Positions 1 to 55,185 of a stretch of DNA of 55,185 bases are shown here, in pieces. Source of the stretch: Candidatus Omnitrophota bacterium (GTDB lineage: Bacteria; Omnitrophota; Gorgyraeia; Gygaellales; Profunditerraquicolaceae); NCBI GenBank assembly GCA_028712505.1, contig JAQTQC010000008.1, positions 1-55,185 of the forward strand, written 5' to 3'. The notes under the pieces were generated by a model. The model was not told where the DNA came from and made no database searches. It saw only the letters and a list, made by a program, of their open reading frames with translations. How positions within the stretch are numbered: position 1 is the first letter of the stretch; every line of letters starts with the position of its first letter. A program made the translations under genes and the position numbers.

Positions 1-87
1 CAATCAGGCGAACCGGCAGATCTTTTAAAAGAATATAATCTTACCAGCCTGGATATAGAAAAAGCGGTTTTATCCAATATTTCCTAA
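1..87 (+). CDS. 3' end of a transketolase-like gene (partial)
   Basis: The window opens inside an open frame that reads 28 codons and stops at 85-87. The visible tail, with GEPADLLKEYNLTSLDIEKA, resembles the C-terminus of transketolase or its C-terminal subunit, where a GxPxxLLxxYGLTxxDI pattern is common. Transketolase moves two-carbon units between sugar phosphates. Only the last residues are visible, so the family call rests on this short tail and the full gene lies upstream of the window. It ends 16 bases before ispE, so the two may be co-transcribed. Confidence 0.5.
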   Translation, partial: QSGEPADLLKEYNLTSLDIEKAVLSNIS

Positions 88-103
88 GCCTTAGCCTAAA
101 TTC

Positions 104-1033
104 ATGAAGCCTCGTAATGAGCCGCTGGTTATTAAATCTTTTGCTAAAATAAATCTTTATTTGCGTGTTTTGAATAAGCGCAGGGATAATTTCCACAACC
201 TGGACACTTTGTTTGCGCGCATCGACTTGGCTGATACGATTATCATTAAAGGGCGCAGGGACAGCCGGATCAGGATTAAATGTGATAGCCGGCACGTGCC
301 GAAGGATGAGACTAATCTTTGTTTCCGCGCCGCGGATTTATTAAGGCAGGAATTTAAGTTAAGCCATGGACTTGAGATAGAGATTAAGAAGCGCATACCT
401 GTAGGTGCCGGGCTTGGCGGAGGATCATCTAACGCTGCCAGTGTGCTTATGGGGTTAAATAAATACTGGCATTTGAATTTATCCAAATCCAGGCTGGCTA
501 TTTTGGCGGCTAAATTAGGCAGTGATGTCGCTTTCTTTATCTATGATGTAAAATTTGCTTTAGGCAGCCAACGGGGAGATAAAATCAAGCCGCTGGTTTC
601 TTTAAAAGCAACTAAATTGTGGCTTATCCTGGTTTATCCGGGTGTTAAAGTCTCCACTCCTCTGATTTACCGGAAATTCGACCTTTATTTATCAAAACAC
701 AAGTCCACTTTGCCTTTTTTTAAAGGTATTTCCGGATTGACAAGGCGTGTGCCTGATGCTAAAATACTTCTTCTTGAATTACTTAAAAATGGTTGTTCTT
801 TGAATTCAAAATGCCTTTATAATGATTTAGAAGCTGTTACCAGTAACCTCTATCCCGTAGTTAGTCGGGTAAAGAAAGCTCTTTTGGCTTTGAGGTTAGA
901 AAGGGTGATGATGTCTGGAAGCGGTCCGGCGGTATTCGCAATTTGCAGCTGCCGGGCTCAGGCCAGAAATTTGAGCGATAAGCTGCGTAAAGAGCACACA
1001 TCTTGGCAAGTTTTCCTAAGTTCTGCAGTCTAA
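104..1033 (+). CDS. ispE: 4-diphosphocytidyl-2-C-methyl-D-erythritol kinase
   Basis: Cytoplasmic GHMP-family kinase that phosphorylates CDP-methylerythritol in the non-mevalonate (MEP) isoprenoid pathway. The N-terminus carries the family start SFAKINLYLRV, the glycine/serine-rich ATP loop PVGAGLGGGSSNAAS lies near residue 100, and the C-terminal GHMP motif VMMSGSGPAVFAI is present. At 309 residues it is slightly longer than the usual 280-300. The ATG at 104 has no strong Shine-Dalgarno sequence, and I see no better start. It is first in an ispE-spoVG-glmU-prs-rplY-pth order like that of Bacillus. Product identity is secure; the exact start is less so. Confidence 0.93.
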   Translation: MKPRNEPLVIKSFAKINLYLRVLNKRRDNFHNLDTLFARIDLADTIIIKGRRDSRIRIKCDSRHVPKDETNLCFRAADLLRQEFKLSHGLEIEIKKRIPVGAGLGGGSSNAASVLMGLNKYWHLNLSKSRLAILAAKLGSDVAFFIYDVKFALGSQRGDKIKPLVSLKATKLWLILVYPGVKVSTPLIYRKFDLYLSKHKSTLPFFKGISGLTRRVPDAKILLLELLKNGCSLNSKCLYNDLEAVTSNLYPVVSRVKKALLALRLERVMMSGSGPAVFAICSCRAQARNLSDKLRKEHTSWQVFLSSAV

Positions 1034-1059
1034 GCCACGGCAGTCAGGGGAGGGAAAAT

Positions 1060-1452
1060 ATGGAGATAACGGAAGTCAGGATTGTTCTAAAGGATTCGCC
1101 GGACAAGAAGTTAAAGTCGTACGCTACGGTTACTTTCGACAATGTATTTGTGGTCAGGAATATCAAGGTTATTGAGGGCGCGACAGGTTTATTCATTGCG
1201 ATGCCTTCCCGCAAAGTAAAACATCCTTGTCCGAAATGTTCTTTCAAGAATGAATTGCGTAGTAAATATTGCAATCAGTGCGCTGCTGTTTTACCGGCTG
1301 AGACTATCCCGCAGCGCCTGGAAGAGGCGGCAACCAGTCAGTCCGAGCACAAGGATATAGCTCATCCTATAACCCAACAGTTTAGGGAGTATTTGCAGAA
1401 GAGAGTTCTTGAAGCTTACGAGCAAGAGAGAATAAAAGGCAGGAGCGCATAA
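1060..1452 (+). CDS. spoVG: SpoVG-family protein with an inserted zinc ribbon
   Basis: SpoVG is a small nucleic-acid-binding regulator, site-specific for DNA or RNA in several bacteria. The ATG at 1060 is preceded by an AGGGGAGGG Shine-Dalgarno sequence; an upstream in-frame extension would run back into ispE and is rejected. The 130-residue product begins MEITEVRIVLKDSPDKKLKS, contains the SpoVG core (TVTFDNVFVV, GLFIAMPSRK) and ends with KDIAHPI and a helical tail. Between AMPSRK and DIAHPI, where ordinary SpoVG has about ten residues, there are roughly 45 extra residues with CPKC (C57, C60) and CNQC (C71, C74), a four-cysteine zinc ribbon. The canonical family is about 85-100 residues, so this is an expanded variant. 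Its target is unknown. Confidence 0.88.
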   Translation: MEITEVRIVLKDSPDKKLKSYATVTFDNVFVVRNIKVIEGATGLFIAMPSRKVKHPCPKCSFKNELRSKYCNQCAAVLPAETIPQRLEEAATSQSEHKDIAHPITQQFREYLQKRVLEAYEQERIKGRSA

Positions 1453-1517
1453 GTTTGTTGGAGAGATGGATTTCGTAAGACCATTTCCTTCCTTGGCGAA
1501 TTGGTGAAAGTAAAAAT

Positions 1518-1588
1518 TGGGACGTCGTCCAATGGTAGGACACCAGAATTTGGGTCTGGCTATTATGGTTCGAATCCATACGTCCCAG
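1518..1588 (+). tRNA. tRNA-Gln (anticodon TTG)
   Basis: The acceptor arm TGGGACG (1518-1524) pairs fully with CGTCCCA (1581-1587), followed by discriminator G. The U1-A72 first pair is typical of bacterial tRNA-Gln. The anticodon loop reads TTTGGG around TTG, decoding CAA. The T arm contains GGTTCGAATCC. CCA is not encoded. It lies between spoVG and glmU, and glmU starts only 17 bases downstream. Confidence 0.95.
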
Positions 1589-1605
1589 CTATTAAATAAT
1601 TGAAT

Positions 1606-2856
1606 ATGAAAGATAATATAGCAGTCATAATCCTGGCGGCAGGTAAGAGCACACGGATGAAGTCTGAGATGCCCAAGGTTCTGCATAATCTTTGCGGCAG
1701 GCCCATGTTGGGATATGTTTTAGATCTGGTCTCTTCGCTTAAACCTAAACAAGTAGTTACTGTCTTAGGATTTAAGCACGAGTTGGTGCGTAGAGTTATT
1801 CCAACGGGGATCAAGGTGTGTATTCAGAAAAAACTTATTGGCACCGCCGATGCGGTAAAAGCCGGACTGGCAGCTTTAAAGGGATTCAAGGGTACTGTGC
1901 TTGTCCTTTATGGGGACAACCCTTTGGTAAAGAAAGAGACTTTAAAGAAGCTTTTAGATTACCATATAGAAAATAATGTTGACGCTACGCTGTTAACTGC
2001 GCAATTAAAGAAACCGTCTGGATATGGCAGGATTATACGGGATAAAGTTTTTAGTATCTGCGGTATAGTTGAGGAAAAGGACGCTGATGAGGTGCAGAAG
2101 GATATCCAGGAGATCAATACCGGGATCATGGTTTTTAAGAAAGAAAGCCTGGCTGGAAATTTAAAGTATATCCGTTCCGATAACCGTAAGAAAGAATATT
2201 ATTTAACCGATATTATAGGCATTTTAGCCAAAAAGAAATATCTGGTTGACGGGGTAAGGCTGGAGGATCCCCAGGAGGCTTTGGGGATTAATACCCGGGT
2301 TGAATTAGCTAAGGCCAATTCTTTGATGCAGCAGCGGATTAACGAAAAATTTATGCAGGATGGCGTAACGATTGTTGATCCTTCGTCTACCTTCATTAAT
2401 TTTGGCACCAAAATCGGAGTAGATACAGTGATTTATCCCTTTACAGTAATTGAAAGGGGTGTTAAAATTGGAAAACGTTGTTCAGTAGGTCCTTTTGCGC
2501 ACCTGCGTGAAGCTGCTGAGCTTAAAGACGATGTAACAGCCGGCAACTTTATTGAGATGGTGCGCGCCAAGATCGGCGCCAAAACATTCGTTAAACATTT
2601 CTCTTATATAGGTGATAGCTCTGTCGGCTCTTGCGTAAATATCGGGGCAGGAACGGTTACGGCTAATTTTGACGGTATAAAGAAGAATAATACTGTTATT
2701 AAAGACAGGGCTAATATAGGTTCAGATACTGTAATCGTTGCCCCGGTAAAGATAGGCAGATCGGCATTTACCGGAGCCGGTTCAGTGATTACTAAAAATG
2801 TTCCGGATAACACTGTTGTTGTGGGAGTCCCGGGGAGAATTCTAAGGAAGAGGTAA
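1606..2856 (+). CDS. glmU: Bifunctional UDP-GlcNAc pyrophosphorylase / glucosamine-1-P acetyltransferase
   Basis: Makes UDP-N-acetylglucosamine for peptidoglycan and lipid A: it acetylates glucosamine-1-phosphate, then transfers UMP. The N-terminal nucleotidyltransferase domain has LAAGKSTRMKSEMPK near residues 9-23. The C-terminal half is a left-handed beta-helix of hexapeptide repeats with KHFSYIGDSSVGSCVNIGAG, keeping the catalytic histidine, and VIVAPVKIGR. At 416 residues it is shorter than E. coli GlmU (456), mainly through a shorter C-terminal tail. I chose ATG 1606 over an in-frame TTG at 1600. Neither has a Shine-Dalgarno sequence, because the tRNA-Gln gene ends 17 bases upstream. 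prs follows two bases after the stop. Confidence 0.95.
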   Translation: MKDNIAVIILAAGKSTRMKSEMPKVLHNLCGRPMLGYVLDLVSSLKPKQVVTVLGFKHELVRRVIPTGIKVCIQKKLIGTADAVKAGLAALKGFKGTVLVLYGDNPLVKKETLKKLLDYHIENNVDATLLTAQLKKPSGYGRIIRDKVFSICGIVEEKDADEVQKDIQEINTGIMVFKKESLAGNLKYIRSDNRKKEYYLTDIIGILAKKKYLVDGVRLEDPQEALGINTRVELAKANSLMQQRINEKFMQDGVTIVDPSSTFINFGTKIGVDTVIYPFTVIERGVKIGKRCSVGPFAHLREAAELKDDVTAGNFIEMVRAKIGAKTFVKHFSYIGDSSVGSCVNIGAGTVTANFDGIKKNNTVIKDRANIGSDTVIVAPVKIGRSAFTGAGSVITKNVPDNTVVVGVPGRILRKR

Positions 2857-2858
2857 AT

Positions 2859-3797
2859 ATGGATAAATTAGCGGTTTTTAGCGGCAACGCAAACCTTATG
2901 TTAGCCAATGATATCTGCAAAGAATTAAAAGTTAAATTACAGGATGCCTTGGTCGGCAGGTTCAGCGAAGGGGAAATTCGGGTAAAGATTAATGAGAATG
3001 TACGCGGTAAAGATGTTTTTATAATCCAACCTACCTGTCCGCCTTCGAATGACAATTTGATGGAATTGTTGATTATGATTGATGCTCTTCGCCGGGCCTC
3101 CGCTAAAAGGATTACCGCGGTTATCCCGTATTTTGGTTATGCTCGTCAAGATAGAAAAGATCAGCCGCGCGTGCCGATCACCGCGAAGTTAGTGGCCAAT
3201 CTTCTGACTACCGCCGGTTCAGACAGGGTCTTGACCATGGATTTGCACGCCGGTCAGATCCAAGGGTTTTTTGATATACCAGTGGATCATCTTTTTTCCG
3301 TTGGTGTATTCGTGGATTATTTTTCTAAAATGAATATCAAAGATCTGATTGCTGTTTCTCCTGATGTCGGCAGTATCAAGATGGCTAGGGCTTATGCTAA
3401 AAGAGTTTCCGCCGGCTTAGCAATAATTGATAAGCGTCGGGTTTCGCCTGAGAAGGCCGAAGCTATGCATATTATGGGCGAGGTGGAAGACAAAAACGTA
3501 ATTATTATTGACGATATGATTGCTACGGGAAGCTCTCTGATCGAAGCGGTAGGGGCTTTGAAAAAAGCCAAAGCTAAGACTATCTATGCCGCAATTACCC
3601 ACGGTATCCTGTCTGGCCCGGCAATCGAGCGTATCGATCAGTGTAAAGGTTTGGAGAAACTGCTTATTTCAGACAGTGTGCCATTGTCTGTGGAAAAACA
3701 ACATGATAAGATTCAAGTACTTTCAGTAGCCAGTCTTTTGGCCGAAGCAATCAAAAGAATACATAATGAGGAGTCAGTGAGTTGTTTGTTTGATTAA
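2859..3797 (+). CDS. prs: Ribose-phosphate pyrophosphokinase
   Basis: Cytoplasmic PRPP synthetase: ribose-5-phosphate plus ATP gives PRPP for purine, pyrimidine, histidine and tryptophan synthesis. The 312-residue length is typical of class I. Visible motifs are GRFSEGEIRVKI near residue 34, the flexible loop YARQDRKDQPR near residue 93, the divalent-metal/ATP segment around MDLHAGQIQGFF, and the PRPP-binding loop VIIIDDMIATGSS near residue 213. AGGAAGAGG six bases before ATG 2859 is a good ribosome-binding site. The gene follows glmU by two bases, as in the Bacillus gcaD-prs pair, which implies co-transcription. Confidence 0.96.
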   Translation: MDKLAVFSGNANLMLANDICKELKVKLQDALVGRFSEGEIRVKINENVRGKDVFIIQPTCPPSNDNLMELLIMIDALRRASAKRITAVIPYFGYARQDRKDQPRVPITAKLVANLLTTAGSDRVLTMDLHAGQIQGFFDIPVDHLFSVGVFVDYFSKMNIKDLIAVSPDVGSIKMARAYAKRVSAGLAIIDKRRVSPEKAEAMHIMGEVEDKNVIIIDDMIATGSSLIEAVGALKKAKAKTIYAAITHGILSGPAIERIDQCKGLEKLLISDSVPLSVEKQHDKIQVLSVASLLAEAIKRIHNEESVSCLFD

Positions 3798-3880
3798 ATG
3801 AACTTATCCCGACGAATGCGAAAAATCTTGCGCAGATTGTGAGCCGGGAAGAGTAATCAATAATAAAGAAAGGTAAAAAA

Positions 3881-4576
3881 ATGGAAGAGATATTATTGGA
3901 AGCAGAATTAAGAGAAGAAAAGGGAAGCGCTAAGGCTAGGGATTTGAGGAACAAAGGTTATTTACCTTCAGTGGTTTATTTTCACGGTAAAGATGCCTTA
4001 TCCATAAAAATTCCCAAGGGGATACTTGTAAAATTAATGCATCAACATCACCTTGAGGGAGTTATTATCAATCTTAAGATCAAGGATGACAAAAAGGGCA
4101 AAGGCCGTCCCTGTTTGGTTAAAGAAATCCAGTATGATCCGGTGAGCGAGGATATCATGCATATAGATTTTAATGAGATATCGCTGACTGAGGCAATCAA
4201 GGTTAACGTCTCTGTCGAAATTAAGGGTGAGGCGATAGGCGTTAAACAGGAGGGCGGCTCCTTGGAGCATATTCTTTGGGAATTGGAAGTTGAATGTCTG
4301 CCTACAAGTATCCCTAAAAATATTGAAGTAGATGTGTCCGCGCTCAAGCTGGGTGAGGCTGTCCACGTTAAAGATATAGTTTTTCCCGAAGGAGTTAAAC
4401 CTTTAAATGACCCGGCAGCGATTGTCCTGCACATTGCGGAGCCGATGAAGGAAGAGGCGCCGACTGAGGCAGTTGAAGGAGAAACCAAGGCTGAGCCAGA
4501 GGTAATTAAGGAAAAGAAAGAGGTTCCTGCTGAAGGAGCTGCTCCCGCAGAAGACAAGGGGAAAGATAAAAAGTAA
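3881..4576 (+). CDS. rplY: 50S ribosomal protein L25 / general stress protein Ctc
   Basis: 5S rRNA-binding ribosomal protein of the long Ctc/TL5 type. Residues about 1-90 form the L25 domain (LEAELREEKGSAKARDLRNK, then SVVYFHGK). Residues about 95-185 form the TL5 beta domain, with IDFNEISLTEAIKVNVSVEI and VDVSALKLGEAVHVKDI. A low-complexity acidic/lysine tail of about 45 residues follows (EEAPTEAVEGETKAEPEV). The total of 231 residues matches Ctc proteins with such tails. AAAGG stands before ATG 3881. Its place between prs and pth is the same as in Bacillus (prs-ctc-spoVC). The 83 bases after prs hold no gene. Confidence 0.93.
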   Translation: MEEILLEAELREEKGSAKARDLRNKGYLPSVVYFHGKDALSIKIPKGILVKLMHQHHLEGVIINLKIKDDKKGKGRPCLVKEIQYDPVSEDIMHIDFNEISLTEAIKVNVSVEIKGEAIGVKQEGGSLEHILWELEVECLPTSIPKNIEVDVSALKLGEAVHVKDIVFPEGVKPLNDPAAIVLHIAEPMKEEAPTEAVEGETKAEPEVIKEKKEVPAEGAAPAEDKGKDKK

Positions 4577-4621
4577 GTGTCTGGGCTTAAAATAAAAGCC
4601 AACAGGATAGAGGTCTTTTAA

Positions 4622-5200
4622 GTGAAGCTCATTGTAGGGTTAGGCAATCCTGGTTTAATTTACGCGGGTAGCCGGCACAACATCGGTTTTATGGTAGTAA
4701 AAGCCTTGGCCCGTTCTTTAAAAGTTGCCCTGAAGACAGACAGACAGGTTTGCGCTTTAATTGGTAAAACCAAATACGGCCAGCATGATTTAGTATTAGC
4801 CTTGCCGCAGACTTTTATGAATTTAAGCGGGGTTGCAGTTAAAGCCTTGCTTAAAAAACTTAAGCTTAGCCCACAAGAACTCTTGGTGGTCTGCGACGAT
4901 TTGGATTTAGAGTTGGGCAGGATTAAGATTCGTCCGCACGGTTCAAGCGCAGGGCAGCGTGGTTTAGGCTCGATCATTGAGCAATTAGGGGCAGAAGAGT
5001 TTAATCGTTTACGTTTTGGTATCGGCCGGCCAAGGAATGCCGAAGATGCCCGCCGGTATGTCTTATCCGGTTTTTTACGTAAAGAAAAGGGAGTGGTGGA
5101 AGAAGCGAAAGAAAATGCCGTCGCTTGCGCTTTGAGCTGGGTAGAAAATGGCATAATTATGACTATGGACAGTTTTAACACAAGGAGCAGAAATGAATAA
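4622..5200 (+). CDS. pth: Peptidyl-tRNA hydrolase
   Basis: Recycles peptidyl-tRNA dropped by ribosomes by cleaving the ester bond. The N-terminus MKLIVGLGNPGLIYAGSRHN has the family signature, including the catalytic histidine of SRHNIGF. FMNLSGVAV and the acidic VVCDDLDLELGRIKIR stretch are also diagnostic, as is GSSAGQRGLGSII. Length 192 residues is normal. The start is GTG 4622 with AGAGG about seven bases upstream. The 3' end overlaps rpsF by 8 bases, suggesting translational coupling between the pth and ribosomal-protein blocks. Confidence 0.96.
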   Translation: MKLIVGLGNPGLIYAGSRHNIGFMVVKALARSLKVALKTDRQVCALIGKTKYGQHDLVLALPQTFMNLSGVAVKALLKKLKLSPQELLVVCDDLDLELGRIKIRPHGSSAGQRGLGSIIEQLGAEEFNRLRFGIGRPRNAEDARRYVLSGFLRKEKGVVEEAKENAVACALSWVENGIIMTMDSFNTRSRNE

Positions 5201-5483
5201 ATATGAAGCAATGTTAATTGTTAAACCGGATTTATCAGACGAGGATAAAAAAGTTTTATTTAAGCAGATTGATGATGCCGTAATAAAAAACGGCGGTCAG
5301 ATTTCCCAGTCGGCTGTCTGGGCGGAAAGGCGTAAATTATATTTCCCGATCAAGAAATTCCAGGAAGGGGTATATTATCTTGTGGCATTTAATGCCCCTG
5401 CGTCGGCGATTAAAGAGCTCCGCAATATTTATAAACTTAATGAAGATATCCTGAGGGTATTGTTTACCCGTATGGATATTTAA
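5193..5483 (+). CDS. rpsF: 30S ribosomal protein S6
   Basis: Small-subunit protein that binds the central domain of 16S rRNA together with S18. The 96-residue product starts MNKYEAMLIVKPDLSDEDKK and has the family segments WAERRKLYFPIKKFQEGVYY and RNIYKLNEDILRVLFTRMD. It has the usual length without an acidic C-terminal tail. AAGGAGCAG precedes ATG 5193, which lies inside the end of pth. It begins the standard rpsF-ssb-rpsR-rplI cluster, although 98 bases without a gene separate it from ssb. Confidence 0.96.
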   Translation: MNKYEAMLIVKPDLSDEDKKVLFKQIDDAVIKNGGQISQSAVWAERRKLYFPIKKFQEGVYYLVAFNAPASAIKELRNIYKLNEDILRVLFTRMDI

Positions 5484-5581
5484 AACGGTCGCATCCGGTG
5501 GCGGTTTGATTTAAAGATCAAAGAGCCCCCAGGGTGTTTAAGTTAGCAGGATTTTTTGGATAAAAGATTAAGGAGGTCTGT

Positions 5582-6043
5582 ATGGCTAGTTATAATAAAG
5601 TATTATTGATGGGTAATCTTACCAAGGATCCTGAGTTGCGCTATACCCCGCAGGGGACCGCTGTAGTTAATCTGCGCATGGCGGTGAACCGTAAGTACCG
5701 GACTAAAGAACAGGAATTAAAGGAAGAGGTTTGCTTTATAACTGCGGTGGTTTGGAATAAACAGGCTGAGACTTGTAATCAGTATTTGCATAAAGGCAGC
5801 AGTGTTTTTGTCGAAGGTAGGTTGCAGTCGCGTTCCTGGGAGGATAATACCGGGGCTAAACGTTCAGTGATTGAAGTCAGGGCAGAACGCGTACAGTTTA
5901 TGGGCGCGCCTGGACAGTCCAAGGCCTCCAGTCAGACAGCCCAAGTAGGTGCAGAAACATTAGCTGATGATGCCAGCAGCGAATCAAGCTGGTTATCAGA
6001 GGGTTTGGATGAAACTCAAGGTTCTGAAGAGCAGTCAAATTAA
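5582..6043 (+). CDS. ssb: Single-stranded DNA-binding protein
   Basis: Coats single-stranded DNA in replication and repair. Residues 1-110 form the OB fold, with YNKVLLMGNLTKDPELRYTP, the TAVVWNKQAE strand, the HKGSSVFVEGRLQSRSW strand and the IEVRAERVQFMG strand. A short linker rich in Ser/Gln/Ala follows. The C-terminus ends ETQGSEEQSN and has no DDDIPF-type acidic tip, the tail by which most bacterial SSBs recruit partner proteins. AAGGAGGTCTGT precedes ATG 5582, a near-perfect ribosome-binding site. It lies between rpsF and rpsR as usual. Another SSB with a normal tail may exist elsewhere in the genome. Confidence 0.95.
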   Translation: MASYNKVLLMGNLTKDPELRYTPQGTAVVNLRMAVNRKYRTKEQELKEEVCFITAVVWNKQAETCNQYLHKGSSVFVEGRLQSRSWEDNTGAKRSVIEVRAERVQFMGAPGQSKASSQTAQVGAETLADDASSESSWLSEGLDETQGSEEQSN

Positions 6044-6079
6044 AATAAAACAAATCAAGAAAAAGACAGGGGGAAATAA

Positions 6080-6355
6080 ATGAAAGTTAAGACCAGAGGA
6101 TTTGGCAAAGACAAGAAAATTATCAAGAAGAAAAAGGACCTGCTTGGTCCGGCGAGAAAAAGATTCTGCCGTTTTTGCGCGGATAAGTTAGGAAGCATTG
6201 ATTATAAGGATATAAAGAGACTGGAAGTTTTTATTACTGAAAAAGGTAAAATTGTCTCCAGCCGTTTTTCCGGTAATTGCGCCAAGCATCAAAGAAGGAT
6301 CAGGGAACTGATTAATAAGGCCAGGTTTCTTTCACTGCTTCCCTATACCCGCTAA
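6080..6355 (+). CDS. rpsR: 30S ribosomal protein S18 (cysteine-containing form)
   Basis: Binds 16S rRNA next to S6. The 91-residue product has a lysine-rich N-terminal extension, then [20 protein letters not shown], the basic [19 protein letters not shown] segment and [10 protein letters not shown] at the end. CxxC plus the NCAKHQ cysteine/histidine pair indicate the zinc-binding (C+) version of S18. ATG 6080 follows an AGGGGGAA ribosome-binding site. rplI starts four bases after its stop. Confidence 0.95.
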
Positions 6356-6359
6356 AAAT

Positions 6360-6800
6360 ATGGAAGTCATTTTAATCAAAGATGTAGAAAAGATTGGTAA
6401 GGCTGGCACAGTAGTTAAAGTCAAGGAAGGGTTTGCCCGGAATTTCCTTTTTCCGCACAATTTAGCTAAAGTTGCCACTGTTGGAAGTCTGGAGCAATTA
6501 GAAAAAGAAAAAAAGGCCAGGTTAGCGCAATACGCCTTGGCAAAAGAAAAATCAGAAGAGCTCAAGAAACGTTTAGCCGGACTTTCTTTAACTATCTCCG
6601 CATTGGCTCAAGGGGAAGAACTGTATGGCAGTATCAGTAGCCATGATATAGCCGCCGCTTTAAAAGACGAGGGTTTCCTGATAGATAAAAACGCTATCGA
6701 ATTGGCTGAACCGATAAAGTCTTTGGGTATTTATGAGCTTCCGATTAAGCTGCACCCGGAAGTAATCGCGACGGTTAAGCTTTGGGTGGTCAAAAAATAA
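6360..6800 (+). CDS. rplI: 50S ribosomal protein L9
   Basis: Elongated large-subunit protein with two domains on a long helix. The N-terminal domain reads MEVILIKDVEKIGKAGTVVK, then EGFARNFLFPHNLA. A Lys/Glu-rich connecting helix spans about residues 42-75, and the C-terminal domain includes GEELYGSISSHDIAAALK and IKSLGIYELPIKLHPEV. Length 146 residues is typical. There is no Shine-Dalgarno sequence in the four-base gap after rpsR, so translation is probably coupled to rpsR. Confidence 0.96.
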   Translation: MEVILIKDVEKIGKAGTVVKVKEGFARNFLFPHNLAKVATVGSLEQLEKEKKARLAQYALAKEKSEELKKRLAGLSLTISALAQGEELYGSISSHDIAAALKDEGFLIDKNAIELAEPIKSLGIYELPIKLHPEVIATVKLWVVKK

Positions 6801-6809
6801 CCGAACACG

Positions 6810-6882
6810 TAACTTACGGAGCGATAACGAATGTAAGTTATATATCTAAAATTATGCTGTATTTCCGCTAGACGCAGCATAA
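6810..6882 (+). other. Two equal-sized inverted repeats upstream of dnaB
   Basis: TAACTTAC (6810-6817) pairs with GTAAGTTA (6833-6840), and TTATGCTG (6852-6859) pairs with CAGCATAA (6875-6882). Both give 8-bp perfect stems around 15-base loops. They fill the gap between rplI and dnaB. Neither is followed by a T-run, so they are not ordinary terminators. Their role is unknown. Confidence 0.45.
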
Positions 6883-6912
6883 ATGATTGAAGTCCAGGAG
6901 AATTTGTCACAC

Positions 6913-8265
6913 ATGCCTCAAGATGCAATCTTAGATAAGCTCCCCCCGCAAAATCTCGACGCTGAAATGGCGGTATTAGGATCTATGCTTTTGGACGAAG
7001 AAGCCGTTTCTTGCGCGGTTGAGAAATTAGACGCCGGGTGTTTTTATAAAGATACCCATAGGAAGATCTTCCAGACGATAAGCGACCTTTATAATGCCAA
7101 TAAGGCCGTAGATTTAATCACCCTTGCCGACGCTTTAAAAAAAGACAACTCTCTTGAGGCAATCGGCGGAGTAAGCTTTCTTACTTTGTTGGCCAATGCC
7201 GTTCCTACCGCCGCCAATATAAACCATTATTCAGGAATCGTCCGGGAAAAATATATTTTAAGGACTTTGATCAATAACTCTACCAAGATTATTACTGTCT
7301 GCCATGAAAGCGAAGGAAATATTGCCGAAGTTGTGGATACTGCAGAGAGGCTGATCTTTGAGGTCAGCGACCATCGGAATCAAGGTTCATATATGCACCT
7401 TAAAGAAATCGTTAAGGAAAGCATCGAGACTATTGACCGGCTTTATCAGAATAAGGCGCATGTTACCGGGATTCCTACGGGCTATATAGATTTTGATATT
7501 AAGACGGCAGGACTGCAGCCGTCGGATTTAATTATTGTCGCTGGCCGGCCTTCGATGGGAAAGAGTGCTTTTGCCCTGGGGATTGCCGAATATGCCGGGG
7601 TCATTGAAAAAGTGCCCACTGCGATTTTCAGCTTAGAGATGTCTAAAGAGCAGTTGGTTCAGAGGATGCTTTGTTCACATGCGCGGGTTGATGCGCATAA
7701 GGTAAGGACAGGATATTTAGCTACTAGCGATTGGCCGCGCCTGACGGCTGCAGCGGGAAAACTTTCCGAAAGCCCGATATTCATTGACGACACTCCGGCG
7801 ATATCCGTAATGGAGTTGCGGGCCAGGGCCAGGCGTTTAAAATCGCATCATGGTATAAAACTGATTATTCTAGACTATATGCAGTTGATGCGCGGTTCAG
7901 CTACGAGTATGGAGAGCAGGCAGCAGGAGATCTCTGAGATTTCGCGTTCGCTTAAGGCCTTGGCCAGGGAATTAAATGTCCCGGTTATTGCTATCAGCCA
8001 GTTGTCCCGGGCTGTTGAATCGCGCACAGACCATCGACCGCAGCTTTCAGATTTAAGGGAGTCCGGGGCGATTGAGCAGGATGCCGATGTGGTTGTGCTG
8101 ATTTTGAGAGAAGAATACTATACTCCTACTCCTGATAACCAGGGAATAGCGGAGGCGATTATCGCCAAGCAGCGTAATGGTCCGGTAGGGAACTTGAAGT
8201 TAGCCTTTATTAAAGAATTTACCAGGTTTGACAACTTATCCAGAACGGATAGCTCGGTGGAATGA
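6913..8265 (+). CDS. dnaB: Replicative DNA helicase
   Basis: Hexameric 5'-3' helicase that unwinds DNA at the replication fork. The N-terminal domain begins MPQDAILDKLPPQNLDAEMA, aligning with the start of Bacillus DnaC. The RecA-like domain has Walker A GRPSMGKS near residue 211, Walker B LIILDYMQLM, and the QLSRAVESR and SGAIEQDADVV motifs. I chose ATG 6913 because AGGAG lies 12 bases upstream and the length (450 residues) suits the family. An in-frame ATG at 6883 would add ten residues but has no ribosome-binding site and abuts a hairpin. No intein is present. It closes the ribosomal/replication block. Confidence 0.95.
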   Translation: MPQDAILDKLPPQNLDAEMAVLGSMLLDEEAVSCAVEKLDAGCFYKDTHRKIFQTISDLYNANKAVDLITLADALKKDNSLEAIGGVSFLTLLANAVPTAANINHYSGIVREKYILRTLINNSTKIITVCHESEGNIAEVVDTAERLIFEVSDHRNQGSYMHLKEIVKESIETIDRLYQNKAHVTGIPTGYIDFDIKTAGLQPSDLIIVAGRPSMGKSAFALGIAEYAGVIEKVPTAIFSLEMSKEQLVQRMLCSHARVDAHKVRTGYLATSDWPRLTAAAGKLSESPIFIDDTPAISVMELRARARRLKSHHGIKLIILDYMQLMRGSATSMESRQQEISEISRSLKALARELNVPVIAISQLSRAVESRTDHRPQLSDLRESGAIEQDADVVVLILREEYYTPTPDNQGIAEAIIAKQRNGPVGNLKLAFIKEFTRFDNLSRTDSSVE

Positions 8266-8304
8266 GTTGCTTGCCAGCTTGCCACTGTGAATTAGATAAA
8301 ATAT

Positions 8305-8333
8305 TTGCTTTGAACTCCCTATTCTTATATAAT
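8305..8333 (+). promoter_or_regulatory. Candidate sigma70-type promoter for bamA
   Basis: TTGCTT (8305-8310), a 17-base spacer and a perfect TATAAT (8328-8333). Transcription would begin near 8340-8341, at or just before the second in-frame ATG of bamA, leaving almost no leader. No Shine-Dalgarno sequence is visible. Confidence 0.5.
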
Positions 8334-8334
8334 A

Positions 8335-10734
8335 ATGAAAATGCGTAGATCAATCCTAGTATCTTTTGCCGTCCTTTTTCTTTTTATTTCCTCCCACTCT
8401 ATCTTTGCCGAAGAAAATCCGCAAAGCCAGGAGAGTAAAGATGTTGTTGTTACCTCAGAAAGTTCCCCTGTAGCAAAGAATGTCACCGCCATAGAAGTGC
8501 AGGGAAATAAATCTATCAGTACCAATGTTATTGTATCTAAAATGAAGACGCGCATCGGCAGCCTTTATCAGGAGAATATTATCAGCGATGATTTGAAGAG
8601 GCTCTATCTGTTAGGATTTTTCAGCGATATTAAGATAGATACGCAGGATTATAAGGACGGCTTAAAGATAATCCTGGTTGTCGTGGAAAGGCCGATTATC
8701 GAGAAGATCAGTTTTGCGGGGATATCCCGGATTACCTTAAAGGAAGACAAGCTGAAACAGCAGTTGAAATCAAAAGAGACGCAGTACCTGGATTATCCCA
8801 GTCTGACCGAGGACGTGCGCACGCTGAAGAGTATGTATGAAAAGATGGGGTATAGCCAGGCGGATGTCACTTACAAAGTTGAGTTGGTTGCTGAGACAAA
8901 TAAGGCCAAGATAAATTTCAATGTTGTTGAAGGCCAGAAGGTACGGATCAAAGATATCATTATCAAGGGGAATAATTCTTTTGCCGCCGGCCGCATTTTG
9001 AAACTGCTTAAGACTAAACGCGCCTGGTTTTTTAACGCCGGAGTATTAAAGGATGAGGTCTTGACGGAAGACCTGGAGCGGGTTAAGTCCTTCTACCAGC
9101 GGGAAGGTTTTACCGATGTTGCGGTAAGTTCCGAGGTTAATCCTGACGCCAAGCAGCCGCATTTGTTGTATATTACAATTAAGATCACTGAAGGCAAAAA
9201 ATATCTTGTGGGTTCGGTTGTCGTGCAGGGGTATAAAGATATTACTGAAAAGGCGATTCTGAGCCGTTTGAGTGAGTGTGTCACGGGCAAGGTCTTTAGC
9301 TCGGAGGCAATGAAGAGGGATATCATCAGCGTCCAGGGTTTATATTTTGACCGGGGGTACATCTCTGCACAGGTCCAGGAGTCGACTATTGTTAACCCGG
9401 ATACCGGGCGTGTGGACATCACTTATTCAATTACCGAAAACCAGATTGTTTATGTGGATAAGATCAAAGTCCGCGGTAATATCAAGACTAAAGATGTGGT
9501 TATCCGCAGGGAAATGCGGCTGCACCCCGGAGAGAGGTTTGATGGAGAGAAGCTGCGTCGTAGTAAAGAAAGACTGACGAACTTAGGTTTCTTTGAAGAG
9601 GTCAGCTATGACACCGAGGATACTCAAGAGCCGAATAAAAAGAATTTAGTGGTTGATGTAAAGGAAAGCAAAACCGGGGCCTTTAGTTTTGGTGGCGGCT
9701 ATAGCACGGTGGATCAGCTTGTGGGTTTTGTAGAGGTAGAACAGAAGAACTTTGACTGGAGAAACTGGCCGTATTTTACCGGTGCCGGACAAAATTTAAA
9801 AGTACGCGCTTCAATCGGAAACTTAAGCAACGGTTTTGAGTTGAGCTTTACTGAGCCGTGGATGTTTGATTACCCGGTTTCTTTCGGTTTTGATCTTTAC
9901 CGCAGGGTGCATGACCGTGATACTGAGACAGGTTATGGTTATGATGAAAAAGTTACCGGAGGGGATTTACGTTTAGGCAAGGAGATATCCGAATATTTAA
10001 GAGGCGATATCATGTACCGTTTGGACGAAATAGATCTCAGCAATCCTTCCGATGATAACGATAAGAGTTTGACAGATGAAATGGGCAAGAATCTGATCAG
10101 CTCGATTTCCCCCGGCTTAACTTATGATTCCAGGGATAACGTTTTTGATACCAGAAAAGGAAATTATTTAACCGCCCGTTTTGATTTTGCCGGTGGCCCG
10201 CTTGGCGGAGATAAAAATTTTACTAAATTTGAAGGCCGGGCTTCGCATTATTTTCCGATGCCCAAAGGCGCTGTACTCGAAGTAAGGGGAAGGCTTGGTC
10301 TAGCGCAGCCTTATGGCAGTACAGATAATATTCCTATATATGAAAGATTCTTTGCCGGCGGTGCTTACACAATCAGAGGTTATGAGGAAAGAAAAGTCGG
10401 GCCGGTTAGTGTCAATGATCATGATCCTCTGGGCGGCGCATCTATGGTTGTAGGTAATATTGAATATACTTATCCTTTGTTCAGTTTCTTAAAAGTGGCG
10501 GCTTTTTATGATGTAGGTAATGTCTGGGAGAAAGTAGGAGATATTTTTTCGAATAAAGATGCTAATGGAGTAGAAAATAGCGGCGGGCTCAAGTCTAGTG
10601 TGGGTTTAGGCCTGCGGATTAAAACCCCGATTGGCCCGATTATGTTGGATTATGGTATCCCTTTTGATAAAGAGTCTGGCGAAAGCGATAAGAAGAGCGG
10701 GCAATTTCACTTTAGCGCCAGTCATGGATTTTAA
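8335..10734 (+). CDS. bamA: Outer membrane protein assembly factor BamA
   Basis: Core of the BAM complex that folds beta-barrel proteins into the outer membrane. The N-terminus MKMRRSILVSFAVLFLFISS is a signal peptide, probably cleaved after SHSIFA. Residues about 45-430 form five POTRA repeats; recognisable pieces are IEVQGNKSISTNVIVSKM, IIIKGNNSFAAGRILKLL and IKVRGNIKTKDVVIRREM. Residues about 440-799 form the Omp85 barrel, including the FFAGGAYTIRGYEERKVGP segment with the conserved RGY of strand 16/loop 6, and ending in an aromatic residue (SASHGF), as expected for a BAM substrate. ATG 8335 and ATG 8341 are both possible; neither has a ribosome-binding site. It heads a bamA-skp-lpxD-lpxC/fabZ-lpxA order. 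Confidence 0.95.
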   Translation: MKMRRSILVSFAVLFLFISSHSIFAEENPQSQESKDVVVTSESSPVAKNVTAIEVQGNKSISTNVIVSKMKTRIGSLYQENIISDDLKRLYLLGFFSDIKIDTQDYKDGLKIILVVVERPIIEKISFAGISRITLKEDKLKQQLKSKETQYLDYPSLTEDVRTLKSMYEKMGYSQADVTYKVELVAETNKAKINFNVVEGQKVRIKDIIIKGNNSFAAGRILKLLKTKRAWFFNAGVLKDEVLTEDLERVKSFYQREGFTDVAVSSEVNPDAKQPHLLYITIKITEGKKYLVGSVVVQGYKDITEKAILSRLSECVTGKVFSSEAMKRDIISVQGLYFDRGYISAQVQESTIVNPDTGRVDITYSITENQIVYVDKIKVRGNIKTKDVVIRREMRLHPGERFDGEKLRRSKERLTNLGFFEEVSYDTEDTQEPNKKNLVVDVKESKTGAFSFGGGYSTVDQLVGFVEVEQKNFDWRNWPYFTGAGQNLKVRASIGNLSNGFELSFTEPWMFDYPVSFGFDLYRRVHDRDTETGYGYDEKVTGGDLRLGKEISEYLRGDIMYRLDEIDLSNPSDDNDKSLTDEMGKNLISSISPGLTYDSRDNVFDTRKGNYLTARFDFAGGPLGGDKNFTKFEGRASHYFPMPKGAVLEVRGRLGLAQPYGSTDNIPIYERFFAGGAYTIRGYEERKVGPVSVNDHDPLGGASMVVGNIEYTYPLFSFLKVAAFYDVGNVWEKVGDIFSNKDANGVENSGGLKSSVGLGLRIKTPIGPIMLDYGIPFDKESGESDKKSGQFHFSASHGF

Positions 10735-10755
10735 TAAATAATTATTAACCAACAA

Positions 10756-10850
10756 CACCCCGCGCGGGGTGCCGGCACCCGACGCCAATAGGTGTGCGTC
10801 GGTGTGCGCTTGTGTAGCGCAATTTGCGCGGGTGTGCCCTTGTGGGCGAG
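10756..10850 (+). repeat. GC-rich run of short hairpins between bamA and skp
   Basis: The 128-base gap holds a perfect 16-base palindrome CACCCCGCGCGGGGTG (10756-10771), then CGACGC/GCGTCG, GCGC..GCGC, GCGCAA/TTGCGC and GCCC-TTGT-GGGC stems in succession, with GGTGTGCG-like units recurring. There is no T-run. It may stabilise or attenuate the bamA transcript; this is inference from structure only. Confidence 0.5.
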
Positions 10851-10862
10851 GAGGAAACAAAG

Positions 10863-11366
10863 ATGAGAAAGACAGCAGTAGTTTTAGGTAGTATGGTTAT
10901 TGGTTTGTTCTTGTTGGCAGGCAGCGCCCAGGCCGCGGATAAATTCGGCTACATTGATTTAAGCCGCACCTTTAGTGAATACAATAAAACTAAAAGTTAT
11001 GACAAAACTTTAAATGATAAAGAAAAGGCTTACACCGATGAGCGCGATAAGAAGGTGGCCGAGCTTAAAGCGTTACAGGATAAATTTAATCTGCTTAATG
11101 ATAAAGAGAGAGAATCCAAGCGGGGGGAGCTGGAAACCAAGATGAAAGCCTTCCAGGATTCGGATCGCCAGAAACAGGAAACTTTGCGTAAAGAGCAGGA
11201 CGAGAAGATGAAGGAGATACTTAAGGATATTGAAGAAGCGGTAAAGAAGTATTCGGAAAAAGAAGGTTATACCATGGTATTTAATGACCGGGTGTTAGTA
11301 TATCAGAATAAGGCCCTGGAGATTACCAACCAGATTATCGAGGCTTTAAATAAGTCCGGTAAGTAA
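10863..11366 (+). CDS. skp: Periplasmic chaperone Skp/OmpH family
   Basis: Holds unfolded outer-membrane proteins in the periplasm and hands them to BamA. ATG 10863 follows GGAGGAAACAAAG, a strong ribosome-binding site, so a longer upstream reading is rejected. [20 protein letters not shown] forms a signal peptide, cleaved after AQA. The mature part starts [12 protein letters not shown], a hallmark of the family, followed by a long Lys/Glu-rich coiled coil and the C-terminal [19 protein letters not shown]. Length 167 residues is standard. It lies between bamA and lpxD as in Proteobacteria. Confidence 0.93.
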
Positions 11367-11385
11367 TCCTAATCCCAATATTAGA

Positions 11386-12426
11386 ATGCTGCAGAAAACA
11401 TTAAATGAGATAGCCAAGATTGTTGACGGCAAGGTTGTCGGTAACGGGGATATCTTGATTACGGGTGTTTCAGGGATCAAGGAGGCGGCAGAGGGGGATA
11501 TTACCTTTTTAGCTAATCCTAAATACGGTCCGCTTATGGACAAGACTCGGGCTGCTGCGATCATTACGTCAGCTGATGCGCAGAAAACCTCCAAGCCGGT
11601 GATCTTAACCGAAAATCCTTCTTTAGCATTTGCCAAGATTATCTCTATGTTTATGCCCGATGACGCGGGTCATCCCCAGGGTATTGATTATACCGTGGTT
11701 ATGGGTAAAAATGTGACTTTGGGGAAAGATGTAGCTATCGGTGCCTATGTGGTTATCGGGGACAATGTTTCTATCGGAGATAATACGATAATTTATGCAG
11801 GTTGTTTTATCGGTCATCACACAAAAGTAGGAAGCAATACCTTGATTTATCCGCATGTCTCAATACGCGAGCGCATCAGCATCGGAAATCGGGTAATCAT
11901 ACATTCTGGGACAGTAGTCGGTTCTGATGGTTTTGGATTCGCTACAATCAAAGGATCACATCACAAGATTCCCCAGGTGGGGACAGTGGAGATCGCTGAT
12001 GATGTGGAGATTGGCGCCAACGTTACTATTGACCGGGCACGTTTCGATAAAACCGTAATCGGCCGGGGCACTAAAATCGATAACCTTGTGCAGATTGCCC
12101 ATAATGTGGTTATCGGGGAAAATTCGCTGATTGTCGCCCAGGTGGGTATATCGGGCAGTACGATACTCGGTAACAATGTCACTTTAGCCGGACAGGCCGG
12201 CTTAGTCGGCCATATCACTATCGGGGATAATGCGATTGTTACTGCTCAGTCCGGGGTAGCTAAATCTGTGCCTGCAGATACCATGGTTTCCGGGTATCCC
12301 GCCCGGCCGTTTATGACTACCCAAAGGGTAAATGCCAGCCTGCAGAATTTGCCTAAATTGTTTGAGTTGGTTAAAGAATTAAAGAAGAAAGTCGAAGAGC
12401 TAGAAGCCAGATTAAAAAAGGAATAA
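11386..12426 (+). CDS. lpxD: UDP-3-O-acylglucosamine N-acyltransferase
   Basis: Third step of lipid A synthesis: adds a hydroxyacyl chain from ACP to the amino group of UDP-3-O-acylglucosamine. The N-terminal uridine-binding domain (residues 1-100) contains [13 protein letters not shown]. Residues about 105-310 are hexapeptide repeats of a left-handed beta-helix, with [11 protein letters not shown] bearing the catalytic histidine and GSDGFGFA. The C-terminal helix is Lys/Glu-rich. Length 346 residues is typical. No Shine-Dalgarno sequence stands before ATG 11386; skp ends only 19 bases upstream. The stop overlaps the lpxC start by one base. Confidence 0.95.
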
Positions 12427-13718
12427 TGGAAAGACAAAAGACTATTGCTACGCCTGTTTCGCTTTCCGGTATCGGTATACATACGGGCAATAAGGTGAAT
12501 ATCACCCTCAAGCCTGCGCAGCCGGCAGCGGGAATAACTTTTATCCGTACGGATATTGCCGAGCCGGTGAGGATCCAGGCTGATGTGCAGTCTTTTCTTG
12601 CGGCTAAATTCAGCCGGCGCAGTTCAATCGGTAAAAATGAGGTAGAGGTGCAGACAATCGAACATCTTATGGCTGCCCTTTCTAGCTTAGGCATAGATAA
12701 TATCGATATAGAGTTAGATAATAATGAACTCCCGGGTTTGGATGGAAGCGCGATTAAGTTTGTGGAAGCGCTGGAAAAAGCCGGGATAGTCGAGCAGGAA
12801 CAGACACGATATATCCATGTAATTAAAGAGCCGATATCTGTTGAAGAAGGCGACTCCTCAATTACTGTAGTTCCGGCGGAAGATTTTAAGATTTCATACA
12901 CTTTAAATTATAACCATCCTTTATTGGAGGCGCAATTCCTGGAGATATCGGTTAATCCGGAATCGTTCAAGGCTGATATTGCTCCGGCGCGTACTTTTTG
13001 CCTTGAGAGCGAAGCTTCGGAATTACGAAGCAAGGGGTTAGGTCTGGGGGCTAATTATGATAATACCTTGGTGGTAGGTGAGACGGGGGTAATCAGGAAT
13101 AGTTTGAGGTTCCAGGATGAATTTGTAAGGCATAAGATCCTGGATTTAATCGGAGATCTGCGCTTGGCTGGCTGTCCCATCCGCGGGCATGTAATTGCGT
13201 TAAAGAGCGGGCATACCTTAAATTTGAAAATTGCCCAGAAGATTTATGAACAGAAGATTAAAACTCAAGGAGTAGATAATATGGAAGGTATTTTAGATGT
13301 TAATGAGATTATGAAGATCATCCCTCATCGCCAGCCGTTCTTGTTCGTAGACAGGATAACTCATTTAGAAAAAGGAAAACGTGCGGTTGGAGTTAAAAAT
13401 GTGACTATCAACGATTATTTCTTTCAAGGTCATTTCCCCGGTCATCCGGTTATGCCGGGTGTGATTATCGTCGAGGCGATGGCCCAGGTAGGCGGAGTAA
13501 TGATGCTGGCCTCTGAAGAAAACAGGGGGAAGCTGGCCTTCTTTTTATCCATTGATAACGTGAAATTCCGTAAGCCGGTGGTTCCTGGAGATCAACTGGT
13601 GCTTGAGGTTGAAGCGATTAAAGTTAAGTCAAAGACCGGACAGGTCCGCGGCCGGGCATTAGTAAACGGGAAAGTAGTTACAGAAGCTGATTTTGTATGC
13701 GCATTAGTGAGTGATTAA
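12426..13718 (+). CDS. lpxC/fabZ: LpxC-FabZ fusion: UDP-3-O-acyl-GlcNAc deacetylase / hydroxyacyl-ACP dehydratase
   Basis: Residues 1-280 are LpxC, the zinc deacetylase that commits UDP-acyl-GlcNAc to lipid A. Zinc and catalytic motifs are TIEHLMAAL, HKILDLIGDL and LKSGHTLNLK. Residues 286-430 are FabZ, the hot-dog dehydratase of fatty acid elongation, with IIPHRQPFLFVDRI (catalytic histidine) and FPGHPVMPGVIIVEAMAQ (catalytic glutamate). This fusion is known from Bacteroidetes and other diderms. AAGGAA precedes ATG 12426, which overlaps the lpxD stop. Inside the gene AAGGAG (13267-13272) stands eight bases before an in-frame ATG (13281) exactly at the FabZ boundary, so free FabZ may also be made. 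Confidence 0.95.
   Translation: MERQKTIATPVSLSGIGIHTGNKVNITLKPAQPAAGITFIRTDIAEPVRIQADVQSFLAAKFSRRSSIGKNEVEVQTIEHLMAALSSLGIDNIDIELDNNELPGLDGSAIKFVEALEKAGIVEQEQTRYIHVIKEPISVEEGDSSITVVPAEDFKISYTLNYNHPLLEAQFLEISVNPESFKADIAPARTFCLESEASELRSKGLGLGANYDNTLVVGETGVIRNSLRFQDEFVRHKILDLIGDLRLAGCPIRGHVIALKSGHTLNLKIAQKIYEQKIKTQGVDNMEGILDVNEIMKIIPHRQPFLFVDRITHLEKGKRAVGVKNVTINDYFFQGHFPGHPVMPGVIIVEAMAQVGGVMMLASEENRGKLAFFLSIDNVKFRKPVVPGDQLVLEVEAIKVKSKTGQVRGRALVNGKVVTEADFVCALVSD
13267..13283 (+). promoter_or_regulatory. Internal ribosome-binding site and start for free FabZ
   Basis: AAGGAG at 13267-13272, eight-base spacer, ATG at 13281-13283, in frame with the fusion (codon 286). Initiation here would give a 145-residue protein, the normal length of FabZ. 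The spacing and sequence are better than at several true gene starts in this window. Confidence 0.55.
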
Positions 13719-13720
13719 AT

Positions 13721-14500
13721 ATGCAGATCCATCCCAGTGCTATAGTTTCTCTAAAAGCAAAAATAGATTCTAGTGTCATTGTCGGTCCTTACAGTATAAT
13801 TGGCGACAATGTTAACATTGGAGCCAATACGCTTATTGGCTCGCATTGCGTAATCGAAGGCAATACTACAATCGGATCCGGATGTCAGATATTTACCGGC
13901 GCAGTTGTAGGGAGCAAGCCTCAAGATTTAAAATTTAAAGGCGAGGATGTCTTTTTGGAGATAGGCGATAACAACGTGATTCGCGAGTATTGCACCCTTA
14001 ACCCGGGCACTGGGCAGGCTGGCAAGACGGTTATCGGGGGTAATAATTTATTAATGGCCTATTCGCATGTTGCCCATGATTGCCGGGTTGGCAGCGGTTG
14101 CGTGTTGGCGAATAATTGTACTTTAGCCGGCCATGTTACTATTGAAGATAAAGTAGTGATCGGTGGCATAGTCGCAATCCATCAATTTGTCAGAGTCGGC
14201 ATGCTTTCGATTACCGGAGGCTGTTCGAAAGTTGTCCAAGATATCCCGCCGTTTTCTACATGCGATGGGCATCCCGCGCGGGTTTACGGATTAAATCTTA
14301 TCGGGTTAAGGCGCAAGGGGATTCCTCGTGAGTCGATTAAGCAAATTGACCGGGCGTTTAAGTTAATATTTAATTCCGGTTTGTCCGCAAAGCACGCTAC
14401 TGAAAAAGTGGAAAAAGAATTAACTTTGACTGAAGAGGTAGGTTATCTGGTTAATTTTATCAAGAATTCAGAGCGCGGCTTGACCCGTTCCTGTCGTTGA
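13721..14500 (+). CDS. lpxA: Acyl-ACP--UDP-N-acetylglucosamine O-acyltransferase
   Basis: First enzyme of lipid A synthesis, a cytoplasmic trimer. The 259-residue product starts MQIHPSAIVSLKAKIDSSVI and consists of hexapeptide repeats (residues 1-185) plus a C-terminal helical domain. LMAYSHVAHDCRVG carries the catalytic histidine, and GGCSKVVQDIPPFSTCDGHP and LNLIGLRRKGI match the family. ATG 13721 is two bases after the lpxC/fabZ stop. The order lpxD-lpxC/fabZ-lpxA supports one operon. No lpxB lies in the window. Confidence 0.95.
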   Translation: MQIHPSAIVSLKAKIDSSVIVGPYSIIGDNVNIGANTLIGSHCVIEGNTTIGSGCQIFTGAVVGSKPQDLKFKGEDVFLEIGDNNVIREYCTLNPGTGQAGKTVIGGNNLLMAYSHVAHDCRVGSGCVLANNCTLAGHVTIEDKVVIGGIVAIHQFVRVGMLSITGGCSKVVQDIPPFSTCDGHPARVYGLNLIGLRRKGIPRESIKQIDRAFKLIFNSGLSAKHATEKVEKELTLTEEVGYLVNFIKNSERGLTRSCR

Positions 14501-14513
14501 AAAAATAGTATTT

Positions 14514-14594
14514 TCCCGCCTCAAAAGCTATGCCAAAATTCTCTACGATAATTTTGTCATATTCGGCGGGATTTCGCTGAACAAAAGGTGTTCA
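14514..14594 (+). other. Structured spacer between lpxA and lpxI
   Basis: Outer stem TCCCGCC (14514-14520) with GGCGGGA (14565-14571) encloses inner stem CAAAATT (14534-14540) with AATTTTG (14550-14556). A further hairpin TGAACA (14578-14583)/TGTTCA (14589-14594) has AAAGG, the likely lpxI ribosome-binding site, as its five-base loop. There is no T-run. Function unknown; it could modulate lpxI translation. Confidence 0.45.
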
Positions 14595-14596
14595 AA

Positions 14597-15400
14597 ATGG
14601 AAAAAATAGGTTTAATCGCCGGGAATAGAAAATTCCCGCTGCTTTTTGCCGCTAGCGCCAAGAAGAAGGGCTATTCTGTGGTTGCTGTTGCTATTAAAGG
14701 TGACACTTCGTCTAAGATTAAGAAACTAGCGGATAAAGTGTATTGGGTAAGCCTTGCTGAATTTAACAAGATCTTTACTGTATTCAAATCTGAAGGGATC
14801 AAAAATGTGGTTATGGCAGGTCAAGTAAGTCCATTTCGATTATTCAGCAGAGAGATTAATAAAAGCGAAGAGCTTAAGCAGATGCTTTCCAGCCTGAAGG
14901 ATAAAAAGACAGATACCTTATTTGGCGCTGTAGCTCAAAGATTAGAGGCGGCAGGTTTCAAGCTTTTAGATTCCACTACTTTTATTGAAGAGCACTTACC
15001 TAAATGTGGCACGCTTACAAAGCTTGAGCCGGATTTTGATACTTGGGAAGATATCTATTTTGGTTTAAATCTTGCTAAGTCTGTGGCTGAGTTGGATATC
15101 GGACAGACGGTTGCGGTTAAGGCTAAGGCCATAGTTGCGGTCGAGGCTTTCGAGGGTACGGATAATTTAATCCGCCGGGCAGGAAAGGTAGGCCGCGGCA
15201 GGATCGTGATCGTCAAGGTGAGTAAGCCAAGACAGGATATGCGTTTTGATATACCGGTTGTGGGATTAAGAACCATCAAGAGCCTGGTTAGGGCTAAGGC
15301 CAGGTGCCTTGCTTTTGAAGCAGGTAAGACACTTTTTATTGATAAAGAAGAAAGCCTTAAGCTTGCTGATAAGAAGGGTATTTCCATAGTTGCGGTGTAG
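14597..15400 (+). CDS. lpxI: UDP-2,3-diacylglucosamine pyrophosphatase LpxI
   Basis: Hydrolyses UDP-diacylglucosamine to lipid X and UMP, replacing LpxH in many diderms. The protein (267 residues, DUF1009 family) begins MEKIGLIAGNRKFPLLFAAS and contains WVSLAEFNKIFTVFKSEGIK, VVMAGQVSPFRLF and, in the C-terminal domain, VAVEAFEGTDNLIRRAGKVG and RFDIPVVGLRTIKSL. ATG 14597 is preceded by AAAGG; a GTG nine bases upstream is less likely. It completes the lipid A set lpxD, lpxC, lpxA, lpxI in this stretch. The 207 bases downstream hold no gene. Confidence 0.9.
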   Translation: MEKIGLIAGNRKFPLLFAASAKKKGYSVVAVAIKGDTSSKIKKLADKVYWVSLAEFNKIFTVFKSEGIKNVVMAGQVSPFRLFSREINKSEELKQMLSSLKDKKTDTLFGAVAQRLEAAGFKLLDSTTFIEEHLPKCGTLTKLEPDFDTWEDIYFGLNLAKSVAELDIGQTVAVKAKAIVAVEAFEGTDNLIRRAGKVGRGRIVIVKVSKPRQDMRFDIPVVGLRTIKSLVRAKARCLAFEAGKTLFIDKEESLKLADKKGISIVAV

Positions 15401-15456
15401 GCGGATAGGGATATGTCCTGGTTAAACGCTCACCAATTTCTTCAAAATTGATTCGC

Positions 15457-15542
15457 AACGGCAGAAACTGCGCTGAATAAAGATTATAAGGTGCTTGATT
15501 CACGCATTAGCTTATTCGTATTGCCGTTATCGTAAATCAAGC
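15457..15542 (+). other. Interleaved inverted repeats (possible RNA pseudoknot)
   Basis: AACGGCA (15457-15463) can pair with TGCCGTT (15522-15528), and GCTTGATT (15493-15500) with AATCAAGC (15535-15542). The two helices cross, the topology of an H-type pseudoknot. They sit upstream of a promoter candidate at 15556, so if transcribed they would belong to the tail of the lpxI message. No known RNA family recognised. Confidence 0.4.
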
Positions 15543-15555
15543 GTTCATAAACTTC

Positions 15556-15584
15556 TTGACATCATCTGGTTGTAGTGTGAGAAT
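15556..15584 (+). promoter_or_regulatory. Candidate promoter for the glycogen-binding domain gene
   Basis: TTGACA (15556-15561), a 17-base spacer, then GAGAAT (15579-15584) with an extended -10 TG at 15576-15577. The gene starts at 15608. Confidence 0.45.
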
Positions 15585-15607
15585 AAGCATAAACAAAGGA
15601 GGGAATC

Positions 15608-15883
15608 ATGCCGCGTTCAGCCGGAACAAAACTGACAGAGTTCAAGCTATATGCCCCCGGAGCCAAAAAGGTTGTGCTTGCCGGAAGTTTTAATAACTGG
15701 AGTACCAGTAAATTAATCGCTAAAAAAGACAGTAAGGGTAATTGGCTGGTTAAAGTTGGGCTTAAGCCGGGAAAGTACGAGTATAAATTCATCGTTGATG
15801 GATCATGGATTAATGACCCTCATTGTACTTCTTGCGTAGCCAACTCGCTTGGGACGCATAACTGTGTTGTAGAAGTAAAGTAA
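15608..15883 (+). CDS. Stand-alone AMPK-type glycogen-binding domain protein (CBM48-like)
   Basis: A 91-residue cytoplasmic protein that is little more than one carbohydrate-binding domain. EFKLYAPGAKKVVLAGSFNN, WLVKVGLKPGKYEYKFIVDG and SWINDPHCTSCVANSLGTHN match the E-set/CBM48 fold of AMPK beta subunits, including the W and K residues used for alpha-glucan binding. AAAGGAGGG stands before ATG 15608. It has no catalytic domain. Glycogen phosphorylase at 52 kb in the same window suggests that storage polysaccharide exists in this organism. A role in targeting enzymes to glycogen is inference. Confidence 0.85.
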   Translation: MPRSAGTKLTEFKLYAPGAKKVVLAGSFNNWSTSKLIAKKDSKGNWLVKVGLKPGKYEYKFIVDGSWINDPHCTSCVANSLGTHNCVVEVK

Positions 15884-15914
15884 TTGATTTGTTTGCGATT
15901 GTGAGCTAAACCAA

Positions 15915-15941
15915 AGGGCGCTACTTAATGAGTGGCGCCCT
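15915..15941 (+). terminator. Strong hairpin after the CBM48 gene, terminator-like
   Basis: AGGGCGCTACT pairs with AGTGGCGCCCT (11 positions, one T-G wobble) around loop TAATG. It lies 31 bases after the upstream stop. The following bases are ATCTATTATG with no T-run, so efficient Rho-independent termination is not assured. The hairpin also covers a potential ATG at 15928, arguing against that start for the next gene. Confidence 0.45.
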
Positions 15942-15948
15942 ATCTATT

Positions 15949-16668
15949 ATGAAATATATTTACGGGCCGATAAAATCACGCAGATTAGGGTTATCTTTAG
16001 GTTTGAGCCTTAGTTTGGATAAAAAATGTAACCTGGATTGTATCTATTGTCAATGGGGCAGGACTGTGGTTACTGTTTCCGAGAGAAAAGAATATGTCCG
16101 CTCCGATGAGATTATCCTGGAATTAAAAGAGTGGCTTAAGAATAACCCCCAAAAAGCCAAAGATCTGCGTTTTGTAACTCTTTCCGGACTGGGTGAGCCG
16201 ACATTAAATACCTGTATCGAAGGATTAATCCGTCAGGCAAGGGAAATCACCGGGGCCAATATCGCTGTTATTACTAATTCCACGCTTTTGGGCGATCCCC
16301 TGGTGCGCAAATCAATTTTAGGGGCGGATTTGATTGTTCCTTCTTTGGATGCAGTGGATCCGGAGATATTTAAACAGATCAACCGGCCCTGCGCCGGTAT
16401 AAAATTAGATGGGATTGTCAACGGGTTAGTCGCTTTAAGGAAAGAATTCCGGGGTAAGATCTGGCTTGAGGTAATGTTGATATCCGGTTTAAATGATGAT
16501 ATCCGGCATGTTGAGGAATTGAATAAGGTGATTCAGCTCATAAATCCGGATAAGATCCAGCTTAATTCTCCGGTACGTTCAACTGCAGAAAAGAATGTTC
16601 TTCCTGTTGATAAGGTTAAGTTAGAAAAGATCCGCCAGATCCTGGGGGATAAAGCAGAGGTTATCTAA
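15949..16668 (+). CDS. Radical SAM protein of the COG0731 (TYW1-like) type
   Basis: The protein of 239 residues begins MKYIYGPIKSRRLGLSLGLS and has the radical SAM cluster motif CNLDCIYC (C27, C31, C34), which holds a [4Fe-4S] cluster and S-adenosylmethionine. FVTLSGLGEPTLN (the GGE-like SAM site), AVITNSTLL, VPSLDAVDPEIFKQINRP and WLEVMLISGLNDD follow the COG0731 pattern. COG0731 includes the archaeal tRNA wyosine enzyme, but bacterial members like this one have no assigned substrate. An in-frame ATG at 15928 lies in a hairpin loop, so I use 15949; neither has a Shine-Dalgarno sequence. tRNA-Arg follows. Confidence 0.82.
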   Translation: MKYIYGPIKSRRLGLSLGLSLSLDKKCNLDCIYCQWGRTVVTVSERKEYVRSDEIILELKEWLKNNPQKAKDLRFVTLSGLGEPTLNTCIEGLIRQAREITGANIAVITNSTLLGDPLVRKSILGADLIVPSLDAVDPEIFKQINRPCAGIKLDGIVNGLVALRKEFRGKIWLEVMLISGLNDDIRHVEELNKVIQLINPDKIQLNSPVRSTAEKNVLPVDKVKLEKIRQILGDKAEVI

Positions 16669-16703
16669 ACGTTTTTTGTTGCAGGCCAGTGAGATCTAAT
16701 TAT

Positions 16704-16777
16704 GCGCCTGTAGCTCAACTGGATAGAGCGCTAGCCTTCGGAGCTAGGCGTTGCAGGTTCGACTCCTGCCAGGCGCA
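16704..16777 (+). tRNA. tRNA-Arg (anticodon TCG)
   Basis: Acceptor GCGCCTG (16704-16710) pairs with CAGGCGC (16770-16776), with discriminator A. The anticodon stem CTAGC/GCTAG encloses CTTCGGA, giving anticodon TCG, codon CGA. The T arm is GCAGGTTCGACTCCTGC. CCA is not encoded. It shares acceptor and much of the D arm with the tRNA-Arg(ACG) at 54550. Confidence 0.95.
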
Positions 16778-16788
16778 AAGATCAGTCT

Positions 16789-17244
16789 ATGGATGCCGGC
16801 AGCAAGAAAATACAGTTTCTAATTATTCTATTTTTTTTGTTTACAGGCATAGGTTTGGTCAAAGTAATTGAGTCTTATGCCGGGGGAAAGAAATTGGTTC
16901 ATTTTAAAGGCAATTCTTTTGTTGTAGAGGTTGCAGAAACAAAACAAGAACAAGAAAAAGGCCTGATGTATATTAACCGGCTTGCCTCCAATGAAGGGAT
17001 GCTGTTTGTTTATCCAGATGAAACTCGTAGGTCGTTTTACATGAAAAACACATACTTGTCTCTGGATTTAATCTGGATGGATAAAGAAAAAAGAGCCGTT
17101 TTTATAAAGAGAAATGCCAAGCCCGGAAATTCAGATATTTATGAGACGGTTTACCCCCAGGAAGAAGCCATGTATGTACTGGAATTAAATGCTGGCAGCG
17201 CGGACAGGATTGGTTTAAAAGTCGGTGACATACTGCAATTTTAG
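16789..17244 (+). CDS. DUF192 family exported/membrane-anchored protein
   Basis: A 151-residue protein with an N-terminal hydrophobic segment (residues about 9-28, FLIILFFLFTGIGLVKVI), probably an anchor or uncleaved signal. The remainder is a DUF192 domain: EVAETKQEQEKGLMYINRL, GMLFVYPDETRRSFYMKNTY, LDLIWMDKEKRAVFIK and YVLELNAGSADRIGLKVGD. DUF192 is widespread, often exported, and of unknown biochemical function. ATG 16789 is only 11 bases after tRNA-Arg and has no Shine-Dalgarno sequence, so the message may come from processing of a tRNA-mRNA transcript. Confidence 0.85.
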   Translation: MDAGSKKIQFLIILFFLFTGIGLVKVIESYAGGKKLVHFKGNSFVVEVAETKQEQEKGLMYINRLASNEGMLFVYPDETRRSFYMKNTYLSLDLIWMDKEKRAVFIKRNAKPGNSDIYETVYPQEEAMYVLELNAGSADRIGLKVGDILQF

Positions 17245-17263
17245 TTATTTTAAGGATATATAG

Positions 17264-17272
17264 TGGTATAAT
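17264..17272 (+). promoter_or_regulatory. Extended -10 promoter candidate
   Basis: TGGTATAAT, an extended -10 element with a perfect TATAAT at 17267-17272 and no clear -35. It lies 22 bases before the start of the lipoprotein gene at 17294, in the only gap available for a promoter. Confidence 0.45.
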
Positions 17273-17293
17273 TAATCAAAAGGGAGGGCAGGG

Positions 17294-17635
17294 ATGAATA
17301 AGATTATCATTTTTCTGTGTTTGGCGTTAGCCGGATGCGCAACAATTTCAAAAGAAAGCAAAATTCCTCAGGAAACTGTTAAGCCGCAAGCAGCTGTTGT
17401 TGTTGTTGATCCAAAAGAATTGGATGAGATAATTTCGGTATTTAGCGAGGCGATCAAAAACAAGCCTAATTATGCCGGAGCTTATTATAACCGGGCAGCT
17501 GCCTATTTCCATAAGCAGGATTATGATAAAAGCTGGCAGGACATACATAAGGCGGAACAGCTGGGGATTAATCCTGATTCCAAGTTTTTGGAATTGGTCG
17601 ATAAACTGAAGAAAGCCTCCGGCAGGGATAAGTAG
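17294..17635 (+). CDS. Small TPR-containing lipoprotein
   Basis: The 113-residue product starts MNKIIIFLCLALAGCATISK, a lipoprotein signal with lipobox LAGC, so it should be lipid-anchored. Residues about 45-105 form one to two tetratricopeptide-like helices: FSEAIKNKPNYAGAYYNRAA, then AYFHKQDYDKSWQDIHKAEQ and LGINPD. Such short TPR lipoproteins usually act as scaffolds in the periplasm; the partner here is unknown. AGGGAGGGCAGGG before ATG 17294 is a strong ribosome-binding site. It is followed after 15 bases by a small zinc-ribbon membrane protein. Confidence 0.8.
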   Translation: MNKIIIFLCLALAGCATISKESKIPQETVKPQAAVVVVDPKELDEIISVFSEAIKNKPNYAGAYYNRAAAYFHKQDYDKSWQDIHKAEQLGINPDSKFLELVDKLKKASGRDK

Positions 17636-17650
17636 GGCTAAATTTAATAA

Positions 17651-17845
17651 ATGTCCGGATATATCTGTCCACATTGTAAGAATCCTATTTATGATGATGA
17701 GGCTTTATTGTGCCTTTATTGCGGGGGAAGCCTTGGCCGCAGTACGGGTTTTTTGGGGAAATTAAGATACCCCCGGCATGCAATCATTCTCACGGTTTTG
17801 ATAATCTTAGTATTGTTAAGTCTTGTAATTTTGGTTATTCAGTGA
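17651..17845 (+). CDS. Small zinc-ribbon protein with one membrane helix
   Basis: A 64-residue protein. Residues 1-28 hold CPHC and CLYC pairs in the arrangement of a zinc ribbon (MSGYICPHCKNPIYDDEALL, then CLYCGG). Residues about 43-63 form a single hydrophobic helix (AIILTVLIILVLLSLVILVI) that ends the protein. The zinc ribbon would face the cytoplasm. No specific function can be given. It starts 15 bases after the lipoprotein stop and is probably in the same transcript. Confidence 0.7.
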   Translation: MSGYICPHCKNPIYDDEALLCLYCGGSLGRSTGFLGKLRYPRHAIILTVLIILVLLSLVILVIQ

Positions 17846-17873
17846 ACCGCCGGCTGTTTGTGTTAAAAATGAG

Positions 17874-17902
17874 TTGATTTTAAGTTGTAACGGCAGGATA
17901 AT
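17874..17902 (+). promoter_or_regulatory. Candidate promoter for the MORN-variant protein
   Basis: TTGATT (17874-17879), a 17-base spacer and GATAAT (17897-17902), 45 bases before the ATG at 17947. Confidence 0.45.
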
Positions 17903-17946
17903 AAAATAGTTTGATAGTTGGTTTAAAGCCGCCAAAGGAGAAGCAA

Positions 17947-18450
17947 ATGAGGAAAAAGATTATATTATTGCTGGGTATAATTATCGCAGGTTTGATCATC
18001 GGGTTTCTCGTAGTAAAGGCAACGGCAAAGGGATCCGGGGCGTTTAAGTCGTATTATCCGGCTGGCCAATTAAGGGAATCGGGAAGCCTTAAAGACGGCA
18101 AGCTTAGCGGGGCGTTTAAGTCGTATTATCCAAGCGGCCATTTAAAGTTAAGGGCAACCTATAGAAATGGCAAAAAAGAGGGCCCGGCCAGGTTTTATTT
18201 TGAGAGTGGTAAGTTGCAGGCCAAGGTATTTTATAAGAACGATCAATCAGACGGCGTGTCTAAATTTTATTTTGAGAATGGATCACTACAGGCGGAAATG
18301 ACCTACAAAGCAGGGAAATTAAACGGGGTGTCTAAAACTTATCGAGCCTCAGGTGAAGTTATATATGTTGATACCTATGATAATGGCGAAATGAAAAACC
18401 GTAAATCCCAGAATGCTACCGCATTGCCTCAGGCAGGTTCAGCCAAATAG
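17947..18450 (+). CDS. Membrane-anchored MORN-variant (YwqK-like) repeat protein
   Basis: AAAGGAGAAGCAA before ATG 17947 fixes the start. The 167-residue product has an N-terminal anchor (residues 4-24, KKIILLLGIIIAGLIIGFLV) and then about five repeats of 22-24 residues with a YYPxGxLxxxxxxKxGKxxG pattern, e.g. FKSYYPAGQLRESGSLKDGK and FYFENGSLQAEMTYKAGKLN. These are MORN-variant repeats as in the YwqK family, predicted extracytoplasmic here. A 23-bp stretch is repeated exactly at 18037-18059 and 18109-18131, a sign of recent repeat duplication. The function is not known; the 'antitoxin' label sometimes given to this family is not supported by a toxin gene nearby. Confidence 0.75.
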   Translation: MRKKIILLLGIIIAGLIIGFLVVKATAKGSGAFKSYYPAGQLRESGSLKDGKLSGAFKSYYPSGHLKLRATYRNGKKEGPARFYFESGKLQAKVFYKNDQSDGVSKFYFENGSLQAEMTYKAGKLNGVSKTYRASGEVIYVDTYDNGEMKNRKSQNATALPQAGSAK

Positions 18451-18482
18451 AAATTTAGCCGGTCCGTTAATTCAAAATGAAG

Positions 18483-18511
18483 TTGCAAATTCCCCGGTTT
18501 TAAGTTAAAAT
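18483..18511 (+). promoter_or_regulatory. Candidate promoter for tRNA-Lys
   Basis: TTGCAA (18483-18488), a 17-base spacer and TAAAAT (18506-18511). Transcription would start about 20 bases before the mature tRNA at 18540. Confidence 0.45.
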
Positions 18512-18539
18512 ACTCTTTAACCTTAAAATTAAAATCTCG

Positions 18540-18612
18540 GGGCCATTAGCTCAGCTGGTAGAGCAGGACACTCTTAATGTCAAGGTCGTAGGTTCGACTC
18601 CTACATGGCTCA
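18540..18612 (+). tRNA. tRNA-Lys (anticodon CTT)
   Basis: Acceptor GGGCCAT (18540-18546) pairs with ATGGCTC (18605-18611; one G-T pair), with discriminator A. The anticodon loop CTCTTAA gives CTT, codon AAG. The outermost anticodon-stem pair is a G-A mismatch. The T arm GTAGGTTCGACTCCTAC is intact. CCA is not encoded. Confidence 0.9.
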
Positions 18613-18894
18613 CTTAAATTATACGATTCTCCCCTGCGTTTCAAAACTGGAACCTTAAGGCCTTGCCTGAAATTACGCACTGCTTCCGCAAGATCAATTA
18701 ACCCAGATATATTATTGAAAGAATTGGAATCTAAAGGTATAATAGTGCAAGTCTTCGGAAGAAACACGCTGATAGAAGTTTCCTTGGTTTATAAGGATGT
18801 GCATGATGCGGTGAGGTGGTGTGTATAACGTAGGTATTTCTAAATGCGCTGCAGGATGCGGTAGCTGGGGGTTATAAAAGGATAAAGGTGTTAA
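18613..18894. other. 282-base gap between tRNA-Lys and serS
   Basis: No recognised gene. One + frame stays open for about 78 codons up to a stop near 18828 and could encode a tail such as LLKELESKGIIVQVFGRN, but it has no ATG and no ribosome-binding site. It may be a gene remnant or chance. No terminator or known riboswitch was seen. Confidence 0.35.
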
Positions 18895-20166
18895 ATGTTA
18901 GACATAAGATTCATTCGGGAAAATAAAGACCTGGTAGAACAGGCATTAAAGAACAGGGCTTTACAGATCAATATCGAAGCGCTTATCAAGGTTGATGATG
19001 CCCGCCGTCGAGCGTTAAGCGAGTTTGAGGAATTGGCAGCTAAGCGCAATAAAGCTAATGATGAAATAAGCCTGTTATTAAAAGAAAAAAAAGACGCCAA
19101 GAGCAAGATATCTTCAATGAAAGATATCTCAAAACGTATTGGCGAGCTTGAACCTTTAATAAAAGAACAGGAGACAGAGTTAAATAAGCTGCTTCTTAGT
19201 ATTCCTAATGTCCCGCATGTTTCTTTACCGGTGGGGGATGCGGCTAACAATAGGATTGTACGCAGCTGGGGAGAACCAAAGAAGTTTAATTTTAAACCGC
19301 TTAGCCACATTGAGATATGCCAGAATCTGGATATCGTTGATTTTAACCGGGCTACCAAGATCACTGGCTCGAATTTTATACTTTTTAAAGGCTGGGGGGC
19401 AAAACTTGAGCGTGCCTTGTTTAACTTTATGCTCGATTTACACACTAATAAACATGGCTATACTGAGATATTCCCGCCGTTTCTGGTTAACCGCGCCTCG
19501 ATGCTTGGTACCGGTCAGCTTCCCAAGTTGGAAGAGGATATGTATAAACTTAAAGATGATGACTTGTATCTTATCCCTACTGCGGAAGTCCCGGTTACGA
19601 ATATCTTTCGCGATGAAATATTAGAAGAAGAAAAGTTGCCTATTCTATATACTGCTTATACCGCTTGTTTCCGGAGAGAAGCAGGTTCATATGGTAAAGA
19701 TACCAGGGGATTAATCCGGGTGCATGAATTTGATAAAGTAGAAATGGTCAAATTTGTTAAGCCCGAAGATTCTTATACTGAATTAGAAAAACTGGTGGCT
19801 AATGCTGAGGAGGTATTGCAGATTTTGGAGCTTCCTTACCGGGTAGTGTTGCTTTCTACGCAAGATATAAGTTTCTCTGCCAGTAAATGTTATGATTTGG
19901 AAGCTTATACCGCCGGCGTGGATAAATGGCTGGAAGTATCCAGCTGCAGCAACTTTGAAAGTTTCCAGGCCCGCCGGGCAAATATAAAGATGCGCCGCAA
20001 AGAGAGCAAAAAAGTGGAATTTTTGCATACCCTGAATGGTTCGGGTATTGCTTTAGCGCGTACAGTTGTCGCGATACTGGAGAATTATCAACAGGAGGAC
20101 GGCTCGGTTTTAATCCCGAAAGCCCTGCAGCCGTATTTAAATGGCCAAGAAAGAATTACCCGATAA
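18895..20166 (+). CDS. serS: Seryl-tRNA synthetase
   Basis: Class II aminoacyl-tRNA synthetase that charges tRNA-Ser. Residues 1-110 form the long antiparallel coiled-coil arm that grips the variable arm of tRNA-Ser. The catalytic domain shows motif 2 ([27 protein letters not shown]) and motif 3 ([19 protein letters not shown]). [19 protein letters not shown] is also characteristic. Length 423 residues is standard. AAAGGTGTTAA precedes ATG 18895. Three of its substrate tRNAs lie just downstream (20853, 20990, 21140), and the fourth lies at the end of the window. Confidence 0.96.
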
Positions 20167-20845
20167 GAAATTGATCAAAGATAGCCCTTTACCCAAGGAG
20201 CCTTCCGGACTTTCCGGGGATTTCTCCAGCAAGATATCTGGATTATCCAGCAAGGCCTTTGGGATAATCAAATTTATTTTAGGTATCCTTTTTCTGCCGT
20301 TTGTCTACTCAACCGCAGTATCTTTTTTAAATGAATTAGGCGGAATGGATAAGAATTTTCAGGCAATATTCTGGAATGGGGCAATTTGTTTTTTGATAGT
20401 CTATCTGTTTATCTGGGAACCGCTAGCTGTTTACAATTACGGGCATAAGCTTTTAGAAACCGTATTCAGTTTCTTTAAGCCGATGGTTAATGTCGCCCCA
20501 TTTCTTTTACCCATATATACGCTCCTGATTTTTATTATCTATGGCCTGTTGTCGTTAGTGATCAAAAGCGGTTGGCTGATTGAATATGCGCTTTTTTTAA
20601 TTGGATTTAGCGCTATTTTGCATCTGGTGTTTTCAGCCAAGAATATTCGTACCAAAAAGGGGGATTTTCTGAAAGGAAATTACATCTTTGGGTTTTCGTT
20701 CATTTTTATCCTGAATCTTGGTTTACTTGCTTTAGGATTTAACTTTATTTTCAAAGAATATTCATTTGTTAATTTCTGTAATGTTTCTTTTAGGACAGCT
20801 AGCGGTATATTCTACGCTGTTTTTAAACAGCTTTTTTTATTTTGA
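20141..20845 (+). CDS. Multi-pass membrane protein of unknown family
   Basis: A 234-residue protein whose start overlaps the end of serS by 26 bases in another frame, so it is probably translated by coupling. The first 40 residues are polar and lysine-rich. About six hydrophobic segments follow, near residues 43-65, 77-92, 110-135, 138-158, 170-190 and 195-230 (e.g. [20 protein letters not shown] and [20 protein letters not shown]). I recognise no family motif. The last codons overlap an intrinsic terminator, so the C-terminus AVFKQLFLF is partly dictated by the hairpin and T-run. Confidence 0.65.
20816..20838 (+). terminator. Intrinsic terminator inside the end of the membrane gene
   Basis: GCTGTTT (20816-20822) and AAACAGC (20825-20831) form the stem, followed by seven T residues. 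It terminates the serS/membrane-protein message before the stop codon at 20843-20845 and 15-22 bases ahead of tRNA-Ser(TGA). Confidence 0.7.
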
Positions 20846-20852
20846 TCTTTTT

Positions 20853-20942
20853 GGTGGGGTGGCTGAGTGGTCGATAGCGGCGGTCTTGAAAACCGTTGTG
20901 GGCGTAAGTCCACCCAGAGTTCGAATCTCTGCCCCACCGCCA
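20853..20942 (+). tRNA. tRNA-Ser (anticodon TGA), CCA encoded
   Basis: Acceptor GGTGGGG (20853-20859) pairs with CCCCACC (20932-20938), with discriminator G and an encoded CCA (20940-20942). The anticodon loop is CTTGAAA, anticodon TGA, codon TCA. A long class II variable arm is present (GTGGGCGTAAGTCCACCC). Confidence 0.95.
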
Positions 20943-20989
20943 GTTGGGTTTGATGAGATCTTTTCCAGCGGAGCGATTGTTACGGTTTT

Positions 20990-21077
20990 GGAGAGTTGGC
21001 AGAGCTGGTTGAATGCGGCGGTCTCGAAAACCGTTGTCGTCGTAAGATGACCGGAGGTTCGAATCCTCCACTCTCCG
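20990..21077 (+). tRNA. tRNA-Ser (anticodon CGA)
   Basis: Acceptor GGAGAGT (20990-20996) pairs with ACTCTCC (21070-21076), with discriminator G. The loop CTCGAAA gives anticodon CGA, codon TCG. The long variable arm GTCGTCGTAAGATGAC is present. CCA is not encoded. Confidence 0.94.
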
Positions 21078-21139
21078 ATATGATCTTGATAGAATTTTTC
21101 GGGTAGATATACAGACTGTAGATATGCTGCAAATTTCTT

Positions 21140-21224
21140 GGAGAGGTGCCGGAGTGGTCGAACGGGCGTGTCTGGAGAACACGTGAGTCGCAAGGCTCCC
21201 AGGGTTCGAATCCCTGCCTCTCCG
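21140..21224 (+). tRNA. tRNA-Ser (anticodon GGA)
   Basis: Acceptor GGAGAGG (21140-21146) pairs with CCTCTCC (21217-21223), with discriminator G. The loop CTGGAGA gives anticodon GGA, codons TCC/TCT. The variable arm GAGTCGCAAGGCTC is long, as in class II tRNAs. CCA is not encoded. Confidence 0.95.
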
Positions 21225-21254
21225 ATTAGATTTATCCATTTATATCTCTTTTCT

Positions 21255-21346
21255 TATAATGGTTGTGGAACGATAAGGAATATGACATGATCATGTGTCC
21301 AATTTGAGCCTATGCCCATGAGGCAAATTGAGAATAGTGTATTTCG
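21255..21346 (+). promoter_or_regulatory. Promoter and structured leader upstream of the APC permease
   Basis: TATAAT at 21255-21260 with a weak TTATCC 17 bases upstream would start RNA near 21267. The RNA then has a perfect 12-base palindrome ACATGATCATGT (21285-21296) and a hairpin (21300-21330) in which CAATTT and AAATTG flank GCCT/AGGC. An intrinsic terminator follows at 21347. The layout (promoter, structured RNA, terminator, gene 56 bases later) is that of an attenuated leader or riboswitch, or of a small RNA of about 120 bases. It matches no family I recognise. Confidence 0.5.
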
Positions 21347-21386
21347 ACCCTCAGTGATAGAATATATTACTGAGGGTTTTGTTTTT
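21347..21386 (+). terminator. Intrinsic terminator before the permease gene
   Basis: ACCCTCAGTGAT pairs with ATTACTGAGGGT (12 pairs, one G-T) around a seven-base loop, followed by TTTTGTTTTT. It ends the tRNA-Ser/leader transcription unit and would block the downstream permease unless bypassed. Confidence 0.85.
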
Positions 21387-21441
21387 AAGATAAAAAAAGT
21401 GAGAATAGGGCAGGATTAAGATCATTGAAAGGCGGTAGTTA

Positions 21442-22824
21442 ATGGAAAGAAAAAAAGTACTGGGATTTTGGGATCTTATCCTTTTTTCGTTTTGCGCTAT
21501 TTTTGGCGTAGAAGCTATAGCAACTTCCGCTGCTATCGGCCCTTCGGCGATATCCTGGTGGTTGATATGCATTTTTGGTTATTTTCTCCCATTTGGTCTG
21601 ATTGCCGCAGAACTGGGCTCTGTTTATCCCGAACAGGGTGGTATCTATATCTGGATTAAAAAAGGATTGGGGAAAAAATGGGCAGCTCGAAGTATTTGGT
21701 ATTACTGGGTTTCTTTACCACTGTGGGTACCTGCGATATATATTGCGATTGCGGAAATTATTGGGCATATGTTCTTTCCAGATATGAGCCTTTGGGTGCA
21801 AATATTGATAGGAATCATAATGATATGGATAGCGGTTGGGATCAATCTTTGCCCGCTTAGGATTTCAAAATGGGTGCCTAATCTTGGTACACTTATAAGG
21901 CTTATGGTTATAATAGGGGTGCTCGCTACGGCAGTAATATATTTTCTAAAGAATGGGCGATTTGCTAACGAGATTAATCTGGGGAATATAATGCCCAATT
22001 TGAATGCAGCCATTGCATTTATTCCGATAATTATATACAACTTGGAAGGTTGTGAGCTTATATCTGCAGCTTCCGGGGAAATGAAAAATCCTGCGCGCGA
22101 TATCCCTAAAGCAGTTATCCTGTCTGCTGTTGCGATAGCGTTATTGTATTTGGTTACAACGTTTGCGGTATGGGTCGTTGTTCCTGTTTCCGAAATAAAT
22201 GTTGCAAGCGGAATACTCCAGGTATTTACAATTACATTTAGCGGTCACTGGATGCAACAGGTTATTACTGTGGTTTTGGGCCTCTTGATTTCAGCTACTC
22301 TTTTTGCGGAAATAATCACGTGGAATTTAGGAGAAAACCGGACAGTTGCCGAAGCCGCTAACAATGGGGAATTGCCTAAAATATTAGGAAAGATGACTAA
22401 GAATATGGCACCGATCGGTGCTTCGATAGTATCAGGATTGATTTCTACCGTTGTGATTATTATCTATGGGTTTATCGCCAAGAATGCAGGGGAATTATTC
22501 TGGCACGTGGTTTCCTTCAGTCTTATTGTCGGGCTATTTTCATATTTAATGCTTTTCCCAAGCTTTATTATCCTAAGAATCAAGGATAAAAACATTAAAG
22601 GGGCTTATCGGGTGCCGGGCGCGGATTGGTTTGCGATATTTCTTGCAACTATGGCCGGGGTATTTATTTTAATAGCGCTATCAGTATTGATTATACAGCC
22701 GGGGCATGATTTTATGAGGGTTGCCTTACCGGTAATCATCGGGGTGCTGGTAACCGTTATTGCCGGAGAAATCTTAGTAATGCATTCATGCGGAGTTTCT
22801 GAATCAGACAATAAACGCGGATGA
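21442..22824 (+). CDS. APC-superfamily amino acid permease
   Basis: Integral membrane transporter of 460 residues with about 12 hydrophobic segments. The N-terminus KVLGFWDLILFSFCAIFGVE carries the TM1 pattern typical of the family. TM2/3 has the PEQGGIYIWIKKGLGKKW segment, a common signature (SxYPxxGGxYxW) of amino acid/polyamine permeases. EGCELISAASGEMKNPARDI before TM7 is another family landmark. AAAGGCGG stands before ATG 21442. The substrate cannot be read from sequence; glutamate/GABA-type exchangers look most similar by pattern. A terminator-bearing leader lies directly upstream, suggesting conditional expression. Confidence 0.88.
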   Translation: MERKKVLGFWDLILFSFCAIFGVEAIATSAAIGPSAISWWLICIFGYFLPFGLIAAELGSVYPEQGGIYIWIKKGLGKKWAARSIWYYWVSLPLWVPAIYIAIAEIIGHMFFPDMSLWVQILIGIIMIWIAVGINLCPLRISKWVPNLGTLIRLMVIIGVLATAVIYFLKNGRFANEINLGNIMPNLNAAIAFIPIIIYNLEGCELISAASGEMKNPARDIPKAVILSAVAIALLYLVTTFAVWVVVPVSEINVASGILQVFTITFSGHWMQQVITVVLGLLISATLFAEIITWNLGENRTVAEAANNGELPKILGKMTKNMAPIGASIVSGLISTVVIIIYGFIAKNAGELFWHVVSFSLIVGLFSYLMLFPSFIILRIKDKNIKGAYRVPGADWFAIFLATMAGVFILIALSVLIIQPGHDFMRVALPVIIGVLVTVIAGEILVMHSCGVSESDNKRG

Positions 22825-22839
22825 ACTAAATGGAGTTTT

Positions 22840-22925
22840 GGGTCTAGAATTGGCTCATTCGAGTAAAAAACATCAGGGGGCATTTAGACCCGAAGTTGTG
22901 CTTGTAATAAACAACAGATTGTTGT
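22840..22925 (+). other. Inverted repeats between permease and antiporter genes
   Basis: The 191-base gap contains GGGTCTA (22840-22846) paired with TAGACCC (22885-22891), and ACAAC/GTTGT (22911-22925). There is no T-run and no recognised riboswitch. Confidence 0.3.
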
Positions 22926-23015
22926 AACATGTTAATATGCCGACGGAAAGATGGGTTTATTTGGCGGACTCCCTATCTCTCCGGTTTACTTTTTAATCTT
23001 CTGAATCCATAAAAA

Positions 23016-24710
23016 ATGATAGATCAGTTAACTTATACCGTTACTAAGATATCTAGCGTTCACCCGAACGCACTATTTTTGCTTGGTTTGATTCTTTTTG
23101 TCGGGATAATGGGTGCTAGGTTATTCCAAAAATTGAGAATACCGCAGGTTGTGGGTTATATTATCGGCGGTATTTTGCTTGGTCAATCCGGGTTTAATAT
23201 TATCAATAAAGATATAATCGAGGTCTTGGTTCCGTTCAATTATTTTGCATTAGGTCTTATAGGCTTTATGATCGGGGGAGAGCTTAAAAGTGAAGTTTTC
23301 CGCCGTTATGGCAAACAGTTTTTAGCAATATTATTAGCCGAAGGCATAGCTGCTTTTTTGGCAGTTTTTATCTTGGTCGGGCTACTGGGTAGTCTTATTT
23401 TTGGAAATAGTATTTATCATTGGGCATTAGGTCTATTGTTGGGCGCGATTGCTTCTGCTACCGCTCCCGCTGCTACTACCGATGTTCTTTGGGAATACAA
23501 AACCCGAGGCCCATTAACTACTACAGTATTGGGTATAGTGGCTTTGGATGATGGTTTAGCGCTGATTTTATTTGCGCTTGCAAGTAGTATAGCTCCGGTG
23601 ATGTTGGGGGCTCATCCTTCAGTTGTCTCCGCGATTACCAGGCCTCTCTATGAGATCATCATGGGGATTGTTATCGGATTGTTATTTAGCGTGGCACTGA
23701 TCAAGATTCTTAGGAAATATGCGGAGAAAGATAAAATCTTGGTTTTTTCTTTATGCAGCATACTTTTTGCCTTGGGTTCAGCATTGATAATGAAGATAGA
23801 TATGCTTTTGGCAGCGATGACCATGGGGGCTGTCCTGATCAACAAGGAGGTGCGTTTAAGTAAGGAGATTTTTAAGCTTATTTCCAGTTTTGCCACTCCA
23901 TTCTATGTGTTATTCTTTGTCCTTGTGGGTGCAAAATTCGATTTACACGTTACGACTATAAGTGCTGTTACTATAGCTGTATTTTATCTTGTTGGGAGGA
24001 CTGTTGGTAAGATGGTAGGTGCTCGCCTAGGAGCAAAAGGTTCCGGTGCGCCCAAGACGGTCATCCAATATTTGCCGTACTGTCTTTTTAGCCAGGCGGG
24101 TGTGGCGATCGGTCTTTCTATCCTGGCGTCTCAAGTATTCCCGGGAGCAATAGGAAATTCGATAATTGTTATCGTGACTCTTACCACATTTGTGGTCCAA
24201 CTCTTAGGGCCTCCTTGTGTAAAATATGCTGTGGTGAAGGCTCAGGAGGTGGGGTTAAATATAACAGAAGAAGATGTTTTGCGTAAAACAAATGTCAGCC
24301 ATCTAATCGATAAAAAACCGCCATACGTATACGAAAATATGTCATTGAAGGAGATCTTGGATATTTTTAGCAGCAGCAATTATCATACTTATCCGGTTGT
24401 GGATAAAGGCAAGAGGCTCAAGGGGGTAATTACGATGGAAAGCATAAGAAGATCATTTGCCTACAGTGAATCGGGAAATTTGGTCATTGCGCATGATATC
24501 ATGGAGCCTGTAATAACTAAAAAGATATCCCCTGATTCTTCTCTGTTGGAAGCAGAGGAGATCATTGATAAATATAATGTCGATTATTTGCCGATTGTTA
24601 ATAGCGATTCATTGCTTTTAGGTTTTATGGAAAAGGAGGCAATCGATAAGTTTGTTTCTTCTAGATTAATTGAAGCTGAAGAAAAAGTGGTTGCGATGGG
24701 TAAATTCTAG
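23016..24710 (+). CDS. CPA2-family monovalent cation/H+ antiporter with CBS pair
   Basis: Inner-membrane exchanger (564 residues). Residues 1-410 form the Na_H_Exchanger domain with about 12 helices; IPQVVGYIIGGILLGQSGFN and the ALDDGLALILFALASSI segment, with its conserved acidic pair, match CPA2. The C-terminal 140 residues contain two CBS domains (LKEILDIFSSSNYHTYPVVD and HDIMEPVITKKISPDSSLLE), which usually bind adenine nucleotides and gate transport. The fusion replaces the RCK domain seen in KefB/C. No Shine-Dalgarno sequence precedes ATG 23016. The exact ion (Na+ or K+) is not decided by the sequence. Confidence 0.88.
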   Translation: MIDQLTYTVTKISSVHPNALFLLGLILFVGIMGARLFQKLRIPQVVGYIIGGILLGQSGFNIINKDIIEVLVPFNYFALGLIGFMIGGELKSEVFRRYGKQFLAILLAEGIAAFLAVFILVGLLGSLIFGNSIYHWALGLLLGAIASATAPAATTDVLWEYKTRGPLTTTVLGIVALDDGLALILFALASSIAPVMLGAHPSVVSAITRPLYEIIMGIVIGLLFSVALIKILRKYAEKDKILVFSLCSILFALGSALIMKIDMLLAAMTMGAVLINKEVRLSKEIFKLISSFATPFYVLFFVLVGAKFDLHVTTISAVTIAVFYLVGRTVGKMVGARLGAKGSGAPKTVIQYLPYCLFSQAGVAIGLSILASQVFPGAIGNSIIVIVTLTTFVVQLLGPPCVKYAVVKAQEVGLNITEEDVLRKTNVSHLIDKKPPYVYENMSLKEILDIFSSSNYHTYPVVDKGKRLKGVITMESIRRSFAYSESGNLVIAHDIMEPVITKKISPDSSLLEAEEIIDKYNVDYLPIVNSDSLLLGFMEKEAIDKFVSSRLIEAEEKVVAMGKF

Positions 24711-24816
24711 AATAAACTAAGATTAAAAACCATATAATTTCTGTATACAATAAGCTAGGTCAGTGTAAGCTGTTAGCAATAATCAGCCGTATCTATTATC
24801 CCCTGATTTATTTTTA

Positions 24817-24840
24817 CCGGGTCTTTCTGGAAAGAACCGG
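24817..24840 (+). other. Hairpin upstream of the NTF2-like gene
   Basis: CCGGGTCTTTC pairs with GAAAGAACCGG (one mismatch), 18 bases before the ATG at 24859. It has no T-run on either side in the required orientation, so it is not a typical terminator. Confidence 0.35.
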
Positions 24841-24858
24841 CAGAACTTTAGACTTAAA

Positions 24859-25218
24859 ATGTTTACTGAGAAACAAGCAAGAGATTTGACAGATCGTTGG
24901 ATTGAGGCGTGGAATAGACATGATCTTGATGCGATCATATCACATTATGATGATGACATTGTCTTGATTTCGCCGGTTGCATTGAAGGTTTTGAATATGC
25001 CTTCTGGTATGGTTAAAGGCAAAGATGCCTTAAGGGCATATTTTGCTAAGGGGTTGGAAATATACCCTGATTTAAAATTCGAGCTCCTTGATATGCTTTG
25101 GGGCGTAAACAGCCTGATTTTGTATTACCGGAATCAGAAAGGTGTTAAAGCGGGAGAATTTATGGAAGTTAACCCGGAAGGCAAGGTCATAAAAGTTGTC
25201 GCGAATTACAATATTTAG
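24859..25218 (+). CDS. SnoaL/NTF2-like protein
   Basis: A 119-residue cytoplasmic protein of the cystatin-like alpha+beta barrel class. ARDLTDRWIEAWNRHDLDAI, SHYDDDIVLISP, the KGKDALRAYFAKGLEIYPDL segment and the closing GKVIKVVANYNI are the standard landmarks of SnoaL-like polyketide cyclase/NTF2 proteins. The family includes enzymes and ligand-binding proteins, and the pocket cannot be assigned. No clear ribosome-binding site is present. It stands alone between the antiporter gene and the AbrB promoter. Confidence 0.8.
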   Translation: MFTEKQARDLTDRWIEAWNRHDLDAIISHYDDDIVLISPVALKVLNMPSGMVKGKDALRAYFAKGLEIYPDLKFELLDMLWGVNSLILYYRNQKGVKAGEFMEVNPEGKVIKVVANYNI

Positions 25219-25306
25219 TATCGTCTACAGCCTGGAATTAGAAAATCCGCCGCTTAATAAAATAGGTGGCATTTTTATATGAATTGCGTAATCCCACTAA
25301 GAATTA

Positions 25307-25365
25307 TTGACAATAAGTATTTTATGTGTTATATTCTAGAGTAATACTTTTCATACTAGTTATAC
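25307..25365 (+). promoter_or_regulatory. Promoter and 25-bp AbrB-linked element, copy 1
   Basis: TTGACA (25307-25312), a 17-base spacer and TATATT (25330-25335) form a strong promoter. Immediately downstream, at 25341-25365, GTAATACTTTTCATAC is followed by T-AGTTATAC. The same 25-bp element occurs at 46107-46131 before the second AbrB gene with 23/25 identity. It contains repeated ATAC units about 9 bases apart and overlaps the expected transcription start, as an autoregulatory operator would. Confidence 0.75.
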
Positions 25366-25411
25366 AGGTAATATCTAGAATGACTCAAAATCAACAAGAA
25401 AGGGGCAGGAG

Positions 25412-25648
25412 ATGAGTGATTCAAAGAAGTTTTATGGCAAGGTTCCTGTGGGGACCAAAGGCCAGATTGTTATCCCTGCTGAAGCAAGGAAGGCAATGGA
25501 TATCCAGCCGGGAGACAATGTTATTGTTATCTCCGGTCCGGCTCATCAGGATAAGGTAATCAGTATTATTCCTGAAAAAGAATTCAATAAATTCCTGAAA
25601 TTCTTTGAAGAACATCTGGCTGATTTGAAAAAAGGGGTTTCGAAGTAA
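25412..25648 (+). CDS. AbrB/SpoVT-type transcriptional regulator (paralogue 1)
   Basis: A 78-residue swapped-hairpin DNA-binding protein. FYGKVPVGTKGQIVIPAEAR, KAMDIQPGDNVIVISGP and VISIIPEKEFNKFLKFFEEH show the AbrB fold followed by a C-terminal helix. ATG 25412 follows AGGGGCAGGAG. It leads the cassette of a lipoprotein adaptor, an RND pump and an outer-membrane factor, with 25 bases to the adaptor start. A close paralogue (46176) leads a second export cassette and both share an operator-like element, so self-control and control of efflux are likely. No toxin gene accompanies it, so it is not an obvious MazE antitoxin. Confidence 0.85.
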   Translation: MSDSKKFYGKVPVGTKGQIVIPAEARKAMDIQPGDNVIVISGPAHQDKVISIIPEKEFNKFLKFFEEHLADLKKGVSK

Positions 25649-25673
25649 TAGATAAATGCTTTTTGGAGAAAAA

Positions 25674-26768
25674 ATGCAAAGTAAATTACATTCTTTTCCT
25701 GTTTTTTTATTCCTGGGAATTTCCCTGTTGATGGCGGGTTGCACAAAGAAAGCGGAAACAGAGTTGAAAGATCCTGAAGTGGCCGTGGTGGTTGTGCGTC
25801 CTGAGCAGATAGTTATGAAAACAGAATTGCCTGGCCGTACAGCCGCTTTTCTTGTTGATGAAATCCGTCCTCAGATCAACGGTCTCATCCAGAAGCGTTT
25901 GTTTACAGAAGGTTCTGAAATTAAGGCCGGCCAGCCGCTCTATCAGATTGATCCGGCTCCATTTCAGGCGGCGTTTGATAAAGCTAAGGCCAACCTACCA
26001 GCCCTGCGCTTGAGAGCTGACCGCTACAGGGAAGCGCTGGTTGAAAAAGCGGTTAGCCAGCAGGAGTTTGATGATGCGGATGCCGCTTTGAAACAGGCTG
26101 AAGCAGAGCTTGAAACTGCGCGGATCAATCTTGATTATACCCGTATTGTTTCGCCGATTAGCGGCCGGATTGGGTCTTCTACCGTAACAGATGGCGACGT
26201 CGTTACGGCATATCAACCTGTGGCTTTGGCGACAATCCAACAGTTGGATCCTATTTATGTGGATATCCCTCAATCCACCGTTGAATTATTACGCCTGCGG
26301 CGTAGTCTTGAGGATGGCCGTCTTAATCATGACATAACGAATCAAAATAAAGTAGAGCTCATCCTGGAAGACGGCTCGCCGTATCCTCTGAGTGGTACAC
26401 TTCAATTCCAGGATATAACGGTTGATCCTACTACCGGTTCAGTCATCTTGAGGGCAATTTTCCCCAATCCTGAGAGTTTTCTTTTGCCGGGTATGTTCGT
26501 TCGGGCGGTGATTATCGAAGGCATCAATGAGAAGGCTATCCTTGTCCCGCAGCAGGGAGTTTCCCGTAACCCGAAAGGAGAAGCTCTTGCATTGGTCGTA
26601 GATACTGAAAATAAAGTCCAGCAGCGCTTGCTTACACTTGAGCGGGCTATTGGCGATAAATGGCTTGTTTCTTCAGGTCTTAATTCCGGCGATCGGATAA
26701 TTGTCGAGGGTATCCAAAGAGTCAAGCCGGGCACTTCAGTAAAGGTTGTTTCATTTAAAGAAAAATAG
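25674..26768 (+). CDS. RND efflux periplasmic adaptor lipoprotein (AcrA/MexA type)
   Basis: Links the inner-membrane RND pump to the outer-membrane channel. ATG 25674 has GGAGAA upstream and gives a clean lipoprotein signal, MQSKLHSFPVFLFLGISLLM then AGC; an ATG at 25656 is less likely. The lipoyl halves are EIRPQINGLIQKRLFTEGSE and YTRIVSPISGRIGSSTVTDG. Between them lies an alpha-hairpin of about 70 residues (QAAFDKAKANLPALRLRADR, VSQQEFDDADAALKQAEAEL). Beta-barrel and membrane-proximal domains follow (LQFQDITVDPTTGSVILRAI, FPNPESFLLPGMFVRAVI). The length (364 residues) is normal. This is a full-featured adaptor, unlike the other two in the window. Confidence 0.93.
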   Translation: MQSKLHSFPVFLFLGISLLMAGCTKKAETELKDPEVAVVVVRPEQIVMKTELPGRTAAFLVDEIRPQINGLIQKRLFTEGSEIKAGQPLYQIDPAPFQAAFDKAKANLPALRLRADRYREALVEKAVSQQEFDDADAALKQAEAELETARINLDYTRIVSPISGRIGSSTVTDGDVVTAYQPVALATIQQLDPIYVDIPQSTVELLRLRRSLEDGRLNHDITNQNKVELILEDGSPYPLSGTLQFQDITVDPTTGSVILRAIFPNPESFLLPGMFVRAVIIEGINEKAILVPQQGVSRNPKGEALALVVDTENKVQQRLLTLERAIGDKWLVSSGLNSGDRIIVEGIQRVKPGTSVKVVSFKEK

Positions 26769-26808
26769 TTCATTTATCTAGAGGGTATGAACTAGACGGA
26801 GAAGTCTC

Positions 26809-29800
26809 ATGTTATCAAGATTTTTTCTTAATCGTCCTGTTTTTGCCTGGGTGATTGCCATTATGATAATGGTGCTGGGGGCCTTGGCGATATATACCTT
26901 GCCTGTTGCCCAGTATCCGCAGCTTGCCCCGCCATCTATCCGGATCAGTTGTCTTTATACCGGCGCTTCAGCGGAAACCGTCGAGAATAGCGTAACGCAG
27001 ATTATCGAGCAGCAAATGACCGGTTTGGACAAAATGTTGTATATGTCCAGCAGCAGCGATTCTTCAGGTATTTCTTCTATTGAATTGACTTTTGCTCCGG
27101 AGACTGACCCGGATATCGCCTGGACTAAAGTGCAGAATAAGCTTCAATTGGCGATGGCCCGGCTTCCCGATGCAGTACAGCGCCGGGGGGTCTCAGTACG
27201 TAAATCCACTAAAAATTATTTATTGGTTGTGGGATTGATTTCCGAAGACGGCAGTATGAGTGACGTCGACCTGCGCGATTATATACTTAGTGTTGTTCAA
27301 CCGGTTTTAGCCCGGGTGCCTGGGGTAGGCGAAGCAGAGGGTTTTGGTGGAGAATACGCTATGCGCGTTTGGTTTGACCCTAAAAAGCTGACCAACTATG
27401 GATTGACAGTGGAGGATGTTGTCAAGGCTCTGCAAGACTATAACGTCGAGGTCTCCGGCGGGCAGTTCGGCGGCGCTCCCGCAGTAGAAGGGCAGCGCTT
27501 GAATGCTTCGATTATTGTGCAGAGTTTGCTTAAGACTCCGGAGGAATTTTCAACCATTCCTGTTCGCATTAATCCGGATGGTTCGATCATCCGTATTAAA
27601 GATGTAGCGCGCACTGAGTTAGGAAGCGACCTTGTTGATTCAAAAGTGTTTTTTAACCGCAATCAACCGTCGTCCGGCATAACTATCCGTCAGGAACCCG
27701 GAGCAAATGCTCTGAAAACAGCTGATGCGATTAAGGCAAAGATGACGGAATTGAGCCGTTACTTTCCGCGGGGAATGAAGGTTATCTATCCTTACGATAC
27801 CACTCCTTTTACCCGGGTGGCTATTCATGAGGTGGCTAAGACATTGGTCGAGGCGATCCTGCTGGTGTTTCTGGTTATGTATTTGTTTATGGGGAATATG
27901 CGGGCTACATTGATCCCGACGATTGCGGTGCCGGTGGTCTTATTAGGAACTTTTGCGGTACTTGGGCTGTTCGGGTATTCAATCAACATGTTGACTATGT
28001 TCGCTATGGTTTTGGCTATCGGTCTTTTGGTCGATGATGCCATTGTCGTAGTAGAGAACGTGGAGCGGTTGATGAGCGAGGAAGGCCTCTCGCCCCGGGA
28101 AGCTGCTGCCAAATCTATGGAGCAGATTACTCCTGCCTTGATCGGTATTGGCTTGGTGCTTTCGGCGGTTTTTGGACCGATGGCGTTTTTTACAGGATCT
28201 ACCGGAGTTATCTACCGGCAGTTTTCGGTGACGATTATTGCCTCGATGCTTCTTTCAGTGCTCGTAGCTTTGATTTTGACGCCGGTTCTCTGCGTAACAC
28301 TTCTTAAACCTGTACCTAAAGGGCATCAGCCTGCGGAAAGCGGGGTTTGGTTTCTGCGTCCTTTTTTCCACTGGTTTGACCGGGTTTTCTTCTGGATTCG
28401 CGATTCATATGTATGGATGGTTAGCCGTTCGTTCAATCAAAACGCCCGGTACATTCTTTTCTATCTATTGATCGTGGCAGCTATGTTGTTTGTATTCTTG
28501 CGGATGCCCACAGGTTATCTGCCGGATGAAGACCAGGGGCTTTTGGCCGTTATGAGTACATTGCCTGCCGGCTCTACTCTAGAGCAGACTGAAACAGTGA
28601 TGGAAAAAGTCCGGAATTATTTTATGGATAACGAAAAAGAAGCGGTTAATTCTGTTATGACGGTTTCCGGTCAGAACCAAGCCGGACGCGGCCAGAATAT
28701 CGGCATGGCGTTTGTTAAGCTTAAGGATTGGGATCTGCGTAAGAAAGCAAATTTAAAGGCAGAGTCTGTGGCAGACCGGGCGATGAAAGATTTTGCTTTG
28801 TATAAAGAAGCACTGGTGTATGTTTTCTCGCCGCCGGCAATCATCGAACTGGGTAATGCCAAGGGTCTAGATTTTCAGTTACAGGACCGCGGCGGAGCCG
28901 GTCATCTGAAATTAATGGAAGCCCGCGATAAACTTTTAGATATGGCGGCTCATGACCCGCGTTTGAATCGCGTGCGGGCTAACGGGCTGGAAGATGTGAC
29001 TCAGTATAAGATTGATCTGGATTGGGAGAAGGCCGGGAGCTTGGGTGTTTCTATTGCCTCTATTCAAAACACTATTTCTACTACTTTTGGCAGCAGCTAC
29101 GTTAATGATTTTGTCAAAGACGGTAGGATCAAACATGTGGATATCCAGGCTGATGCTCCTTATCGGATGTTGCCCGAAGACTTGAAAGATATTTATGTTC
29201 GTAACACAAAAGGCAAGATGGTGCCTTATGCTTCTTTTGCATCTGGCCACTGGATCTTTGGTTCTCCTAAGTTAGAGCGCTACAATGCCTTTCCTTCCAT
29301 AAATATTTGGGGAGAAGCGGCAAAGGGCAAGAGTTCCGGTGAAGCAATGCAGGCTATGGAAGAACTTGCTGCGGAACTACCTCATGAGTTTGGTTATGAT
29401 TGGACCGGGCTTTCTTATCAGGAACGGCAAACCGGTGCCCAGGCTGGACCACTTTATGCCTTCTCAATCCTGATTATCTTTCTTTGCGTGGCGGCTTTAT
29501 ATGAAAGCTGGAGTATTCCTATTGTTAATCTGTTGATGTTGCCGCTGGGAGTTTTTGGGGCGACGCTGGCGACATCATTACGCGGGATGCCCAATGATGT
29601 TTATTTTCAGATAGGATTCCTTACTACTTTGGGGTTGTCTACTAAGAATGCTATTTTAATTATTCAGTTTGCGCAGCAGCGCCTGGAACATGGGGAAAAG
29701 ATGGTAGAGGCTACCTTGGGAGCGGTGAAAACCCGGTTTCGTCCGGTTATAATGACTTCCCTGGCTTTCTTTTTTGGTGTTTTGCCATTAGCAATAACCT

Positions 29801-29994
29801 CTGGAGCCGGAGCAGGAGCCCAGAACGCCATTGGAACAGCGGTTGTCGGCGGAATGCTTTCTGCTACGTTCATTGACCTTATTTTTATCCCGCTGTTTTT
29901 CATCCTCGTAACCCGTTTCTTTGGCCGTAAGCAACAGCAGCAGAATATTGCGGTAGTCGAGCCGGATACTGCAGGCTTGCGGAAAAAACAATAA
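26809..29994 (+). CDS. RND multidrug efflux pump, HAE1 family (AcrB/MexB type)
   Basis: Inner-membrane proton-driven exporter of 1061 residues. The start MLSRFFLNRPVFAWVIAIMI and TLPVAQYPQLAPPSIRISC are AcrB-like. TM4 carries the proton-relay pair in LLVDDAIVVVENVERL (D409, D410), and TM10 keeps the lysine in TLGLSTKNAILIIQFAQ. The TM5-6 segment GPMAFFTGSTGVIYRQFS and the second-half periplasmic domain are intact. GGAGAAG precedes ATG 26809. It sits between its adaptor and a NodT-type channel, a complete tripartite system. Substrates are unknown but hydrophobic drugs, dyes or lipids are typical. Confidence 0.95.
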   Translation: MLSRFFLNRPVFAWVIAIMIMVLGALAIYTLPVAQYPQLAPPSIRISCLYTGASAETVENSVTQIIEQQMTGLDKMLYMSSSSDSSGISSIELTFAPETDPDIAWTKVQNKLQLAMARLPDAVQRRGVSVRKSTKNYLLVVGLISEDGSMSDVDLRDYILSVVQPVLARVPGVGEAEGFGGEYAMRVWFDPKKLTNYGLTVEDVVKALQDYNVEVSGGQFGGAPAVEGQRLNASIIVQSLLKTPEEFSTIPVRINPDGSIIRIKDVARTELGSDLVDSKVFFNRNQPSSGITIRQEPGANALKTADAIKAKMTELSRYFPRGMKVIYPYDTTPFTRVAIHEVAKTLVEAILLVFLVMYLFMGNMRATLIPTIAVPVVLLGTFAVLGLFGYSINMLTMFAMVLAIGLLVDDAIVVVENVERLMSEEGLSPREAAAKSMEQITPALIGIGLVLSAVFGPMAFFTGSTGVIYRQFSVTIIASMLLSVLVALILTPVLCVTLLKPVPKGHQPAESGVWFLRPFFHWFDRVFFWIRDSYVWMVSRSFNQNARYILFYLLIVAAMLFVFLRMPTGYLPDEDQGLLAVMSTLPAGSTLEQTETVMEKVRNYFMDNEKEAVNSVMTVSGQNQAGRGQNIGMAFVKLKDWDLRKKANLKAESVADRAMKDFALYKEALVYVFSPPAIIELGNAKGLDFQLQDRGGAGHLKLMEARDKLLDMAAHDPRLNRVRANGLEDVTQYKIDLDWEKAGSLGVSIASIQNTISTTFGSSYVNDFVKDGRIKHVDIQADAPYRMLPEDLKDIYVRNTKGKMVPYASFASGHWIFGSPKLERYNAFPSINIWGEAAKGKSSGEAMQAMEELAAELPHEFGYDWTGLSYQERQTGAQAGPLYAFSILIIFLCVAALYESWSIPIVNLLMLPLGVFGATLATSLRGMPNDVYFQIGFLTTLGLSTKNAILIIQFAQQRLEHGEKMVEATLGAVKTRFRPVIMTSLAFFFGVLPLAITSGAGAGAQNAIGTAVVGGMLSATFIDLIFIPLFFILVTRFFGRKQQQQNIAVVEPDTAGLRKKQ

Positions 29995-29995
29995 T

Positions 29996-31495
29996 ATGAA
30001 ACGAATACCCGTTTTAATCTTAGGAATTGTTATTTTCTTGGGTGGTTGTACTATGTCCCCGAAATATAATCGGCCGCTAGCTCCGGTCCCTGGCAGTTGG
30101 CCCAGTGGAGCTGCTTATTTGTCGGCTCAGCCAACGGCCAAAGCTTTAGATGTCACGCAATTGAAATGGCGGGAATTTTTCACCGATCCTAAATTACAAC
30201 GGATTATCGAGATAGCTCTTAATAACAACCGGAACTTAAAGCTGGCAATCTTCAATGTGGAAAGAGCGCGTGCCTTATATGGTATTGAACAGGCTAAACT
30301 TTTGCCGGTGGTCAATGTCGAGGGAGCCCTAAGCAAGCAACGTTCTTCTTCAGATTTTTTAATTCCGGGAGCCTCGAATGTAAGTAAGCAATATAGTGTT
30401 GATCTGGGGATTACAGCCTGGGAGGTTGATTTTTTTGGCCGTATCCGCAGTTTAAAGAAACAGGCATTGGAAGAATATTTGGCTACTGAAGAAGCCCGGC
30501 GCAATGCGCAGATTGCGTTGGTATCTGAGATTGCCAGAGTATATCTGATTATTGCTGCAGATCGGGCTAATCTTAGTTTAGCCCGCTCAACTCTTAAGGC
30601 GCAGGAAGATGCTTATAATTTAGTTTTCCGAAAACATAAGCTTAAACTTGTAAATGTAATCGATCTTTATCGGGCGCAAACCCAGGTAGATACAGCTCAA
30701 GGTGATGTCGTGCTTTATACGCAACAGTTAGCGCAGGATCAAAACGCATTGAATTTTCTGGCTGGTTCTGTTGTGCCTGAAGATCTCTTGCCTTTGGATT
30801 TGGCAAGCGTTAGCCCGTTGATGAATATTTTTCCTGGTTTATCTTCCGAGGTTCTCCTTAGGAGGCCGGATATCCAGGATGCCGAACATCAATTAAAAGG
30901 CGCTTATGCCAATATTGGCGCAGCCCGGGCAGCTTTCTTTCCGGTTATCTCGCTGACAACTACTCTTGGGTCGGCAAGCAATGAGTTTTCGGGATTGTTT
31001 AAGTCTGGCAAGAACACCTGGACTTATGCGCCGCAAGTTGTTATGCCGATTTTTGATCCGCATACCTGGTTTGCGTACAGGGTCAGCCAGACAGATCAGA
31101 AAATTGCATTAACCAGGTATGAGAAAACTATCCAGACAGCTTTTAGGGAAGTAGCCGATGTCCTTGCCGTGCAGGGGACAGTGGATCAGCAAATAGCGGC
31201 GCAACAGTCAATGGTTGATTCTGCGCAGGAGGTTTATCGTCTTTCAAGCAAGCGCTATGTAAATGGGATTGATAGCTATCTGAGTGTTCTTGATGCGCAG
31301 CGTTCCCTCTATAGCGCGCAGCAGGGCCTCATCTCTATGCAACTGTCTAAACTTGCCAATGAAGTTAAAGCTTATGCGGTGTTTGGCGGCGGCGGCTTGG
31401 ATGAGGCAGATGAGAAGAAGCAAAATGACCGGGACTCGTTCCAGGAGAAAATCCTTTCGATGTTGGATTTCGAACTTAAAAAGCCAGCCAAGTAG
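29996..31495 (+). CDS. NodT-family outer-membrane efflux lipoprotein (OprM type)
   Basis: Outer-membrane channel of the tripartite pump, 499 residues. The N-terminal MKRIPVLILGIVIFLGGCTM has lipobox FLGGC, so the trimer is lipid-anchored as in OprM. Two TolC-like repeats follow, each with long helices; ALNNNRNLKLAIFNVERARA and LLRRPDIQDAEHQLKGAYAN (the RRPDI motif) are characteristic. The last part is Glu/Lys-rich. It starts one base after the RND stop, so translation is coupled. No terminator follows, and the next promoter begins 39 bases downstream. Confidence 0.93.
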   Translation: MKRIPVLILGIVIFLGGCTMSPKYNRPLAPVPGSWPSGAAYLSAQPTAKALDVTQLKWREFFTDPKLQRIIEIALNNNRNLKLAIFNVERARALYGIEQAKLLPVVNVEGALSKQRSSSDFLIPGASNVSKQYSVDLGITAWEVDFFGRIRSLKKQALEEYLATEEARRNAQIALVSEIARVYLIIAADRANLSLARSTLKAQEDAYNLVFRKHKLKLVNVIDLYRAQTQVDTAQGDVVLYTQQLAQDQNALNFLAGSVVPEDLLPLDLASVSPLMNIFPGLSSEVLLRRPDIQDAEHQLKGAYANIGAARAAFFPVISLTTTLGSASNEFSGLFKSGKNTWTYAPQVVMPIFDPHTWFAYRVSQTDQKIALTRYEKTIQTAFREVADVLAVQGTVDQQIAAQQSMVDSAQEVYRLSSKRYVNGIDSYLSVLDAQRSLYSAQQGLISMQLSKLANEVKAYAVFGGGGLDEADEKKQNDRDSFQEKILSMLDFELKKPAK

Positions 31496-31533
31496 CAGGT
31501 CCTGCCAGCTTATTCTTAGAAAACAAAAATTTC

Positions 31534-31581
31534 TTGTAAGTTTATCGGTTGAGTGTTATATTTTAAATGAACAGTTGTTCA
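31534..31581 (+). promoter_or_regulatory. tetR promoter with TGAACA..TGTTCA operator, copy 1
   Basis: TTGTAA (31534-31539), a 17-base spacer and TATATT (31557-31562). The near-perfect palindrome TGAACAGTTGTTCA lies at 31568-31581, just after the -10 element, where a bound repressor would block initiation. A perfect copy of the palindrome stands at 32309 in the next promoter. Confidence 0.75.
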
Positions 31582-31614
31582 ATAATTAGATAATGTCCAT
31601 TGAAGGGGGCTGAG

Positions 31615-32220
31615 TTGATTAGCAGAAAAGAAAGAGATAAACAGTTGCGGAGATCGGATATCCTTAAGGCGGCAGAGCATTTGTTTGCCTTGAAAGGTTA
31701 TCATAAAGCTACAATAAGGGATATTGCCAAGGAAGCCCAATACGCCAGCGGCACGGTCTATCTGCATTTTAAAGATAAAAACGACCTTTATTTTGCTTTG
31801 CTTGAAGAGAAGATGAAGAGCATGTTATTTACCACTAAGGAAAGAGTGGCGCAGGCAAATGATGTGAAGAAGAAGCTAGAGATTTTTGTGCAAGAAGGAT
31901 TGTCCTTTTTTGAAAAAAACCAGGATTTTTTTCGTATATTTATTTCCGAGGAGGATGGGTATTTCTCGGAAAGAAAAATCTTGAAATCTTCCACCGGGCT
32001 GCAAACGCAGGAATATACGGCAGGCCTGCTAAGAGAAGCGCAAAAGAAGGGGCTCATAAGCAAGGATTTTGACGCCGAACAGATAGCCGAGGTGTTCACG
32101 TCGATAATAAAAACGATTATTCTTAACTGGCTGCAGAAGAAGGATGTCAGGAACAATAATCTGATTGATCTGTCCGGCACCATACTTAGATTATTTCTTA
32201 AGGGTGTTGCGGATAAATAG
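31615..32220 (+). CDS. TetR-family repressor (paralogue 1)
   Basis: A 201-residue regulator with an N-terminal helix-turn-helix: RRSDILKAAEHLFALKGYHK, ATIRDIAKEAQYASGTVYLH, FKDKNDLYFALLEEKM. The C-terminal ligand domain is helical and unassigned. The start is probably TTG 31615, which has AAGGGGG five bases upstream and gives an N-terminus (MISRKERDKQLRR) like that of the paralogue at 40390; TTG 31600 would lie inside that ribosome-binding site. A TGAACA palindrome in its own promoter and in the promoter of the following cassette suggests that it represses both. Confidence 0.88.
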   Translation: MISRKERDKQLRRSDILKAAEHLFALKGYHKATIRDIAKEAQYASGTVYLHFKDKNDLYFALLEEKMKSMLFTTKERVAQANDVKKKLEIFVQEGLSFFEKNQDFFRIFISEEDGYFSERKILKSSTGLQTQEYTAGLLREAQKKGLISKDFDAEQIAEVFTSIIKTIILNWLQKKDVRNNNLIDLSGTILRLFLKGVADK

Positions 32221-32272
32221 CCTCCATTGTAATATCAACTCCAGATAGCTAATAAAGATTAAAGAAATCACC

Positions 32273-32322
32273 TTGACAAAAGGCTCAGTGAATGTTATAT
32301 TCTAATTGTGAACAATTGTTCA
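32273..32322 (+). promoter_or_regulatory. Cassette B promoter with perfect TetR-type operator
   Basis: TTGACA (32273-32278), a 17-base spacer and TATATT (32296-32301), then the perfect 14-bp palindrome TGAACAATTGTTCA (32309-32322). The geometry is nearly that of the tetR promoter (gap of 7 rather than 5 bases after the -10). Confidence 0.8.
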
Positions 32323-32335
32323 TATAATGATATAA

Positions 32336-32371
32336 TGTTCAAAGATGGGATAAGCGGTTGGTCTTTGAACA
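32336..32371 (+). promoter_or_regulatory. 10-bp inverted repeat in the cassette B 5' leader
   Basis: TGTTCAAAGA (32336-32345) pairs perfectly with TCTTTGAACA (32362-32371) around 16 bases. In RNA this forms a leader hairpin 24 bases before the ATG at 32396. In DNA the ends TGTTCA and TGAACA equal the operator half-sites in everted order. Confidence 0.5.
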
Positions 32372-32395
32372 AAGCCGGATAATCAGGGTGGGGCA

Positions 32396-33739
32396 ATGAA
32401 AAAGCCTGTGCTATTTATCATGAGTTTAAGTATTGTAATTGTTCTTACCTGTAATATAGCCTTGGCCGCTGACTCGGGCGTAAGCCCTTTCCTGGAACTT
32501 AGCCTTGATGAAACTATCAAACGGGCTTTGGATACCAGCGAAGAATTAAAAATAAGAGACCAGGAGATTAACCGGAGCCAGGGTGTCTATAGGGAGACGC
32601 GCTCAGGGATGCTGCCTCATTTAAGCGCGGAATCAACCTGGACCCACAATCTGGAGTATCCGGACAAGGCGGCGGGCAATTATTCTGATCATGAATTTAA
32701 CACTGGAATAAGCGCTTCTCAGGTCCTTTGGTCATTTGGAAAGATTGCTTATGCGGTTAATGCAGCTAAGAAGACGGTAGAAGCAACTAGGTTTAACCGG
32801 GAATCAGGCAAGCAGGAAATTATTTATGCCGCAAAATTGAGTTATTACAGTAGTCTGCTTGCTCGAAACGCCTTGTCTATAACCGAGAAATCATACGCGA
32901 ATGTGCTTGAAAACAAAAGACTTCTGGGAGAACGTTCATATGGCGGCCGCAGCCCTAAGTATGAGATTATCAGGATGAACGCGGAAGTAGCTTCCAGGGT
33001 TCCTACTGTGAATGAAGCCCGCACCCAGTTTGATGCAGCTACGGAAACTTTAAGAAAAGTTATTGATCTGGAATTTGACTATAAAATTGAGCTAACAGGA
33101 GATTTTCAGGAAAAATACGCTGATTTTGATTATGAAACTCTGGTAGCGGCAATGAATGAATACGAGCCTTCTCTGCAAAGTTTCAGCAAGGTTATCGAAT
33201 CAGCCGAGGAGAAAGTAAAGAGCAGATATGCCAGTTTTCTGCCTACTTTATCCGCCTTCGCCTCTTGGAGTTATCTCGGCGGTTCTAACGAACACCCTTT
33301 CTTGAACAATGATGAATTAGATAATTATTCCCTTGTGGGTTTTAAAATGAGCATCCCGATTTGGGAGGGAGGCGAGAAACAGGCGCAGCTCAGCCAATCT
33401 AAAGCCGATAAAGAAATTGCTGTACTTAAGAAAAAACAATTGGGGAAAAACCTGTTGTTAGAACTTAAGAAAGCCCACTTGGAATATGAGCAGTATAAAA
33501 ATAATTTCAAGGCGAATATTGATGCGGTCAATTTAGCCGAGGAATCATTCAAGCAGACGCAGGAGATGTTCGCTTCCGGCCAGTTGACCTTGACTGATTT
33601 AAATGATGCTGAGCTTCTTTTGACCAACCAGAGGTTGAACAAGGAGACAACCTTATTCAACATTAATGTAACTTTAGCGAAAATAGAAAAGCTGATTGCG
33701 GGGCAATACGATGAGCAAAACTTTCATAAAAAATCTTAG
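32396..33739 (+). CDS. TolC-family outer-membrane protein
   Basis: 447 residues. The N-terminus MKKPVLFIMSLSIVIVLTCN ends in a signal peptidase I site near ALAAD, so this is a non-lipidated TolC-like channel. Two helical repeats are visible: LSLDETIKRALDTSEELKIR in the first half and LGKNLLLELKKAHLEYEQYK with QTQEMFASGQLTLTDLNDAE in the second. The GGTGGGG sequence precedes ATG 32396. It is the first gene of cassette B and overlaps the next gene by 29 bases, so the two are tightly coupled. Confidence 0.9.
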   Translation: MKKPVLFIMSLSIVIVLTCNIALAADSGVSPFLELSLDETIKRALDTSEELKIRDQEINRSQGVYRETRSGMLPHLSAESTWTHNLEYPDKAAGNYSDHEFNTGISASQVLWSFGKIAYAVNAAKKTVEATRFNRESGKQEIIYAAKLSYYSSLLARNALSITEKSYANVLENKRLLGERSYGGRSPKYEIIRMNAEVASRVPTVNEARTQFDAATETLRKVIDLEFDYKIELTGDFQEKYADFDYETLVAAMNEYEPSLQSFSKVIESAEEKVKSRYASFLPTLSAFASWSYLGGSNEHPFLNNDELDNYSLVGFKMSIPIWEGGEKQAQLSQSKADKEIAVLKKKQLGKNLLLELKKAHLEYEQYKNNFKANIDAVNLAEESFKQTQEMFASGQLTLTDLNDAELLLTNQRLNKETTLFNINVTLAKIEKLIAGQYDEQNFHKKS

Positions 33740-34427
33740 TCATAGAAGAAAATTATATCTGGCGATTATTGCTTTCAGTATTATTGCTGTAGTTGTCAGG
33801 ATAATCTTAGTAGAGATTGACCGGAGTCGGACAATCGTCAGTTTTATCGCGGAATGGTCTCGTTTTGGCAGGCCGGTTACCGTAGAGAAAATTATTCCGC
33901 AGGATATCCCTGTATATACGAAGCTGACTGTGCGCGCTGCAAGTGGCAGGCAGGCGACCGGATTTGTAACTGCGGATATCCAGGATAAACTGCAACAGGG
34001 CCAGGAGGTTTTTTGTGCTGACAAGGAAAAATCCTGCGGAAAGATTTCCTCCATCGGCAGGGAACTCGATATGAATACCGGGATGTTTCCTGCGGAGATA
34101 AAATTTAATAAAGACATGCAGCCGGAAGAGCTTGTAGTGGTATTTGTATGCACACAAATAATCCCTAAGGCTCTGGTAGTTCCTAATGAAATCCTGGATT
34201 TTTCCGGTCCGGAATATTACCTCTGGAAAGTAGAAAACGGGAGGGCAAAAAAGGCCCGGGTAAAAATCGGCGCAAGCAATGGCTACGGCGCGGTTATCAA
34301 TGAAGGAATAAAACCGGGTGATTTAATTGTATTTAACGGCCGTAGTATGCTTTCAGAAAATTGCTTAGTGCGTGTTATTACCGGTGTTCCGTTGCAGCAA
34401 ACATACTCTAAAGGCAGGTTACGATGA
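33711..34427 (+). CDS. Truncated RND-type adaptor without lipoyl and alpha-hairpin domains
   Basis: A 238-residue protein starting MSKTFIKNLSHRRKLYLAII, with one N-terminal membrane helix (residues about 15-36). RPVTVEKIIPQDIPVYTKLT is the usual opening strand of membrane fusion proteins, but the text then passes directly to beta-barrel and membrane-proximal parts (KLQQGQEVFCADKEKSCGKI, LDMNTGMFPAEIKFNKDMQP, INEGIKPGDLIVFNGRSML). The lipoyl halves and the alpha-hairpin that touches TolC, normally 100 or more residues, are absent without any frame break. The start lies inside the end of the TolC gene; an in-frame ATG at 33696 is less likely. The stop overlaps the RND start by four bases. Confidence 0.78.
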   Translation: MSKTFIKNLSHRRKLYLAIIAFSIIAVVVRIILVEIDRSRTIVSFIAEWSRFGRPVTVEKIIPQDIPVYTKLTVRAASGRQATGFVTADIQDKLQQGQEVFCADKEKSCGKISSIGRELDMNTGMFPAEIKFNKDMQPEELVVVFVCTQIIPKALVVPNEILDFSGPEYYLWKVENGRAKKARVKIGASNGYGAVINEGIKPGDLIVFNGRSMLSENCLVRVITGVPLQQTYSKGRLR

Positions 34428-37400
34428 TAGAATTCTTTGTTAAACACCGCGTTACCACCGTAATGTTTGTTTTGGTATTCGTGGTATTGGGTATATATAG
34501 TTATTCTAAGCTTCTGGTGGAGAAAACCCCGAAGATGGATTTTCCTATTGTTACGGTATCCGTGACTTACCCGGGAGCTACGCCTTTGGAAGTAGAAACT
34601 CTGGTGGTGAAAAAGATCGAAGACGTTATTGCCGAGATATCCGAGATCAAGAAAATTAAAAGTTACGCTTATGAAAGTCTGGGGTTTATTTCTATCGAGT
34701 TTTTAATTGAAGCCGATGTCAATGTTAAGTCTATAGAAGTAAAAGATAAAGTTGATGCCATACTCAATGACCTGCCTGATGATATAGAAAAACCGGTAGT
34801 TGAGAAATTTGATCCCCTGCTTGTCCCGGTAATGGACCTGGTGCTTTCCAGCGACACGCTTAGCGTCCGGGATCTCTATGAATATGCCGACAAGACTTTA
34901 AAAACCAAGTTTGCTTCGATTGCCGGAGTGGCTAAGGTTGATCTTTATGGCGGCAAAAAACGCCAGATTAATGTGTGGCTGGATCCGATGTTGATGAAAC
35001 AACATTATATCAGTATCAGGGAAGTAATTGGCGCCATGCTGCTGAAGAACAAGAATGTCCCAGCCGGTGACCTGGAGAAAGGTTTTAATTCCCTGGGAGT
35101 CAGGTTCACCGGGGAATTTGAAAGTATTGATGAGATCGCGCAGATGAAACTGGTTTCTTCCGATGGCTCGGATTTCCTTCTTAAAGATATCGCGGTAGTC
35201 GAAGACGGTCATAAAAAGATTGATTCATTGGCGCGCTATCAGGGCAGGGAAGTGGTCGGGCTTTCGATCAGCAAGGCTTCCGACGGCAACGCCGTGTCTA
35301 TCGCTCAGGCAATGAGGCGCCGGATGAATGAGTTCAGGTCAATCTTGCCTGAAGGGATGAAGCTGGATATTGCTACAGATACCACCACGTTCATTATTAA
35401 TGAAACTAATGATACAAAATGGAGTATTCTTATCGGGCTTTTGCTTACCGCCGCGATCCTTTATCTGTTTATTGGCCGGTGGGATATTGCGGTTATCGCC
35501 TGTATTATTATCCCGACTTCCATCGTCTCAACTTTATTCCCGATGTGGGCTTCGAAATTTTCAATCAATATGCTCACCTTGCTTGCCATTGCCTCAGTAC
35601 TGGGAACGCTGATTTCTAACGCCATCGTGATTATCGAGAATGTGTTGGTGCATCTTGAGCGGACTAACGATCCGGTTAGGGCGGCTATTGAAGGTACGAA
35701 AGAGGTAGTTGTTCCGGTTATTGCCGCTACCGGCACGAACCTGGTTGTTTTTATGCCACTTTCAATGATGGGCGGGATTGTCGGCGTGTTTATGAAGTCT
35801 TTCGGCCTCACCGTGGTTTATGCCACGCTCTTTTCCTTATTAGCTTCTTTTTGCCTAACGCCGATGATGTGCGCGGCGATACTTAAGCCTAAAACAGAAA
35901 ATAAACCCGGCATCGGCAGGCATAATCTTTTCTTTGATAAATTATTTATCCTGTTGCATTGGTTGCGCAAAGGTATTGATTACAGTATGGAGTTTTTGAA
36001 GAATGAATACAAGCATATCTTTGAGCTTATCTTTAAGTATCCTAAGATGGCCATTGCTTTCGTGATCCTGGTATTCATTGGTTCGCTCATGCTTGTCCCG
36101 TATCTTGAGAGCGACTTTAACCCGAAATACGATGAGGATCAATTTACTATTAATTTGGTCCTGCCGCAGGGCTCGACTATAGAGCGGACATTGGAAACCT
36201 GTAAGCTGGTCGAAGGGTATTTGGAGAAGATCCCGGAGAAAAAGTCGTATCTGACCAATATCGGGACCAACGGGGTGGAGAATGCCAAGATTACTTTTGA
36301 CCTTATACCTTTAAAGGAACGTAAAAGAGAAGACGTGAAGATTATGGATGAACTTACTAAATTTATCGCTACGATTCCCGATGTTGAGGTGAGTTTTGAC
36401 CGGGGTATTTCTGCTGAGGCAGGCACGGGAGATGTAGCTATAGATTTATACGGCGTTGATTATGATAAGATGATCAAACTTTCACAACAGATGAAGGACT
36501 TGATGCAGGAGAGCGGATATTTTCAGAGCGTAATTTTATCTTATAAGCATCCGCGCAATGAGATCCGCATGAAACCGTTGCAGGAAAAGATGGTTGAGTA
36601 TGGCATTACTGCTTCTTCTGTTGGTTCGGCTTTCCGCTCATCGGTTTACGGCGAAGATACCAATACCTATAAAGAAAAAGGCGAGGAATACAAGATTAAC
36701 ATCGAGTTAAATGACGTCTACGCGCAGGATTTTGACGATATAAAAGTGATGTCCATACTCTCGCGTAAAGGGCTTATACCTTTGAATGAACTTGGTACGC
36801 TGACGACTGATAAAGCCATTCCGACTATCCGGCGCCGGGACCGGGTGAGAGTTATTCATCTGGACGGATTCCTGGGTAAAAGCTCGCTCGGGATTGTCTC
36901 GGGTATCCTGGATAAAAAATTTAAAGCCATAGAATTTCCGCCGGGGTATGGTTATCGTTATGTAGGAAATTCGGAAAACATGGGTGAGGCCTATGGGGAG
37001 CTTGGTAAGGCGTTTATCCTGGCAATTATCCTCACCTTTATGCTTTTGTGCGCGCTTATGGATTCGTTGGTGGCGTATCCTTTGGCGGTTATGGCTACCG
37101 TATTTACTTCCATTGCCGGGATGATTTTAGGGTTGTTTTTTATGGGGCAGTCAATTAACGTCGCCTCATTGATGGGCGTAGTTATGCTTGTGGGGATGGT
37201 GGTGAATAATGCGATTCTACTTCTTGATTATACATTGATTAAAATAAAGGAAGGGGTGCCGGTCAAGGAGGCATTATGGTTGGGGGCATCGGCAAAATTC
37301 CGGGCGATCATGATGACTTCCATTGCGATTATCCTGGGCGTTGTGCCGCAGCTCTGGTCGGTAATGAAGGCAAAACAGTCTATGGGTGCGGTAATGACCG

Positions 37401-37495
37401 GAGGAATGCTTGCTTCAATCCTGTTTACTTTTATCCTGGTCCCGGTGGTTTTTTGGTATCTGGAACCTCTGGAAAGGAAACTTCTTAAGCGTTAA
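34424..37495 (+). CDS. RND-family transporter with altered proton-relay residues
   Basis: 1023-residue inner-membrane protein of the AcrB superfamily: MIEFFVKHRVTTVMFVLVFV, VTVSVTYPGATPLEVETLVV, two large periplasmic loops and about 12 helices. In TM4 the usual VDDAIV or VDNAIV is LISNAIVIIENV, with S398 and N399 replacing the aspartates, so the essential acidic residue is missing. In TM10 the AcrB lysine is replaced by asparagine (MVVNNAILLLDY, N928), as in several RND subfamilies. Everything else looks intact. It could use other acidic residues, another energy source, or work passively. ATGA overlap joins it to the truncated adaptor gene. Confidence 0.88.
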   Translation: MIEFFVKHRVTTVMFVLVFVVLGIYSYSKLLVEKTPKMDFPIVTVSVTYPGATPLEVETLVVKKIEDVIAEISEIKKIKSYAYESLGFISIEFLIEADVNVKSIEVKDKVDAILNDLPDDIEKPVVEKFDPLLVPVMDLVLSSDTLSVRDLYEYADKTLKTKFASIAGVAKVDLYGGKKRQINVWLDPMLMKQHYISIREVIGAMLLKNKNVPAGDLEKGFNSLGVRFTGEFESIDEIAQMKLVSSDGSDFLLKDIAVVEDGHKKIDSLARYQGREVVGLSISKASDGNAVSIAQAMRRRMNEFRSILPEGMKLDIATDTTTFIINETNDTKWSILIGLLLTAAILYLFIGRWDIAVIACIIIPTSIVSTLFPMWASKFSINMLTLLAIASVLGTLISNAIVIIENVLVHLERTNDPVRAAIEGTKEVVVPVIAATGTNLVVFMPLSMMGGIVGVFMKSFGLTVVYATLFSLLASFCLTPMMCAAILKPKTENKPGIGRHNLFFDKLFILLHWLRKGIDYSMEFLKNEYKHIFELIFKYPKMAIAFVILVFIGSLMLVPYLESDFNPKYDEDQFTINLVLPQGSTIERTLETCKLVEGYLEKIPEKKSYLTNIGTNGVENAKITFDLIPLKERKREDVKIMDELTKFIATIPDVEVSFDRGISAEAGTGDVAIDLYGVDYDKMIKLSQQMKDLMQESGYFQSVILSYKHPRNEIRMKPLQEKMVEYGITASSVGSAFRSSVYGEDTNTYKEKGEEYKINIELNDVYAQDFDDIKVMSILSRKGLIPLNELGTLTTDKAIPTIRRRDRVRVIHLDGFLGKSSLGIVSGILDKKFKAIEFPPGYGYRYVGNSENMGEAYGELGKAFILAIILTFMLLCALMDSLVAYPLAVMATVFTSIAGMILGLFFMGQSINVASLMGVVMLVGMVVNNAILLLDYTLIKIKEGVPVKEALWLGASAKFRAIMMTSIAIILGVVPQLWSVMKAKQSMGAVMTGGMLASILFTFILVPVVFWYLEPLERKLLKR

Positions 37496-37500
37496 AAAAC

Positions 37501-38061
37501 ATGGAGAATCTGAGGCTGTTGTTTGTGGTCGCTAAATTGTTAAGTAAGAACAAGTCGATACTTCACCATGGAGGCAGGGTTGCTAAGCTCGCCTGCGCTA
37601 TCGGAGAGAGAATGAAATATTGCGAAGCAGGGCTTGAACATATCCGTTTCGCCGCGATTGTCCATGATATCGGTAAAACCCAATTATCGTCGGAGATCGT
37701 GAATAAGCCGGGTGAATTTGATGAGAATGAGCGGGTTTTGATAAAACGACATCCTGAATTGGGGTATCGTTTGCTAAGATTTTTAAGGTCGGATTTGATT
37801 ATCGCGGAGGTCGCTTTACAGCACCACGAAAGGCTGGATGGATCAGGATATCCCTTTGGATTGAAAGCAAAGGATATTAACCCGGTTTCTCGAATAATTA
37901 CGGTTGCCGATGTGATTGATACCATGGTTTCTCCGCAGGTATATCGGCCGGCATTAAGTATAAACAAAGCTTTTAGGGAAATTAAGCAAAACTGTGGTAA
38001 GCTATATGATCCTCAAGTTGTCGCAGTAAGCCTGTCGCTTATTGAAAAACGAGAATTTTAG
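37501..38061 (+). CDS. HD-GYP domain protein, probable c-di-GMP phosphodiesterase
   Basis: A 186-residue stand-alone HD-GYP domain with no sensor part. Metal-binding residues are in place: H22/H23 start, AAIVHDIGK (H55, D56), KRHPELG (H84), HHERLDGSGYP (H108, H109 and the GYP loop at 116-118) and VADVIDTM. The family hydrolyses cyclic di-GMP (or cGAMP) to GMP. It starts five bases after the RND stop and should be co-translated with cassette B. A GEMM-I c-di-GMP riboswitch lies 3.6 kb downstream, so the second messenger is clearly used here. No GGDEF cyclase is present in the window. Confidence 0.9.
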   Translation: MENLRLLFVVAKLLSKNKSILHHGGRVAKLACAIGERMKYCEAGLEHIRFAAIVHDIGKTQLSSEIVNKPGEFDENERVLIKRHPELGYRLLRFLRSDLIIAEVALQHHERLDGSGYPFGLKAKDINPVSRIITVADVIDTMVSPQVYRPALSINKAFREIKQNCGKLYDPQVVAVSLSLIEKREF

Positions 38062-38106
38062 TGCTTGAGACATCTTGCCATTCCAGGCTTCAAGGAAAGC
38101 CTCTCT

Positions 38107-39549
38107 ATGAAATATAACCACGCTTTATTTCTGAATCCTTATATTGAAAGCAGCGCTAATAGTACGATGATGCTCTTTCCTCCTACGGGGCTGGAATATG
38201 TGGCTACTAGTGCTAAGGGGCTAGTCAATAAAATCACGCTTATGGATTTAAGGCATGAGCCGGAATTTGCGGATACGGGAAAACTTATTGCTTTTATATC
38301 CAGCCAGGTAGATATTTTATGTGTAAGTATTGGCTGGGATCGTCAGCTTGAAGAAATCTGCCAAATGCTCAACCGTGTGCCGGAGAATATCACATTGGTT
38401 GTGGGCGGCTATAAAGCTACCGAAAAGGTAGAAGAACTTTTTAAGGCCTGTCCTAAAATCAAGATTATTGTCAGGGGCGAGGGTGAAGAAACAATTAAAG
38501 AGATATTAAAAGGCGAACCGCTTAATGGTATCCTGGGTATTTCTTATCGGGAAAACGGCTCAATAAGGCATAATCCTAACCGTCCGCTCCCCAGCGTAGA
38601 CATGCTGGATTCGCCTGACCGTTCTATGCGGCGCACCGAATACTCCTTCGCTTTAAACGGGATAAAAGTAGCTGATATCAGCTTTGACTCTGTTTTAAGC
38701 GCGCGGGGCTGCCCTTTTAATTGTAAATTCTGTACCTTCGGCTTGAATCCTCTCGGTCAAAAAAGGAATTATTCCGCGCGAAGCGTCAATTCAGTGGTGG
38801 ATGAAATACAAAGTTTGAAAGCAGGGGTGATCATCCTTAGCGACGATGATTTTTTTGCCGATCCCAAGAGGGCGGAGGAGATCTGCGATTTGATTATTGC
38901 CAGGAAACTTAAGAAACGTTTTATGGCCCAGGCGCGTATAGATATCGCTAAATACCCTAAGTTACTTGAAAAAATGGTCCAGGCCGGATTTAAGGCTCTT
39001 CTGATCGGTATTGAATCTCCGCATAACTGGATACTTAAGCAGTTGAACAAGGGTTTTAACCAGGAGGCGATCCGGAAATATTTTAAGATCCTGAAAAAAT
39101 ATCCTATTTTTTATAATGGTTATTTTATTTACGGCAATATCGGGGAGACGGAAAAAGAAATGCTTTATATCGGGCAATTTGCCAAGGAGATCGGAGTCGA
39201 TTCCATTGCCTGTAATAAGCTCAGGATTGAGAAGTTTTCCGCTTTAAGAGAACTCGCGGAGAAAACTCCCGGTTATCACGTGACAGATAGAGGAGAGCTG
39301 TATTCTGACAAATATAGCCACGCTGCTTTAAAGAAAATAGGCAGGCGGATAAAATTTTCTTTCTATACTCCTTCCCGGTACGTTAAAATACTCTGGAAGA
39401 ATATCTTTGTAGTAAGATTTTTAACCTTTAAAGAGATACTTTTTTTCTTATCCGTATTGCCGCGCGTTTTCTTAAGTGTGATCGCCAGAGAAAACCGTCG
39501 CGGCAGGCTGGGAGATTCCCTGAAGAGGACGTTCATAAGAAATAGTTAG
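38107..39549 (+). CDS. B12-binding-domain radical SAM enzyme
   Basis: 480 residues. Residues about 1-150 form a cobalamin-binding Rossmann domain (MLFPPTGLEYVATSAKGLVN, VDILCVSIGWDRQLEEICQM, TLVVGGYKATEKVEEL). Residues about 190-400 are the radical SAM barrel with CPFNCKFC (C202, C206, C209) after the LSARG lead. A C-terminal tail of about 80 residues is basic. AAGGAAA stands before ATG 38107, which I prefer to an upstream TTG (38065). Relatives of this class include BchE- and HpnJ-type enzymes that methylate or rearrange lipids, sugars and cofactors. The substrate here is unknown; its place between an export cassette and a glycosyltransferase suggests an envelope lipid or glycan. Confidence 0.85.
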   Translation: MKYNHALFLNPYIESSANSTMMLFPPTGLEYVATSAKGLVNKITLMDLRHEPEFADTGKLIAFISSQVDILCVSIGWDRQLEEICQMLNRVPENITLVVGGYKATEKVEELFKACPKIKIIVRGEGEETIKEILKGEPLNGILGISYRENGSIRHNPNRPLPSVDMLDSPDRSMRRTEYSFALNGIKVADISFDSVLSARGCPFNCKFCTFGLNPLGQKRNYSARSVNSVVDEIQSLKAGVIILSDDDFFADPKRAEEICDLIIARKLKKRFMAQARIDIAKYPKLLEKMVQAGFKALLIGIESPHNWILKQLNKGFNQEAIRKYFKILKKYPIFYNGYFIYGNIGETEKEMLYIGQFAKEIGVDSIACNKLRIEKFSALRELAEKTPGYHVTDRGELYSDKYSHAALKKIGRRIKFSFYTPSRYVKILWKNIFVVRFLTFKEILFFLSVLPRVFLSVIARENRRGRLGDSLKRTFIRNS

Positions 39550-39614
39550 GAAGCTCTTTGGTTTTTCCCGGGATAGGTGGAATTAACAATACAAATAGCT
39601 TTAAGGAGGGCAGG

Positions 39615-40376
39615 ATGAAAACGGAACTTTCAGTAGTGGTCTTAACCAAGAATTCACAAGAGATCATCAGGGATTGTCTTGAGAGTGTTCATGGTTGGGC
39701 AGGAGAAATTGTCGTTGTTGACGATATGAGTACCGATAAAACCCTTGAAATAGTCAAGGAATTTACCGATAGGATATACGTTAAAAAATGGGTTAAAGAA
39801 GGCGCGCATCGCAATTATGCATATTCTCTGGCCAAATATGATTATATCCTCAGCCTTGATTCTGACGAACGCCTAACCCCGGAATTAAAAGAAGAGATTT
39901 CCGGAATCTTTAAGGCCGGGCCTGCCTACCCCGGTTATAATATCCCCCACCGTAATTTTATCGGCAGGCATTGGATCAGGTACGGAGGCTGGTATCCGAA
40001 CGCCAAATTGAAAATGTTTGCAAAGGCAAAATTCAAATATGAGGATGAGGCAGAGTATCATCCCCGGGCTTTCCTTGAAGGTAAAACCTTTACCTTGAAA
40101 TCCGATATTATACACCATGCTTATAGGGATTTTCAGAACCTGTTCAGTAAGTTAAATCATCAGACCGATTTTGAGGCTAAAAAGTGGATGAGGGACAAGC
40201 GTAAGATGAATCTTAAGATCTGCGTGTTTAAAATGGTCTCGCGTTTTTTCAAATTTTATTTTGTTAAACAAGGGTATCGGGAGGGGTTCATCGGATTGAT
40301 GATGGCGCTGGCTTCGGCTCAATATCAGCTAATGACTTATGCGAAATACTGGGAAATGAAGAATACTGGAGAATAA
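39615..40376 (+). CDS. Family 2 glycosyltransferase, KdtX/WaaE-like
   Basis: 253 residues. AAGGAGGGCAGG precedes ATG 39615. The GT-A fold is seen in MKTELSVVVLTKNSQEIIRD, the EIVVVDDMSTDKTLEI stretch and YILSLDSDERLTPELKEEIS, where DSDE supplies the metal-binding aspartates. GGWYPNAKLKMFAKAKFKYE and the helical C-terminus resemble lipopolysaccharide core glucosyltransferases of the KdtX/WaaE group. It likely adds a sugar to an LPS core or another envelope lipid at the inner face of the membrane. It ends 13 bases before the second tetR gene. Confidence 0.85.
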   Translation: MKTELSVVVLTKNSQEIIRDCLESVHGWAGEIVVVDDMSTDKTLEIVKEFTDRIYVKKWVKEGAHRNYAYSLAKYDYILSLDSDERLTPELKEEISGIFKAGPAYPGYNIPHRNFIGRHWIRYGGWYPNAKLKMFAKAKFKYEDEAEYHPRAFLEGKTFTLKSDIIHHAYRDFQNLFSKLNHQTDFEAKKWMRDKRKMNLKICVFKMVSRFFKFYFVKQGYREGFIGLMMALASAQYQLMTYAKYWEMKNTGE

Positions 40377-40389
40377 CCGGGGAACAGGA

Positions 40390-41034
40390 ATGGTTGTTTT
40401 AAACAGGAAAGATAGAGATAGATTATTGCGCAAGGCCGATATCCTTAAGGCTGCCGAGCATGTATTTGCTTTAAAGGGTTATGACAAAGCAACAATCCAG
40501 GATATCGCTAAGAAGGCACAGTATGCTACCGGCACAGTATATTTGTATTTCAGGGATAAAGGCGACCTTTATTGTTCGCTTCTTGAAGAGAAAATGAAAG
40601 ATCTTCTGTCCGGGATTAAAGAAAAGACATCTCTGGTTAAAGACACTAAAGCAAAGCTCGAGATTTTCCTCGAGGAAGAACTGGGATTTTTTAAGCTAAA
40701 CCAGGATTTCTTCAAGATATTTGTCTCCGAGAACAATGGATTAAGGTTCGCTATAGGTTTTAGAATCTCGAGATCTCTTGTATTCCGTGAATATTCCGAA
40801 TGCGTTTCCAATCTTGTCAAGAAAGCGCAACAAAAAGGTTTGATCAGGAGGGATCTCTATCCTGATCAGATTATCGATATTTTCCGATCTATTTTCACAT
40901 CAGTGATTCTTGGCTGGCTCCGGAAGGAACTGCGGGAGCCCAAGGATGCCAAAGAGATGTCCCGTTTCGTCCTTGATATCTTCTTAAACGGGATAGGATG
41001 TAAAAAAGGGTTGATCACGGATTGTTGTATCTAA
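40390..41034 (+). CDS. TetR-family repressor (paralogue 2)
   Basis: A 214-residue regulator whose N-terminal half is clearly related to the regulator at 31615: RKADILKAAEHVFALKGYDK and ATIQDIAKKAQYATGTVYLY match nearly position by position. The helical ligand domain is more diverged (NQDFFKIFVSENNGLRFAIG). Thus cassette B is bracketed by two related TetR genes. No TGAACA palindrome was found before this copy, so it is probably transcribed with the genes before it. Its 3' end overlaps that of the minus-strand gene by four bases. Confidence 0.87.
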   Translation: MVVLNRKDRDRLLRKADILKAAEHVFALKGYDKATIQDIAKKAQYATGTVYLYFRDKGDLYCSLLEEKMKDLLSGIKEKTSLVKDTKAKLEIFLEEELGFFKLNQDFFKIFVSENNGLRFAIGFRISRSLVFREYSECVSNLVKKAQQKGLIRRDLYPDQIIDIFRSIFTSVILGWLRKELREPKDAKEMSRFVLDIFLNGIGCKKGLITDCCI

Positions 41035-41594
41035 CGATTTCCCTTCCAGGCTATCTTAAATTCTTCGGCTCTTTCAATTCTTGAGGCAACAGTTTCCTTG
41101 CCGTTTTTAAATCCGGTTAAGCCGAGATTCCATGCTTTATGCATAATGTCAAATACCTGTTCTTCTGTTGCGCCTTCCGGGATATAATCTTGAAGGTTTT
41201 GAAGCAATAAATCCGCAAACGCCTGGCTTGCCAATTCATATAATTTCGGAGAGTTGAGAATATCCTGCCAATTGTAATCTTTAAAAAAAACGTAGGTCCT
41301 TTGGACATCTTCATAAGCTTCGGGGCTTAAACCGTATGTTCCGAAACCCCGGGAATCGGGATGGACATAGTTAGGCGGTACAGCTTCCGGAGGAGAATAT
41401 GGTTCAGGGCTTTCCAGGTAGGTTAGGCCTAGCCTTAGGTATTCCCATAATTGAGTATTGGCATATTGGAATTGTGATTGAGATAACTGCGGTTCAGGAA
41501 GTATAAAAAATCCGGCAGATAGCGGTTTGGCTTGCAATATTATTACTAGTGCAGGCAGTAGAATTATGTTTGTAATCCGCAGCCTTTTTAGCAT
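41031..41594 (-). CDS. Secreted protein, possibly lysozyme-like, under c-di-GMP riboswitch
   Basis: The only minus-strand gene in the window, 187 residues. MLKRLRITNIILLPALVIIL starts a signal peptide ending near PLSA. The mature part has WEYLRLGLTYLESPEPYSPP, HPDSRGFGTYGLSPEAYEDV and, at the end, MHKAWNLGLTGFKNGKETVA then SRIERAEEFK. The order of a possible catalytic Glu region, a GYGxxGLTP-like segment and an AWNLGxxG...SRIxRA tail recalls lysozyme-type transglycosylases, but I cannot assign the family firmly. A GEMM-I riboswitch precedes it, and the GAGG ribosome-binding site is paired in a long hairpin. It is probably made or withheld according to c-di-GMP. Confidence 0.7.
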   Translation of the reverse strand: MLKRLRITNIILLPALVIILQAKPLSAGFFILPEPQLSQSQFQYANTQLWEYLRLGLTYLESPEPYSPPEAVPPNYVHPDSRGFGTYGLSPEAYEDVQRTYVFFKDYNWQDILNSPKLYELASQAFADLLLQNLQDYIPEGATEEQVFDIMHKAWNLGLTGFKNGKETVASRIERAEEFKIAWKGNR

Positions 41595-41649
41595 AAGAGC
41601 CTCATCGAAAATGGCCCTGGTAGCGTATGCCGGGCCGGATGAGCCTCTT
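41595..41649 (-). promoter_or_regulatory. Expression-platform hairpin hiding the ribosome-binding site
   Basis: On the minus strand AAGAGGCTCATC (41649-41638) pairs with GATGAGGCTCTT (41606-41595) at 11 of 12 positions. An inner GGCCC/GGGCC stem lies at 41636-41632 and 41617-41613. The GAGG ribosome-binding site (41603-41600) is inside the 3' arm, and the arm touches the start codon at 41594. Formation of the hairpin should block translation. Confidence 0.7.
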
Positions 41650-41675
41650 TTTATGCCTAAGGGGATGAATATTTA

Positions 41676-41762
41676 GCGCTCTTTGGTGGCCCCACTATCC
41701 CCTAAGGACTGGAAGCTTTGCGTCCCAGCATTGCTGCTAGTTTGCCTTTGTCAGTAGCTTAG
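41676..41762 (-). promoter_or_regulatory. Cyclic di-GMP-I (GEMM-I) riboswitch aptamer
   Basis: Read on the minus strand, the RNA has the highly conserved blocks GGCAAAC (41746-41740), the short P2 stem CAGC-AAT-GCTG, GGGACGCAAAGC (41726-41715), TCCAGTCCTT and then AGTGGGGCCACC (ending at 41685), in the order and spacing of the GEMM-I family. It sits in the 5' leader of the secreted-protein gene. Exact ends of the P1 helix are approximate. The c-di-GMP phosphodiesterase-like gene at 37501 is close by. Confidence 0.88.
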
Positions 41763-41795
41763 AAAACCTGATTTTCAATTATTATTTCTAATAAA

Positions 41796-41824
41796 AGTAT
41801 GCACTATTTTCAGTTTACTTTCAA
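41796..41824 (-). promoter_or_regulatory. Candidate promoter for the riboswitch-controlled gene
   Basis: On the minus strand TTGAAA (41824-41819), a 17-base spacer and CATACT (41801-41796). RNA would begin near 41789, upstream of the aptamer. Confidence 0.45.
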
Positions 41825-41862
41825 CTTTATTTATTTCCGGAGACATGGTGTATCCAAAGACC

Positions 41863-41890
41863 TTGACAACTGGTATTTTTTGTGTAAAAA
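41863..41890 (+). promoter_or_regulatory. Candidate promoter for the coiled-coil / phosphoketolase unit
   Basis: TTGACA (41863-41868), a 16-base spacer and TAAAAA (41885-41890), giving a start near 41897. It is divergent from the riboswitch promoter. A TATAAT at 41921-41926 is a second possible -10 but is too close to the ATG at 41933. Confidence 0.4.
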
Positions 41891-41932
41891 TGCATTATTC
41901 ATGAAAGAACTTTTCCTCCTTATAATCCTAAG

Positions 41933-43642
41933 ATGCTAAAAGCAAAAGGGTTAGAAATCAGAACCAAAATCTTTTTCCAGAAAATCAAATTAGCCAACTT
42001 TTCGCCTGCCATTACGGTTTTTTCTCTTTTTATCGGGGCATACTTTATAGCTACTACTTTATTCGTTGCTGAGGCTCAGGAATATTTTGCTCGTGAAGAA
42101 CAGGCAGCCCTGGAGGCTAGCAAAGAAGATTTGGCAATTGATGAAATGCTGCTTAAAGAGAAAAATGACCAGAAAATCGCCGCTCAAAAAGCGCTTGCTG
42201 AAGCTAATAAAAGAATCGCTCTGGATAGGGAATCTCAGATACAGCAGGAGCGAACGCAAAAGATAATTGCTCAAAAAGAAGCTGCGGCGGATAAAAAGCA
42301 GCAAGATTTAGATAAAAAAGCGCAATTGCAAAAAGAGCTGGAGAAAAAAGAGGCTGATAAAAAAGCGGTTATCGAGCTTAAGAATCAAGCTGCTTTGGAT
42401 AAAGAAGCCCAGCTGCAAAAGGAACATGAGGGTGAGCTGATCGATAAAAAAGCAGTCATTGAAATTAAAGGACAGTCTGCCTTGAACAGGGAAATGCAAT
42501 TGCAAAAAGAGGGCGAGCAAAAACTTATTCAGGTAAAACAGGAAGAAATAGCCAGGAAAGAATCTCTGCTTAAGCAAGATCAAGAGCTAAAGAGTGTTGA
42601 AAAGCAATCTTTGGAAGAGTCTAAAAAGCAGGCTGCTTTAGATAAAATATCCCGGATTCAAAAAGAGCGTGAACAAAAAAGGATTGCCCGGGAAGAAGCC
42701 GCGGAATTAAAAAGACAGGCTGTCTTAGTAAAGAATGATTGGATTAAAAAATGCCGTCAGGAAAAACTGGCCAAACAGCAGCAGGAGCGTGAACAAAAAA
42801 TAGCTGCTCAAAAACAAGTCGCGGAATCACGAAGGCAAGCTGTTTTAGATAAGGAAGCTCGGCTGCAAAAAGAGCACGAGCAAGAGATTGCCGAAAAACA
42901 ACAAGAGATAAGAGATGAGTTGGCCTTGGAGTCTAAAAGACAAGTTGGTTTAAGCGGTGATTCCCAACTGAAAGAGAAACGCCGGTTAGCGGCAGCTGAT
43001 CAAAAAGCAATAGCCGAACAGAAAAAGCAGGCTGCTTTGGATAAAGAAGCTCAGCTTAAAAAAGAAAACGGGCAGAATGCTGCCGACCAGCAGGCACTGA
43101 AAGATACCCGGAAGCAGATTGCTTTAGATAAAAAAGCTAAACTGCAGCAAGAGCGTGCAGAAAAACTTTTAAAACAGCAGCGGGAGCGTGAACAAAAAAG
43201 GATTGCCCGGGAAGAAGCCGCGGAATCAAGGAAGAGGGTAGCTTTAAATAAAGAGGTACAGCTGAAAGAGGAACGCCAGTTAGAGGCAGCTGATCAAAAA
43301 GCGATAGCCGAGCAGAAAAAGCAGGCTGCTTTGGATAAAGAAGCTCAGCTTAAAAAAGAAAACGAGCAGAATGCTGCCGACCAGCAGGCGCTTGCCGGGA
43401 TTAAAAGTCAGGCTGCCTTAGAAAGAGAAGTTCAGCTGCAAAAAGAACGCGCAGAGAAATTCCTTAGAGAACGCCAGGAGGCAGAGAAAAGAATCGCCGA
43501 CCAAAAAGCGGTCGAGGAAGGCAGAAAGCAGGCTGCTTTATTAAAGAAGGTCCAATTGCAGCAGGAGCGTGCGGAAAAGATAGTGGAACAGAAAGCAGCT
43601 GCGGAAATCAATCCAGGATATCCTGACACCGGAAATTGGTAA
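41933..43642 (+). CDS. Membrane-anchored repetitive coiled-coil protein
   Basis: 569 residues. Residues about 25-48 form one membrane helix ([20 protein letters not shown]), after which the chain is nearly all Lys, Glu, Gln and Ala in long helical repeats such as [15 protein letters not shown] and [14 protein letters not shown]. It should be an extended, charged coiled coil, in style like TolA or other envelope-spanning rods. The last residues leave the pattern ([10 protein letters not shown]). DNA copies at 42968-43098 and 43262-43392 are nearly identical with a 98-codon offset, so part of it is a recent duplication. No clear ribosome-binding site. It ends two bases before phosphoketolase. 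The function is unknown. Confidence 0.75.
42968..43392 (+). repeat. 98-codon direct repeat in the coiled-coil gene
   Basis: Bases 42968-43098 and 43262-43392 match apart from about eight substitutions, offset 294 bases (98 codons). A second shared stretch occurs at 42665-42707 and 43184-43226. Both keep the reading frame. Confidence 0.85.
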
Positions 43643-43644
43643 AT

Positions 43645-46020
43645 ATGAAAAAGGCTAATCCAAAAATAATCTCTGACAATGAACTGTGGAAGATCGATGC
43701 TTACTGGCGGGCTGCCAACTATCTTTCAGTAGGGCAGATTTATCTTCTGGATAACCCGCTACTCAAAGTCCCCCTGACGCTGCAGCAGATTAAACCCCGG
43801 CTTCTGGGGCATTGGGGTACGACTCCCGGTTTAAATTTTATATATGTGCATCTTAACCGGTTGATCAAGAAACATAATTTAAATATGATATACATAACCG
43901 GACCTGGTCATGGCGGGCCGGGGTTAGTTGCCAATGCTTATTTAGAAGGCACATATAGCGAGTATTATCCGGATGTTTCGCAGGACGAAGAGGGGATGAA
44001 AAAACTTTTTAAGCAATTCTCTTTCCCCGGAGGAATTCCCAGCCATGTCGGTGCAGAAACCCCCGGTTCCATGCACGAGGGTGGTGAATTGGGGTATTCG
44101 CTTTCGCATGCCTATGGCGCGGCATTTGATAATCCTGATCTGATTGTAGCTTGCGTGGTTGGTGATGGCGAAGCAGAAACCGGGCCATTAGCTACTGCCT
44201 GGCATTCTAATAAGTTCCTAAATCCTCAGACTGATGGGGTGGTGCTACCGATTTTGCATCTGAATGGCTATAAAATATCAAATCCTACCGTGCTGGCGCG
44301 GATCAGTAAAGATGAACTCAAACAATTTTTTATCGGATCCGGGTATAAACCATATTTTGTTGAAGGTTCCCGCCCGGAAATAATGCATCAGCTTATGGCA
44401 AAGACCCTGGGAATTGTTTTAAAGGAAATCAAAGCCATTCAAACTAAGGCGCGTAAAAGCAGGAAATCAGTTACCCGTCCAAGATGGCCGATGATTGTCT
44501 TAAATACCCCTAAGGGCTGGACCGGGCCGAAAAGTATTGATGGTTTAAAGACCGAAGGTTATTGGCGTTCGCACCAGGTGCCATTTGCGGAGATGGCTGA
44601 AAAGCCTGGGCATATCCTTGCCCTTGGCCATTGGATGAAAAGCTATAAGCCTGAGGAATTATTTGATAAGCATGGCCGCTTGATTCCGGCGCTTGCGGAG
44701 CTGGCGCCAAAAGGAAAACTCCGGATGAGCGATAACCCTCATACTAACGGAGGATTATTATTACGTGATTTAAAAATGCCGGATTTCCGTAAATACGCAG
44801 TAAATGTTGATAAGCCCGGTATCGTTGAATCAGAGCCAACGCGGATTATGGGGTATTTCTTGCGCGATGTTATGAAATTAAACCAGAAGGTCAGAAACTT
44901 CCGGGTGTTTGGTCCGGATGAGACAACCTCAAACCGCCTGGGTGCTGTACTGGATGTCACTAACCGCACCTGGATGGCAAAGATCCTGCCCGAAGACGAT
45001 CATCTGGCTGTGGATGGCAGGGTGATGGAGATTTTAAGTGAGCATACCTGCCAGGGCTGGCTGGAAGGATATCTCCTTACCGGCCGTCATGGATTCTTTT
45101 CCTGTTATGAAGCATTCATCCACATTGTGGATTCGATGTTCAACCAGCATGCGAAATGGCTGAAGACTTCCCGGCGTATTCCTTGGCGTCGGCCAATCGC
45201 CTCGTTAAATTATCTTTTAACTTCCCATGTCTGGCGTCAGGATCATAACGGGTCTTCACACCAGGATCCAGGGTTCATAGATCATGTGGTGAATAAGAAA
45301 GCGGAGATCATCCGCGTCTATCTTCCGCCTGATTCTAATACTTTGCTTTCTGTGACCGATCATTGTCTGCGCAGCCGCCATTATGTCAATGTCATCATCG
45401 CCGGAAAACATCCCGGCTTGCAGTATTTGGATATGGATGCGGCTATCCAGCATTGCACTAAAGGTATTGGTATCTGGGATTGGGCAAGCAATGACCACGG
45501 TGGAGAACCGGATGTGGTCATGGCCTGTGCCGGAGACGTGCCGACACTGGAGACCCTGGCGGCGGTAGATATCCTGAGGCAGAAATTCCCCGATTTAAAA
45601 GTGAGGGTTATAAATGTCGTTGATTTAATGACTTTGCAGCCGCAGAGCGAGCATCCGCATGGTCTTTCCGATAAAGATTTTGACAGCCTTTTTACTACAG
45701 ATAAGCCGGTTATCTTTGCTTTTCATGGCTATCCCTGGCTTATCCATCGTCTTCTTTACCGCAGGGCAAACCATAAAAATGTGCATGTGCGGGGTTACAA
45801 AGAAGAAGGGACTACTACTACGCCATTTGATATGACGGTTTTAAATGAGCTTGACCGTTTTAACCTGGTAGATGATGTTATCGACCGCCTGCCTCATTTG
45901 CAAAACCAATCTGCGCATGTTAAAGACTGGTTGCATAATAAACTGATCGAACATAAACAGTATATTAGAGCCCATGGCGAAGACATGCCGGAAATCCGCA
46001 ATTGGAAGTGGCCGTATTAA
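43645..46020 (+). CDS. xfp: Xylulose-5-phosphate/fructose-6-phosphate phosphoketolase
   Basis: Thiamine-diphosphate enzyme that splits xylulose-5-P (or fructose-6-P) with phosphate into acetyl-phosphate and glyceraldehyde-3-P (or erythrose-4-P). 791 residues, the normal length. Key parts are [20 protein letters not shown], the [20 protein letters not shown] substrate loop, [20 protein letters not shown], ThDP-binding [20 protein letters not shown] and [23 protein letters not shown] 43645 follows the coiled-coil stop by two bases; a TTG at 43636 is less likely. It gives ATP through acetate kinase in fermenters, though no ackA lies here. The neighbour coiled-coil gene has no known link to it. 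Confidence 0.95.
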
Positions 46021-46067
46021 TTTAATCCTATCCATCCGCAGAAAACCCAATAAAGTCTAGGTTTAGC

Positions 46068-46131
46068 TTGACAATAAAAGATCTTATGGTATGCTTTATA
46101 CATAAAGTAATACTTTTCATACAAGTGATAC
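46068..46131 (+). promoter_or_regulatory. Promoter and 25-bp AbrB-linked element, copy 2
   Basis: TTGACA (46068-46073), a 16-base spacer and TATGCT (46090-46095), then at 46107-46131 GTAATACTTTTCATAC followed by A-AGTGATAC. This is 23/25 identical to the element at 25341-25365. Both promoters begin with the same ten bases TTGACAATAA. Confidence 0.75.
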
Positions 46132-46175
46132 TTTTAAGTATCTTAGGGCAGGTTAATTTAAGAAAGGACATAAAA

Positions 46176-46412
46176 ATGGGCGATTTCCCAAAGTTTTACG
46201 GCAAAGTTTCAGTGGGGACCAAGGGGCAGATTGTTATTCCTGTTGAGGTAAGGAGGATGATGAACATCAGGCCGGGGGGCAATTTGATTATTATGTCCGG
46301 TCCGCCGCATGAGAAAAAGATGGTTAGTATAATTCCCGAGGAAGAATTCGGTAAATTCTTGAAATTTTTTGAAGAGCATGTAAATAATCTAAAGAAAGCA
46401 GTTTCCAAGTAA
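46176..46412 (+). CDS. AbrB/SpoVT-type transcriptional regulator (paralogue 2)
   Basis: 78 residues, aligned over its full length with the product at 25412: FYGKVSVGTKGQIVIPVEVR, RMMNIRPGGNLIIMSGPP and VSIIPEEEFGKFLKFFEEHV. AGAAAGGACATAAAA precedes ATG 46176; a longer in-frame reading back to 46068 would start on the promoter -35 and is rejected. It leads a TolC, adaptor, ABC-exporter cassette. Shared operator and shared position before an export system make it the second half of a duplicated regulatory module. Confidence 0.85.
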   Translation: MGDFPKFYGKVSVGTKGQIVIPVEVRRMMNIRPGGNLIIMSGPPHEKKMVSIIPEEEFGKFLKFFEEHVNNLKKAVSK

Positions 46413-46436
46413 GATAAGGGGCAGGAAGCTATTAGA

Positions 46437-47714
46437 ATGCTTAAATATCTCAGGATTTTCTCGATATTGATCTTATTTTCATCAATATGTTCCTTCAGGG
46501 CGTTTGCTGAAGAGATGCTTAACTGGCAAGGTTGTATCCAGGAGGCAGCAAAAAATCATCCGGATTTGATTGCTGCTGAAGAAGAAATCAAGCAATCCGA
46601 AGCCAGTAAAAAGATTACTGCCAGCGCTCTTTATCCTCAGGTAGATGCCAGTGTAAATGCCTCAACCGCAAGCTCCGCCAGTGGCGCCGGGAAGAGCACC
46701 CAGGCGGACACATATAATTATGGCGTTAGCGCAAACCAGTTGTTTTTTGACGGCGCCAAGACGATTAACGAGGTAAAAAGCGCCTCGGAAACCATAAAGG
46801 CCTACAAACAAAATTTCAGGTTTACTTCGGCTACGGTGAGATACAGGTTGCGTACAGCCTTTGTTGATTTATTGCGGGCCCAGGAGATGCTTAATATCAC
46901 TCAGGAGATTTACAATATAAGAAGAGAGAATATGGAGTTGATTACTTTGCGCTATGAATCAGGGTTAGAACATAAAGGCGCATTGATGACTTCGGAGGCA
47001 GATTTAGCTTCGGCAATTTACGATATTTCACAGGCTAAGAGAGATGTTGAAGTTGCCCAAAGGTCATTAATAAAAGAGATGGGCAGGGATAAGCTTACGC
47101 CGATAACGGTAAAAGGGGATTTTGAAATAAATGATTCCGCGGAAATCAAGCCTGATTTCGAGGCAATCGTTAAAAACAACCCTTCTGTCCAGCAGTTGAT
47201 AGCCCAGAAGAATGCGGCAGAATTCAATCTCAGGTCAGCATATGCGAACTTTTATCCGTCTTTGACCGGATCAGCCGGGGCGAATAAAAATGGTTCGCAT
47301 TGGGCACCGCGAGGCAACCAATGGAATCTGGGGCTTGCTTTATCCCTACCGATATTTGAAGGAGGATTAAGGTTTGCGCAAGTTTCCCAGGCAAAAGCTT
47401 ATTTGAGCCAGCTTAAGGAGAATGAGCGCAGCAGCAGGGATTCAGCGGTGCTTACTTTAGAGCAAACCTGGGCAATATTGCAGGATGCGGTTGAGAATGT
47501 AGGAGTGCAAAACAAATCGTTAAAAGCAACTGAGGAGCGTTCTAAAATAGCCCAGGCGCAATACTCGACAGGATTTATTACTTTTGATAACTGGATAATT
47601 ATTGAAGATAACTTGGTAAAAGCAAAGAAGGCATTTCTGGAAGCCCAGGCAAATAAATTATACGCTGAGGCAAGCTGGATCCAGGCGAAAGGAGAAACCC
47701 TAGAATATGAATAA
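46437..47714 (+). CDS. TolC-family outer-membrane protein of the ABC export cassette
   Basis: 425 residues with signal peptide MLKYLRIFSILILFSSICSF, cleaved near RAFAEE. TolC-like helices appear in two halves (LNWQGCIQEAAKNHPDLIAA; SLPIFEGGLRFAQVSQAKAY; AQYSTGFITFDNWIIIEDNL). AAGGGGCAGGAAG is 10-20 bases before ATG 46437. It lies 24 bases after the AbrB stop and overlaps the adaptor by eight bases. It should form the outer-membrane channel for the MacB-like transporter below. Confidence 0.9.
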   Translation: MLKYLRIFSILILFSSICSFRAFAEEMLNWQGCIQEAAKNHPDLIAAEEEIKQSEASKKITASALYPQVDASVNASTASSASGAGKSTQADTYNYGVSANQLFFDGAKTINEVKSASETIKAYKQNFRFTSATVRYRLRTAFVDLLRAQEMLNITQEIYNIRRENMELITLRYESGLEHKGALMTSEADLASAIYDISQAKRDVEVAQRSLIKEMGRDKLTPITVKGDFEINDSAEIKPDFEAIVKNNPSVQQLIAQKNAAEFNLRSAYANFYPSLTGSAGANKNGSHWAPRGNQWNLGLALSLPIFEGGLRFAQVSQAKAYLSQLKENERSSRDSAVLTLEQTWAILQDAVENVGVQNKSLKATEERSKIAQAQYSTGFITFDNWIIIEDNLVKAKKAFLEAQANKLYAEASWIQAKGETLEYE

Positions 47715-48681
47715 AAAAACTAAATTTTACTTTATCGTACCGGTATTTTTAATAATTGCGGCTTTCTTGATTATGAGAAATTGGCCGAAAGCTGATTCTG
47801 GGGAAATGTCGAAAGAGATAAAACCTGTTGTTGGTTCCATTCAAACAATCATATCGACAACCGGGACAGTCCTCCCTAAAAACCGTCTGGAAATAAAACC
47901 GCCGGTTAATGGCCGGGTGGAAAGCGTTTTGGTGAAGGAAGGACAGAAGGTCAAGGCCGGGGATACTTTAGCCTGGATGAGTTCCACTGAAAGGGCTGCC
48001 CTTCTGGATGCTGCCCAGGGGCAGGGGCCGGAACAATTAAAATATTGGCAGGCGGCTTATAAGCCGATTGCCTTACTGGCGCCAATCGATGGAGAGGTTA
48101 TTGTGGCTACTACGCAGCCGGGTCAGACTATCACCACCAGTGATGCGGTTGTTGTATTGTCCGATCGCCTGATTATCCGGGCGCAGGTTGATGAAACTGA
48201 TATTGGACGGATCAAGCTTAAACAGGATGCTTTTATAACGTTAGATGCCTATCTTGATCAAAAGATTGAAGCGGTTGTTGGTCATATTTATTACGAATCG
48301 GAAACCGTGAATAATGTGACTATCTACAAGGTTGATCTTATTCCCGAGAATACGCCTGAATTCTTCCGTTCAGGAATGAATGCAACAATTGATTTTAAGG
48401 CTGAGGCCCGGGAAAAGGCCTTGCTCTTGCCGGTAGAGGCAGTACGCAAGGAAAAAGAAGATAGTTATGTTTTATTGAAACAGGAAGGCAGCAATAATCC
48501 CGCCAAGCGCATTGTTACGATAGGTATTACTGACGACAAAAATTATGAAATTCTTTCCGGGGTGACTCCGGAGGATACAATATTGATCACTACTAAGAAA
48601 TATGTATTTCCTGCGGCCGCAAGTTCAGGCAGCAATCCATTTTTACCTAATATGAAAAGAAGCGGGACAGCTAAGAAATAA
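47707..48681 (+). CDS. MacA-like adaptor with very short hairpin
   Basis: 324-residue periplasmic adaptor with an N-terminal membrane helix (FYFIVPVFLIIAAFLIMR). Lipoyl halves are IKPPVNGRVESVLVKEGQKV and LLAPIDGEVIVATTQPGQTI. Only about 30 residues separate them (TERAALLDAAQGQGPEQLKY) in place of the 60-100-residue alpha-hairpin of MacA or AcrA. Beta-barrel and membrane-proximal parts follow (QVDETDIGRIKLKQDAFITL; GMNATIDFKAEAREKALLLP). GGAGAAA precedes ATG 47707. It is placed between a TolC-like and a MacB-like gene. Confidence 0.88.
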   Translation: MNKKTKFYFIVPVFLIIAAFLIMRNWPKADSGEMSKEIKPVVGSIQTIISTTGTVLPKNRLEIKPPVNGRVESVLVKEGQKVKAGDTLAWMSSTERAALLDAAQGQGPEQLKYWQAAYKPIALLAPIDGEVIVATTQPGQTITTSDAVVVLSDRLIIRAQVDETDIGRIKLKQDAFITLDAYLDQKIEAVVGHIYYESETVNNVTIYKVDLIPENTPEFFRSGMNATIDFKAEAREKALLLPVEAVRKEKEDSYVLLKQEGSNNPAKRIVTIGITDDKNYEILSGVTPEDTILITTKKYVFPAAASSGSNPFLPNMKRSGTAKK

Positions 48682-48685
48682 TCTA

Positions 48686-50659
48686 ATGATCGAAATCAGG
48701 AATTTATCAAAAACTTATCAAATGGGCGATATTAAGGTGCAGGCCTTAGCCGGGGTATCTTTAAAGATTGCCTCGGGAGAGTTTGTCGCTATCATCGGCG
48801 CTTCCGGATCAGGAAAATCTACCCTTATGCATGTGCTGGGTCTGCTTGATCGTCCGGATTCAGGAGAATATTTCCTGGGAGGGGAAGAAATAACCAGGCT
48901 CTCAGATAAAGAACTAGCTTTGGTCAGGAATCAACTGGTTGGTTTTGTTTTCCAACAGTTCCATTTATTGCCTAGGATGACAGCTTTAGAAAATGCCGAA
49001 CTTCCTTTAATCTATGCCGGAAAACGGCAGATGAAAGAGAAAGCGGTTGAAAAAATCGTAGAGGTAGGTTTAAAAGACAGGATATCTCATCGGCCAAATG
49101 AAATGTCGGGCGGCCAACAGCAGAGAGTGGCTATAGCCAGGTCTCTGGTTAATGATCCCCCGATCATCTTTGCGGATGAACCGACTGGTAACCTGGATTC
49201 TAAGAGCAAAGAAGAGATAATGGCTATATTAAAAAAACTCAATCAGAATGGGAAAACGGTCATTATTGTTACTCATGAGAGTGAAATTGCTTCTCAGGCC
49301 AGAAGGATAATCCAGATGCGCGACGGCCAGATTATTTCTGATAAGGTTGTTAGCGCAGAACCGAAAACCGTCGCTGCCGCTATTCCCGAGAATTTAATCA
49401 AGAATATCTTATCGGAAACCGGTAAGGTTAAGAAAAAGGGGATAGAGTTCTTGGATTATTTGCGCCAGGCTGTTTCCGCCATGTTGTCGCATAAGATGCG
49501 CGCCTTTTTATCCATCCTGGGGATACTTATCGGTGTTGCCGCGGTTATTGCCATGTTGGCAATCGGCCAGGGGGCAAAGGAATCTATTGAAAAACAATTA
49601 GCCTCGCTTGGTTCCAATCTGCTTATCGTCAGGCCCGGAGCCCACAGATCGGGGGGTGTATCCTTACAGACTGGGGTAACTACGCGTTTTACTTTCCAGG
49701 ATGTTGCGGCTATTAAGAAACTGAATGAATACGTGAATAGGGTGAGCCCTTCGGTATCAGACAGGGTCCAGATAGTTTATGGTAATAAAAATTGGAATAC
49801 CCAGGTTGAAGGCGTTGATGTAGATTATGCGGAATTGCGCTCAGCTGTTCCGACAATCGGCAGATTTTTTACTGAAGAAGAAGTAAGGATGAGGAATAAG
49901 GTGGTTTTACTTGGTACCACTGTTGTAAAGGAAGTTTTTGGAGAGGATAATCCTATAGGAGAAACTATAAAAATAAACCTGATAAATTTTAAGGTCATCG
50001 GGATTCTGCCTACCAAGGGCGCTGGCGGTTTCCGCGACCAGGATGATACTATCGTGATTCCGGTAACTACCGCGATGTACAGGGTTTTAGGAAAAGAATA
50101 TATTGATTATATCTACGTGGAAGCAAAAAATGCGGATTTAACCGAAGCAGCGCAGGAAGCAGTAAGCAAACTTATTATAAAGCAGCATCGCCTGATTACC
50201 GATGACCAAAAAGATTCGTTTCAGATTTTTAATATGTCGGATATAAAGAATACGCTGACATCTACTACTAAAACCATGTCTTTGTTATTGGGGGCAATTG
50301 CCGCCATTTCACTTTTAGTTGGCGGCATAGGGATTATGAATATTATGCTTGTTTCTGTTACCGAACGGACCCGCGAAATCGGCCTGCGCAAGGCCATCGG
50401 AGCCAATAATAAAGATATTATGACCCAGTTCCTTATTGAAGCCGTATTGATGTCACTTATCGGCGGTATCGCTGGCGTCGCGCTTGGCAGCGGTTCAGCC
50501 GCGGTAATAACGATGGTGGCAAAATGGTCGGTAAAAGTTTCTTTATCTTCAGTAATTTTGGCTACAGCTTTTTCCTTGATAGTCGGGATAGTATTCGGGC
50601 TCTGGCCTGCCCGTAAGGCTTCCCAACTCGATCCTATCGAGGCATTAAGATATGAATAA
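48686..50659 (+). CDS. MacB-type ABC exporter (ATPase plus FtsX-like permease)
   Basis: 657 residues. The N-terminal ABC ATPase has Walker A GASGSGKST near residue 41, signature MSGGQQQRVAIAR, Walker B IIFADEPTGNLD and the H-loop IIVTHESE. After a linker come the first helix (MRAFLSILGILIGVAAVIAM), a large periplasmic MacB_PCD domain (residues about 300-510) and three C-terminal helices with GIMNIMLVSVTERTREIGLR, the FtsX/MacB signature. MacB proteins move substrates from the periplasm through TolC using ATP in a mechanotransmission cycle. It lies right after its adaptor. The substrate is unknown; lipoproteins, peptides or glycolipids are typical. Confidence 0.94.
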   Translation: MIEIRNLSKTYQMGDIKVQALAGVSLKIASGEFVAIIGASGSGKSTLMHVLGLLDRPDSGEYFLGGEEITRLSDKELALVRNQLVGFVFQQFHLLPRMTALENAELPLIYAGKRQMKEKAVEKIVEVGLKDRISHRPNEMSGGQQQRVAIARSLVNDPPIIFADEPTGNLDSKSKEEIMAILKKLNQNGKTVIIVTHESEIASQARRIIQMRDGQIISDKVVSAEPKTVAAAIPENLIKNILSETGKVKKKGIEFLDYLRQAVSAMLSHKMRAFLSILGILIGVAAVIAMLAIGQGAKESIEKQLASLGSNLLIVRPGAHRSGGVSLQTGVTTRFTFQDVAAIKKLNEYVNRVSPSVSDRVQIVYGNKNWNTQVEGVDVDYAELRSAVPTIGRFFTEEEVRMRNKVVLLGTTVVKEVFGEDNPIGETIKINLINFKVIGILPTKGAGGFRDQDDTIVIPVTTAMYRVLGKEYIDYIYVEAKNADLTEAAQEAVSKLIIKQHRLITDDQKDSFQIFNMSDIKNTLTSTTKTMSLLLGAIAAISLLVGGIGIMNIMLVSVTERTREIGLRKAIGANNKDIMTQFLIEAVLMSLIGGIAGVALGSGSAAVITMVAKWSVKVSLSSVILATAFSLIVGIVFGLWPARKASQLDPIEALRYE

Positions 50660-51389
50660 GTTTAATCAAAGGTTTTCCTTAGTTGTCCCTACCTATAACG
50701 AAGCAGATAATATAAGGGATTTTTGTAGTTCAGTGGTGGATGTATTATCTAAAAACAGCATCGATTTTGAAGTCATTATAGTTGATGATGATAGCCCTGA
50801 TCGGACCTGGGAGATTGCCCAGAAAATCTCCGAAAAAGAGAAAAGAATAAAAGTAATCCGCAGAGTCAACAAAAAGGGATTGGCAACGGCAGTAGTTGAG
50901 GGATGGGAAAACGCCCAAGGTGATATTCTGGGGGTAATTGATAGTGATTTGCAGCAACCTCCTGAAACGATCCCTCTTTTATTGGATAGACTTAAGGATG
51001 AATCGGTCGATATTGTAATCGCCAGCCGGAACACAAGAGACAACCTTGTCTCTAAACGGAATATTTGGAGAAGGTTTATTTCCAGTTCAGGCGCTTTTAT
51101 CTGCGTTTTTTTATTGCCTAAGCTAGCCCGGCTAAGCGATCCGATGTCCGGCTTTTTCGTTTTACGTAAGGAAGTTATACGCAATAAGGTTTTGTCTCCC
51201 TGGGGGTATAAAATCCTTCTTGAGGTTTTAGTAAAGGGGGATTATAAGAAAATATCCGAGGTTTCTTACGTATTCGTTGAGCGTAAGAAAGGGGAAAGCA
51301 AGGCAGGAATAAAACAGTTTTTGATCTCTTTCTTCTATTTCTTGAAATTAGGGGTAGAAAGCAGAAGAGGTTTAAAAAGCTTGAGATGA
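50652..51389 (+). CDS. Family 2 glycosyltransferase, dolichol-phosphate-mannose-synthase-like
   Basis: 245 residues. RFSLVVPTYNEADNIRDFCS, FEVIIVDDDSPDRTWEIAQK, GVIDSDLQQPPETIPLL and LSDPMSGFFVLRKEVI follow the DPM1/polyisoprenyl-phosphate sugar transferase pattern, with DSD as metal ligand. It lacks the C-terminal membrane helices of the ArnC/GtrB type, apart from a hydrophobic part near 145-160. It probably charges a lipid carrier with a sugar. The start overlaps the end of the macB-like gene by eight bases, so glycan synthesis and export look linked. Confidence 0.88.
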   Translation: MNKFNQRFSLVVPTYNEADNIRDFCSSVVDVLSKNSIDFEVIIVDDDSPDRTWEIAQKISEKEKRIKVIRRVNKKGLATAVVEGWENAQGDILGVIDSDLQQPPETIPLLLDRLKDESVDIVIASRNTRDNLVSKRNIWRRFISSSGAFICVFLLPKLARLSDPMSGFFVLRKEVIRNKVLSPWGYKILLEVLVKGDYKKISEVSYVFVERKKGESKAGIKQFLISFFYFLKLGVESRRGLKSLR

Positions 51390-51453
51390 ATAAGGAGTTA
51401 TGATATTGTAGATAGCAGTCTAAATATTTGTTGGTAGAAAAACAGGGGATTAA

Positions 51454-52104
51454 ATGAATATATTCGTGGGGAATTTATCCTTTTCCGCTAAAGAAGAAGA
51501 CGTCTATAAAGCCTTTGCCGGGTTTGGCGCAGTTGCTAGCGTAGCAATTGTGATGGAGAAAAAAGGTAAGAAGTCCCGCGGGTTTGGGTTTGTCGAGATG
51601 CCGCTTGAGCAGGAGGCCTTATCGGCAATCGCCGGTTTGCAGGGTAAAGAAATATTAGGCCGACCGGTTAATGTGATGGCCGCTTTGTCTAAGAAACCGA
51701 AAAGCGGAGATGTCCAGGGAAGAGAAGGCTCCCAGCAGGCTACGACTGATAGCCGGCAGGAATATACTTTTAAGAGAACGGGAAAATACAAGGAAGGCAG
51801 ACGCACGATCAGTTATATGAAAAAGCGCGGGCTTACTGCTCCTCTTCCTGAACGTAAATTTAAGGTTAATCCTATGCGTTGGCGTAAAAAGCCAAGATGG
51901 TCCAGCCTTTCTCAGAAACCTCAAGGAGAAGCTAAGCCTTGGGAAAAATCTGAAGACAGCCAGCCGAGGCCATGGAAGAAAGTTGAATCCGGAGTTAAGT
52001 CCTGGAAGAAGGCCGAGGGTGGATTTAAGCCTTGGCGTAAAAGCAGCGGAGGTCCGCAAAAGCCCCGCTCAAGAAAAATAAATTCAGCCAGGCATAAAAA
52101 ATGA
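51454..52104 (+). CDS. RRM RNA-binding protein with Trp/Lys-rich repeat tail
   Basis: 216 residues. Residues 1-80 form one RNA recognition motif: RNP2 NIFVGNLSF, RNP1 KSRGFGFVEM and LQGKEILGRPVNVMAA. The remaining 135 residues are basic and repetitive, with units of about 10 residues such as PWEKSEDSQ, PWKKVESGV, SWKKAEGGF and PWRKSSGG. Bacterial RRM proteins are usually 80-140 residues with a Gly/Arg-rich tail. The W-P-K repeat tail is unusual and may bind RNA, or drive assembly. AGGGGATTAA precedes ATG 51454. A four-base overlap joins it to the next gene. Confidence 0.85.
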   Translation: MNIFVGNLSFSAKEEDVYKAFAGFGAVASVAIVMEKKGKKSRGFGFVEMPLEQEALSAIAGLQGKEILGRPVNVMAALSKKPKSGDVQGREGSQQATTDSRQEYTFKRTGKYKEGRRTISYMKKRGLTAPLPERKFKVNPMRWRKKPRWSSLSQKPQGEAKPWEKSEDSQPRPWKKVESGVKSWKKAEGGFKPWRKSSGGPQKPRSRKINSARHKK

Positions 52105-52346
52105 AATTAAAACTTAATCTTTTTCCCGCAGTTCCGGATATGGAAGAAAAAATGGCTGGTATTATCCAGGAGGCTGTGGATGGCAAGGCCAGCATAGTTG
52201 AAATCGCCTACGGTACAGCCGCCGACAGCGTGAAGAAACGCATCCTTAATTTCTTAAACAAAAAAGAAATCCGCTGCCTTTATTCGAGGTTAGAAAAGAC
52301 CGACAAGGGTTGGGGCAGGGTTTATCTGCATTTCAGATGGAAGTAG
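52101..52346 (+). CDS. Small Smr-like domain protein
   Basis: An 81-residue protein that starts within the end of the RRM gene (ATGA). MKLKLNLFPAVPDMEEKMAG, then ASIVEIAYGTAADSVKKRIL, NFLNKKEIRCLYSRLEKTDK and GWGRVYLHFRW resemble the core of the Smr domain (VEIIHGKGSGxLRxxVxxxL, followed by a glycine-rich turn), which in other proteins nicks DNA or RNA. The usual HGxG is here YGTA, so activity is doubtful. Its coupling to an RRM protein points to RNA metabolism. Assignment by pattern only. Confidence 0.55.
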   Translation: MKLKLNLFPAVPDMEEKMAGIIQEAVDGKASIVEIAYGTAADSVKKRILNFLNKKEIRCLYSRLEKTDKGWGRVYLHFRWK

Positions 52347-52353
52347 GAAAATT

Positions 52354-54363
52354 ATGTTAAAGAAAAATCTCATTGATGAATTTTATTCGCTGGTCCAGGT
52401 AGATGATTATGACGGTCATTATGCCAAAGATATAAAGGATAATGATTATTTTGGCATGCCCTTGGATAAAATTATCGCTGCGGAGAAACGTTTGCGTTCA
52501 AGTGGAGAAAAAGGCATAGCTTATTTCTCTATGGAATATGGCCTGGCTACTAGCTGTTATAATAAATTCTCCAGCCAGCTTCCCTTAAAGGAGGAAAATA
52601 GCCTGCCGGAAAATGCTGTTTTCTCAAATTTCCGCGTAGCAGATTATTTCTTCGTCCTGCATTCCGATAATATTATCGACCTTCCTATTTATAGCGGCGG
52701 TCTGGGTGTTTTAGCTGGAGATACGGTAAAGACTATGGCTGATTATAAACTTCCGGCGGCGGCAATAGGGATACTTTGGAATTCCGGTTATTTCAGGCAG
52801 AAGTTTTGGTTTAAATATGGGCAGGCTCCGGAGAAGATGCATTGGGATCCGTATACTTATCCTGGCTTAATCCCCTTAAAAAACCGAATCAAGATCGCGC
52901 TTAAGTCCGAAGATGTCTACTTACGGCTTTGGAAGTATTATATTTATAGCTCTAAACATGATGCCGTTGTCCCGTTGATATTGCTGGATTCAAATATCGA
53001 GCCGAATAGCGAGAATGCCAGAAACCTGACTGACCAGCTTTACCGCAGTGACAATGTTTTTTTGAAATTACTTCAGAGGGTAATGCTTGGGTTCGGCGGG
53101 ATAAGCGCTTTAAGCGAACTAGGCTACGATATTGATATATATCATCTTAACGAGGGGCATGCTGTTTTTGCCTTTGTCGCTAAAGCCAGAGGGTTGGCAA
53201 GCGATGAAATAGAAAAGCTTAAAAGTAAATTTGTCTATACCTGCCATACCCCTGTAGAAGCCGGGCATGACCGGTTTTCTTTCGATGATTTAAATAGAGT
53301 GCTTAAGAAAGAAGATACTGATATCATCGAGAGATTTGGCAAGGAGCGCCCGGGTTTAGCTAACCTGACATTGCTCTCGATGAATATCTCTTCGGCAACT
53401 AATGCGGTTTCACACAATCATCAAAAGGTAATGCATATCCAGTTCCCGAAGTACAAGGATCAGATACAGTATGTTACTAATGGGGTCCATCCTTACACCT
53501 GGATGTCGTATAATTTCCAGAATCTTTTTGAGAAATTTCCCGCGGCCTTCCCTGATTTTAAAAGTAACCCGATGATCTTATCAAAAGCCTCTGCACTTAA
53601 GGAGGATTCCGATTTCCGCAGTCAATTATGGCAGGCGCATCAGTCTAACAAGGCCGATTTATGTAAATTTCTGAATAAATGGAAGCTGGATAAAGATATC
53701 TTTACAATTTGTTGGGCTAGAAGAGTAGCCGCGTATAAGAGGCCAAGCCTTATCTTGCATGATATTAGCAGATTGGTGCGTATTGCGGAAGAGGTAGGCC
53801 CCATACAGGTCATCCTGGCCGGTAAGGCACATCCCAATGATAATCTAGGTTTTACCTATATTAATGAGATGTTGGATAAAATAGATCAGCTGAACGAGGA
53901 TTATAGTAAACTGAAGATTATTTTTCTGGAGAATTACGATATATCTTTGGGCAAGCTGCTTACCTCTAGTGTTGATGTTTGGCTGAATAATCCTTTGCCG
54001 CCTTTTGAGGCCTCCGGAACAAGCGGGATGAAGGCGATTTTAAACGGGGTTTTACAGATGAGTACGGTTGATGGATGGGTCGCGGAAGCGGCAGACAGGC
54101 CGATTGGAGCCTTTTTTGGATATAAAAATAGCGAGGGTAGTGTAGGCAACGAATTCGATCTGCATATGAACGAAGATGCCGAAGAATTGTACGCTACTTT
54201 AAGCAGCCTGGTGCGTTTGTATTATAAAACTAACCATCATGGTAAGGCAGATGTTTCTTCCGCCTGGATAGATATGATGATCGAGTGTATTTGTGTTGCT
54301 GGGCAGTTTAACACCTACCGTATGCTCGATCAGTATAAAAGCCTTATTTGGAAAATAGCATAA
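52354..54363 (+). CDS. glgP: Alpha-glucan (glycogen) phosphorylase
   Basis: 669 residues of the alpha-glucan family phosphorylase type (shorter than the 800-plus-residue GlgP of E. coli). It releases glucose-1-phosphate from glycogen-like polymers. IAYFSMEYGLATSCYNKF, LPIYSGGLGVLAGDTVK, YHLNEGHAVFAF, TCHTPVEAGHDRF, WARRVAAYKRPSLIL and EASGTSGMKAILNGVLQMST are visible; the last holds the pyridoxal-phosphate lysine (SGMK). AGGAAAATT precedes ATG 52354, seven bases after the small Smr-like gene. Together with the CBM48 protein at 15608 it points to a storage glucan. Confidence 0.93.
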   Translation: MLKKNLIDEFYSLVQVDDYDGHYAKDIKDNDYFGMPLDKIIAAEKRLRSSGEKGIAYFSMEYGLATSCYNKFSSQLPLKEENSLPENAVFSNFRVADYFFVLHSDNIIDLPIYSGGLGVLAGDTVKTMADYKLPAAAIGILWNSGYFRQKFWFKYGQAPEKMHWDPYTYPGLIPLKNRIKIALKSEDVYLRLWKYYIYSSKHDAVVPLILLDSNIEPNSENARNLTDQLYRSDNVFLKLLQRVMLGFGGISALSELGYDIDIYHLNEGHAVFAFVAKARGLASDEIEKLKSKFVYTCHTPVEAGHDRFSFDDLNRVLKKEDTDIIERFGKERPGLANLTLLSMNISSATNAVSHNHQKVMHIQFPKYKDQIQYVTNGVHPYTWMSYNFQNLFEKFPAAFPDFKSNPMILSKASALKEDSDFRSQLWQAHQSNKADLCKFLNKWKLDKDIFTICWARRVAAYKRPSLILHDISRLVRIAEEVGPIQVILAGKAHPNDNLGFTYINEMLDKIDQLNEDYSKLKIIFLENYDISLGKLLTSSVDVWLNNPLPPFEASGTSGMKAILNGVLQMSTVDGWVAEAADRPIGAFFGYKNSEGSVGNEFDLHMNEDAEELYATLSSLVRLYYKTNHHGKADVSSAWIDMMIECICVAGQFNTYRMLDQYKSLIWKIA

Positions 54364-54549
54364 AAACCGTATAGATTTATCTTCTAAACGTGGTAAAATC
54401 AATGAGCGGGCACTTTATGGAGCGTAAGAGACATAAAATGTAGGCAATGCCGTCCGCGAATTAATCCTGGAGCCGCAAGGAGTAGCCGGCATTTGTTGTT
54501 AAGGGTACGACGAAGCGTTTGCTGACGGGATGATAGATTAATAGATTTT
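54364..54549. other. 186-base gap with an inverted repeat before tRNA-Arg
   Basis: No gene is seen. AATGCCG (54446-54452) pairs with CGGCATT (54487-54493) around a 34-base loop. GTGGTAAAATC near 54391 could be part of a promoter. It matches no RNA family I recognise. No terminator with a T-run follows glgP. Confidence 0.35.
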
Positions 54550-54623
54550 GCGCCTGTAGCTCAACTGGATAGAGTAACGGCCTACGAAGCCGCGGGTTGC
54601 TGGTTCGACTCCAGCCAGGCGCA
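54550..54623 (+). tRNA. tRNA-Arg (anticodon ACG)
   Basis: Acceptor GCGCCTG (54550-54556) pairs with CAGGCGC (54616-54622), with discriminator A. The anticodon stem CGGC/GCCG encloses CTACGAA, anticodon ACG, whose first base must be deaminated to inosine by TadA to read CGT/CGC/CGA. The T arm GCTGGTTCGACTCCAGC is intact. CCA is not encoded. tadA starts six bases downstream. Confidence 0.95.
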
Positions 54624-54629
54624 TTTTAT

Positions 54630-55091
54630 ATGCTAAGAACAGAAAACCTTTACATGTCAGAGGCCTTGAAAGAAGCGCAAAAGGCGTTTGATGAAGATGA
54701 AGTTCCGGTAGGGGCGGTAATTGTCCTTGAAGGGAGGATTATCGCCCGTGGCCATAATCAGGTTGAACGCCTGAAAGACCCGACTGCCCATGCCGAAATA
54801 ATCGCTATTACCAGCGCGGCTAATTATTTGGGGGCAAAGTGGTTGAATGAGGCTAGCCTCTATGTTACAATCGAGCCTTGCAGTATGTGCGCGGGTGCAT
54901 TGGTTCTGGCTCGGATAAAAAGTTTATACTTTGGAGCAAGCGACCCTAAAACCGGAGCTTGCGGTTCGGTAGTCAATATCGTAAACCATAAGAAATTAAA
55001 TCACCGCATAAAAGTAAGCAAGGGAATTCTTGGGGTGGAGTGCGGTTACCTGCTCAAAGAGTTCTTTAGGAAGAAAAGAAAAAATCCGTAA
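54630..55091 (+). CDS. tadA: tRNA-specific adenosine deaminase
   Basis: Converts A34 of tRNA-Arg(ACG) to inosine. 153 residues with the cytidine/deoxycytidylate deaminase fold. YMSEALKEAQKAFDEDEVPV and GAVIVLEGRIIARGHN are followed by zinc motif HAE (H54, E56) and PCSMC (C84, C87), then LVLARIKSLYFGASDPKTGA and NHRIKVSKGILGVECGYLL. ATG 54630 is six bases after the tRNA gene and has no Shine-Dalgarno sequence; ATG 54654 is an alternative that would remove eight residues. The enzyme directly follows the gene of its own substrate tRNA, and a tRNA-Ser follows. Confidence 0.95.
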   Translation: MLRTENLYMSEALKEAQKAFDEDEVPVGAVIVLEGRIIARGHNQVERLKDPTAHAEIIAITSAANYLGAKWLNEASLYVTIEPCSMCAGALVLARIKSLYFGASDPKTGACGSVVNIVNHKKLNHRIKVSKGILGVECGYLLKEFFRKKRKNP

Positions 55092-55096
55092 ATATT

Positions 55097-55185
55097 GGAG
55101 AGGTGGCTGAGTGGTCGAAAGCAACTCACTGCTAATGAGTTGACCTGGGTAACTGGGTCCCTGGGTTCGAATCCCAGCCTCTCCG
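55097..55185 (+). tRNA. tRNA-Ser (anticodon GCT)
   Basis: Acceptor GGAGAGG (55097-55103) pairs with CCTCTCC (55178-55184), with discriminator G at the last base of the window. The loop CTGCTAA gives anticodon GCT, codons AGC/AGT. A long variable arm (CCTGGGTAACTGGGTCC) confirms a class II tRNA. With the three genes at 20.8-21.2 kb it completes the set of serine isoacceptors. Confidence 0.95.

Follow-up and report, generated by a model that had tools for sequence, protein, structure and literature searches.

A c-di-GMP-I riboswitch that probably controls a secreted lysozyme-fold protein in Candidatus Omnitrophota

The locus described here raises the question whether a gene for a small secreted protein of Candidatus Omnitrophota is controlled by c-di-GMP through its leader and, if so, at which step and in which direction. 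The host is a MAG of 1.4 Mb in 42 contigs, and the window is the whole stretch of DNA that was analysed (55,185 nt). Within the window, the leader and its gene comprise the following features:

41796..41824, minus strand: promoter-like sequence TTGAAA-17-CATACT, identical to the consensus at 9 of 12 positions, with a transcript start at approximately 41789
41681..41755, minus strand: c-di-GMP-I riboswitch aptamer identified by cmscan, with G20 at 41746, C44 at 41722, A47 at 41719, G83 at 41695, and C92 at 41686
41656..41666, minus strand: AUCCCCUUAGG, candidate switching strand that could form 10 of 11 pairs with the tip of aptamer arm P3 (P 0.11)
41595..41649, minus strand: 55-nt hairpin in which the Shine-Dalgarno sequence is paired and which directly adjoins the start codon, identified by folding and ortholog comparison
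41613..41636, minus strand: inner hairpin followed by AUUUUC, with a dG of -10.6 and a weak U tract, at the site of the second terminator of the ortholog in genome G004
41600..41603, minus strand: GAGG Shine-Dalgarno sequence inside the 55-nt hairpin, with its G-A-G paired
41031..41594, minus strand: gene for a secreted 187-aa protein with a lysozyme/lytic-transglycosylase fold in predicted models and E61 at the catalytic position

The aptamer and the ribosome-site hairpin

The aptamer was matched by two covariance models of one clan. A cmscan of the whole window yielded RF03167 at 41755-41681 with 61.0 bits against a gathering score of 59 (E 5.3e-12), and in the whole-genome scan RF01051 scored 59.3 bits against a gathering score of 35 (E 2.3e-11). 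The contacts to c-di-GMP are G20, A47, C92, and the interhelical pair C44-G83 in Vc2 numbering (PMC4744006), and all of them were found when this numbering was mapped onto the window aptamer. The sequence-only reading had recognized the riboswitch by four GEMM-I blocks in the minus-strand leader; all four are in place, and both the RF01051 model and the contact positions, which it had named as checks, agree with that identity. The aptamer further shares both arms and a GNNA-type loop with the Vc2-type riboswitches of RF01051. RF03167 (c-di-GMP-I-GGC) is the best-scoring model, but its consensus (GCGAAG) has a G at the A47 position whereas alignment places an A there in the window aptamer (GCAAAG). 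We therefore dropped the GGC identity, although the score exceeds the gathering cut-off, and regard the aptamer as an ordinary c-di-GMP-I type by its contact bases. Taking model score and contacts together, it is predicted to bind c-di-GMP. Compared to the nearest ortholog (G004), whose protein is 75% identical, the aptamer displays two differences while the linker 3' of it is no longer alignable. This pattern suggests that the aptamer is still under selection.

Upstream of the aptamer, the agreement of the promoter-like sequence with the consensus has to be read against a chance expectation of 1.6 such sites per region; a TTG-17-[CT]AT layout occurs at a comparable distance in 8 of the 14 orthologs. 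Downstream, the hairpin at 41649-41595 has a dG of -25.6 kcal/mol (z -3.5 versus mononucleotide shuffles). The start region from -60 to +15 reached -27.4. Across 31 further genes in the window the mean was -11.4 (sd 5.5) and the lowest value -25.9, so that among these 32 genes the riboswitch-led one starts in the most stable structure. The hairpin recurs in the same-genus orthologs G004 and G024 with differing 5' partner strands, AAGCG/CGCUU in G024 replacing AAGAG/CUCUU of the window. As pairing of the Shine-Dalgarno bases is maintained with changing 5' partners, the hairpin is backed by comparison in addition to folding, and the earlier description of a 55-base element hiding GAGG and touching the start codon proved exact. 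A Shine-Dalgarno sequence within a stable, conserved hairpin is one feature expected of a translational riboswitch, the other being sequestration that depends on the aptamer state. The terminator scan tool made no call on the inner hairpin.

On the plus strand, positions 41591-41655 read as the ribosome-site hairpin followed by TTTTTATG, which might end transcripts from a TetR gene (40390-41034); the scan tool did not call a terminator in this orientation either.

The secreted protein and its coupling to the riboswitch

The 187-aa protein starts with an apparent signal peptide, as read from its sequence. Searches of Pfam, NCBIfam, and PDB sequences gave no match beyond chance (PDB matches to T-box proteins were dismissed as such). 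AlphaFold models of two family members that are approximately 32% identical are confident, with a pLDDT of about 95 in the domain. Nearly all top Foldseek matches of these two members were lytic transglycosylases, lysozymes, or destabilase, with probabilities of up to 1.0, a best target TM-score of 0.69, and E-values not below 0.001. The predicted models thus lend good support to a lysozyme fold and bear out the sequence-only reading, which had suspected lysozyme-like features in a signal-peptide protein and had proposed structure prediction of the 187 residues.

With GH23 lytic transglycosylases and invertebrate or goose-type lysozymes (MltE, Slt, destabilase), the family shares the predicted fold, a glutamate at the end of a helix, and a W/Y-N-x-G-like turn before the last helix; it differs from them in having no Pfam, NCBIfam, or PDB profile match. 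The product is most likely a divergent, peptidoglycan lytic transglycosylase-like enzyme, its activity being suggested by E61. This residue ends the first domain helix, is conserved in at least 90% of the family, and was placed on the SLT glutamate when hhalign was run against Omnitrophota SLT domains, in a marginal match (P 0.014). It also argues against a protein that has the lysozyme fold but acts in a wall-binding or inhibitor-like manner instead of as an enzyme. We consider such a non-enzymatic role the less likely one, although not a far-fetched one, as the Pfam SLT/GH23 profiles matched none of 15 family members, the GLMQ motif typical of lytic transglycosylases has given way to other residues, and the profile similarity is marginal. 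The host genome yielded no Pfam SLT domain when searched. The SLT domains of G010 and G004 (L074, L075) are located in open frames of 14,792 and 12,627 codons, respectively, and thus belong to giant proteins.

Relatives carrying the gene are Candidatus Omnitrophota MAGs; a search with an alignment found four of them and a single-sequence search none. Overall, 14 of 384 genomes of the class contain the family (one of the 14 by a weak match that was not accepted), and it is also present in G024 and in one further MAG. Locus L059 (E 2e-4) was not taken as an ortholog, and L058 was left out of the leader count because it has no readable leader. The leader could be read in 14 family members, namely the one of the window and 13 in relatives, and in every case the aptamer precedes the gene. 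The aptamers of 11 of these leaders score at or above the gathering score, and those of the other three (E 0.0005-0.02) fall below it because of an insert. In the mechanism we propose, a single gene for a secreted, divergent lysozyme-fold protein would be controlled by the canonical c-di-GMP-I riboswitch in its 5' leader.

Terminators in relatives and the possible direction of control

In each of the 13 relatives, the stretch from the aptamer to the start codon contains a terminator-like hairpin with a U tract behind it. In 12 of them it occupies an aptamer-proximal place, and in several another such hairpin directly precedes the start codon. Such a structure was also found at 28 of the 32 further riboswitches of this type from the class, compared to a background of 21 in 150 random stretches (14%). 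In the window, the leader is shorter by 42 nt than in G004 and contains one weak terminator candidate, the inner hairpin, and none according to the scan tool. The ancestral platform of the family would have been an intrinsic terminator 3' of the aptamer, often joined by a ribosome-binding-site hairpin. By this comparison, this species has apparently lost the aptamer-proximal terminator and kept only the ribosome-site hairpin. With the terminator gone, any control that persists must work at the level of translation (or through Rho or mRNA decay), and the leaders of the two sister species would capture a shift of platform from terminator to ribosome-site hairpin. The leader comes from a single MAG, and its shortness relative to that of G004 could be put down to faulty assembly; such an error is highly improbable as the origin of the missing terminator, since the leader is unbroken within a 55-kb contig and the structures on both sides of the gap are intact.

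The fourth aptamer of the host genome (L001, G000:C32:282-373, minus strand) has no terminator 3' of it by the same scan; it runs toward the contig end.

We then considered whether ligand binding could act on the hairpin. In the folding model, the pairing probability of the Shine-Dalgarno G-A-G was near 1 with the aptamer imposed or free. The openness of the start codon was approximately 0.1 in the free ensemble, fell to 0.0 when the aptamer was imposed, and rose to 0.4 under a P3-opening helix. This anti-P3 helix (41656-41666) was rejected as a proven switch because it performed no better than chance, and as the best candidate (P 0.11) it marks the limit of the window, in which no alternative pairing between aptamer and platform clearly beat shuffles. 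The switching of the hairpin by the aptamer, as put forward in the sequence-only reading, was thus not borne out, the Shine-Dalgarno sequence being buried in both modelled states. With the hairpin folded in the ligand-free as well as in the aptamer-formed state, its control by c-di-GMP stays a proposal, as does the direction. In the relatives, terminator and aptamer fold together without overlap in the leaders of this gene, and a general antiterminator was rejected, as only G313 beat shuffles (z -2.4, 1 of 12 tested).

Taken together, we consider it fairly likely that a c-di-GMP-I riboswitch controls the secreted lysozyme-fold protein from a leader that has lost its ancestral terminator and retains the ribosome-site hairpin. 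As a working choice, preferred only weakly, c-di-GMP binding would lower expression. The opposite direction, in which binding opens the platform and raises expression, appears less likely. It draws on other riboswitches of the class (e.g., L062 and L033) in which the terminator reuses the 3' strand of the aptamer, so that the ligand should prevent termination; in the leaders of this gene, however, the aptamer and the terminator share no bases and fold at the same time, and aptamer formation in the window makes the start codon slightly less open, if it has any effect. Equally doubtful in our view is an aptamer that still binds c-di-GMP here but exerts no gene control, with the leftover hairpin keeping expression low and constant. 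The presence of the hairpin in both the free and the aptamer-imposed ensembles and the non-significant switching helix would fit such a state, for which the Bc1 riboswitch of Bacillus thuringiensis is a precedent: Bc1 binds c-di-GMP and has two terminators, yet expression does not respond because the second terminator stays folded (PMC11218506). The relatives of the window gene resemble Bc1 in combining an aptamer, in several cases tandem terminators, and ribosome-site structure; Bc1 belongs to another phylum and gene, and the window leader differs from it in having the start-proximal hairpin only. A sister-species aptamer that is nearly unchanged next to a diverged linker speaks against the absence of control, as it suggests that selection persists. 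We retain a controlling riboswitch, with repression as the weakly favored direction. Compared to Vc2-type members of RF01051, the window riboswitch differs in its phylum, its undescribed target family, and its terminator-less platform. The aptamer itself is ordinary; the novelty lies in the target family, in the loss of the terminator, and in the elaborated aptamers of relatives.

Elaborated aptamers and the c-di-GMP network of the class

Three of the 14 orthologs (L051, L056, and L057) have approximately 44 to 86 extra nt between GGGAC (or GGGC) and GCAAA. These and further cases of the class carry two abutting hairpins between C44 and G45:

L051:1170-1305, plus strand: elaborated aptamer
L056:2148-2319, minus strand: elaborated aptamer
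L057:1214-1340, plus strand: elaborated aptamer
L089-L126: elaborated aptamers

A pattern search in the class gave 37 matches in 31 genomes, compared to 0 for the reversed pattern. One match (L110 in G045) turned out to be an ordinary aptamer and was dropped, leaving 36 cases in 30 genomes, or 37 in 31 genera when G365 is added. In 31 of these 37, the insert consists of two hairpins separated by at most one linker base and anchored at both ends, whereas dinucleotide shuffles gave a mean of 1.7 (maximum 6). The paired arms of the inserts vary freely, in a count that is not independent because the hairpins were chosen by folding. Of 20 elaborated aptamers scanned, 18 match c-di-GMP-I models, and only four pass the RF01051 cut-off. 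As the 5' contact bases and A47 are fixed by the search pattern, their presence is no evidence, and it is the model matches that count. Among 57 genomes of other classes, one has a pattern match, taken as a raw match. Long c-di-GMP-I matches in other genera (L060-L072) look insert-like and proved to be ordinary P3 extensions. A mobile-element origin of the inserts was rejected, because they recur at one site in 31 genera and the junction sequence of G365 occurs once in that genome and is absent from G076 and G396. Based on these results, the class quite probably has an elaborated c-di-GMP-I form in which the two-hairpin insert between C44 and G45 creates a four-way junction at the base of P2, adjacent to the ligand site; the insert may tune binding or add a second input. 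Titles and abstracts of the literature held nothing on point on a c-di-GMP riboswitch with a four-way junction. If true, a textbook riboswitch would thereby gain a new structural form, whose members mostly score below the Rfam cut-off.

The host genome contains four c-di-GMP-I aptamers and six GGDEF domains, and c-di-GMP-I riboswitches occur in 107 of 115 genomes of relatives with up to 17 copies per genome. The lineage had been called little studied, and in the open-access literature we found no paper joining Omnitroph- with riboswitch or Omnitrophota with c-di-GMP. The stand-alone HD-GYP gene pointed out 3 kb away is real (37501-38061, plus strand; HHE.LDGSGYP, PF13487 E 1e-31), but it lies on the opposite strand with nothing linking it to the riboswitch gene, and its proximity was discarded as evidence.

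Genes behind approximately 30 riboswitches of relatives and behind two more of the host genome were scanned for families. They encode RlpA lytic transglycosylases in two cases, and envelope or secreted proteins are also found among the others, which comprise exosortase-associated TIGR04073 proteins, GspC-like and pilin-like proteins, a GH1 enzyme, a beta-helix protein, a histidine kinase, and a response regulator; further GH1 assignments (L020, L030, L031, L037) are by sequence likeness to the scanned GH1 alone. The riboswitches before RlpA-type genes are those of L028, L035, and L106 in other genera, L106 being assigned by sequence only. In the host (L003:1501-2672, C19), a c-di-GMP-I riboswitch with a terminator precedes a REP-associated tyrosine-transposase-like gene that is fused to a membrane and coiled-coil segment. 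Many riboswitches of the class are followed by a small protein that recurs and displays a motif resembling (F/L)(N/D/S)RE(Q/E)(V/L)D(Y/F)LDK (L021, L025, L004:1854-2117, L092, L096, L097, L101, L102, L105, L107). It looks like a ribbon-helix-helix-type regulator, and the two copies scanned had no family match.

These data reveal that c-di-GMP riboswitches form a dense network in a phylum on which we found no paper dealing with either riboswitches or c-di-GMP. As the network is tied to a new lysozyme-fold family, with coupling in 14 of 14 members, and to RlpA, sequence alone now suffices to test c-di-GMP control of wall remodelling. The sensor has been kept with the gene in every readable relative, and this lineage therefore probably controls a cell-wall enzyme by c-di-GMP.
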